This document shows, piece by piece, positions 1-37,908 of a stretch of 37,908 bases of DNA. The notes under the pieces were generated by a model. It had not been told where the DNA came from and did no database searches. It saw only the letters and a list, made by a program, of their open reading frames with translations. Numbering within the stretch: position 1 is the stretch's first letter; every line of letters starts with the position of its first letter. Both the position numbers and the translations under genes were made by a program. This stretch comes from Nostoc sp. T09. Lineage in GTDB: Bacteria > Cyanobacteriota > Cyanobacteriia > Cyanobacteriales > Nostocaceae. Location: assembly GCF_002154695.1 (NCBI RefSeq), contig NZ_MTAV01000199.1, positions 1 through 37,908 on the forward strand, read 5' to 3'.

Positions 1-79
1 TGCTTGCGCTGTTTCAGGTATTTAACGTTTAATAAACCTCCTTAACCCGAACTGACGTTATTTATTAAAATTATTTGCA

Positions 80-114
80 CGCAAAGACGCTAAGAATAAC
101 TTTGCGTCTTTGCG
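80..114 (-). terminator. Rho-independent-type hairpin after the DUF697 GTPase gene
   Basis: A perfect 11-bp inverted repeat (80-90 with 104-114, 13-nt loop) begins 6 bp beyond the stop codon of the minus-strand GTPase gene. Read on the minus strand it is followed by an A/T-rich stretch. The CGCAAAGACGC arm is a motif I have often seen in Nostoc spacers, so this may be a dispersed repeat serving as a terminator. Confidence 0.6.
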
Positions 115-119
115 CGAAA

Positions 120-1565
120 TTATCCTACAGCCTTTTCAACAACAACTTCTGGTAACAAACGCTTTACACCTTGCTTAACAAAACCTTGCAGAGAAGCCAT
201 CTGCTGATTTTGTTGAAACACATTTTGTAAAGTTTGCCGCAACTTTTCCAAATTTAAGGCATTTCCAGAATCTATAGCTATTTCCTGCTGTTGGAAATAC
301 TCTACTAAACTTAACCCAGCTACTCTGGTGAGATAAGCTGCACTTACTCCCTGTACCACGCCACCAGCAACAAAGGTGACGGCGTTACTTTTGAGAACGG
401 TACTAACAGCTTTTGTAGAAAGTTCTACTAAACCCAGTTTCAGCATTAAACTTCCCATTGTTCCAGCTAGGGTTTGCGCCTGTTCCAAGGAAAATTTCTG
501 CTGATAGATATTACCTAAATCCATTACCATTTGGGCATTTATAGCCGCAGTTGCTAAAACATCAAGTGCTGGGACTGGGTTAGCAAAGGCCGCCGCCGCC
601 GCAATCCACTGATACTGTTCTATAGCTGGGGTAGCGCGATCGCGTCTGATGTCATTTAACCAGTTTTTCGCCTCAGCTTTCAGCAACTTAGCTTTTCTGA
701 TCGTTGTTGCCCACACTAACTTCTGTGATTGCTGGGCTAAAATTTCACTCAGTTGCTGTTTCAAAGGCTGGATATCTGGTGCTGGTTGTTCCAACCATTC
801 TTGTACAGTACCGTCAGCCTCGTGTTTCCGTACTTTGATGGGAATGGGAGACGCGGATGTTGCAACTAAATTTTCCTGCATCCGTTGTTTCAATGACAGC
901 AAGATGCTAGCGCGTTCATCAGGTAAATACTGGTCTTGTTTGTTGAAAACCAGTATATTAGGCTGATTCGCGGCTTTTAGCTGCTGTAAAGTTTGAAATT
1001 CTGAATCTGTCAAATCCCCGTTGGTGAGGAACAAGACGAAATCAGATTTTTGTACTTCTACCAAAACATCTATATCTAACTTGTCACCAGCTTTGATAAA
1101 TAAAGGCGCTGTCTCGTGGAAGCTGATTTTTTGCTGTACTTCTTCCTGCCAGCTAGACTTTAAAACTTCAATCAAAGTGGTTTTACCTACTGATTTGCCA
1201 CCAGTAACAGCTAGTTTAATTTCTTGCCTATCTATTTCTAAAAGTAATTGGGTAACTTGTTCTCGTAAATTCCCTAGGGCTGTATGATTTTCTGCTTCTT
1301 GTGCCAGTTGGTTAATTACAGCTTCAGCTTTGGCGATCGCACTTTCCACATCTGCCCGCTCTACAAGCATAGTATCTGGCTGCTTTAGACTAGCTTTCGA
1401 GCGTTTTTTCTGGAATAACCACAATCCACCACCTACTGCCAAGGCACTCAATAAACCAAACTCACTGACTTGCACTATGGATTCGTGCCAACTGTCTAAC
1501 ATCCACAGAGAAAAGGATAGCCCCAATCCTCCCACTAAAATTGGTCGTTGCAACTTCACAACCAT
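120..1565 (-). CDS. Membrane-anchored GTPase-like protein with C-terminal DUF697 domain
   Basis: Predicted Era/YcjF-like P-loop GTPase of 481 residues; cellular role unknown. Two hydrophobic N-terminal segments (about residues 6-25 and 36-52) suggest membrane anchoring. The G1 loop GGKSVGKT lies near residues 122-129 and a G4 motif NKQD near 208-211. The C-terminal third has the Ala-rich amphipathic helices of DUF697 (WIAAAAAFANPVPALDV). I chose the ATG at 1565 because GGAG lies five bases upstream; an in-frame TTG at 1610 would start inside the terminator hairpin of the neighbouring tRNA. It is a single gene on the minus strand, read in the same direction as the tRNA and after its terminator. 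Such proteins in cyanobacteria are usually left as hypothetical GTP-binding proteins, and I cannot assign a substrate. Confidence 0.85.
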   Translation of the reverse strand: MVVKLQRPILVGGLGLSFSLWMLDSWHESIVQVSEFGLLSALAVGGGLWLFQKKRSKASLKQPDTMLVERADVESAIAKAEAVINQLAQEAENHTALGNLREQVTQLLLEIDRQEIKLAVTGGKSVGKTTLIEVLKSSWQEEVQQKISFHETAPLFIKAGDKLDIDVLVEVQKSDFVLFLTNGDLTDSEFQTLQQLKAANQPNILVFNKQDQYLPDERASILLSLKQRMQENLVATSASPIPIKVRKHEADGTVQEWLEQPAPDIQPLKQQLSEILAQQSQKLVWATTIRKAKLLKAEAKNWLNDIRRDRATPAIEQYQWIAAAAAFANPVPALDVLATAAINAQMVMDLGNIYQQKFSLEQAQTLAGTMGSLMLKLGLVELSTKAVSTVLKSNAVTFVAGGVVQGVSAAYLTRVAGLSLVEYFQQQEIAIDSGNALNLEKLRQTLQNVFQQNQQMASLQGFVKQGVKRLLPEVVVEKAVG

Positions 1566-1603
1566 TACTCTCCGCGCTTTTTTGACGGCTTCTACTCCAG
1601 AAT

Positions 1604-1647
1604 AAAACAAATCCCTGCAACCTTTACAGATTGCAGGGATTTGTTTT
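1604..1647 (-). terminator. Strong terminator hairpin of the initiator tRNA gene
   Basis: A perfect 17-bp inverted repeat (1604-1620 with 1631-1647, 10-nt loop) starts 11 bp after the 3' CCA of the tRNA. Read on the minus strand the stem ends in TTTGTTTT followed by ATT, a classic intrinsic terminator. It also separates the tRNA from the GTPase gene that starts at 1565. Confidence 0.85.
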
Positions 1648-1657
1648 AACTTCTAGT

Positions 1658-1734
<77 letters not shown>

Positions 1735-1782
1735 TCGCTTCTTCACTTTTACAGTATAACAGCAAAGTCCAAAATTTTGCAA

Positions 1783-2736
1783 CTACAAAAGCGATAATTC
1801 TCCAATTACTTCTAAACGCTTGTATTTTCCCAAAATCATAAACTTTTCAGCTAGGCTTTCTGCCACGCTGGGAGTAATCCAGCCCATCTGCTGAAGTAAG
1901 TGAATAGCAACTGCGTATTTTGCTCGCTTTGCCCCATCTATGACTTTAATTGCCAAACCCATGCCTTCCCCAAGTCTGCCAATGCACTGCACCCCTTCTG
2001 CACCAGCTTTACTAACTAATTCCCCTGGGGTTAAGCGCATCAGTTCCGTATCAAATTCCCCATCTCCAGCTACCATTGTGGGGTGATGAGTCATAGCACG
2101 GACAATGCGTTCCATATCCAAAGTCTTACCAGAGGCTAGCAAAGCATATAGAGAAGCCATCTGACCAATTTGCATCAGATAAGTTGGTGCGCCACAGTCG
2201 TCATGAACGCCGATAAATTCTTCAGATGGCATTCGCAGCAACTCTGCTACCTTGCTGAGAATTAACTGTTGCACTGGGTGTTTGCGTTCTAAGTAGTTAG
2301 TCAAAGGCCAGTGGCGTTGCTGACAAACGGCTAACATTCCTGCATGTTTACCAGAGCAATTGTATTCTAGAGGACTCCGTTTCCCTTCAGGAATTGGGCA
2401 TTGGAGCGTGCTTGGATCAAGATCAGCCCGCCACAGGATATTAAATACCTGTCTTACCTGCTCTATGCTGGCTTTATGGGAACTAGTAATGATTGCTAAA
2501 TCCCGATCGCTGAGGTCGTAACGTTCTAGCGTACCTGTGGATGTGACTGCGAGAGCCTGAAATGGTTTAAGTGCTGAACGGACAAATGCAGCAGTTTCAG
2601 CATTACCGGCAACGGATAAAACCCGCCCCCGTTCGTCGCAGACAACAGCTTGGACTATATGCCTCGATTCAATAATGCCTTCCCGTAGCAACCTGACTTC
2701 CAAGGCTGCGGCTTGAGTTCGTTTTCCCATTGTCAT
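1783..2736 (-). CDS. L-asparaginase, Asparaginase_II (class 3, Rhizobium etli AnsA-like) family
   Basis: Cytoplasmic enzyme expected to hydrolyse L-asparagine to aspartate and ammonia; 317 residues, no signal peptide. The sequence shows the features known from the R. etli class 3 enzyme: an S-x-x-K pair (S54-A-L-K57), a second Ser-rich site SSHK (85-88), the NCSGKH segment with C127 and K130, and HDDCGAPT with C181. The two cysteines and K130 match the zinc site of that family, and K264 is probably the second catalytic lysine. It is unrelated to the E. coli AnsA/AnsB and plant-type asparaginases. The start is one of two in-frame ATGs six bases apart (2736 or 2730). It is a single gene, with a repeat-rich spacer after it. 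Confidence 0.9.
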   Translation of the reverse strand: MTMGKRTQAAALEVRLLREGIIESRHIVQAVVCDERGRVLSVAGNAETAAFVRSALKPFQALAVTSTGTLERYDLSDRDLAIITSSHKASIEQVRQVFNILWRADLDPSTLQCPIPEGKRSPLEYNCSGKHAGMLAVCQQRHWPLTNYLERKHPVQQLILSKVAELLRMPSEEFIGVHDDCGAPTYLMQIGQMASLYALLASGKTLDMERIVRAMTHHPTMVAGDGEFDTELMRLTPGELVSKAGAEGVQCIGRLGEGMGLAIKVIDGAKRAKYAVAIHLLQQMGWITPSVAESLAEKFMILGKYKRLEVIGELSLL

Positions 2737-2775
2737 GGGTTAAAATCTATCACTTTTTTACTATTTTTTTATTAT

Positions 2776-2852
2776 TTGTTTGTCATTAGTTATTTGTCCT
2801 TTGTCATTTGTCTAAGACTGATGACCAATGACGAATGACCAATGACCAATGA
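2776..2852. repeat. Heptamer-type repeat cluster (TCATTTG / CCAATGA), inverted arrangement
   Basis: About 77 bp of degenerate 7-nt units: TCATTAG/TCATTTG units on the left and their complement (AATGACC units) on the right, so the cluster can pair with itself. It fills the gap between the asparaginase and CGLD27 genes. The same unit family recurs at six other places in the window. Confidence 0.8.
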
Positions 2853-2856
2853 ATAT

Positions 2857-3357
2857 TTACAACAAATGCCAAACTATACTACCAGCAAGAAACAATCCTG
2901 CCAAGCCAGCAAAGGTCAGTTGCAAGCGCCGGAGAATAGGTTTGATTTCATATGTGGCAATTAAGCGATCGCGGTTTAGGACTTCCTCTGGTTTTGTCCA
3001 AGTTTGACCGTCATACCAACCAGACTCTTCATAAAATACTGTTGGGCTGAACAGGCGATCGCTCACATAGAACCAGCCCAAGTACAATCGTACTAGTAGA
3101 AGTACTACTCCAATACTCGCGCTTGCTGCGCCACAAAGAATAAATTGGGCAATGTGCTTATGTGGTGGAAAACTGGCTGCTGCTACTGGACCAGCCACCA
3201 CCCACGATAAGCTCCAAATCCACAGCATTTTCGTGATATGCTCGCGCCAAGTTAGAGCACAATCACGAAATAGCCAAGATGTTTTTAATTCTTCGTACTC
3301 ATTGAGTGGTTGTTGTTCAGTCGGAACTGGGCAATTGAAAACCGAGGATTTGATCAT
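2857..3357 (-). CDS. CGLD27-like (DUF1230) membrane protein
   Basis: Small integral membrane protein of 166 residues, a family conserved in cyanobacteria, green plants and diatoms (CGLD27, DUF1230); biochemical function unknown. Seen here: NCPVPTEQQPLNEYEEL near the N terminus, about three hydrophobic segments (roughly 45-62, 70-90, 148-165), and the family's YVSDRLFSPTVFYEESGWYDG stretch, which precedes W-x-K-P-x-E. Its ATG overlaps the rsfS stop codon (ATGA, 3354-3357), so translation is coupled and the two form one transcription unit. The stop lies next to the heptamer repeat cluster. Confidence 0.88.
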   Translation of the reverse strand: MIKSSVFNCPVPTEQQPLNEYEELKTSWLFRDCALTWREHITKMLWIWSLSWVVAGPVAAASFPPHKHIAQFILCGAASASIGVVLLLVRLYLGWFYVSDRLFSPTVFYEESGWYDGQTWTKPEEVLNRDRLIATYEIKPILRRLQLTFAGLAGLFLAGSIVWHLL

Positions 3358-3815
3358 TTTGGCTTACCCTCACGGTCATCGGATGTTGGAAGTTCTAGAC
3401 GTTCTGCATGAGACCAGAACGCTTCTAAATTATAAAACTCCCGCTCCTTGGGCATCATGATGTGGACAATCACTTCGCCGTAGTCTTGTAACACCCAACT
3501 ACCTTCTGCTTTACCTGCTGTCCGCAAGGGATGTCGTTGCAGTTCAGTTCCTACTTTTTCTTCAATTGCTTCTGCGATCGCCCTTACTTGTACCCTAGAA
3601 TAGCCAGTCATCATCACAAAGTAATCTGCTAGGTAAGATACATCTGCCACTCTGAGCAATAAAATCTCTCCTGCTTTGCGGTCTGATGCTGCCTCGGCAA
3701 CAGTTATCGCTAATTTTCTACTCGCTTCTTCGGTGTGGGGTTGTGGGCTTGTGGCCGCACTCTTTTTCATCGATACAGATTGTATTGGGAAATCTCCTTG
3801 GAAATAATCAGACAT
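3354..3815 (-). CDS. rsfS: Ribosomal silencing factor RsfS (Iojap/YbeB family)
   Basis: Expected to bind ribosomal protein uL14 and block subunit joining in starvation, lowering translation. The 153-residue protein has a variable N-terminal extension of about 33 residues, then the RsfS domain: AITVAEAASDRKAGEILLL, the YLADYFVMMTGYSRVQVRAIA stretch, and GSWVLQDYGEVIVHIMM ahead of REFYNLEAFW. These are the hallmark segments of the family. It is the first gene of a two-gene unit with the CGLD27-like gene (4-bp overlap). About 1 kb of spacer lies upstream and must contain its promoter. Confidence 0.93.
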   Translation of the reverse strand: MSDYFQGDFPIQSVSMKKSAATSPQPHTEEASRKLAITVAEAASDRKAGEILLLRVADVSYLADYFVMMTGYSRVQVRAIAEAIEEKVGTELQRHPLRTAGKAEGSWVLQDYGEVIVHIMMPKEREFYNLEAFWSHAERLELPTSDDREGKPK

Positions 3816-4809
3816 TAAACCTCAGGTGCTTTATGCCTTTCGTTACATTTTTTCACAATTCCTAACAACCAATTAAGTTGTAGCTGTTTAAACTGTTTTT
3901 TTGCATACTAACAAAAAAAACGTCTGTTTGGATTTGGAACTCAGCAATCAAGCAGACCCAGCTAAATTAGCTCATTGGGTTAGAAACTTTGATAACAGCC
4001 AAGCAGAGTAGTAAAAGTATATGGGCTAAATGTCTTGCTTGACTCCTGCTTAGACCAAAGATGGTTTGTTGCTAATCAAGCTTACTCTGCAAGCAAAAAC
4101 TAATTATCGGTGGATATGGTACGCAAATCAATCAAGTAACAAGTTTCTAGCAGCAACTATTAGCTATGAATAATTACAAATTTACAATACATCTTAAGAA
4201 ATATTTTCCAGTGAACCCAAAGCTGTATATTTTATCATCCAAAGGTATTATTTTTATTATTAAAATGCTGTCTGAGAATTAGGTTTGATATTTGAAAAAA
4301 GTCCTTACACTTAAAGCTTAAGGTAGGTGGCCAATGCCCAACGCCACTTACTACCCTGCGGGAAGTTGCCCTTTGGCGTCTACATGCTGGGGAACCCTTT
4401 CGGCAGTTCCTTCAAGTTGGCAAAGCCCTTCGGGTGACGCTCCTGCGTCGCTACCGCTGCGCTAACGCAACCGACGGAAAGCGGAGCTACAGCGTTGGAC
4501 GGGTTCCCCGGCTTGAAGCAAGTGGCATCCAAGACTGCGGCTGCCTCGCCGTGTCTCCCGTTCTCCGCTTCCCCGCAACTTTTTGAGGCTAAGAATTATG
4601 CAACTTAAAGGCGCATTAGCTTACTAGTTTTATATTTAGGTCTTATCTGCAAATAAATACAAAGCATAGCTAACTCATACCTGGCCTATCTTGGGTATAG
4701 TTAATAGTAAGTTATAGTAATTTATTCAAATTGCTTGCTAAAACTTATACATAGGGAAATAGCCCTGCCTGCTAATGCTTAGACAGGAACTGAGACTCGC
4801 AATGCTATA
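3816..4809. other. Long spacer (994 bp) with no supported gene
   Basis: Between the start of rsfS and the end of the glycosyltransferase gene, both on the minus strand. I see no protein-coding homology on either strand. It is A+T-rich except for the G+C-rich repeat island at about 4325-4585. The promoter of rsfS should lie just above 3815; I could not fix its boxes. Confidence 0.6.
4325..4585. repeat. G+C-rich repeat island with several inverted repeats
   Basis: About 260 bp of sharply higher G+C than the flanks. It holds nested inverted repeats, for example GGGGAACCC (4389-4397) against GGGTTCCCC (4501-4509) and the local palindrome GACGC-TCCT-GCGTC around 4436-4449. No reading frame resembles a known protein. 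It resembles the non-coding G+C-rich interspersed repeats common in Nostoc spacers; similar DNA is seen at 10340-10415 and 13545-13735. Confidence 0.6.
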
Positions 4810-6081
4810 TTAAACTTCCTGTTTCGAGATAGTTGCGGATTTAATTACTTGAGCATCCTCCGTTAAGGAGTAACACAAGTTTTCGTACTGATTTAAAGCT
4901 TGCTCAAATGCATATTGTTCAACAGCATATTGGCGACTTTTATAACCTAGATTTTTGACTTTTTCCGGATTTTGGTACAAGTCTAGAATCGCATTTGCTA
5001 AAGTCTGGGGATCTTCGGGAGGAACAACAAATCCGCCACCACTTTGTCTAATAGCTCCTGCTGCCGTACCATTGTCAGGAACAGATGCAATCAATGCTCG
5101 CCCACTGGCAAGTAGTACTTGTATTTTTGAGGGCATATTGAAGGATACAACATTTTTCTTTTGCACAACTAAACCAACATCCGCAGCTGCTAACATCTGT
5201 GGCAAATGTTCTCGGGGTTGAAATGGTAGCAACAAAACATTATCTGCACCGTAATTAAGACACTCCTGTTGCAATCTCTGCAAACCTTTAGCCTCACCAG
5301 CGATCGCAAAAACAATGTCTGGAATATGGCGTAACATAGCAGCAGCTTTAATGACTGTTTCTAACCCTTGCGTTAAAGCAATATTTCCTGAGTATAAAAC
5401 TACAAATTTATCTTTGAGATTGTGTATTTCACGAAATTGGTTATCTTCTTTAGGCAAAGGGCGAATAAAATTCACATCAACCCAGTTAGGAATTTGCACA
5501 ATTTTGTGAGATGGTACACCTTTTCTTAGCAAATTCTCTACAAATCCATCAGCAATAACACTAATTGTAGTAGCACTTTGATAAGCAAACTTCTCTAATT
5601 TAGTAAAGAGCTTGATGAGAAATTTATTTTTCAATAACCCTACATGAATAGCTGCTTCCGGTAAAATATCTTGAAGGTTTAAAATCACAGGACAGTTACG
5701 CAACCATCCTAAAAGGGCAGCCGGGACGCAAACAGGTAGAGATGGTGATGTTGAAATAATCACATCTGGTCGCCAGCCTATGATTGCAGGCAAAAAACTG
5801 GTGACTACGAAACTAGCATCTAACAATATCCGATCAAGCAGGTTTGGTTGTGGGCGAATCCAAACATAACTGCGTTGAATTTGAACTCCATTTTTGTATT
5901 CGGTGAGATATAGCTTGCCCCGATAGCTTTGGTAAATTTGACGTTCAGGATAGTTCGGCATAGCCGTGACTACACGCACCTGATGTCCTCGCTTAACCAG
6001 TCCCTCTGCTAATTCCGTCATCAGCGGGGCAATACCAATTGGCTCTGGATAGTAGTTGTAGGAGTAAATCAAAATCTGCAT
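4810..6081 (-). CDS. Glycosyltransferase family 4 (WcaI-like)
   Basis: Retaining GT-B glycosyltransferase of 423 residues, expected to add a sugar to a lipid-linked saccharide in surface polysaccharide synthesis. The N-terminal half has the WcaI-type opening YSYNYYPEPIGIAPLMTELA, then VVTAMPNYPE and PDVIISTSPSLPV. The C-terminal Rossmann half starts near KFVVLYSGNIALTQGLE, continues with VFAIAGEAKGLQ, and has the nucleotide-sugar region FNMPSKIQVLLASGRALIAS. There is no strong Shine-Dalgarno sequence before the ATG. It stands alone on the minus strand with about 730 bp of empty DNA upstream, so it is not in a recognisable polysaccharide operon. Donor and acceptor cannot be predicted. Confidence 0.88.
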   Translation of the reverse strand: MQILIYSYNYYPEPIGIAPLMTELAEGLVKRGHQVRVVTAMPNYPERQIYQSYRGKLYLTEYKNGVQIQRSYVWIRPQPNLLDRILLDASFVVTSFLPAIIGWRPDVIISTSPSLPVCVPAALLGWLRNCPVILNLQDILPEAAIHVGLLKNKFLIKLFTKLEKFAYQSATTISVIADGFVENLLRKGVPSHKIVQIPNWVDVNFIRPLPKEDNQFREIHNLKDKFVVLYSGNIALTQGLETVIKAAAMLRHIPDIVFAIAGEAKGLQRLQQECLNYGADNVLLLPFQPREHLPQMLAAADVGLVVQKKNVVSFNMPSKIQVLLASGRALIASVPDNGTAAGAIRQSGGGFVVPPEDPQTLANAILDLYQNPEKVKNLGYKSRQYAVEQYAFEQALNQYENLCYSLTEDAQVIKSATISKQEV

Positions 6082-6815
6082 AACAAATTAGTCAGATTAT
6101 CTGGCTTTTATTCAAAAACAATATTTTTCCCAAGTTTTTTGACGTTCTGAAGCACCCTTAATTAATTCTCACTGTAGACTCTTTTTATGTCAGTAACTTT
6201 TCATTAAAGATTGAGTAAAACTTGACTATGTATGCGTAGATGATACTTAATTTGGTTTTTACTAAGAGATTCATTTCTGTTTACTCTACAGAGTAATATC
6301 ACTTAAGTATAATCTCTCTTATTCTTGGTTAAGAATACTTTAAATAAGAATCAAATTAACTTTATAGAAAGTTCCAAAAAGTATACTGGCTAGGAACTTT
6401 TAGTTATAGTACGCTCAAAATTGCAGCTGGCGGATAAGAGGTAAGTATATAGCAATTATACGCCTAAGATCATGCAAAATACTACATAATATACACTGTA
6501 TATATTAGGTGAATATATGTTGAAAACTTAGATGCACTATTAAAATTTTATTAAGGCAAATTTTTTATAATAGCTTGCTAAATTGAAGAACATCCTAAAA
6601 GAGTGAGTTGAAAGTTTAAATGCTAGAAAACTCACTAATAATTCTAGATCTCAGTAATATAAACTTAACTGTGTAGAACTCTATAGCTATTTATTTGAAT
6701 ATTGTCAAATTGTATAGACTATCAATATACCGTCTAGAAAGTGAATAAATATAAATTTCTCGTGCTGAATTGTTAATGATTTACTTAGCTAATCTCCATT
6801 AAGGCGCAGATTTTA
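6082..6815. other. A+T-rich spacer (734 bp) with no supported gene
   Basis: No open frame with homology on either strand. Small dyads are present: AAAGTTCC (6368-6375) against GGAACTTT (6393-6400), TATTCTT-ggtt-AAGAATA near 6320-6340, and TTACTCT-ac-AGAGTAA near 6280-6296. Any of these could belong to the leader of the glycosyltransferase gene, but nothing shows function. Confidence 0.5.
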
Positions 6816-7292
6816 TTAGATTAATTTTTTAATAGATTGACCACATATAGTACTTACAGCTTGCAAAAACTTCCTGAGGGCTGGCATGATATTTTCTTGC
6901 TGCCATACTACAGAAGTTTCTACTAATGGTGTTTGTTCGTCTAACAAGCAATAAACCACCCCGCCCCTTTGAAGATTTTGCAAAGAGGATGGTACGATCG
7001 CAATTCCCATTCCCGCTGATACCAACCCAATAATTGTCTGCATCTGGTTAGCTTGTTGAGTGACATTAGGGCTGAAATTTGCTCGCAGGCAAACACTGAG
7101 AATTTGGTCATAAAGTCCTAGCCCCAAATGGCGCGGGAACATGATAAAAAACTCATCAGCTAGCGATCGCACTGCTACTGATTCTTGTTGAGCTAGGGGA
7201 TGAGTCTCCAGCAAAGCCACAATTAAGGCTTCTTGCTGAATGCACTCTTGAGAGAGAGATTTGTCTTCTAAAGGTGGATGAGCAGCGTTAAT
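6816..7292 (-). pseudogene. 5'-truncated LysR-family regulator remnant
   Basis: The minus strand encodes only the second half of a LysR effector-binding domain. From about 7292 the frame reads NAAHPPLEDKSLSQE, then VALLETHPLAQQ, DEFFIMFPRHLGLGLYDQI, QTIIGLVSAGMGIAIVPSS and NLQRGGVVYCLL. Full-length relatives have about 300 residues with an N-terminal winged helix-turn-helix. Here the DNA-binding domain and the first half of the effector domain are missing, and a stop codon closes the frame at 7320-7322. A GTG at 7220 could begin a 134-residue fragment, but homology continues upstream of it without a break, so this is a decayed gene. It lies directly downstream of the amino-acid transporter cluster on the same strand. 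Confidence 0.8.
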
Positions 7293-7380
7293 ACTATAGC
7301 TATATCTATAAAAATAGCGTTATAATCAAAATTAATTAAACTGAATTTAGCTATTAATTTTCTAAGAAGTAGACAGTTTT

Positions 7381-8121
7381 TTAGAGAATTTGCGATAAAA
7401 ACTTGCGGGTTCGTTCTTCTTGGGGTTGATTGAAAAAAGAGTTTGGCGTCCCTGACTCAACGAGAGAACCGCTATCCATCAGAATTACTCTGTCAGCAAC
7501 TTCACGGGCAAATCCCACCTCATGGGTCACAACTACCATTGTCATACCATCGCGGGCAAGACCTCGCATGACATCCAAAACTTCTCTAACCATCTCCGGA
7601 TCTAAAGCTGAGGTGGGTTCATCAAAAAGCATAATTTTAGGTTGCATCGCTAAAGCACGAGCGATCGCCACCCGTTGTTGCTGTCCTCCAGATAACTGTC
7701 CCGGATATTTGTGTGCTTGTTCTAAAATTCCTACTCTTTCTAACAATTGCATTGCTGATTCTTTAGCTTTATCCTTCTTCCATCGACGCACCCAAATTGG
7801 TGCCAAAGTAATATTTTGCAGTACTGTGAGATGGGGAAATAAATTAAACTGTTGAAATACCATACCCACTTCTTTGCGAATTGCGTCAATATTTCGCAAA
7901 TCATTGCTCAGGGTAATACCGTCTATAACAATTCTGCCTTTTTGATATTCTTCTAAAGCATTAAATGTACGGATGAAGGTTGATTTTCCCGAACCAGAGG
8001 GACCCATCAATACCACTACTTCGCCACGATTTACTGTCAGGCTCACACCTTGGAGAGCGTGGAATTTACCATACCATTTATGAACATCCTCAGCAACAAT
8101 TATCGGAGTTTGTTCTGACAT
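7381..8121 (-). CDS. bgtA: Amino-acid ABC transporter ATPase (BgtA/GlnQ-like)
   Basis: Cytoplasmic ATPase of a polar amino acid importer; 246 residues, the usual length. Walker [10 protein letters not shown] at 40-48, Q-loop [13 protein letters not shown], signature [15 protein letters not shown], Walker [14 protein letters not shown] and switch histidine in [10 protein letters not shown] are all intact. It is the last gene of the minus-strand cluster, 79 bp after the second permease. The order binding protein-permease-permease-ATPase matches natF-natG-natH-bgtA of Anabaena, where BgtA powers the N-II system for acidic and neutral polar amino acids and also serves a basic amino acid system. 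The symbol rests on that synteny; GlnQ family membership is certain. Confidence 0.9.
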
Positions 8122-8200
8122 GAGATTTCACCTTTTCAACTTTTGTTGTTTGTGCTTCTGTCTGAGGCTAATTCATACTTTTATGATCGAGTTTTAAATT

Positions 8201-9352
8201 TTAATTACTTAACTGTCTTTCTAACCGCCGCGAAGCCAAGGACATTGAATAACAAAATAGCCAGTAAATCAATCCAATAAATAAATAAACTTCTGCATAA
8301 CGTCCAATAAATTGCGGTTGGGCCAAAATAGAACGAGCAATTCCGGTAAGTTCGACTAATCCTACCAAAGATAGAAGTGATGTATCTTTAAATAAGCCAA
8401 TAAACTGGCCTACAATTGCCGGAACTACAGCCCGTAAAGCTTGTGGTAGGACAATTAATATAACAACGAATAGAGAATTAAATCCTAGCGCTTTAGCAGC
8501 TTCAATTTGTCCACGTGAAATAGCCTGGAGTCCGCCACGTACATTTTCTGCCATGTAAGCAGCACTAAATAAAACAAGTCCTGTAATTGCTCGCACTACC
8601 CGATCTAAACGTACCTCAACTGGTAAAAATAATGGCAGCATGACCTGTGCAAGGAACAAAATTCCAATCAGGGGAAGTCCTCTGATGATTTCAATGTAGA
8701 GGATACAAAACCAACGTATTATTGGTAAGTTGCTAGTGCGCCCTAAAGCTAGTAAAACTCCAATTGGAAAGGACATAACAATACTAACTGCTGCCATCAA
8801 CAGTGTAAGTAGCAAACCATTCCACAAATTTGTAGATACAGGTTGTAAGCCAAAACCACCGCCAATTAACCATAGAATTACAGGGAAAGATAAAAGCCAT
8901 ACTATAGAAAGCCAGGGAGAAATTACTTTAGAGAATCCTCTACCAATCCAAAATCCTACAGATAAAAAAACAGCAACTAAAAGTAACCAGAGACGGGATA
9001 GAAAATTTAATGGTAAAACAACTAACAGAAGCCCAATAATTAAAGTAGGCAGAACAACTGCACGCTTTGTTAAATGTTGTCTGCTAGAAAATGCACCCCA
9101 AGTTACAGCAGCTAAACTAGAAGCGATCGCCAGCACAATCCAAACTCTCCAATATAAGGATTGGGGAAATCTTCCTACTAAGAATAAACGTAAGTTAACT
9201 TGAATTACTGCCCATTGTGCTTGGGTAGTTGTCCAAATTAAAATTCCTCTGGCTACCCATAACAGAAATACTAAGCAGACAATAGTAAGCAAGCTGTTGT
9301 ACCAAGTACTGAACAGATTTTTGCGCAGCCACAATAATTGAGGATTGGTCAT
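8201..9352 (-). CDS. natH: Amino-acid ABC transporter permease (NatH-like)
   Basis: Inner-membrane permease of the His/Glu/Gln/Arg/opine class, 383 residues. The N-terminal half has several hydrophobic segments that lengthen it beyond a simple five-helix permease. The C-terminal half carries the transport domain, from about NLWNGLLLTLLMAAVSIV, with the EAA-type loop GGLQAISRGQIEAAKALGF and VVPAIVGQFIGLFKDTSLLS. It pairs with the other permease to form the pore. The start codon and residues 2-3 (MTN) are encoded by the heptamer repeat at about 9343-9370, which also fills the 34-bp gap to the upstream permease gene. The symbol is from cluster order. Confidence 0.87.
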   Translation of the reverse strand: MTNPQLLWLRKNLFSTWYNSLLTIVCLVFLLWVARGILIWTTTQAQWAVIQVNLRLFLVGRFPQSLYWRVWIVLAIASSLAAVTWGAFSSRQHLTKRAVVLPTLIIGLLLVVLPLNFLSRLWLLLVAVFLSVGFWIGRGFSKVISPWLSIVWLLSFPVILWLIGGGFGLQPVSTNLWNGLLLTLLMAAVSIVMSFPIGVLLALGRTSNLPIIRWFCILYIEIIRGLPLIGILFLAQVMLPLFLPVEVRLDRVVRAITGLVLFSAAYMAENVRGGLQAISRGQIEAAKALGFNSLFVVILIVLPQALRAVVPAIVGQFIGLFKDTSLLSLVGLVELTGIARSILAQPQFIGRYAEVYLFIGLIYWLFCYSMSLASRRLERQLSN

Positions 9353-9375
9353 TGGTCATTTGTTATTTGTTACTC
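9343..9375. repeat. Heptamer repeats spanning the natG-natH junction
   Basis: Tandem TTGGTCA/TTTGTTA units run from inside the first codons of natH into the spacer after natG. The start ATG of natH lies in the complement AATGACCAAT. Same repeat family as the other clusters in the window. Confidence 0.75.
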
Positions 9376-9386
9376 TTGTTTTATAT

Positions 9387-10310
9387 TTATCTCTCTTGAA
9401 TCTGCACCATTCGATTTAACAAATTCATTACTACAGAGATTGTCAAACTGAGTGTGAGATAAGTGAGCATAATGAGTAACATAACCTCTACTGCTCTCCC
9501 TGTTTGGTTAAAAGTTGTGGAAGAGACAAAATAAATATCGGGATAGCCAATGGCGATCGCTAAACTGGAATTTTTCATCAGATTGAGATATTGACTCGTC
9601 AGAGGCGGAATGATTACCCGCAATGCTTGGGGAAATATCACGAGACGCATTACTAAACTAGGTTTTAAGCCTAGCGATCGCGCTGCTTCCCATTGTCCTT
9701 TTGGTACTGATTGAATTCCGCCTCGGACAATTTCAGCAATAAATGCACCTGTATAAAAAGTTAAACCCAACAATAAAGCTGAAAATTCTGGAGATAATGT
9801 AAACCAAGGAAGTTCTGCACCATTTTGGCTCAGGTAAATCAACCCCCAAAGTGAAATTTTATTTTCTGTCTTGGGAAATCCGAGGAAAACCGCAAAGTAC
9901 CAAAACAGCAATTGCAGCAGTAAAGGTGTATTACGGAAAATTTCCACGTAAACTAGGGCAATATTCCGTACTAGCCAGTTATCAGAGAGCCGAGCAATTC
10001 CTGCACTTACTCCTACAATTGTTGTGAGGAGAATTCCCGCAATTGCTACTCGCAATGAATTAATTAGTCCTACCCACAAGGCGCGGCTGTAGGTATCAGT
10101 TGGTTTGTAGGTAATTAGAGTTTCACCAATATCGAAAGATGCTTGTTGTTTAAGAAAATCAAAGCCGAACTGAATACCTAGTTGCTGTAGATTGCGATTA
10201 AGATTGCTCCATAGTATTGTGACTAGAACTGCTGCTAAAAATACAGCTATCAATTGTCCTGCAATACGCCAAAAACGGCGATCGCGCCACAACAATTTTA
10301 GATTAGTCAT
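9387..10310 (-). CDS. natG: Amino-acid ABC transporter permease (NatG-like)
   Basis: Second permease of the uptake system; 307 residues. After an N-terminal transmembrane segment (about 14-32) and a periplasmic stretch with QASFDIGETLITY, the transport domain begins near ALWVGLINSLRVAIAGILL. The EAA loop reads IVRGGIQSVPKGQWEAARSLGLKP, split by the usual spacing from IIPPLTSQYLNLMKNSSLA. These are typical of polar amino acid permeases. It lies between the binding-protein and second permease genes on the minus strand. Its first codons (MTN) are also repeat-derived. The 191-bp gap to natF holds repeat DNA, so whether natF and natG share one transcript is open. Confidence 0.88.
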   Translation of the reverse strand: MTNLKLLWRDRRFWRIAGQLIAVFLAAVLVTILWSNLNRNLQQLGIQFGFDFLKQQASFDIGETLITYKPTDTYSRALWVGLINSLRVAIAGILLTTIVGVSAGIARLSDNWLVRNIALVYVEIFRNTPLLLQLLFWYFAVFLGFPKTENKISLWGLIYLSQNGAELPWFTLSPEFSALLLGLTFYTGAFIAEIVRGGIQSVPKGQWEAARSLGLKPSLVMRLVIFPQALRVIIPPLTSQYLNLMKNSSLAIAIGYPDIYFVSSTTFNQTGRAVEVMLLIMLTYLTLSLTISVVMNLLNRMVQIQER

Positions 10311-10501
10311 TAGTCATTTGTGCTTTCTTACAAAGTTCTGCTCGCCAGAAGCCGGCGCTCCGACGCCAGTTGCTTTCCGACGCAAGGCGACAGGAACGCA
10401 CTGGCTCGACTTTGCGCTTTGTCATTTGTCAAGGGTCAAAAGTCAACAGTCAAGAGTCATTTCTCCGCGACCCTGCGTCTGTTTATCTTCCTTATCTCTC
10501 A
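10311..10501. repeat. Repeat-filled spacer between natF and natG
   Basis: Heptamer-type units flank a G+C-rich block (about 10340-10415) containing CCGGCG and CGACGC motifs, followed by loose TCAA-GAGTCA-type units to about 10460. It interrupts what would be one operon. No gene is seen. Confidence 0.65.
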
Positions 10502-11569
10502 TCAGCGGAACGGTGGAGAATAGAGTAATCCGCCTTTTGACCAAAGTTGATTTTGACCGCGCGCTAGATTGAGTTTTGTCTTTGCTCCAAGATTGCGATC
10601 GTAAACCTCGCTATAGTTACCGACGTGCTTGACTATTCTGGCTGCAAAGTCGTTAGTTAAACCAAGGCTCTCACCAAGGTTGCCTTCTGTTCCTAAAAAT
10701 CGTTTAATATCTGGGTCATTACTAGTAGCGAATTGTGCCACATTTTGGGAATTAATGCCTAACTCTTCGGCTTTTACGAGAGAATACACTACCCACTTGA
10801 CAGCATCAGCCCACTTAGTATCTCCTTTGGCGACTGCTGGCGCTAGTGGTTCTGAAGAAATGACTTCATCAAGAATCACGTTATCTTCTGGTTTGGGTAG
10901 AATTGAGCGCCGAGAAACTAATGCTGAACGATCAGCTGTAATACCGTCGCAACGTCCCTCAGCATAAGTAGCAAAGGTAATGTTAACGTCCTCAAAAACA
11001 ACAGGTTTGTAAGTAATACCCCGTTTCCGCATTTGGTCTGCCAAGTTCTGCTCGGTAGTAGTACCAGTTTGAACGCAAATGGCCTTGCCTTTAAGATCTG
11101 CTAGGGCTTTGATATTACTATTTTTGCGAACCATAATTGCTTGACCGTCATAAAAAACAACAGGCGCAAATTCTAAGCCAACAGAGGTTGTGCGGCTAAG
11201 CGTCCATGTAGTGTTACGGCTGAGAATATCTACTTCCCCAGTTTGCAAAGCTGTAAATCGTTCTTTGGAATTGAGATTGCGATACTCTACTGCATCTGGG
11301 TTGTCAAATAAAGCTGCTGCTATGGCCCGACAGATATCAACGTCGATTCCACTGTATTTACCGTCAGTCCCGACAAAGCTAAATCCTGGCACTTCACCAC
11401 TGACACCGCAAATTAGCTGACCACGGTTTTTTACTGTATCCCAACGATTTTTAATTACTTGTGTTGCTGAAGTGCTGGATGTGTTAGCGGTATTTCCGGA
11501 CTCTCCACTACAAGCAGTAATGGCAAATATGAGGGGCGCGATCGCTAAAATTAACGCTGATTTCCGCAT
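10502..11569 (-). CDS. natF: Periplasmic amino-acid-binding lipoprotein (NatF-like, AapJ family)
   Basis: Extracytoplasmic substrate-binding protein that captures amino acids for the permease pair; 355 residues. The signal peptide ends in a lipobox, ITAC, with C20 as the lipid-attachment residue, followed by a Ser/Thr-rich linker. The family 3 fold is clear: GQLICGVSGEVPGFSF, the GIDVDICRAIAAALF segment, FTALQTGEVDILSRNTTWTL, and LKGKAICVQTGTTTEQNLA. The length and the EPLAPAVAKGDTKW region fit the AapJ/BztA subgroup for acidic and neutral amino acids. It is the first gene of the minus-strand cluster, with about 630 bp of non-coding DNA upstream. I found no convincing GTA-N8-TAC NtcA site just upstream. 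Confidence 0.9.
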   Translation of the reverse strand: MRKSALILAIAPLIFAITACSGESGNTANTSSTSATQVIKNRWDTVKNRGQLICGVSGEVPGFSFVGTDGKYSGIDVDICRAIAAALFDNPDAVEYRNLNSKERFTALQTGEVDILSRNTTWTLSRTTSVGLEFAPVVFYDGQAIMVRKNSNIKALADLKGKAICVQTGTTTEQNLADQMRKRGITYKPVVFEDVNITFATYAEGRCDGITADRSALVSRRSILPKPEDNVILDEVISSEPLAPAVAKGDTKWADAVKWVVYSLVKAEELGINSQNVAQFATSNDPDIKRFLGTEGNLGESLGLTNDFAARIVKHVGNYSEVYDRNLGAKTKLNLARGQNQLWSKGGLLYSPPFR

Positions 11570-12239
11570 AAATCTTATGGACTTTCACCAGGTAAATATG
11601 TGTTTCCTACTACAATTTCTCTGTGAAATTAGGTAGATGATTGTAATATAAAACTTTTTGGGCATCTGTGTTGAAGTTGTTTTTCTAAAAGTAGGATTTG
11701 AAGATTTTACTTGTTTTTCAAACTGCTTCAAATATATCAATGTGTAGCTTTAAAACCCTTATTTGAAAAACAAATATTGGTTGCTTTGTAATTGCTATAA
11801 TTTTCTTAAATTTAATTTTTGAAATAACTTACACCAAATAAATATTTATCATTATCAATATAATTTATAATTAAATTGTTAGCAAATATTGATATGTGCA
11901 TCGTTAAAACTTCATATTTTTTCTAAAATTTAATATGAACTATTGCGAATTTTTAACTAAATTCAAGAAATCTAATTAAATCTAAAATCAAATTATTGCA
12001 GTGCTATGAAACCCAGCCTGACAGCTAAAAAGATGGTTTTTTTGTAGATATCCCAACCACAGTTTTCTCACTCTAAGAAATTTTGAATTCCACGCAACGT
12101 TACTGGCTTGGCTAATAAACGAGAGCTTGATCGCATACTTGAATGAAAGCAAAAGTAATTGCACTAACCTAAGCATCTGCCACTAGCAGGTTAAACTAGG
12201 TTGGGTAACAGCTGCTCCACCGTTCCTTATGAGGCTTTT
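11570..12239. other. A+T-rich divergent spacer (670 bp)
   Basis: Lies between the divergently read natF (minus) and YbjN-like (plus) genes, so it should hold both promoters. No reading frame with recognisable homology is present; a 62-codon minus-strand frame at 11988-12176 looks accidental. I could not define boxes or operators with confidence. Confidence 0.5.
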
Positions 12240-12797
12240 ATGGGAGCTAATCTGAAACAGATTGCTAAATACTTAGACAACCTTGGTTGGGAATATCGTT
12301 TTGATGACGAAGAAGAACGTATTATCACAGGTGTGGAAGCTGATAACCTAGAAGACTTCCTGATAGTTGTTCAATTGGATGAGGAGGGAAAATTTTTCCG
12401 CGTATTTGCTCCTCAGGTTCTGGCAGGAGTTCAAGAGCATCCTCATAAGGGAGCTATCCTACAGACAATGCTGGCTATTTCTTGGGAAACCAAAATGCTG
12501 CAATGGGAGTATGACCCATCTGATGGTGAAATCCGTGCCATTATCGAGTTTCCCTTAGAAGACTCGATTCTCACAGAAAAACAATTTAATCGTTGTTTAA
12601 GCGGGTTAATTCAGATTGTTGACAACATAGCGATGCCACGCTTGAAAGAGGTAATGGAAACAGGTCTAGATCCAGGGAATATAGAACTTGGGGAAAGGCT
12701 GTTACTGAGTATTCAAGAAGAGGCTCCTGGATTACTAGAAATCCTAGAAAAGGCAATGGAAGCCAGGAAAAAGCGGGGAAGTTTTCCCAACGAGTGA
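12240..12797 (+). CDS. YbjN/type III chaperone-like conserved cyanobacterial protein
   Basis: Acidic soluble protein of 185 residues; function unknown. It opens ANLKQIAKYLDNLGWEYRFD and continues with alternating strands and helices (FLIVVQLDEEGKFFRVFAPQ, AILQTMLAISWETKMLQWEY), a pattern of the YbjN/type III secretion chaperone-like fold. There is no signal peptide or membrane segment, and the C-terminal helix ends in a basic ARKKRGS tail. I chose ATG 12240, which has GAGG five bases upstream; an in-frame TTG at 12201 lacks such a site. The DUF3318 gene follows 77 bp later on the same strand and may be co-transcribed. Confidence 0.7.
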   Translation: MGANLKQIAKYLDNLGWEYRFDDEEERIITGVEADNLEDFLIVVQLDEEGKFFRVFAPQVLAGVQEHPHKGAILQTMLAISWETKMLQWEYDPSDGEIRAIIEFPLEDSILTEKQFNRCLSGLIQIVDNIAMPRLKEVMETGLDPGNIELGERLLLSIQEEAPGLLEILEKAMEARKKRGSFPNE

Positions 12798-12874
12798 GGC
12801 GGATTATCACTGAAATAGCTATACTCCAAAGTGATACCCTCACTATATACTGAATTTTTCTAGGGCTGGATTTT

Positions 12875-13519
12875 ATGACATCCTATGCAACCTCCTCTGC
12901 CAAAGCGGAAATGAGTGAACTTCGGCGGTTGAAAGGCTTACTACCGCCAGAATTGCAGAGCTGGGTCACGGTTGAAGGCACAACTGAGGTCAATCCACCC
13001 CTGATCCGCAGCGAAGAAATTGGTAAAGACCAGGTAGAAATTCAAATTGACCTGGTGAAATGGGATAGCCTCGCAATGGATCAGCGTAATCTGCTGTTTT
13101 GGCACGAAGTCGCCCGCATTCAAAATGACACAATTCCCAAAGATGGTTGGGAAATGGCAGCACTGGCTATCGGTTTAGGTGGTGCTGTCGGTGAGTTGTG
13201 GGTACAGGATGGATTGTTACTAGTTTTAGCATTAGCACTTTGTGGCGTTTCCGGCTGGCGACTATATCAAAAAAATAACGGAGAAAAGCAACTAAAAGAA
13301 TTGGTTGATGCGGACGATAAAGCGATCGCTCTTGCAACTCGCTTTGGTTATAGCCTCCCTAACGCCTACAAGAGTTTGGGTAGCGCCTTAAAAACCTTGA
13401 TTGATAACACTCCCAGCAAGCGTCAGCGGTCTAGATATGAAGCACGGCTCTCTGCCCTCAAACGCAGTGCCAATAAAGCAAAAGCTAAATCTAAAACTGT
13501 AGATGAAGGTGGATTCTAA
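12875..13519 (+). CDS. DUF3318 membrane-associated protein
   Basis: Conserved cyanobacterial protein of 214 residues and unknown function. The N-terminal part contains MSELRRLKGLLPPELQSWV and the segment LVKWDSLAMDQRNLLFWHEVARIQ, typical of DUF3318. One or two hydrophobic segments follow (about 91-127: MAALAIGLGGAVGELW and GLLLVLALALCGVSGW), then a Lys-rich C-terminal tail. FWHEVARI looks superficially like an HExxH-type metal site but lacks the second histidine (it reads H-E-V-A-R), so I do not call it a peptidase. It is probably co-transcribed with the YbjN-like gene upstream and converges on queE. Confidence 0.8.
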   Translation: MTSYATSSAKAEMSELRRLKGLLPPELQSWVTVEGTTEVNPPLIRSEEIGKDQVEIQIDLVKWDSLAMDQRNLLFWHEVARIQNDTIPKDGWEMAALAIGLGGAVGELWVQDGLLLVLALALCGVSGWRLYQKNNGEKQLKELVDADDKAIALATRFGYSLPNAYKSLGSALKTLIDNTPSKRQRSRYEARLSALKRSANKAKAKSKTVDEGGF

Positions 13520-13539
13520 CAGTGCTGAGGAGCTAGTCG

Positions 13540-13739
13540 TGCGGTGAAGAAGCAGCGCGGTCTTGGGGAGCCACTCCGTTGGGCAGTGAGTCTAGCGCTG
13601 CGGGAGGGTTCCCCTCATGAGCGACTACTCAAAGGGTGTCCCGACTTGAGCGTAGACGCCTGTGGGGCCGCTTCTCGTAGAGTACTGCCGTTGCTGTGTA
13701 ACGAGTACCGAGTCAATTACACTCAGCACTCGCTACTGT
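13540..13739. repeat. G+C-rich repeat between convergent genes
   Basis: About 200 bp of G+C-rich sequence filling the gap between the DUF3318 and queE stop codons. It has several short inverted motifs (CTAGCGCTGCGGGAGGG and GTAGACGCCTG-type words). A 102-codon frame here (13544-13852) runs into queE on the other strand and has no protein-like character. It resembles the island at 4325-4585. Confidence 0.55.
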
Positions 13740-14537
13740 TTAAAGCTGGTTTAACATTTTATGAGTTTGAGGCACAACACGGACATACTTCACAAACTGC
13801 TTCATTAAAGCTTGCCACTTCAAAACCTGTTCTGGAGAAGGGGCAAGTATAGGTATTGCCGTTAATTTTTCAGATACAGCCAAAGGTGTGACAGGTTGTA
13901 AAAACACTGGAATATCGGGACTAACGGCTGCCACCAACAAAGCTGAACGTTCCAATTCAGCTGGGTCTGTTTTTTGCGAAACAATTATCTTGACAAAAAC
14001 ATTTAAATGTGAATCATGACATAATTTCAGGCATTGTGCGTGTTCTTGCCAATAGCTTTCACCGCTGACACTAGGTAGCTTGAGATCCATACCTACCGAG
14101 TCTAGGTAGGGCAGAATTATAGCCAATTGTTCTGGGCGATGACCTCCCGTCTCCAAATATATGGGTAAATTGGTAAGCGATCGCACTTGTGGTAGAAATA
14201 GCGCCAAAAATGGGGCATGAAGAAGCGGTTCGCCCCCAGTTAAGCTAATGCTATCGTGTAGAGAAGGTAAATTTTGCCGTTCAACCCATTCTAATAGCCT
14301 AGTTATTGGGATAGGATTGGAGTGCACTTCAAAATCCCGGACTCCTGGGGTTCGCTCTATCCTACAGGTAGAGGGTGCATTCCAAGTATGGGCGCTATCG
14401 CAAAAGTGGCAACGTAAGTCACAAAAAGCAAAGCGAATAAAAATTTGACGTGTCCCCACATTCAGTCCTTCCCCTTGAATAGCAGAAAAGACCTCTATCA
14501 GGCGTGCAGTAGTTTTAACCGTAGTTTTAGCAGTCAT
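13740..14537 (-). CDS. queE: 7-carboxy-7-deazaguanine synthase QueE (radical SAM)
   Basis: Converts 6-carboxy-5,6,7,8-tetrahydropterin to 7-carboxy-7-deazaguanine, a step of queuosine and other 7-deazaguanine synthesis; soluble, [4Fe-4S] and SAM dependent. The 265-residue protein begins with the QueE signature EVFSAIQGEG (15-24). The radical SAM cluster motif is C39-x3-C43-x2-C46 (FCDLRCHFCDS), and the SAM-binding GGEP lies at 101-104. LYLETGG-like (PIYLETGGHRP) and DLKLPSVSGE segments follow. It is a lone minus-strand gene; no other queuosine genes are in the window. Confidence 0.93.
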   Translation of the reverse strand: MTAKTTVKTTARLIEVFSAIQGEGLNVGTRQIFIRFAFCDLRCHFCDSAHTWNAPSTCRIERTPGVRDFEVHSNPIPITRLLEWVERQNLPSLHDSISLTGGEPLLHAPFLALFLPQVRSLTNLPIYLETGGHRPEQLAIILPYLDSVGMDLKLPSVSGESYWQEHAQCLKLCHDSHLNVFVKIIVSQKTDPAELERSALLVAAVSPDIPVFLQPVTPLAVSEKLTAIPILAPSPEQVLKWQALMKQFVKYVRVVPQTHKMLNQL

Positions 14538-14756
14538 GGGATGATATCAACGCGATCGCGCCGCGTCTTCACGAAAGCAAGTAAGTTTTTTAGCCTCTTG
14601 TTCTATTGTGAATCGTCACTGGCAATCTACCATCTCTCCCAATTAACTAACAATTAGTCCTGATTCCTCCTAATTGTAGATGAGGATAGGTAATTACATG
14701 AGGACAAATAATGTTTGGCAGCTTACATTTACACGGCAACTAAAGTGCAGAGCTTC

Positions 14757-15779
14757 ATGACTAGCCAACCGCAAGAGGTCGTTCCAGTTACTTCTTTAAA
14801 TGAAACAGCAATAGTGCAGGTTCCGGCTCGGTTAAGCGTGCTTGAGGCCGTAGGCTTTAAGCAAACTTGCCAAGAGTTAATCCAGGCAAATGCACATCTC
14901 AAGCAAATAATCATTGACTTTCACCAAACTACTTTTATGGATAGCAGTGGTTTAGGTGCTCTGGTCAGTAATTTTAAAACTGCCAAGGAAAAACAAGTAT
15001 TATTTATACTACGTAATGTCAATCCTCCAGTAATGGCAGTCCTAAACCTCACAGGATTGGATCAAGTTTTTTCAATTGAATCATTGGGTATTGTACCGCA
15101 AAAAGAACAACACGATCCCCAAGATGCTCAGGTCTTTTCTTCTCGTAAGGTTGAGCAGCTACCTACTACTCATCCTTCTGTGGCATCTTGGATGAAACGG
15201 TTGCTTGATATTGTTGGGGCAGTAATAGGTTTGGTAATTACAGGCATTTTACTAATTCCCATTGCGGTTGCGATTCAAATCGATGATCCCGGCCCGATTT
15301 TCTTTAGCCAAACCCGCTGTGGTTGGATGGGGAAGCGTTTTGAAATTTGGAAATTTCGCTCCATGTGTGTGGATGCAGAGGCTAAAAAATCTCAAGTGCA
15401 AAACCAAGTACAAGGTGCTTTCTTCAAAAATGAGAGCGATTTTAGAGTGACGCGGGTAGGGCGCTTTTTACGGCGAACTAGTCTAGATGAATTGCCGCAA
15501 TTTTGGAATGTTCTTCAAGGAGATATGAGCTTAGTTGGTACAAGGCCACCTACGCCTGATGAAGTAGAACGCTATGAAGTACCTGAATGGCAACGCTTGG
15601 ATGTTAAACCTGGTATGACTGGCGAATGGCAAGTAAATGGAAGGTCGAAAGTACGCAGTTTTGAAGATGTAATTCGCTTAGATTTGCAGTATCAAAAAAA
15701 TTGGAGTTTACTGTACGATTTCAAGCTAATTTTCAAAACGATAGCCATTCTATTTCATAAAAATAGTGGTGCAGTTTAG
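14757..15779 (+). CDS. STAS domain fused to a bacterial sugar transferase
   Basis: The N-terminal part (about residues 10-105) is a STAS/anti-sigma-antagonist-like domain with the phosphorylatable-serine motif FMDSSGLGALV. The C-terminal part is a polyprenyl-phosphate sugar-1-phosphate transferase: a membrane helix (LLDIVGAVIGLVITGILLIP), then DDPGPIFFSQTRCGWMGK, FEIWKFRSM, RRTSLDELPQFWNVLQGDMS, VGTRPPTPDEV and KPGMTGEWQVNGRS. It should start repeat-unit synthesis of an exopolysaccharide at the membrane. I chose ATG 14757 (340 residues); an in-frame TTG at 14715 adds 14 unsupported residues. The fusion suggests partner-switch (phosphorylation) control of the transferase, which is an inference. 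Confidence 0.9.
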   Translation: MTSQPQEVVPVTSLNETAIVQVPARLSVLEAVGFKQTCQELIQANAHLKQIIIDFHQTTFMDSSGLGALVSNFKTAKEKQVLFILRNVNPPVMAVLNLTGLDQVFSIESLGIVPQKEQHDPQDAQVFSSRKVEQLPTTHPSVASWMKRLLDIVGAVIGLVITGILLIPIAVAIQIDDPGPIFFSQTRCGWMGKRFEIWKFRSMCVDAEAKKSQVQNQVQGAFFKNESDFRVTRVGRFLRRTSLDELPQFWNVLQGDMSLVGTRPPTPDEVERYEVPEWQRLDVKPGMTGEWQVNGRSKVRSFEDVIRLDLQYQKNWSLLYDFKLIFKTIAILFHKNSGAV

Positions 15780-15837
15780 CCGATTACTTTGATTTTTAAT
15801 TGGTCACTAAGTCGTAAATTTCAAAATTAATTGATGT

Positions 15838-15870
15838 GTGCGCCTCAGCAGCATTTACGCTGGGGCGCAC
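15838..15870. terminator. Bidirectional terminator hairpin between convergent genes
   Basis: A 12-bp stem (15838-15849 with 15859-15870, one G-T pair, 9-nt loop) is followed on the plus strand by AATTTCTTT and on the minus strand by an A/T-rich stretch. It lies between the sugar transferase gene (plus) and phoX (minus), and can end both. Confidence 0.75.
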
Positions 15871-16007
15871 AATTTCTTTAGTAACTTATGTGATGTATAA
15901 CATTCAGTGGCAAACTCTGATAATTAAACTGTCGAGAATTATAGTTACTAGAAATTTATGACAGGGTGGAGAGGAGAATATTGACAAATACCACCCGATT
16001 GCCATTT

Positions 16008-18353
16008 TTAAATAAACCTACCCAGCGAACTTTTCCGACGAATGCCAATTACAGACGGACGAGGGACACCTGTAGATTGACCTTTACCACCGTCAGCTGG
16101 GGAAATATTACTGGGCCAGCTACTACCACGAGGTACAGTGCGATTTTGTTTGAATGTCGTGCCATTCAAATCTAATAATTCGATACTGCGGCTCAGCATT
16201 GTACCATCGTTAATTGGGCAATCTTCACCAGGATGCTGCACTGAAATAATTAGTGTATCCCCCACAAAAGTAGGCCCAGTCATTTCACAACGCACTGGCC
16301 CGTGAGCAAACGGTATTACCTGTCCCGCATTAGTACCACTGGTGGGGATAAAGAACAGCCAGTTATTGCCAAAAACTCCCGTCAAATCGGAAACGTTACC
16401 ACTAGCTGTGTGACTGATAGTAGTTTGCTTACCAACAGCACCAGTATTAAAACCGTTATGGGTGTTGGTAGACATATCTGTTACACCCCAAACATTAGCG
16501 CGATCGTCGAAAACTAAGTTATCTACATTGGCAAAACCAGCCCCAGACACCGAATCGGCTTCTCCACCTTGGGCTAATCTCTGCCAGCGGAAGGTAAGGC
16601 CTGTACCATCGGCACTATCTTCAATAATCTTGTATAATCCCCCTGACTGCTGCGTGGCATTAGCAGTATTGTTTAACTTGGCAACGTGGAAAATTCGCGA
16701 ATCAGGATAACCATCGCTTCCTGGCGCACCATCGGTATAAGCAATGAAAACCTCTTGAGTACGCGGATGGATTTCGATATCTTCTGGACGGGCGGTGGGA
16801 GTTCCCCCGATTAAGTTTGCGGCTAAAAAGGCATCAGACAGAACCGCACCTTGGGTAGTGTAAAAGTTAGATAATTTTTTATTCTGATAAGCAGGTAGTA
16901 TTTTCGCTTCGTTAGTGCGATCGCATTTGAAAATACCACCATCTTCAGTTTGTCCGGCTATACCTTTACGCTTTGGTAAGGGTAAATGACCTTCTTTTTG
17001 CACTTTTCCTAAAGCCGCAAATTCCACGGAAGACAGTACAGTTGGTGCAATCGGATTAGTAGCAGTAGTTAAAACTAAAGGTATCCATTGACCTGTACCA
17101 TCTGGGTTGTAACGGGCAACATATAAAGTCCCTTCTTCCCACAATCGGCTATTACTTTTACTGCTTGGCGAGGAAACTTTACCTGCGCTGACAAATTTCC
17201 AGGTATGTCCTCCGCGTCTGTCATCACCCATGTAGGCGACTAACTTCTTTCCGGCTGCAACCCTCATGGCGACGTTTTCATGGTGGTAACGACCTAAGCA
17301 AGTGTGTTTACGGGGACGGAATTTCGGGTTAGTGGGGTCAATTTCCACAATCCAGCCATATTTTTCCCCAACCAAACCAAAAGTTTTGCCAGTACTGCCA
17401 TCGGTGTAACCTATTTGAGTACCATCACTTTTAACTGCTTCTGTGACACCAACTTGATTTTGAAAGTTTTCTTCAGCAGATAAAATAGTTCCCCAAGGTG
17501 TTGTACCACCAGAACAGTTGTAGGCAGTACCAATGATTTTGTTACCTAATCCATCGGTACTCAGATTAAAAACTTGAGTTGCAGCCGGTCCAGTAGCAAT
17601 TAAATAGTTTTGGTTGCCTTTTTGATAGCTGAGATTTCCCCAAGAAGTGACAGTTTGATAGCCGTCAGTTCTTTGGCTATTAATTCCCAATCCTGAAAGA
17701 CCATGAATGCGGCGATTTTTAGCGTCTTTAACAACCGCAAAACGCTTGCTAGTTTTATTGCGAGAAATCCGAATAATAGAACCGCCCAGATTATATAAAA
17801 ATTCCCCTTCAACTTGAATATTTTTACTAGTAGGTAAAGCCCAGCCAATCACAGGTTCAAAGGCGGTAGGTAGTCCAGCTAAATCATCAGCAGCCTCTAT
17901 TACGACCGCAGAAATAGGGTAGCTCACATATTCGTGATTTACCCATAAATAACCTTCATCTTTATTCTTACTTAGGGGAATGAAAGCGGTGTAATCACAG
18001 TTGTAGCCTACATATTCTTCTTGATTAGAAAACACGCGATCGCCCCAACTCACAATTACATAACGTTCATATTCTGGGGGCACTACCACGTCATCAACGA
18101 CTTTATAGCTAGTTAAATTTACATCCTCAGATACATTCAATTCCTTTCCCTTTCCTATTCCCGTTGGTAAAAAATTCTTGTGTTGTTGATAAATTGGTAG
18201 AGGGTGGGGTAACCGGACTGGTGTAAAGTTAAGTGGTTTTATTTTCTTTTCTGCAATACTAGAAGCAGTACTGAAGTTTTTCGCTCCCCATAAAGCAGCA
18301 CTTACACTACCAGCAAAAAATATTAAAATTTGTCTACGACTCAATTTAGACAT
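16008..18353 (-). CDS. phoX: PhoX-family (DUF839) alkaline phosphatase, Tat-exported
   Basis: Predicted secreted calcium/iron-dependent phosphomonoesterase for use of organic phosphate; 781 residues. The N terminus has a twin-arginine signal (S5-R6-R7-Q-I-L followed by a hydrophobic stretch to about residue 24). The mature part carries DUF839 landmarks: GYLWVNHEYVSYP, NCSGGTTPWGTILSAEENFQ, GRYHHENVAM, VAYMGDDRRGGHTWKFV, EGTLYVARYNPDG and the PEDIEIHPRTQEVFIAYTDG stretch. E-E-N and N-H-E motifs are the metal ligands in characterised members. It is a single minus-strand gene converging on the sugar transferase gene. PhoX genes are normally induced by phosphate starvation; a possible Pho-like site is listed separately. 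Confidence 0.9.
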   Translation of the reverse strand: MSKLSRRQILIFFAGSVSAALWGAKNFSTASSIAEKKIKPLNFTPVRLPHPLPIYQQHKNFLPTGIGKGKELNVSEDVNLTSYKVVDDVVVPPEYERYVIVSWGDRVFSNQEEYVGYNCDYTAFIPLSKNKDEGYLWVNHEYVSYPISAVVIEAADDLAGLPTAFEPVIGWALPTSKNIQVEGEFLYNLGGSIIRISRNKTSKRFAVVKDAKNRRIHGLSGLGINSQRTDGYQTVTSWGNLSYQKGNQNYLIATGPAATQVFNLSTDGLGNKIIGTAYNCSGGTTPWGTILSAEENFQNQVGVTEAVKSDGTQIGYTDGSTGKTFGLVGEKYGWIVEIDPTNPKFRPRKHTCLGRYHHENVAMRVAAGKKLVAYMGDDRRGGHTWKFVSAGKVSSPSSKSNSRLWEEGTLYVARYNPDGTGQWIPLVLTTATNPIAPTVLSSVEFAALGKVQKEGHLPLPKRKGIAGQTEDGGIFKCDRTNEAKILPAYQNKKLSNFYTTQGAVLSDAFLAANLIGGTPTARPEDIEIHPRTQEVFIAYTDGAPGSDGYPDSRIFHVAKLNNTANATQQSGGLYKIIEDSADGTGLTFRWQRLAQGGEADSVSGAGFANVDNLVFDDRANVWGVTDMSTNTHNGFNTGAVGKQTTISHTASGNVSDLTGVFGNNWLFFIPTSGTNAGQVIPFAHGPVRCEMTGPTFVGDTLIISVQHPGEDCPINDGTMLSRSIELLDLNGTTFKQNRTVPRGSSWPSNISPADGGKGQSTGVPRPSVIGIRRKSSLGRFI

Positions 18354-18429
18354 CCAACTTTCCTCTGCAATTACAGAAAAAATTTAGTGATAGGTAAATA
18401 TTTTCAGAATCAGTCATGATTATTGAATC

Positions 18430-18467
18430 GCTGATTAATGGTATTGCTCAGTAATTCATTAATCAGC
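18430..18467. promoter_or_regulatory. Inverted repeat in the phoX leader (possible operator or stem-loop)
   Basis: GCTGATTAATG at 18430-18440 and its exact complement at 18457-18467, about 80-110 bp above the phoX ATG. Read as RNA it would form a stem with a 16-nt loop; read as DNA it could bind a dimeric regulator. There is no U-run, so it is not an obvious terminator. Confidence 0.4.
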
Positions 18468-18485
18468 AACAAACCTACATATAAA

Positions 18486-18504
18486 TAATTAACAATAGGT
18501 TATA
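18486..18504 (-). promoter_or_regulatory. Weak Pho-box-like pair upstream of phoX
   Basis: Read on the minus strand, TATAACCT and GTTAATTA are spaced by 3 bp. The cyanobacterial Pho box is built of CTTAACCT-like 8-mers spaced by 3 bp, so the period fits but the match is partial and a third unit is not clear. Position is about 135-150 bp above the phoX start. This is a suggestion only. Confidence 0.2.
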
Positions 18505-18676
18505 TTTTAATTAAAAAAAGTTTTGGCAATTTCAAGTTAGGTAATTAAAAATACACATTGTTTAATAGAAGATATCTAAAACATCGCCTACTTTCTAGGT
18601 AATTTGGTATCATTTACAAATTTGCGGTTTACGTGACCAGGAACAGGGCTAGCGTCACAGTTGTCCTATTCTGGAG

Positions 18677-19642
18677 ATGGGTAATAGTGTTGTGGGTGAG
18701 ACTGTGTTTTTCAGCGTTGTTATACCGACTTACAATCGCCAACCAATTTTAGAAAAGTGCCTCCGAGCCTTAGAATTGCAAGATTTGGCAAATTCAACTG
18801 CGATTACAGGTTATGAAGTCGTTTTGGTAGATGATGGCTCTACTGATGGGACTTTAGAGTGGTTGGCAGCACATAAAGACGAGTTTCCCCATGTGCGATG
18901 GTTTGAACAAGACCATAACGGTCCAGCCGCGGCTCGGAATTTGGGGGTAGAACAAGCACTAGGAGACACAATTATTTTTATTGATAGTGATTTAGTAGTG
19001 CTGTCAAATTTTTTGCAGGCTCATGCTGATGCGCTGGTGCAGGGACAGAAAAGATTGGCGAGCGATCGCTTCTTTACTTATGGTGCAGTCATTAATACTT
19101 GTAATTTTGATAATCCTACCTCTGAACCTTATAAAGTAACAGATTTTTCAGCAGCTTTTTTTGCTACAGGCAATGTGGCAATTCCCAAACATTGGCTAAA
19201 GAAAGCTGGACTTTTTGATACTGGCTTTCAACTTTATGGCTGGGAAGATTTAGAACTTGGTGTAAGACTCAAAAATTTAGGTTTACAACTGATTAAATGT
19301 CCGGAAGCTGTAGGCTATCATTGGCATCCAGCATTTAAATTAGAACAAATTCCTAACTTGATTGACAAAGAAATTCAACGCGGACGTATGGGAGTTTTGT
19401 TTTATCAAAAACATCCCACTTGGGAAGTGCGGATGATGATTCAAATGACTTGGTTACATCGCTTGCTTTGGGGCATACTATCCCTAAATGGCGCACTTAA
19501 TGAACGGACAATGGCACCGTTTTTGCAATGGTTAATTAATCTAGGTAAACCTCAATTAGCTTTGGAAGTTGCCCGGATTTTTCTTAATTGGTATAACGTC
19601 AAGGGTGTTTATGAAGCCTACGCCCAAATGCAGCATTCATAA
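18677..19642 (+). CDS. Glycosyltransferase family 2
   Basis: Inverting GT-A glycosyltransferase of 321 residues, probably acting on a lipid-linked or surface glycan at the inner membrane face. The N-terminal nucleotide-binding part reads FFSVVIPTYNRQPILEKCL, then VVLVDDGSTDGT and GPAAARNLGVEQA. The metal-binding D-x-D region is FIDSDLVV, and the acceptor side has GLFDTGFQLYGWEDLELGVRL with the ED motif. There are no strong transmembrane helices apart from a hydrophobic patch near LLWGILSLNG. GGAG lies immediately before the ATG at 18677, which is too close for an ideal ribosome binding site, so the true start may be a few codons later. rpsB follows on the same strand after 164 bp. Confidence 0.88.
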   Translation: MGNSVVGETVFFSVVIPTYNRQPILEKCLRALELQDLANSTAITGYEVVLVDDGSTDGTLEWLAAHKDEFPHVRWFEQDHNGPAAARNLGVEQALGDTIIFIDSDLVVLSNFLQAHADALVQGQKRLASDRFFTYGAVINTCNFDNPTSEPYKVTDFSAAFFATGNVAIPKHWLKKAGLFDTGFQLYGWEDLELGVRLKNLGLQLIKCPEAVGYHWHPAFKLEQIPNLIDKEIQRGRMGVLFYQKHPTWEVRMMIQMTWLHRLLWGILSLNGALNERTMAPFLQWLINLGKPQLALEVARIFLNWYNVKGVYEAYAQMQHS

Positions 19643-19738
19643 AAGTTAGATAATTGGGCATTTGTCAACGCTGCCCATACCCCTGAGTCTAAATGTGCTA
19701 CCCTAGTATGGTTCATTAATAATCTCGCACATCCAGGA

Positions 19739-19791
19739 ATTCGGGTGTTTCCTCGTTGGGAAATACGCCTGGGTGGAGGTTTAACCCGAAT
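19739..19791 (+). promoter_or_regulatory. Structured rpsB leader (possible autogenous control element)
   Basis: ATTCGGGT (19739-19746) pairs exactly with ACCCGAAT (19784-19791). Inside is a second hairpin, GTTTCC (19747-19752) against GGAAAT, and a further GCCTGGGTGGAGG segment. The outer stem ends 15 bases before the rpsB ATG, next to the GGAG ribosome binding site. rpsB leaders are known S2-responsive elements in several bacteria; whether this is one is an inference. Confidence 0.4.
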
Positions 19792-19806
19792 CGGAGTAAA
19801 AAATAT

Positions 19807-20604
19807 ATGCCAGTCGTTTCATTGGCTCAAATGATGGAGTCAGGGGTTCACTTTGGGCATCAGACCCGGCGTTGGAACCCAAAAATGTCTCCTTACATTT
19901 ATACTTCCCGCAATGGTGTACACATCATCGACTTGGTGCAAACTGCCCAGTTGATGGAAGATGCGTATAGTTATATGCGTACACAAGCTGAACAAGGGAA
20001 AAAATTTCTGTTTGTCGGCACCAAGCGCCAAGCAGCAGGTATTATTGCCCAAGAAGCCAGTCGCTGTGGTTCCCACTATATTAACCAGCGTTGGTTGGGT
20101 GGAATGCTGACCAACTGGGCAACTATCAAAACTAGGGTAGACCGCCTGAAAGATTTGGAACGCCGGGAAGAAACCGGAGCCTTGGACTTGTTGCCGAAAA
20201 AAGAAGCCTCAATGTTACGCCGTGAAATGGCGAAGCTTCAGAAATATTTGGGCGGCATTAAAACCATGCGGAAAGTGCCCGATGTTGTGGTGATTGTAGA
20301 CCAACGGCGGGAGTATAACGCAGTTCAAGAATGCCAAAAACTGGCAATTCCGATTGTATCGATGTTGGATACAAATTGTGACCCCGATGTAGTAGATATT
20401 CCCATCCCGGCAAATGACGATGCCATCAGATCAATTAAGCTGATCGTCGGCAAATTGGCAGACGCGATTTATGAAGGTCGTCATGGTCAGCTGGATGCAG
20501 AAGAAGATTATGAAGATTACGAGGGTGGTGAGGACGATTACGATTATGAAGAAACTGAGCTAACTGGCTCATATGCTTCTGGCGACGAAGACGACGAAGA
20601 ATAG
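19807..20604 (+). CDS. rpsB: 30S ribosomal protein S2
   Basis: Ribosomal protein uS2 of the small subunit, 265 residues. [27 protein letters not shown] is the classic N terminus (shown here in two parts: [13 protein letters not shown] and [14 protein letters not shown]). [23 protein letters not shown] and [17 protein letters not shown] are all present. A highly acidic C-terminal tail (about the last 35 residues, rich in Asp, Glu and Tyr) is typical of filamentous cyanobacteria. ATG 19807 is chosen because the family begins with MPV and GGAG lies nine bases upstream. tsf follows, so the pair forms the usual rpsB-tsf unit. Confidence 0.97.
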
Positions 20605-20612
20605 GCTAAAGC

Positions 20613-20638
20613 ATGAAGGATGAAATTTTATCCTTCAT
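20613..20638 (+). other. Hairpin in the rpsB-tsf gap
   Basis: ATGAAGGAT (20613-20621) pairs with ATCCTTCAT (20630-20638) over an 8-nt loop, 9 bp after the rpsB stop codon. There is no T-run after it, so it may be a pause, a processing site or an attenuator between rpsB and tsf rather than a full terminator. Confidence 0.45.
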
Positions 20639-20735
20639 ACTTTACACTTCATACTTTTCATCGCTCTGAGTAAGATAGAAATACTCAACACCCGTGAGCG
20701 ATTACAACTCGAGGTCAAGTAGGAATTGAGGCAAC

Positions 20736-21680
20736 ATGGCGGAAATATCTGCAAAACAAGTCCAAGAGCTACGCCAAAAAACCAATGCTGGCATGATGGA
20801 CTGCAAAAAAGCACTACAAGAAAATGATGGCGACCTTGAAAAAGCCATAGATTGGTTGCGGCAAAAGGGCATCGCTAAAGGAGGTACAAAAGGCGATCGC
20901 ATTGCAGCAGAAGGTCTAGTAGATACCTACATTCAACCTGGCTCTCAGGTGGGTGTACTTATAGAAGTTAACTGCCAAACTGATTTTGTTGCCCGTAACG
21001 ATGCTTTTAAGGCTCTAGTTAAGAATCTGGCAAAGCAAGCAGTAACAGCTGATAGTGTTGAGTCTTTGTTAACTCAACCCTATATTGAAGACCAAAGCTT
21101 GACCGTAGAAGATTTCATCAAGCAAGTCATTACTACCTTGGGTGAAAATATCAAGGTACGCCGCTTTGTCAATTTTTCACTAGCAGAAGGCAAATCAGGT
21201 ATAGTAGACAGCTATATTCACACTGGCGGTCGAGTTGGTGTTTTGGTTGAGATAGACTCCGAAACTGATGCTGTAGTTGGCAATGAAGAGTTCCAAGGTT
21301 TAGCACGGAACGCCGCTATGCAAGTAGCTGCTTGCCCAAATGTCGAGTATGTCAGTGTAGACGAAATCCCCACCGAAGTTGCTGCTAGAGAAACAGAAGT
21401 TGAAATGGGGCGGGATGATTTAGCTAGCAAACCCCAGAACATCAAAGAAAAGATTGTTCAGGGACGGATTGAAAAACGCCTGAAAGAATTTGCTTTGCTA
21501 GATCAACCTTTCATTAGAGATCAGAGCATTTCTGTGGAAGATTTAGTGAAGCAAGTCAAGTCTAAGCTAGGTCAAGACATCAAAATCAAACGCTTTGTGC
21601 GCTATGTCTTAGGTGAAGGCATTGAAAAGCAAGAAAGCAACTTTGCTGAGGAAGTCGCTGCACAAATGGGCACTAAGTAA
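20736..21680 (+). CDS. tsf: Translation elongation factor EF-Ts
   Basis: Nucleotide exchange factor that frees GDP from EF-Tu; cytoplasmic, 314 residues. The N-terminal UBA-like domain reads [20 protein letters not shown] then [19 protein letters not shown]; the core has [12 protein letters not shown], the TDF-V-A-R-N motif that contacts EF-Tu. A HIP1 octamer (GCGATCGC) is embedded in the coding sequence at GDRIAAEG. Two similar segments, near 113-150 ([16 protein letters not shown]) and near 252-290 ([16 protein letters not shown]), show the internal duplication of the family. GAGG four bases before the ATG gives a good start. It is 131 bp after rpsB. Confidence 0.97.
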
Positions 21681-22019
21681 TTTTGTCATTTGTCATTGGT
21701 CATTTGTGATTAGAACTAAGAACAAATGATTAAAGACAGATGACTTATTAAAATACAGGCCAGGCAAACTATGCTGGCCTGTATTTTATTAGTCTTGATT
21801 AGAGATAATTAAGAGCCTCTAGTTAAGATAGATATTTAAAATTTGTGCTAAGTCAAGTTCCTTTGCAGGCGATAAAGCTGAGAAACTGGCTTTTAGACTG
21901 CTATTTGCAGGAGATTTGCTATACTTACCGCAAAATTGCAAATCCTAGGAATGTTTATTTTAAAATAGATACGTACATTTGTACCATTATTGGGTTTAGA
22001 TGGACTATAAAGAAAAGAT
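21681..22019. other. Spacer after tsf with heptamer repeats and terminator
   Basis: A 339-bp gap. TCATTTG/TCATTGG units lie at 21684-21745, followed by the tsf terminator. The rest is A+T-rich. A 60-codon frame at 21845-22027 lacks an ATG start and homology and overlaps the next gene, so I do not call it. Confidence 0.6.
21750..21787 (+). terminator. Rho-independent terminator of the rpsB-tsf unit
   Basis: A perfect 14-bp stem (21750-21763 with 21774-21787, 10-nt loop). Its 3' arm ends TATTTT and runs into ATTAG, giving the T-rich exit of an intrinsic terminator. The core GGCC pairs make it strong. Confidence 0.88.
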
Positions 22020-22967
22020 ATGGCTAGAGCAATCGAGCGAATTGATCGAGATATTGCACTGCTGAAAGAAGCGATAAAAGCGATCGCGGCAGAACTTCAA
22101 ACTGCTTATGCTAGTTATTTAAGCATGTTAGGGCAAGCCGTTCGCCAGCAGTTGATTCTGGCAACGTATCACCTATGTACCCAAGGTTATTCCGAAAATT
22201 TCCTGAGTTTGTCATTGAATCAGCGGCAACAATTGCAACAAGCCATCCGGAAGTTGGGACAACAAGCAGCTGAGCAGTTGCTGACTTTTATCAATAATGA
22301 AGAACATCAGGATGAGGTAGCAGAGGTAGCTGGAGAAGATGCAAGTGATGAGGTAGCGGAGGTAGCTGGAGAAGATGCGAGTAATGAGGGAGATGTAGGT
22401 GATGGGGAAGATGTGGATGATGACAAAAATCCACAATCTAAAATCCGTTTTGAAAAGTTTGCTATGGAGGGAAATCGTGCTGGCAAACTTCCCCTAATTA
22501 TAAAATTTACTGACCCTGCTAACCCGATGGAACTAGCAGCTTGGCAACAGAGCTTAGAAAAGTTAATCCAATATACTCTCAAAAAAGTCTCCCATGATGC
22601 CAATGTTTTGCTTCAAAAAATTAGTATTTTACCCAAAAAGTTACCAGAACCAATTTTAGAAGTAGCTGCGGCTGCATCAGAAGCATCTGCCGAAGTCATG
22701 CCAGGACCACCTAACTTATTAAACTTGGTAATTGAAATTGAAAATGAGCAGGATGCCCAGCAATCTGGACTAACAAGGCTGATAGCGATTAACCTACGGC
22801 TGAGCGAAATTGAATTTGCTGATTCTAAACTCTCCTCTGGGCGCAAACAAATTCGCAGTATCTTAGTTCAGTTAAATAAATTAGGGCAGGAGTATCAAAA
22901 AAAGCAGCGCGAACGCTCAATTGCTGAAGCTGAAGCAGCATGGCGTGCTATTTGGATTGATGATTAA
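22020..22967 (+). CDS. Conserved cyanobacterial protein with acidic tandem-repeat linker
   Basis: Soluble protein of 315 residues that I do not recognise as a characterised family. The N-terminal region (about 1-95) is helical, with IDRDIALLKEAIKAIAAELQ and LSLNQRQQLQQAIRKLGQQA. A very acidic, low-complexity linker (about 98-136) contains a 12-residue repeat, DEVAEVAGEDAS, twice. The C-terminal part (about 150-315) has PANPMELAAWQQSLEKLI and ends in a long charged helix, LGQEYQKKQRERSIAEAEAAW, probably a coiled coil. There is no signal peptide or membrane segment. It precedes recG on the same strand by 112 bp of repeat DNA. No function can be assigned. Confidence 0.75.
   Translation: MARAIERIDRDIALLKEAIKAIAAELQTAYASYLSMLGQAVRQQLILATYHLCTQGYSENFLSLSLNQRQQLQQAIRKLGQQAAEQLLTFINNEEHQDEVAEVAGEDASDEVAEVAGEDASNEGDVGDGEDVDDDKNPQSKIRFEKFAMEGNRAGKLPLIIKFTDPANPMELAAWQQSLEKLIQYTLKKVSHDANVLLQKISILPKKLPEPILEVAAAASEASAEVMPGPPNLLNLVIEIENEQDAQQSGLTRLIAINLRLSEIEFADSKLSSGRKQIRSILVQLNKLGQEYQKKQRERSIAEAEAAWRAIWIDD
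22311..22382 (+). repeat. Tandem 36-bp repeat inside the acidic-linker gene
   Basis: Two adjacent 36-bp copies (22311-22346 and 22347-22382) differ at only two positions, both silent. Each encodes DEVAEVAGEDAS. In-frame tandem duplication by slippage explains the extended linker; copy number may vary between strains. Confidence 0.9.
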
Positions 22968-22969
22968 AT

Positions 22970-23092
22970 AGTCATTTGTCCTTTGTCCTTTGTCATTTGT
23001 GAATAACCAATGGCTAATGACTAATGACCAATGACTAATGACTAATAACTAATGACTAATAACTAATGACCAATGACTAATGACCAATGACA
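22970..23092. repeat. Large heptamer repeat cluster overlapping the recG start
   Basis: About 120 bp of TCATTTG/TCCTTTG units followed by the inverted form (AATGACC, AATGACT, AATAACT), so the block has dyad character. The ATG of recG at 23080 and its first codons (MTND) lie in the last units. Confidence 0.85.
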
Positions 23093-25572
23093 AACCAGAT
23101 TGGATAAGATTGCAAAAAGCCTTGGCAATAGAAGCAGAACAAGGCTTTACAGACTTGATGGGTAGACAATACCGCTTTAGTGAATTTCTCAGCTTGACTT
23201 TAGGGAAATTTCCTACAGCTTTGCCCTCAAGTGAGCGCCGTCGCTGGCAAGAGCTAGCGATACAATTTGCTAAATATCCCGATCTGGTTTTAGAAGATAG
23301 ACAACATTTAGTAGCAGAAACGCGCAGGTATCTGTACCAACTACAGCAAGAAGATGGGGAACAGGAGGAGAAGAAGCACAAGGGAGTAGAGGAGCCTAGG
23401 AAAAATTATCAATCTAAAATTCAAAATCCCAAATCTCCAATTGTGGCTGAGGTTAGTCGGAGGCTGGCTCCAAAAATTGACCAAAAACTCAGCGATTTAC
23501 CAGAAATCGGGATTAGAAAAGCTGACAATTTGGCGCGTCTTGGTTTGTATACCGTGCGCGACTTACTTTTTTACTATCCCCGCGACCACATTGACTATGC
23601 ACGTCAGGTAAATATCCGCGAGTTGCAGGCGGGTGAGACGGTGACGATAGTCGCAACGGTAAAGCGCTGCAACTGTTTTAATAGTCCGAAAAATCAGAAA
23701 CTATCAATTTTAGAACTGATACTAAAGGATAACACTGGGCAAATTAAAGTTAGTCGCTTTTCTGCTGGTACGCGCTTTACTAGTCGCGCTTGGCAAGAAA
23801 GTTTAAAACGGCGCTACCCGGTGGGTAGTGTGATTGCAGCTTGCGGGTTAGTAAAGGAAAGTAAATATGGCTTGACGCTGGATAACCCCGAATTAGAAGT
23901 GTTGGCAAATCCCGGAGATACGATTGATTCCTTGACTATCGGTCGGGTTGTGCCAATTTATGCTTTAACTGAAGGTATAGCAGCGAATATGGTGCGACAG
24001 GCGGTAATAGCTGCTTTACCTGCTGCGGCAAATCTCAAAGACCCCTTACCCAGTGGTTTGCGAGAGAAGTATGGTTTGATGGAATTGAAAGATGCGATCG
24101 CTAATATTCACTTTCCGCCAGATAGTGCCTCTCTGCAAGTTGCCCGTCGTCGCTTAGTCTTTGACGAATTTTTCTACCTGCAACTGAGTTTACTGCAACG
24201 ACAGTATCAAGCAAGGCAAATTCAAACTAGCGCTATCCTCGCTCCCAAAGGTCAGCTAATAGAAAAATTCTACGAAATACTACCGTTTCAACTCACTGGC
24301 GCACAGCAAAGAGTTATTAATGATATTCTCAATGACTTACAAGAACCCACACCCATGAATCGTTTGGTACAAGGCGATGTAGGTTCTGGGAAAACTGTGG
24401 TTGCTGTGGTTGCTATTTTAGCGGCGATTCAATCTGGCTACCAAGCGGCGCTGATGGCTCCGACTGAAGTTTTAGCAGAACAGCATTACCGTAAGTTAGT
24501 TGGTTGGTTTAACTTACTGCATTTGCCAGTGGAATTACTTACAGGTTCCACAAAAACTGTAAAACGGAGACAGATTCATGCTCAGTTAGAAACGGGAGAA
24601 TTACCCCTATTAGTTGGTACGCACGCCTTGATTCAAGACCCAGTAAACTTTCGGCAACTGGGGTTAGCGGTGATTGACGAACAGCATCGCTTTGGGGTGC
24701 AACAACGGGCGCGTTTGCAACAGAAAGGCGAGCAACCTCATGTATTAACGATGACAGCTACTCCCATTCCCCGGACATTGGCACTGACAATACATGGGGA
24801 TATGAATGTGAGTCAAATTGATGAGTTACCACCAGGACGGCAAAAGATACAGACAACAATGCTTACAGGTCAGCAACGCAGCCATGCTTACGACCTGATG
24901 CGCCGAGAAATTGCCCAAGGGCGGCAAATATATGTGATTTTGCCTTTGGTGGAAGAATCAGAAAAGCTAGATTTGCGTTCGGCTGTAGACGAGCATCAAA
25001 AGCTACAGGAAAGTGTTTTTCCGGAGTTTCAAGTCGGGTTGCTTCATGGTCGCATGAGTTCCGCCGAAAAGGACGAAGCAATTACAAAATTCCGCGAGAA
25101 CATAACCCAAATTTTGGTTTCTACCACCGTTGTGGAGGTCGGCGTTGATGTCCCTAATGCTACGGTGATGCTAATTGAACATGCAGAACGGTTTGGTTTA
25201 TCACAACTGCACCAACTGCGGGGACGGGTTGGGCGTGGTGCGGCGCAGTCTTACTGTTTATTAATGAGTAGTTCTAGAAGTCCTGACGCGCAACAACGGC
25301 TCAAAGTGATGGAACAGTCCCAAGATGGCTTTTTCATCTCAGAAATGGATATGCGTTTCCGTGGCCCTGGGGAAGTGCTGGGAACTCGTCAATCTGGTGT
25401 GCCGGATTTTACACTTGCAAGTTTGCTGGAAGATGAAGAAGTTTTGCTGTTAGCGCGACAAGCAGCAGAGAAAGTTATAGAGATAGATGCAACTTTAGAG
25501 CGTTGGTATTTGATGAAGGAAGAGTTGAAGTATCGGTATGAGCGATTGATGGGTGGGGCGATTATGACTTAA
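23080..25572 (+). CDS. recG: ATP-dependent DNA helicase RecG
   Basis: Branch-migration helicase that regresses stalled replication forks and processes Holliday junctions; 830 residues, longer than the E. coli enzyme (693) because of an N-terminal extension of about 140 residues common in cyanobacteria. The wedge/OB-fold region begins near LSDLPEIGIRKADNLARLGL and has DLLFYYPRDHIDY. Helicase motifs: I GDVGSGKT near 432-439, Ia APTEVLAEQH, II DEQH near 533, III TATPIPRTLA, and VI HQLRGRVGRG near 711-720. The C-terminal RFRGPGEVLGTRQSG is a RecG hallmark. The start ATG lies in repeat DNA and an in-frame stop is two codons upstream (23074-23076), so this is the first possible ATG. The next gene starts 45 bp downstream. 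Confidence 0.96.
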   Translation: MTNDKPDWIRLQKALAIEAEQGFTDLMGRQYRFSEFLSLTLGKFPTALPSSERRRWQELAIQFAKYPDLVLEDRQHLVAETRRYLYQLQQEDGEQEEKKHKGVEEPRKNYQSKIQNPKSPIVAEVSRRLAPKIDQKLSDLPEIGIRKADNLARLGLYTVRDLLFYYPRDHIDYARQVNIRELQAGETVTIVATVKRCNCFNSPKNQKLSILELILKDNTGQIKVSRFSAGTRFTSRAWQESLKRRYPVGSVIAACGLVKESKYGLTLDNPELEVLANPGDTIDSLTIGRVVPIYALTEGIAANMVRQAVIAALPAAANLKDPLPSGLREKYGLMELKDAIANIHFPPDSASLQVARRRLVFDEFFYLQLSLLQRQYQARQIQTSAILAPKGQLIEKFYEILPFQLTGAQQRVINDILNDLQEPTPMNRLVQGDVGSGKTVVAVVAILAAIQSGYQAALMAPTEVLAEQHYRKLVGWFNLLHLPVELLTGSTKTVKRRQIHAQLETGELPLLVGTHALIQDPVNFRQLGLAVIDEQHRFGVQQRARLQQKGEQPHVLTMTATPIPRTLALTIHGDMNVSQIDELPPGRQKIQTTMLTGQQRSHAYDLMRREIAQGRQIYVILPLVEESEKLDLRSAVDEHQKLQESVFPEFQVGLLHGRMSSAEKDEAITKFRENITQILVSTTVVEVGVDVPNATVMLIEHAERFGLSQLHQLRGRVGRGAAQSYCLLMSSSRSPDAQQRLKVMEQSQDGFFISEMDMRFRGPGEVLGTRQSGVPDFTLASLLEDEEVLLLARQAAEKVIEIDATLERWYLMKEELKYRYERLMGGAIMT

Positions 25573-25616
25573 TATGTCTGAGTTAATTCGTAGTGACTTA
25601 GACCGATAATAGCGTA

Positions 25617-26057
25617 ATGGTAATTCCGTTTACGGACAGAGAACTAGAGAAAGCTTGGCGAGAAAATAAATTTGCTTCCGAGAAGATACCACGAAGTAAT
25701 GCTCATCGGTTACTCTTATTTTATGCTGTTGAATGTGGTTTAAAAGCAATTTTGATGCGTAGACAGGGTAAAAATCGTTCAGATTTATGTACAGATATTT
25801 CTGAATGCCAACATGATGTCAACAAGCTACTAGATTGTTTGTCTGCTGGCGGAAGTTTAAAATTACCGGCACAATTAAGCATGAAGCCAATCAAATGTAA
25901 GAATGGCAATGACGAAAGGAAATTTACCCCTGGTGATATCAACCAAATGTGGCGTTATGGTGGATGTTGTACAGCAACAGGGATAACAGACGAATATTTA
26001 GAGAAGAAATTATTAGAAATAGTAAATTGGATAGATGGAGAACTTAGAAGACCATGA
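25617..26057 (+). CDS. Small HEPN-like protein paired with the KGGVGR-type NTPase
   Basis: Soluble protein of 146 residues. The segment NAHRLLLFYAVECGLKAILM (28-47) followed by HDVNKLLD (66-73) is the helix pattern of HEPN-superfamily proteins (A-x-E-x-x-L-K-A and H-D-hydrophobic). The catalytic R-x4-6-H of HEPN ribonucleases is not evident near the C terminus, so it may be a non-nucleolytic, partner-binding member. Its stop codon overlaps the ATG of the downstream gene (ATGA, 26054-26057), implying coupled translation and a stoichiometric partnership. It begins 45 bp after recG, possibly by read-through. The HEPN assignment is by eye and moderate. Confidence 0.6.
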   Translation: MVIPFTDRELEKAWRENKFASEKIPRSNAHRLLLFYAVECGLKAILMRRQGKNRSDLCTDISECQHDVNKLLDCLSAGGSLKLPAQLSMKPIKCKNGNDERKFTPGDINQMWRYGGCCTATGITDEYLEKKLLEIVNWIDGELRRP

Positions 26058-28822
26058 AATCTTTAAGGTTATTGACATGGCTTGATGTGAGAAGAACTAT
26101 TTCCCGCAAAACAAACTATGGTAGTAAATTCCCAGAGGGAGTAGTAAGAATTCGCTGTTTTTCTGATGCTTTGGAAATTGGTATTAGTAATGAAGAAAAC
26201 AGAGTTAATGCAGAGAATGCTTTAAAAGAATGGTTTGGCGATTGGTATCAGGAAGACGAGTCTATTATTGAGCTTGACCTTGGTAATGCTACATTGCCAG
26301 TAGAATTTATCCCTGAGGAAGCATCTACAATTGAGATTTTTATACGTCCATTTTGGGAAGAAATTGCTTATATTGACAGTGATATTGAAGAAGAAAGAGT
26401 CATTCAAAAAACGATTGTTTTTCCCCACGCATATACTAATAAACCTAATTTAATAGCTTTCTATTCTTTTAAAGGTGGTGTTGGTAGAACTCTAAATTTA
26501 GCAGCACATTATTTTGCTTTGCTAGATAGAGCTAAAGAATTAGATAAATCTATTACTATATTAGTTATCGATGCTGATTTAGAAGCACCAGGTCTTACTT
26601 ATTGGAATCGCATAGAAAAGCAACAAGCAGCAGTTTCTTTTATTGATTTTCTTGAAGTATATCACTATTCTCCTATTGAAAGAGAACAAACACTTTCATT
26701 ATTTGCTAGAGAAGTTAAAAAATCTCTGAAAAATGAAGGGAAGTCAAATGTTTATTTTTTACCTGCCTGTCTTGATGATGAACAGTTACTAGATACACCT
26801 ATCTTACCTGAAAATTTAGTCAGAAGTCCTGATGGAACTTGGGAGTGCGGTAATGCTATTCATCTTTTAGGTGAAGCTGTTGGTGCAGATTATGTGTTTA
26901 TTGATTTGAGGGCTGGCTTGAGTGAAATATCCAGTCCCATAATTTTTGATCCCAGAATTCAGCGTTTTTTAGTTACTACAATCAACGACCAGTCAGTAAG
27001 AGGTATCAGTCTTGTTCTTGAACAAATTGGTAGAGTCGCGCCACCAGAGGAAAGAGTAGATAACGAAAAATATTATGATCCCTCTTTAATCGTTAATATG
27101 CTAACACCAGAATTGAAATCATTACCAGCAGTAGAAGATGCATTGGTAAGATTGCAATCTGCTTATTTACAGTCAGATAAAGATAATATATATTCTACGA
27201 GGTTGGATAGTAAAGAAACTTATTTTGCCCAAGAATTACTTTATATTAATAACTGGGAAGAAGCACGCTCAAAATTAAATGCAACTTCAATGATGGCAAT
27301 TGCTAAAGAGTGGGCAGAAGGACAATTGCTAAGTAATATTATTGAGCAACCAAAGTCAAAATCTCCAGAAGATACAGATATACTTGCACAGGTTCGCCGA
27401 CTTAGAGATGTATGCCAGCTATACGAATATGCTGAAGAAGGACAAGGAGAAGACTTATTAGTAACAGAACCTTTGAAAAACTTAGCAACTAATTTTAGAA
27501 ATGAATTGCCTCGTGTAGTATCAATTGGAGCTAAGGGTGCAGGTAAAACTTTTAACTATATTCAGTTATCACGCTTTAAATATTGGGAAAGATTTTTAAA
27601 TCGTATAGATAATAAACAACAAGAACTAGATTCAATAACGCATATCTTTCCTATGCTACAATCTAGAAACATTAAAAATAATGCCAAGATTGTCATCAAC
27701 GAAGCTAGAAGTGAAGTCCTATCAGTCTTGGGTGATAATATTCCTGAGTTTTTGCCTTCGGAGTATGAGGGTAGAATTAAAAAAGCAATTGCGACTGCAA
27801 ATTGGAGTGAACCAGAATGGACAGAGTTTTGGATTAGTGAAATAGCAAGAGTTATAGGTATTAATCCTGACGCAGAAAGTTCTAAGAACCTTAGCAGTAT
27901 CAATAGTGAATTAAAAAACAAAGGATTACGAATTATATTTTTATTTGATGGTTTAGAAGATATTTTTCCCAATATTTCTTCTAATAATCAAGAGAAAATA
28001 GCATTAAAAGCTTTAATAGATGATCTGCCAAACAGATTATCGGAAATTAGACAGTCTAATCTTGGCGTAATAATTTTACTACGCCGTGATTTTTTGCGAT
28101 ACACAATCACTCAAAATTTAAAGCAATTTGAAAACCTTTACCGTTCTTACGATTTATCTTGGGATCAAGATTATTTTTTACGGTTAGTTTTTTGGATATG
28201 CAGCGAAGCCGAAGTCATAGGTGCAGAGAAAACGAAAATTGACAGTTTAAGCAAAGAGGATCTGACAGAGCAACTACAAAAGCTATGGGGTAAAAGGTTA
28301 GGATCAGATAATGCTAAAGAAGCTTATACAGCTTCTTGGATATTTGCGGCTTTAACAGATTTTAACGGCAGACTTCAGGCGCGAGATATTGTCCGCTTCT
28401 TGTACCATGCAGCAGATATTACAGTAAATAGAGCTAAAGAAGTGCAATTTGAAAAGTGGTCTACCAGCCGCCTTTTACCACCTGAAGCAATCCGCCGCGC
28501 ACTTAAACCATGTAGCGAAAAGAAAGTAGAAGAAGCGAAAGAGGAATATCCAACGTTTAAAGTATGGGTTGAGGACAGTCTTCCTAAATATACCCCTGAG
28601 CAACGGAAAATTCCATTTGCTGTAGAACAATTTGATATGGATCAACAAACGGTGAGAATGTTAGTAGATATGGGGGTTATCTACGAAGATACAGAAAAAG
28701 AAGATGTAGCGCGATTTTACATGCCAGAAATCTTCCGTGAGGGTTTAGGTTTTTCAGGTAAAGGAGCGAGACCTCGGATAGTGGTGTTAAAACGTAAGGT
28801 ATTGGGGAAAGGGATTTTATAA
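26054..28822 (+). CDS. Dual P-loop NTPase: KGGVGR-type ParA-like module plus STAND/AAA-like module
   Basis: Large soluble protein of 922 residues; function unknown. Residues 1-125 form a domain I do not recognise. The next module is ParA/MinD-like (SIMIBI class) with a deviant Walker A, SFKGGVGRT (K140 to T146): the signature Lys K140 is kept but the usual phosphate-contacting Lys is Arg145. It has VIDADLEAPGLT (171-182), YVFIDLRAGLSEIS (280-293) and LVTTINDQSVRGI. A second, classical P-loop follows, GAKGAGKT (492-499), with Walker B IIFLFDGLED (627-636) and a VIILLRRDFLR strand (672-682) as in STAND/KAP-type ATPases. The C-terminal 240 residues look helical, with a possible winged-helix end (QQTVRMLVDMGVIYED). 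One 60-base row in it (27601-27660) has 18 G+C against 27 in a recG row (24361-24420). It ends just before the convergent ABC-2 permease gene. Confidence 0.75.
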   Translation: MKSLRLLTWLDVRRTISRKTNYGSKFPEGVVRIRCFSDALEIGISNEENRVNAENALKEWFGDWYQEDESIIELDLGNATLPVEFIPEEASTIEIFIRPFWEEIAYIDSDIEEERVIQKTIVFPHAYTNKPNLIAFYSFKGGVGRTLNLAAHYFALLDRAKELDKSITILVIDADLEAPGLTYWNRIEKQQAAVSFIDFLEVYHYSPIEREQTLSLFAREVKKSLKNEGKSNVYFLPACLDDEQLLDTPILPENLVRSPDGTWECGNAIHLLGEAVGADYVFIDLRAGLSEISSPIIFDPRIQRFLVTTINDQSVRGISLVLEQIGRVAPPEERVDNEKYYDPSLIVNMLTPELKSLPAVEDALVRLQSAYLQSDKDNIYSTRLDSKETYFAQELLYINNWEEARSKLNATSMMAIAKEWAEGQLLSNIIEQPKSKSPEDTDILAQVRRLRDVCQLYEYAEEGQGEDLLVTEPLKNLATNFRNELPRVVSIGAKGAGKTFNYIQLSRFKYWERFLNRIDNKQQELDSITHIFPMLQSRNIKNNAKIVINEARSEVLSVLGDNIPEFLPSEYEGRIKKAIATANWSEPEWTEFWISEIARVIGINPDAESSKNLSSINSELKNKGLRIIFLFDGLEDIFPNISSNNQEKIALKALIDDLPNRLSEIRQSNLGVIILLRRDFLRYTITQNLKQFENLYRSYDLSWDQDYFLRLVFWICSEAEVIGAEKTKIDSLSKEDLTEQLQKLWGKRLGSDNAKEAYTASWIFAALTDFNGRLQARDIVRFLYHAADITVNRAKEVQFEKWSTSRLLPPEAIRRALKPCSEKKVEEAKEEYPTFKVWVEDSLPKYTPEQRKIPFAVEQFDMDQQTVRMLVDMGVIYEDTEKEDVARFYMPEIFREGLGFSGKGARPRIVVLKRKVLGKGIL

Positions 28823-28863
28823 TGCGTTTTATTTTCATTTCACTTGTCCATAATGCATTCATG

Positions 28864-29988
28864 TCAACTCAGTTGGCGGCGAAATTGGTTAATGCTGATG
28901 GATAACAACAATGTAGCAAAGAATAAAAGTGCGATCGCATGAGTCCAAAGTACTTCTAATCCTACACCTTTAAGTAGTATGCCTCGCACAATCTCTATAT
29001 AATGACGTAGCGGATTCAGTAGTGACAAATACTTAAAGAATATCGGCATACTTTCAATGGGAGAGATAGCCCCAGAAAGTTGAATCAAGGGTAAATTAAT
29101 AAAAAATGATGTCAGCACAACTTGCTGCTGAGTACGGCAAACTGTAGCCAGCATAATCCCAATGCCAATTCCGACAAATAAATAGAGTCCTGATAAAGCT
29201 AAAAAAAGTGCAGCATTGCCGCGAAAAGGGACGCTGAAAATCAATCTTCCTATAGTTAGAGCCAAAATTACATCGCCCATTAACAGCACAAATAGCGGCA
29301 CAATTTTAGCTAGTAATATCTCCCAAGCTTCTGCTGGAGTCATTAACAGTTGTTCTAGAGTTCCTGTATCTTTTTCCCTGACAACTGTTACTGAAGAAAC
29401 TAAAGAACTAATCAGCGTTAAAACTAATCCTAAAACGCCTGGAATGAAGAACCAACTACTCCGCAAGCCTGGATTATAAAGAAAAGTCGTTTGTGGTGTA
29501 ATTAATGGTGGGGCTTGATTAGATGACAAGCGGCGACTAAATTGATTAATCATCTGATTTAGATAACCTTGAGCAATACCAGCAGTATTGGCATCTACTG
29601 CGTCTATCAAAATCTGCACCTCGCCAGATTTGTCTTCTGATAAATTACGTTTAAAATCAGGCGGGATGATTAAACCTGCTGTAATTTTTCCTTGCCGTAC
29701 TTGCTCACCTAAATCTTGAGTATTAAATAAATATTTTTCTAGTGTAAATACTTTATTAACTGTTAAAACAGAAACTAACTCTCTACTTTCATAACTATTG
29801 GCATAATCGACAACTCCTAATTTGAGATAGTGTACATCTGGATTGAGAGCAAAGCCATAAAGTAGCATTTGAATTGTCGGGGGAATTATTAATAATACTA
29901 ATGTTTCCTTACTTCGTAAGATTTGGCGAAATTCTTTTATTGCTAAACTCCAAAATCGGCTATTCAATAAAGCTTGAATCAATTTCAT
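28864..29988 (-). CDS. ABC-2 type permease (YbhR/YhhJ-like), exporter subunit
   Basis: Membrane subunit of a multidrug or lipid-type ABC exporter; 374 residues. One N-terminal transmembrane helix (about 31-50, LVLLIIPPTIQMLLYGFAL), a large extracytoplasmic domain (about 51-175) and five further helices give the ABC2_membrane_3 layout. FFIPGVLGLVLTLISSLVSS and VREKDTGTLEQLLMTP are the expected cytoplasmic coupling region and its preceding helix. It is the last gene of the minus-strand exporter operon and pairs with the other permease (30701-31840). It converges on the dual NTPase gene. Confidence 0.9.
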   Translation of the reverse strand: MKLIQALLNSRFWSLAIKEFRQILRSKETLVLLIIPPTIQMLLYGFALNPDVHYLKLGVVDYANSYESRELVSVLTVNKVFTLEKYLFNTQDLGEQVRQGKITAGLIIPPDFKRNLSEDKSGEVQILIDAVDANTAGIAQGYLNQMINQFSRRLSSNQAPPLITPQTTFLYNPGLRSSWFFIPGVLGLVLTLISSLVSSVTVVREKDTGTLEQLLMTPAEAWEILLAKIVPLFVLLMGDVILALTIGRLIFSVPFRGNAALFLALSGLYLFVGIGIGIMLATVCRTQQQVVLTSFFINLPLIQLSGAISPIESMPIFFKYLSLLNPLRHYIEIVRGILLKGVGLEVLWTHAIALLFFATLLLSISINQFRRQLS

Positions 29989-30016
29989 GGTTATTTGATA
30001 TTACCTAGATGACATA

Positions 30017-30631
30017 TCAGGTGCTTAGTATACCAACTAGAATTTTAATTAACTCAGGTAATTCTTCTGGTACTCGATATAATTTAAAGTCTTCAGTTAT
30101 CTGTTTCTCTTGACGTTGGTAGGTAACAAATCGCCAATCTTCACCCGTAGTTACTGCACCGTAAAGGATTGGTGTATCTGAATTTATCCACTGATCAAGT
30201 GCAATTAATTCAACTGCTAATTGTGTAAACCCTCTACTTAAATCTGCTTGTTTAGCTTTAATTACTAACAAACCCTTACCTTTATCAATGTAGTAATCTA
30301 AGCTACCTTTGAATTGCTCGCTAACATTAATAGAATACTCAATATTTAATTGGGTTTGTGCGATTTCACAGACTTCTAGTAGTATAGGTGCGATAATTGC
30401 TTGTTTACGTGCATCTTCGCTCAGTAACTTGACACGTCGGAGGTTACGTTCAATCACTCGCTGTAATTCTTCGATGCGGTTGGGGGTAGATTCTGCTATT
30501 GGTAATTGCAACCGTTCACGTTCATACTTACAACCTAGTTCAGCCAGAATATCTTCTGGGGAAAATGGAAGTTCAAAATATTTGCTAAATGTATAGCTTT
30601 GTCCGGGTTGAATAATTCGAGGACGACTCAT
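30017..30631 (-). CDS. PD-(D/E)XK-like hypothetical protein inside the exporter operon
   Basis: Soluble protein of 204 residues of a type common in cyanobacteria and usually left hypothetical. It has SYTFSKYFEL near the N terminus, a basic helix (RIEELQRVIERNLRRVKLLS), then a core resembling the restriction-endonuclease fold: FKGSLDYYIDKGKGLLVIKA (108-126) and FTQLAVELIALDQW. D112 would be the first acid; the D/E-x-K position reads K125-A-K127, so the usual glutamate is lysine and the site is probably inactive. It lies between two ABC-2 permease genes, 28 bp from one and 69 bp from the other, so it is likely co-transcribed with an exporter it has no obvious link to. Confidence 0.6.
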   Translation of the reverse strand: MSRPRIIQPGQSYTFSKYFELPFSPEDILAELGCKYERERLQLPIAESTPNRIEELQRVIERNLRRVKLLSEDARKQAIIAPILLEVCEIAQTQLNIEYSINVSEQFKGSLDYYIDKGKGLLVIKAKQADLSRGFTQLAVELIALDQWINSDTPILYGAVTTGEDWRFVTYQRQEKQITEDFKLYRVPEELPELIKILVGILST

Positions 30632-30700
30632 AATAATTTACAGTCTTGAATTTTTTTAAATAATAGACAGTGAGTTAGCCGTTCCGCCTTGTTGTACTAG

Positions 30701-31840
30701 CTAATCAGATAACTGCATTCGCCTTAATATACGACGTGCGGCATTAAAAAGTAAGAATCCTAGAATAATTAGCATCATTACAGAAAACCAAACACCTGGC
30801 CATCCAGTGCCGCGCACGTAAGCATCGCGAGTAATTTCAATATAATAACGTGCTGGAATTACAGCAGAAAAAAGAGATAGTGGAAAAGGGATATTACTGA
30901 TTGGATAAATAAATCCAGATAGTAGTAAAGCCGTTAAGAAGCCTAACAATGCTACAGCTTGCACAGCAGAGTTTTGGTTATTTACCCGTACACCAATTAA
31001 TAAACCAAACATAACGCTATCTACTAAGAATAGTAACGTGCTTATGAATAATGGTGTTACCTCTACTGCAAATGTTAATTGCCAAATTATTGCACTCATT
31101 ACCGTAATCAATAAAGCTTCGCTAATTCCAATCAGTAGGTAAGCTAAGCCTTTTCCTAATAACAGTTCTTCGGCACTGAGACTAGAGGCATAAACTTGTA
31201 ATATTGTCCCCTTTTCTTTTTCTCGTACCATTGCAACTGCTGTTAATAATGATGGATAAATCCATAAAATAACTGCGTAAACACCAGGCACAATGTATAA
31301 AGATTCTTTTCTTCCTGGGTTAAACCAAAGGCGGATATGAGCAATGACTTTATCAAAAGAGGATTGTAAACCTGAATCTCTTAAGAAAAATATTGTTGTT
31401 GCCTGAATACTATTTTTGATAATCCGTGCATTATTAACATCAGTCCCATCTACTAAAATTTGTAAGTCAGTAGGTAATTCTGATTTAATTCGACGGCTAA
31501 AGTCTGGTGGAATCACCACAGCAGCTTTTGCAAGTCCTTGATCAATAGCTGCTTGTGGATTTTGAAATTCTGGATTTTGGTTAGAAGTAAAAAGGGAAAA
31601 TTTAAAATTATGAATTGGCTCAAACTGATTAGTGGCAAATAAGCGCTCTATATAGGAACGACTAAGAGGACTGTTATCAAAATCTTGGATAAATAAAGGA
31701 ATATTTTTAGATTCAAGTCGAATCACAAAACCAAAAATAATTAAGGTCATAAATGGCAAGAGAAATGCCAGCGCTAAGGAAAGGCGATCGCGCCGAAATT
31801 GTGCTAATTCTTTGCGACATTGAGATAAAATTCTTTTCAT
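30701..31840 (-). CDS. ABC-2 type permease (YbhS-like), exporter subunit
   Basis: Second membrane subunit of the exporter; 379 residues. The layout matches the other permease: helix near 21-41 (LSLALAFLLPFMTLIIFGFV), a long extracytoplasmic domain (IRLESKNIPLFIQDFDNSP onward), then YIVPGVYAVILWIYPSLLTA and VREKEKGTILQVYASSLSA before further helices. The C-terminal motif RYYIEITRDAYVRGTGW resembles HYIEIVRGILLKG of its partner. The start ATG is the last AATGA of a tandem heptamer cluster (31841-31905) that fills the gap to the ATPase gene. Confidence 0.9.
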   Translation of the reverse strand: MKRILSQCRKELAQFRRDRLSLALAFLLPFMTLIIFGFVIRLESKNIPLFIQDFDNSPLSRSYIERLFATNQFEPIHNFKFSLFTSNQNPEFQNPQAAIDQGLAKAAVVIPPDFSRRIKSELPTDLQILVDGTDVNNARIIKNSIQATTIFFLRDSGLQSSFDKVIAHIRLWFNPGRKESLYIVPGVYAVILWIYPSLLTAVAMVREKEKGTILQVYASSLSAEELLLGKGLAYLLIGISEALLITVMSAIIWQLTFAVEVTPLFISTLLFLVDSVMFGLLIGVRVNNQNSAVQAVALLGFLTALLLSGFIYPISNIPFPLSLFSAVIPARYYIEITRDAYVRGTGWPGVWFSVMMLIILGFLLFNAARRILRRMQLSD

Positions 31841-31905
31841 TGGTCATTGGTCATTGGTCATTGGTCATTGGTCATTTGTTATTTGTCATTGGTCATTTGT
31901 CCTCC
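31841..31905. repeat. Heptamer repeat cluster at the ATPase-permease junction
   Basis: Five near-perfect TTGGTCA units in tandem followed by TTTGTTA/TTTGTCA variants. It covers the stop codon of the ATPase gene and reaches the start of the permease gene. Confidence 0.88.
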
Positions 31906-33824
31906 TTGTCTTCCTGTTCCTCGGTGCGTTGCACTATGCCAATGAAGGAATCTTCGAGAGAAAAGGGAATAGGTCGCAGGGAATGAATATTTATATCATT
32001 TGTTTGGAAAATTGAGCGAATAAGGGGAATATCGGAGTTTGGATGATCGAGAACTAGGTGTAGGCGATCGCCAAAAATTGATACTCGCCAGGGTGCTAAC
32101 TGTGTTTTAAGTAAATTAGAGGCATCTTGAGTTTTATCAGTAACTATCTCTATCAACTGACCGGGTTGAGCAGCTTTAATCTCACTCGGTGAACCTTGAA
32201 CTACTATTTCACCTGCTACCATAAACCCCATGCGGTTACACTGTTCTGCTTCTTCTAAATAATGGGTTGTTACCAGAACTGCTGTTCCCGATCTGGCAAA
32301 CTCATTAATTAATCGCCAAAATTGACGCCGCGCTAAGGGGTCTACACCTGATGTTGGTTCGTCTAGAAATAAAATCTCTGGCTCATGCATTACTGAAGCA
32401 CCAAAGGCTACTCGCTGCTTCCATCCTCCTGGTAGTTGTCCGGTGAGCATGTTTTCTCTACCAACTAAGCCACAAGTTGCTAGTACCCAATCAATTTTGC
32501 CGCGGCGTAATTGCCTCGGCACACCATAAACCCCACAATAAAATTCTAGATTCTGGATAATAGTTAAATCATCGTAGAGTGTAAATTTTTGGCTCATGTA
32601 ACCAATGCGTTTTCGCAGAGCACTACTACGCAAATTTTGAGTTTGTCCAGCCAAGGAAATTTTTCCTGAGGTTGGTTCTAGCAATCCGCAGAGAATCTTA
32701 ATTGTAGTTGTCTTACCTGCACCATTCGCTCCTAGTAACCCATAAATTTCGCCATAGCGAATTTCTAAATCTACACCTTTAACTGCTTGGAAGTCGCCAA
32801 ATACTTTTCTTAGTTGATTTGCACCAATAGCAATCTCTCCCCTAACCCCGCCATTATTCAGCCGGGAACGAGGAAAAGAAATAAATTCTGGGTCGTTACC
32901 AGATGCACGTAGGCGGATAACAAAAACGTTTTCTAGAGTTGCATCCGCAGTTTGAATGTTGTCAAGTGGTAGTTGCTTTTGAGCAAAAATTTTCTCAACT
33001 GTGGCTGTGGCTGCTAGTGCATCTTTTACCAACACATCTAATCTATCGCCAAAGGTTTGGACATCGACAATTGATGTTTGGGTATTATTTATTGCTTCGT
33101 GTAATACTTGTTCAGCGGCTTCAATGCGATCGGTGCGCACTTCTAAACGTTGTAAACCTAAACTTTCGCGTAACTGGAAAAGAGTACCAATTTGCTGAAT
33201 CTGTCCCTCGTACATTAAAGCAATACGATCGCACCTTTCGGCTTCATCTAAATAAGGGGTGGCTACAACTACCGTAACTCCCTCAGCTGCGATCGCAGCC
33301 AGAACATCCCAGAATTCCCGCCGCGATACCGGGTCAACACCTGTCGTCGGTTCATCCAACAACAAAATTTCCGGTTGGGAAATCAACGCACAGCACAAAG
33401 CTAATTTCTGCTTCATTCCACCGGAGAGACGACCAGCCAAGCGATCGCCAAATTTCTCTAAACTCATTAATCGTAAGTATTTATTGCGACGCTGCACAAA
33501 AATCTTCTCAGGGACTTCACGCAAGCCAGCACTATAACGCAGATTTTCATCAATGCTGAGGTCGAGATAAAGAGAGAATTGCTGTGTCAGATAACCAATA
33601 TATAAACGAGCATCACGCGGAGGTTTGCCTAAAATCTGGATTTTGCCAGCTGATGCTTCCATCACCCCACCCAAAATGTGGAATGTCGTAGTTTTTCCGG
33701 CACCATCAGGGCCGATTAAGCCAAAAATTTCTCCCTGCTTGACGGCAAAATCAATTCCCTTAACGGCAACTAATTTACCGTAGCGTTTGTTTAAGCCCTC
33801 CACTTGAATTACAAAATTGGTCAT
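31893..33824 (-). CDS. Double ABC ATPase of the exporter (YbhF-like)
   Basis: Two fused nucleotide-binding domains in one 643-residue protein, driving the two-permease exporter. First domain: Walker A GPDGAGKTT (38-46), signature LSGGMKQKLALC, Walker B ILLLDEPTTGVDP. Second domain: Walker A GANGAGKTT, signature LPGGWKQRVAFG (Pro replaces the usual Ser), Walker B ILFLDEPTSGVDP. Each ends with a C-terminal extension typical of the family. It is 195 bp downstream of the membrane-fusion gene and overlaps repeat DNA at both ends: the first codons (MTN) lie in one heptamer cluster and the stop in another. Homologues with the same gene set (YbhG-F-S-R) export toxic compounds; the substrate here is unknown. 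Confidence 0.92.
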   Translation of the reverse strand: MTNFVIQVEGLNKRYGKLVAVKGIDFAVKQGEIFGLIGPDGAGKTTTFHILGGVMEASAGKIQILGKPPRDARLYIGYLTQQFSLYLDLSIDENLRYSAGLREVPEKIFVQRRNKYLRLMSLEKFGDRLAGRLSGGMKQKLALCCALISQPEILLLDEPTTGVDPVSRREFWDVLAAIAAEGVTVVVATPYLDEAERCDRIALMYEGQIQQIGTLFQLRESLGLQRLEVRTDRIEAAEQVLHEAINNTQTSIVDVQTFGDRLDVLVKDALAATATVEKIFAQKQLPLDNIQTADATLENVFVIRLRASGNDPEFISFPRSRLNNGGVRGEIAIGANQLRKVFGDFQAVKGVDLEIRYGEIYGLLGANGAGKTTTIKILCGLLEPTSGKISLAGQTQNLRSSALRKRIGYMSQKFTLYDDLTIIQNLEFYCGVYGVPRQLRRGKIDWVLATCGLVGRENMLTGQLPGGWKQRVAFGASVMHEPEILFLDEPTSGVDPLARRQFWRLINEFARSGTAVLVTTHYLEEAEQCNRMGFMVAGEIVVQGSPSEIKAAQPGQLIEIVTDKTQDASNLLKTQLAPWRVSIFGDRLHLVLDHPNSDIPLIRSIFQTNDINIHSLRPIPFSLEDSFIGIVQRTEEQEDKEDK

Positions 33825-33885
33825 TTGTCATTGGTTATTTGTCATTTGTCATCTGTCATTTGTCATTGGTTATTGGGCAAAAAGG
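33810..33885. repeat. Heptamer repeat cluster over the ATPase gene start
   Basis: TTGGTCATTTGTCATTGG-type units in tandem, including the complement of ATGACCAAT that encodes the ATPase start. It continues into a G-poor C-rich tract (33921-34019). Confidence 0.82.
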
Positions 33886-33920
33886 CAATATTCATGCATG
33901 GTTTCTTCCCATCTCCCTTG

Positions 33921-34028
33921 TCCCATTTCTCCCCACACTCCCCACCCTCTCCCACACTTCCCGCCCTTCCCACACTCCCCACCCTCTCCCACACTCCCCA
34001 CACTCCCCCCACTCCCTCATCACTTCCC
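33921..34028. repeat. C-rich (G-rich on minus strand) simple tract with long direct repeat
   Basis: About 100 bp with almost no G on the plus strand. A perfect 27-bp unit occurs at 33932-33958 and again at 33969-33995 (offset 37 bp). The membrane-fusion gene's stop codon (34020-34022) lies in the tract edge. On the transcribed strand it makes a G-rich RNA segment between two exporter genes. Confidence 0.85.
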
Positions 34029-35288
34029 CGCCTCTGGTGTAATGTTAATCTCGGCATCTGCTGGCATTCCTGGCTTGGCTAATCCGGCGGGATTGTCGAT
34101 GGCAATTTTGACACCAAAAACTTGCTTAACTCGGTCTTGTTGGAAATAAATATTTTCAGGGGTAAAGGATGCTTGAGTATCAATGGCAGCAATTTTGGCA
34201 CTTAAGGGTTGTTTGGGTGCTGAATCTAGAAATATCTTAGCTTCTTGTCCGACGCGAACTTTACCAATATTACCTTGCGGGACAAAAGCACGTAGATAGA
34301 CTGTCTTAGGATCAATTACAGTTAGCAGAGTTTTACCAGTAGTAACAACTGCTCCTGGTTCTACACTCCGGCTGACGACTACGCCGTTAATGGGACTGAT
34401 GACATTGAGGTCGGAAATTTTAGCTTTCATTTCCTGCTGAGAGGCTTTGGCATTGGTGACATCAGCTTGAGCCGCAGCTAGTTTCAAACGAGTTTGAGCC
34501 AATTGCGTGTTTAACCCAGATAGTTGGGTGCTGCGGATAGAGGGATTTAATCCTATACTTTGAGCTTGTGTTAATTGACCTTGGGCAGAATTAACTAACT
34601 TACGAAAAGAATCTACCGCTGCTTGACGCGATCTGAGGTTGGCTAATGCACTTTCCCAGCTTGTTTGAGCTTGGTCAAATTGTTGCCTAGTTATAGCTCC
34701 CTGTTTGACTAATTTAGCGTAGCGATCGCGATTCATTTGCGTGAGTCTCAACTCAGATTTGGCTTGTTCCACCTGAGCAATTGCTTGGTTTAACTGAGCT
34801 TGACTCGATGCTACTGATGACTCAGCCTGGAAAATTCGACCTTTAGCATCTCCCATAGCCTGTTGCAAGGTAAGCCGATTCTCAAGAATTTGGCTTTCTA
34901 AAAAACTAATTTGCAACCTTGCTTGTTCTTCTTGTTTTTGCATAGCATCTACACGAGCAGATGCTCCCTTAAGTTGAGCTTGAATCTCTGCGTCATCTAG
35001 CTTGACAATCACTTGTCCTTTGTGAACTTCATCCCCTTCGCGCACTGCTACAGACTCGATGCGTCCTGCTACTTTAGCTCCAATATCAGTTTCATAACCT
35101 TCAATGCGACCACTTACTCGCAGTGTATTAGCTTCAGAGTGTGATGAAATCAAATACGAGGTTAAAATCCCAATGCCTGTTAGTAATAAGCCTACAGGTA
35201 TTAACAAACGTGGAGAAAGTTTGCGTTTGCCTTTATCTGATGCAGTACTATCAAAAGGTTCTTGGGGTGGCGAGAGTGGCTGAGCCAT
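34020..35288 (-). CDS. HlyD-type membrane fusion protein of the exporter (YbhG/EmrA-like)
   Basis: Periplasmic adaptor of 422 residues with a single N-terminal membrane anchor (about 28-50, LLIPVGLLLTGIGILTSYLI). It has the barrel-sandwich start VSGRIEGYETDIGAKVAGRIESV, with EGDEVHKGQVIVKLDDAEIQ, then a long coiled coil (about 120-285, rich in Gln and Ala, with QARLQISFLESQ and EQAKSELRLTQMNRDRYAKL). The beta-barrel half has ISPINGVVVSRSVEPGAVV. It should link the ABC-2 inner-membrane pump to an outer-membrane channel, encoded elsewhere. It is the first gene of the minus-strand exporter operon, with 565 bp of spacer upstream. Confidence 0.9.
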   Translation of the reverse strand: MAQPLSPPQEPFDSTASDKGKRKLSPRLLIPVGLLLTGIGILTSYLISSHSEANTLRVSGRIEGYETDIGAKVAGRIESVAVREGDEVHKGQVIVKLDDAEIQAQLKGASARVDAMQKQEEQARLQISFLESQILENRLTLQQAMGDAKGRIFQAESSVASSQAQLNQAIAQVEQAKSELRLTQMNRDRYAKLVKQGAITRQQFDQAQTSWESALANLRSRQAAVDSFRKLVNSAQGQLTQAQSIGLNPSIRSTQLSGLNTQLAQTRLKLAAAQADVTNAKASQQEMKAKISDLNVISPINGVVVSRSVEPGAVVTTGKTLLTVIDPKTVYLRAFVPQGNIGKVRVGQEAKIFLDSAPKQPLSAKIAAIDTQASFTPENIYFQQDRVKQVFGVKIAIDNPAGLAKPGMPADAEINITPEAGK

Positions 35289-35853
35289 ATATTTGCTGGG
35301 TTTAAAAGTAATATCAAACCGGAAATTAAAGTTGTGTTTGCTCAGGAGATTAAGTCTGAGTAAACAAGTTATAGGAAATTTTTATCAGGTTGTATAGTTC
35401 TAAGTAGCATTATCAAATATAACCAAGCTACTAGTTTACCCGGACCGATCGGGTTGGCTAAACTACAATAGCCTCTACCCCTTGTGCCAAAGCGCGGGGG
35501 ATTGCTGTTTGCATAATATTAAAACCACATTTACATCCGCATTAATAACTCGAAGAGCATTGCTCTTATACAATTCACGACGCCTAAGATGTCTGCCGCT
35601 GATAGTTTGGCATATTACTGACTACATAACCCAAGTTATTCATCATTCGACATCTGCCTGAATGATCATCTAAGTAGTCGGGCAGAATTAATGGCACAAT
35701 GTCGATCATGCAACAGCGATCAATGGTCGAAGTTCAATTTTTTTGAGTGCTCAACAGCTAATTGATTAAGATGGAGCTAAGAGTTTTATCGGCAAATACT
35801 TAGGTTTCATTATCAAATTTTCGTTAGTTGAAAATCGCCACCTTGTACCGAGT
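35289..35853. other. Spacer with a TnpB remnant between the exporter operon and cheB-GAF gene
   Basis: A 565-bp gap that must hold the divergent promoters of the exporter operon and the CheB-GAF gene. It contains the TnpB remnant at 35458-35608 and an adjacent dyad, TAGTTTA (about 35432-35438) against TAAACTA (about 35459-35465), with an inner CCCG-gaccgat-CGGG. Nothing else is recognised. Confidence 0.55.
35458..35608 (-). pseudogene. C-terminal remnant of a TnpB (IS605-type OrfB) gene, frameshifted
   Basis: The minus strand reads QTISGRHLRRRELYKSN then ALRVINADVN in one frame and, after a single missing base near 35526-35530, GFNIMQTAIPRALAQGVEAI then VV and a TAG stop at 35458-35460. This is the TnpB C-terminal signature (SGxR..RxLY.S...INADVNGxxNI). 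Only about 50 codons remain, and no N-terminal or catalytic RuvC segments were found upstream. It marks a decayed IS200/IS605-type insertion. Confidence 0.78.
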
Positions 35854-36972
35854 ATGCCTAGACAACGATCCAATAACAAATCAAATATCGAGATCGTGGC
35901 GATCGCAGCTTCGGCTGGTGGAGTTACAGCGATTCGCAAAGTGCTCTCGGGATTGCCTGCGGACTTTCCCGCTCCGATTCTTTGCCTACAACACCTCAAT
36001 CCTTCGGAAACTAATGTTTTAGCACAAGTTTTGCAGTTGCAAACGAATTTGACGGTACGCTGGGCACATGAGAGGGAAGAACTTACTGCGGGAGTGGTGT
36101 ATGTGTGCCCACCAGGACATTACTTTGTTGTTCATGCTAACGGTACAGTCTCTCTGGCTCCGCAAGCAACTAAACACGGCTGGGTGCATGGAGTCAATCA
36201 CTTTTTTGAGTCAGTAGCCCAGAGTTATGCAGATCGCGCTGTAGTAGTTGTGATGACTGGTACGGGTAAAGGTGGTGCAGAGGGTGTGCGTGCTGTGTCT
36301 CAACAAAATGGCATTGTCCTCGCCCAGGATAAAGCCAGTTCTGTGGCTTATGGAATGCCGGAGGCGGCGATCGCGACTGGTTGCGTAGACCGAGTTCTGC
36401 CCCGTGAGGCGATCGCTTCTTTATTGGTGAGCTTGGTATGCGAGGGAAATCCTTTATCAAATGAGCTAGTGAGCAAAACTTCATCACTCTTGATCGCTGG
36501 TTTGCCAATATCACCTACGTTTCAGGATGCGTTGGAAAATGTGCTTGATAGAGCGATCGCAATCCACCGCACGGACATGGGCTACATTCATCTGCTTGAT
36601 CGGCAGACATGCACCCTCGCTCTCGCTGTTCAACGCGGCTTCGACGTTGGCTTAGTTGATGAGTTGCAGACAGTGAGCATCACTGAATATTCACCCTGCA
36701 TCATGGCTTTGCGTGCTGGAGAAACGGTGATTGTTGAAGATGTCAAGGTCGATCCTCGGTTCACTCCTCACAGAGCGATCGCGGCGGCGGCGGGGTATCG
36801 CGCAGCCCAATCCACGCCGCTAGCTAGTCGCACAGGCACTTTGCTCGGCGTATTATCTACTCATTTTCGTCAACCTCGCAAATTTGTACCTTGGGAGATG
36901 AAGCTCCTCGATATGCACGCCCGTTATGCTGGCGATTTAATTGAACTTTTTCAAGCAAAGAAAGTTGGGTAA
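35854..36972 (+). CDS. CheB methylesterase-like domain fused to a GAF domain
   Basis: Protein of 372 residues. Residues 13-200 form a CheB catalytic fold without the receiver domain: nucleophile S20 in AASAGGVTAI, H47 in QHLNP, and PPGHYFVVHANGTVSL. In true CheB the acid of the triad is the Asp of TGMGxDGA; here the segment is MTGTGKGGAEG, so the Asp position is Gly140. The C-terminal 155 residues are a GAF domain (LENVLDRAIAIHRTDMGYIH, GETVIVEDVKVDPRF, STPLASRTGTLLGVLSTHF). It could be a sensor related to CheB/CheR-PAS-kinase systems, with weak or no esterase activity. There is no CheR or methyl-accepting receptor nearby. Confidence 0.85.
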   Translation: MPRQRSNNKSNIEIVAIAASAGGVTAIRKVLSGLPADFPAPILCLQHLNPSETNVLAQVLQLQTNLTVRWAHEREELTAGVVYVCPPGHYFVVHANGTVSLAPQATKHGWVHGVNHFFESVAQSYADRAVVVVMTGTGKGGAEGVRAVSQQNGIVLAQDKASSVAYGMPEAAIATGCVDRVLPREAIASLLVSLVCEGNPLSNELVSKTSSLLIAGLPISPTFQDALENVLDRAIAIHRTDMGYIHLLDRQTCTLALAVQRGFDVGLVDELQTVSITEYSPCIMALRAGETVIVEDVKVDPRFTPHRAIAAAAGYRAAQSTPLASRTGTLLGVLSTHFRQPRKFVPWEMKLLDMHARYAGDLIELFQAKKVG

Positions 36973-37001
36973 TACAAATTCAAAATTCGTCTTGAAAACT
37001 T

Positions 37002-37310
37002 TTAATCGCTGTCTTCAGCGAATAGGGCGGAAATATCTCTATAGCCACTGATAATACGGAAAATCTCTATATCTTGTTCGATGGGCATGTAGAGAATCAG
37101 GTAGTTATCGATTGTGAGGCTACGCAAGCCTGGCAGAATTTCGTCGCGTCTTCGCCCAAGGTTAGGAAATTGGGCAATCTTAGCAAATTTAGCATCTAGC
37201 TTACTCAAAAAACGTTCAGATTGCTCTAGGCCTGTTTGTTTAGCAATGTAATCCGCAATTTCCTCAATATCTTTAATTGCAGGCTCGGTAAGACGAAATT
37301 GTGGGGTCAT
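37002..37310 (-). CDS. parE: ParE/RelE-superfamily toxin
   Basis: Predicted toxin of 102 residues, most like ParE (gyrase-targeting) though the RelE fold covers other targets. The sequence FRLTEPAIKDIEEIADYIAK then ERFLSKLDAKFAKIAQFPNL and GRRRDEILPGLRSLTIDNYL, with a final YRDISALF, is the family pattern. Its ATG overlaps the antitoxin stop (ATGA, 37307-37310), the usual coupled arrangement with the antitoxin first. Confidence 0.88.
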   Translation of the reverse strand: MTPQFRLTEPAIKDIEEIADYIAKQTGLEQSERFLSKLDAKFAKIAQFPNLGRRRDEILPGLRSLTIDNYLILYMPIEQDIEIFRIISGYRDISALFAEDSD

Positions 37311-37576
37311 TCTTCGGTAACACCATGACGCGAACGCAATTTGTCTCGAATTTGTGCCATTGCCGTCGAACCATCAACAACTTTACCTTGCAAAGAAGCT
37401 TCCCATCCAATCCGCGCTTCTTGTTGCAGTTCTAACAGTCGCCCTTGATAAATATCTTCTTGCTGTTCTAGGAGTTTGACTCCTGCTTTGATAACTTCGA
37501 GCGCAGAGGCATACTTACCACTATCAACTCGGCGTTGTACTATGGCTTCTAATTCAGGTGGTAAAACGATTTCCAT
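37307..37576 (-). CDS. parD: ParD-type antitoxin
   Basis: Antitoxin of 89 residues. The N terminus MEIVLPPELEAIVQRRVDSG then KYASALEVIKAGVKLLEQQE is a ribbon-helix-helix DNA-binding domain that would also repress the operon. The C-terminal half (LQQEARIGWEASLQGKVVDG) is the flexible part that neutralises the toxin. First gene of the pair on the minus strand. Confidence 0.87.
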   Translation of the reverse strand: MEIVLPPELEAIVQRRVDSGKYASALEVIKAGVKLLEQQEDIYQGRLLELQQEARIGWEASLQGKVVDGSTAMAQIRDKLRSRHGVTEE

Positions 37577-37908
37577 AGCGTTTTATAGCAATTAAATATC
37601 ACAAGCGTAGCTTATCATTCCTTGATCGCAGATTCTAGCGATCGCTCATTCAGATCCCCGACTTCTTTAAGGATACAGCTGGCGAATGGTGGGTCTGGCT
37701 CCTTATATCCTAATGCAAATAGTTTTCTGGCTTACCCGACATACCGCCCGCAGGCTGGAAGCCTTGGGGCTATCGTTACAAAGCCCACCTTCGTGGGCTG
37801 AATGTCTTTAGCCCACGAAGGTGGGCTTTGTTCGATTAGCCGCACCATTCTATGGTGACGGCGGGATTGCGGGATAAGCGAGGGGTATTACCCCTTATTC
37901 ACCAGCTG
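37577..37908. repeat. Terminal spacer with dispersed repeats and a 21-bp perfect inverted repeat
   Basis: Contains HIP1-like GCGATCGC at about 37638-37645, a GATCCCCGACTTCTTTAA word (about 37651-37668) that is common in Nostoc repeats, and a perfect 21-bp inverted repeat (37779-37799 with 37810-37830, 10-bp spacer). Each arm can itself fold (GCCCA-CCTTCG-TGGGC). The 3' end has a GGGGTATTACCCC palindrome near 37875. No gene is supported; the window ends here. Confidence 0.7.

Follow-up and report, generated by a model that had tools for sequence, protein, structure and literature searches.

A HEPN-like protein and a fused KGGVGR/Sll1717-like ATPase as a candidate anti-phage module, and a stand-alone fragment of its second ATPase in Microcystis phages

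The window analyzed here is a contiguous stretch of 37,908 nucleotides from Nostoc sp. T09 (contig NZ_MTAV01000199.1). It holds a small and a large gene directly downstream of recG, a position already noticed in a sequence-only reading of this DNA. Both open reading frames and the four-base ATGA overlap claimed there were confirmed (Table 1). The overlap would couple the translation of the two genes, and at 50 of 75 loci the small-gene stop likewise overlapped a possible large-gene start by four bases. The pair had also been called A+T-richer than its neighbours. With G+C contents of 0.370 (small gene), 0.353 (large gene), and 0.413 (window), this is true only toward recG (0.455), because the permease gene that follows downstream is at 0.369 too.

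Table 1. Features of the gene pair, with positions in the window.
Feature	Position	Strand	Evidence
Small gene, 146 aa, HEPN-like protein (PDC-M28A-like)	25617..26057	+	ORF, structure model, Foldseek, PADLOC
Ex3K motif, E39 and K43, 65/65 homologues	25731..25745	+	alignment; motif described in a passage of PMC3710099
His66, 65/65 homologues	25812..25814	+	alignment
Arg113-Tyr114, 65/65 homologues	25953..25958	+	alignment; PF05168 proteins compared
ATGA stop/start overlap of the two genes, 4 bases	26054..26057	+	sequence
Large gene, 922 aa, fused KGGVGR NTPase and Sll1717-like ATPase (PDC-M28B + PDC-M28C)	26054..28822	+	ORF, NCBIfam, PADLOC, model
KGGVGR ParA/MinD-like domain, residues 131-325	26444..27028	+	NCBIfam; Foldseek
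KGGVGRT motif, residues 140-146; K140, R145, T146 in 65/65	26471..26491	+	alignment
Linker, residues 331-440; main recombination breakpoint, approximate split point of the three-gene form	27044..27373	+	recombination analysis, split loci
C-module, Sll1717-like P-loop ATPase, residues 441-922	27374..28819	+	NCBIfam, PADLOC, model, Foldseek
Counterpart of the stand-alone Microcystis phage fragment, ~residues 473-699	27470..28150	+	phage/viral sequence comparison
Second Walker A GAKGAGKT, residues 492-499	27527..27550	+	motif, alignment
Region matching the recombination-replaced segment of one Microcystis host allele, residues 536-700	27659..28153	+	allele comparison
Second Walker B FDGLED, residues 631-636	27944..27961	+	motif, alignment

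For the large protein, NCBIfam returned AAA_KGGVGR (NF047398) at residues 131–325 (E = 1.4e-46; 159.2 bits, above the cut-off of 90) and ATPase_Sll1717 (NF047389) at residues 488–834 (E = 5.9e-19; 68.5 bits). These matches bear out the claim that a ParA-like NTPase is joined to a second P-loop in the 922-residue protein. By its sequence profile, the C-terminal module (C-module) resembles ATPase_Sll1717, but it fell below the curated cut-off of 75 and was not filed as a member. The motif residues of both ATPases were conserved in the 65-row alignment. Both alignments used here (A3 and A4, 65 rows each) omit near-duplicates and truncated or frameshifted copies (e.g., L106, L114, L143, and L151). 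Searched against the PDB, the large-protein profile matched only ParA/MinD-type P-loop sequences, through the first domain. The predicted structure (pLDDT 87.5, pTM 0.57) matched ParA in Foldseek (3ea0_A, E = 1.6e-6). A single Foldseek row, a BREX-complex chain at rank 49 (9zll_B, E = 2.9e-4, TMt 0.29), suggests a resemblance of the modeled C-module to BREX; the Pfam search of the protein gave no DUF499 match.

The small protein had been labeled HEPN from its helix pattern, and the label is supported with reservations. Its structure was predicted with a pLDDT of 94.8. In the Foldseek search of the PDB, the rows at ranks 1, 3, and 5 carried HEPN in their names, and 1ufb, at rank 2, is likewise a HEPN protein; these four had probabilities of 0.75–0.87 but E values of 0.2–0.5, and no match reached 0.001. 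Pfam matched no family in the window protein and, among the matches listed for the 65 homologues (25 of 31), no HEPN family; when the small-protein profile was searched against PDB sequences, the best E value was only 0.09. Aligned by hhalign with 26 PF05168 proteins, the profile scored a probability of 7%. The link to PF05168 runs only through one divergent member, L242, and its relatives: the L242 small protein is PF05168-positive (37.3 bits; cut-off 22) and aligned with the profile at a probability of 91.5%, over 41 columns only. L242-type genes lie in the equivalent place beside paralogous large genes. Around L242-type relatives and matches to the PADLOC model PDC-M28A, 18 of 20 regions had the small gene adjoining a KGGVGR-type or related large gene, the exceptions being L288 (contig end) and L297.

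The Ex3[KR] motif of HEPN proteins is present throughout the family (E39 and K43, 65/65), and Arg113 appears, by our reading, to correspond to the R of Rx4-6H. The canonical Rx4-6H motif itself is missing, with a His at +5 to +7 after Arg113 in 3 of 65 homologues only. This catalytic motif has been lost in some HEPN families. The Ex3[KR] motif occurs in many, not all, families. According to passages of PMC3710099, some PF05168 proteins carry Asp instead of His, with a conserved His elsewhere; in the present family, His66 is invariant. Taken together, the predicted structure, the Pfam-positive sister subgroup, and the shared motifs support a HEPN-like protein; a direct Pfam match and Rx4-6H are lacking.

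The earlier reading knew of no named system with exactly this pair, but a candidate with the equivalent three parts, PDC-M28, is already listed in PADLOC. The large protein matched PDC-M28B (KGGVGR, E = 1.2e-12) and PDC-M28C (Sll1717-like, E = 1.8e-9). For PDC-M28A, 31 of the 65 small-protein homologues matched with E values up to 1, the lowest being 5.2e-4. Four loci (L286, L287, L289, and L296) have a split three-gene form, HEPN / KGGVGR (458–473 aa) / Sll1717-like (504–528 aa), and their small genes matched PDC-M28A at 9.2e-10 to 2.5e-13. On these profile matches, the pair is a fused form of PDC-M28, the small protein of the window matching M28A at an E value of only 0.019. The modules were also swapped by recombination, with one breakpoint at the junction of the two genes and the main one at the linker, near the point that separates the two ATPase genes of the split form, in a comparison run without the out-of-frame large-gene row L003/L092. 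Passages of PMC12988326 and PMC11811056 present the PDC systems as candidates still awaiting validation. The literature search found no paper naming PDC-M28, no paper on KGGVGR, and no experiment on the system.

Among 291 genomes sampled from the order, 39 carried the full-length large gene (E below 1e-100), and a small-gene match (E 0.001) was present in 36 of these (missing in G008, G084, and G215). At 76 of the 80 best named loci, L169 included, the small gene lay just upstream of the large one (ORF end within 700 bp). Individual hosts may be misnamed, as many of the named loci come from metagenome bins. Within its own genus, 2 of 8 genomes carried the pair, as did 8/16 and 5/12 species genomes of two further genera. 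Three close relatives (G330, G333, and G292) have an empty site, where the recG and permease homologues continue without the pair; relics remain in G239, G190, and G221, and a Nostoc plasmid bears a paralogous pair. The pair is thus accessory, widespread, and often lost. Large genes lacking the small partner are rare, and the pair is not core among close species; this co-occurrence and variability support the earlier proposal of a conflict module, with defence as its presumed role.

It is very improbable that the pair is a non-conflict regulator, in which the HEPN protein would be a nucleotide sensor for a ParA-like cellular switch tied to recG or the permease. The fixed seat beside recG in several Nostocales and the conserved motif residues of both ATPases would suit such a switch. 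However, the empty sites speak against it, as do the plasmid paralogue and a prophage copy, and at most loci elsewhere neither recG nor the permease is beside the pair. In the search for a third conserved gene, even the largest neighbour clusters, those of the tsf/recG block, were present at no more than 7 of 80 loci.

PADLOC defence models do match neighbours of the pair, yet a matched control gave no clear enrichment. At 19 long-contig loci, 36 PADLOC models (1e-20; models are counted, not proteins) matched among 127 neighbours, compared with 21 among 125 genes lying far from the pair on those contigs (127/128 test genes within 4 kb and 125/128 control genes, the longest dropped), which is no clear defence-island signal because few proteins were involved in either set. 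At another threshold (1e-10), and hence not comparable with the control, 195 PADLOC models (again models, not proteins) matched 124 neighbours of 49 non-cyanobacterial loci, drawn from 335 such neighbours within 5 kb; type I methylases, REase_I, DpdF, Cas3c, JetA, GajB, PsyrT, and DrmMI were among the matches listed. The 193 cyanobacterial neighbours lay outside the defence-gene scans. In L307, the pair is part of a P2-like prophage, between the portal gene and gpA. This copy occupies a known defence hotspot, the cos-proximal seat of old/tin described in a passage of PMC9122126.

In Microcystis phage Mic1 and ten viral contigs, representing two viral backgrounds, part of the second ATPase occurs as a gene by itself and is apparently disabled; the whole pair was found in one viral contig and in none of the phage records searched. 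Of the five distinct phage copies that are complete, four no longer have Walker A, and the invariant residues P486, W589, D632, G633, D679, and Q691, Walker B included, were kept in all five. The reading frame was open in all copies seen, with a nearly common end point. The dN/dS between copies was 0.30–0.44, and the fragment is apparently under purifying selection. These observations argue against the rival view that the fragment does not serve counter-defence, being either a drifting relic captured from the host or a gene that the phage uses for something else. We consider that explanation rather doubtful, although the Mic1-like copies have a degenerate Walker A and deletions, and most neighbouring genes are better conserved between Mic1 and its relatives (91–98%) than the fragment is (67–69% by BLAST with gaps counted, 0.80–0.81 over aligned codons). 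The fragment is probably a dominant-negative decoy.

On the host side, one of five Microcystis alleles had residues 536–700 replaced (dS 0.92–1.78 there vs. 0–0.15 in residues 1–535), and this segment falls inside the region carried by the phages. In some segments of the Microcystis hosts, dN exceeded dS, a hint of positive selection that rests on few changes. We put at even chances the full scenario that Microcystis phages captured the P-loop core of the sensor ATPase of this system, in most copies without its ATP-binding motif, and kept it under selection as a dominant-negative decoy, while the host swaps residues 536–700 and whole modules by recombination.

In the order of events that we infer, the HEPN-like protein, the probable effector, would be made together with the KGGVGR ParA-like switch ATPase (N-module), which probably restrains it. 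The STAND/BrxC-like C-module would be the probable sensor of a phage product or a phage-made state. An ATP-dependent rearrangement would then free the HEPN-like protein for RNA attack or another kind of growth stop.

A toxin–antitoxin or addiction pair, with a HEPN RNase as the toxin and the ParA-like ATPase as the antitoxin, would need no phage sensing. Passages of PMC3710099 predict such systems for dyads of HEPN (MAE_18760 family) and ParA/Soj, and the small gene comes first, overlaps the large one, and is accessory, with a plasmid paralogue. This remains unlikely: an antitoxin has no need of a second ATPase of ~480 residues, relics and empty sites exist, the canonical catalytic motif is missing, and this reading would not predict that phages carry a piece of the C-module. 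The explanation that we hold with good confidence is an accessory module of biological conflict, most likely directed against phages, with the small protein as probable effector, an ATPase switch, and the C-module as probable sensor, because the parts match PDC-M28, the pairing is near-constant, the spread is accessory with relics, modules are exchanged, one copy sits in a prophage hotspot, phages carry the fragment, and a host allele has residues 536–700 swapped. Against it stand the lack of a clear defence-island signal, the fixed recG place, unlike that of a freely mobile island gene, the absence of the canonical HEPN motif, and the few copies in phage and viral collections.

New here above all is the stand-alone second-ATPase fragment in Mic1 and the ten viral contigs. 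Parts, a likely logic, and a candidate for a natural inhibitor can now be assigned to a widespread candidate defence system whose function had not been described, and the role of KGGVGR ATPases becomes directly testable. If the fragment is a decoy, phages would here counter a defence by capturing one of its ATPase domains and disabling it, and the fragment would point to the residues at which the two sides meet. If capture and swap have both taken place, the system would be an arms-race target.

Several known systems share parts of this architecture. In the MAE_18760 dyads, as sketched in PMC3710099, a HEPN gene also adjoins a ParA-like ATPase gene; compared by that description and a general Pfam scan, the present pair has an extra C-terminal ATPase, and its small protein differs in the Pfam results given above. 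The DUF499/Hma BREX-related systems have a HEPN-fused BrxC-like ATPase (in passages of PMC12839542) and thus likewise tie HEPN to an ORC/STAND-type ATPase, a likeness echoed by 9zll_B; unlike them, the pair has no DUF499 match and has an added ParA-like domain, and no neighbour cluster recurs beyond 7 of 80 loci. PARIS of P4-like satellites, as outlined in PMC9122126, also combines an ATPase (AriA) with a partner (AriB) as two genes or one fusion, and old/tin shares the gpA–portal hotspot with L307, but the ATPase and partner families of both, as given there, are other than here. In PDC-M28, whose three-gene make-up is deduced from three PADLOC models, the KGGVGR NTPase M28B and the Sll1717-like ATPase M28C have counterparts here, fused into one protein, and the small M28A has a probable one.

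We observed the architecture, linkage, variability, and module swapping of the gene pair, as well as its phage copies. The best reading is a predicted anti-phage system: the C-module (residues 441–922 of the large protein) would be the sensor ATPase, the KGGVGR part the switch ATPase, and the HEPN protein the effector. A stand-alone C-module fragment in Microcystis phages would be its decoy, which may poison the assembly of the sensor ATPase. The window is a contig from an 8.25 Mb genome. Its closest named matches among the best 80 loci were cyanobacterial (Nostoc sp. JL33, 79%; NMS7, 78%).

Positions of the gene pair, its surroundings, and related features
Sequence	Position	Feature	Context
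Window	22020–22967	315-aa protein, without credible family match	Between tsf and recG; gene order conserved across several Nostocales
Window	25617–26057	Small gene, 146 aa	Downstream of recG
Window	26054–28822	Large gene, 922 aa	Overlaps the small gene by ATGA
Window	30017–30631	204-aa gene, matching neither Pfam nor NCBIfam families	Flanked by two ABC permease genes; present in the G333 genome stretch, absent from the G330 and G292 stretches
L094 locus	4950–5087	Relic of the large gene's C-terminus	recG on one side, intact pair on the other
L204 locus	5836–8948	Paralogous small–large pair	Nostoc sp. UHCC 0870 plasmid, near hsdR and some kb from SMC-family and SbcD-type genes

The 922-aa protein matched AAA_KGGVGR (E = 1.4e-46) and, below the cut-off, ATPase_Sll1717 (E = 5.9e-19); both PDC-M28B and PDC-M28C of PADLOC also match it. 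In an alignment of 65 homologues, K140, R145, T146, D173, D175, and D284 of the ParA-like part were invariant, as were G492, K494, G495, G497, K498, T499, D632, R677, and D679 of the second ATPase. The first Walker A has an Arg at the position occupied by the P-loop Lys in ParA proteins. Since R145 and K140 are invariant, this motif retains the signature lysine, with Arg replacing the P-loop Lys. Foldseek searches with the predicted model (pLDDT 87.5, pTM 0.57) returned ParA/MinD structures, and a BREX complex chain at rank 49.

The small-protein model was confident (pLDDT 94.8). Its Foldseek matches were weak (E = 0.2–0.5), with named HEPN structures at ranks 1, 3, and 5 (2hsb, 1wol, 4nqf) and, at rank 2, 1ufb, which we take to be HEPN as well. 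A Pfam search gave no direct match for the small protein, and profile comparison of its family with the broad PF05168 alignment revealed no link (7%). The same comparison with L242, a divergent PF05168-positive protein (37.3 bits vs a cut-off of 22), did give a link to the family (91.5% over 41 columns). Genes of the L242 type lie directly upstream of paralogous large genes. Residues Y36, E39, G41, K43, H66, R113, and Y114 were invariant (65/65), and Rx4-6H at R113 occurred in only 3 of the 65 homologues. Passages of PMC3710099 report an Ex3[KR] motif for many HEPN families, and a PF05168 subset with D replacing H and a conserved H elsewhere. Judged by its conserved residues, the small protein would fit this subset. 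With Rx4-6H missing, it may bind nucleotides, or bind RNA without cleaving it.

The full-length large gene (rows below 1e-100) was present in 39 of the 291 genomes sampled from the order, 36 of them with a small-gene match. The best 80 loci kept from the named scan, many of them metagenome bins, were labelled cyanobacteria, proteobacteria, actinobacteria, archaea, Clostridia, Bacteroidota, and others; the small gene lay just upstream of the large one in 76. The exceptions were L109 and L116, both with a truncated large gene; L156, which lies at a contig edge and whose genome has a small gene on another contig; and L162 (no small gene just upstream). Small- and large-protein identities were correlated (Mantel r = 0.84, 54 loci, 0/2000 permutations), for which shared ancestry alone would suffice. 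The pair occurred in 2/8 genomes of the window's genus, 8/16 of another, and 5/12 of the genus of genome G262, taken as Microcystis, with a relic in one more. Genome G261, where no full-length large gene was seen, contains a small gene at L056 (55% over residues 1–120), possibly a solitary remnant. A matched neighbourhood control showed no clear defence-gene enrichment (36 PADLOC models among neighbours vs 21 in the control). On L307, a viral contig with a P2-like prophage whose terminase, major head protein, and integrase were recognised by PHROGs, the pair is located between portal and gpA. In the P2-like phages of E. coli, this position is a hotspot for anti-phage systems, according to passages of PMC9122126.

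In genomes G330, G333, and G292, recG (94% identical) directly abuts the permease gene which, in the window, comes after the pair. The pair stands beside recG in genomes G265 and G225, at 1.1 kb from it in G220, and beside it in loci L092, L095–L098, L105, and L114. Given this placement in several Nostocales, the recG site has likely been long held, with repeated loss of the pair. In genome G494, the recG C-terminus and the permease were 96.7% and 94% identical, yet the pair only 87% and 83%. Further large-gene relics were seen in G239, G190, and G221.

Loci L007 and L010, from one genus, had identities of 0.92 for the small protein, 0.97 for the KGGVGR domain, and 0.60–0.66 for the C-module, with flanking DNA at 0.84–0.92; L009 and L012 repeated this pattern. 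For L010 and L012, the values were 0.98–0.99 in the C-module, 0.55 in the small protein, and 0.83 in the KGGVGR domain. In another genus, L006 and L008 differed in the small protein (identity 0.66), with 0.98–1.00 in the large one outside the linker (residues 331–440). The linker is the main recombination breakpoint, roughly at the gene boundary of the split form. Among five Microcystis host alleles, L327 has a replaced segment at residues 536–700 (identity 0.60–0.71, dS 0.92–1.78 vs the other four), nearly all within the region carried by phages. Outside it, dS was 0–0.15 for residues 1–535 and 0.10–0.28 for 701–922. Some pairs among L323–L326 showed dN > dS in segments such as 801–922, with few changes.

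Mic1_05 of Microcystis phage Mic1, annotated 'ParA family', is a stand-alone C-module piece (tblastn 3e-38; profile E = 7e-56), and Mic1 was the sole match among 50,697 phage records. The fragment was also found on ten viral contigs, which together with Mic1 encode six distinct fragment proteins, five complete; that of L308 is cut by the contig end. On L308 and L310–L313, the neighbour genes were Mic1-like (91.4–97.5% identical where whole); L314–L318 all encode one identical fragment protein, and their background is a different one that includes ribonucleotide reductase genes. Walker A was lost in four of the five complete fragments (GEGVAENT, GEGVAENI, GADVAEYT, GEDVAKKT), which also have H for R677. 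Both GAKDAGKT and R677 persist in L314, as does GAKGAGKT in the partial L308. P486, W589, D632, G633, D679, and Q691 were present in all five. Among themselves, the phage copies had dN/dS of 0.30–0.44. Of nine host proteins, three Microcystis alleles were closest to L314 (0.81–0.82), and a fourth reached 0.66.

In the split loci L286, L287, L289, and L296, three genes overlap or abut in the order HEPN / KGGVGR / Sll1717-like, and their small genes match PDC-M28A; other loci have both ATPases in one fused protein. One fused, paralogous subfamily (L281–L283, L290, L293, L294) has RGGVGRS instead of KGGVGRT, so that even the signature lysine is lost; its second P-loop is intact, and a HEPN gene of the L242 type adjoins its large genes. 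PDC systems are described as candidates without validation in passages of PMC11811056 and PMC12988326. This is one system in several layouts, to whose HEPN, KGGVGR, and Sll1717-like parts PDC-M28 A, B, and C of PADLOC correspond; in the window, the latter two parts are fused.
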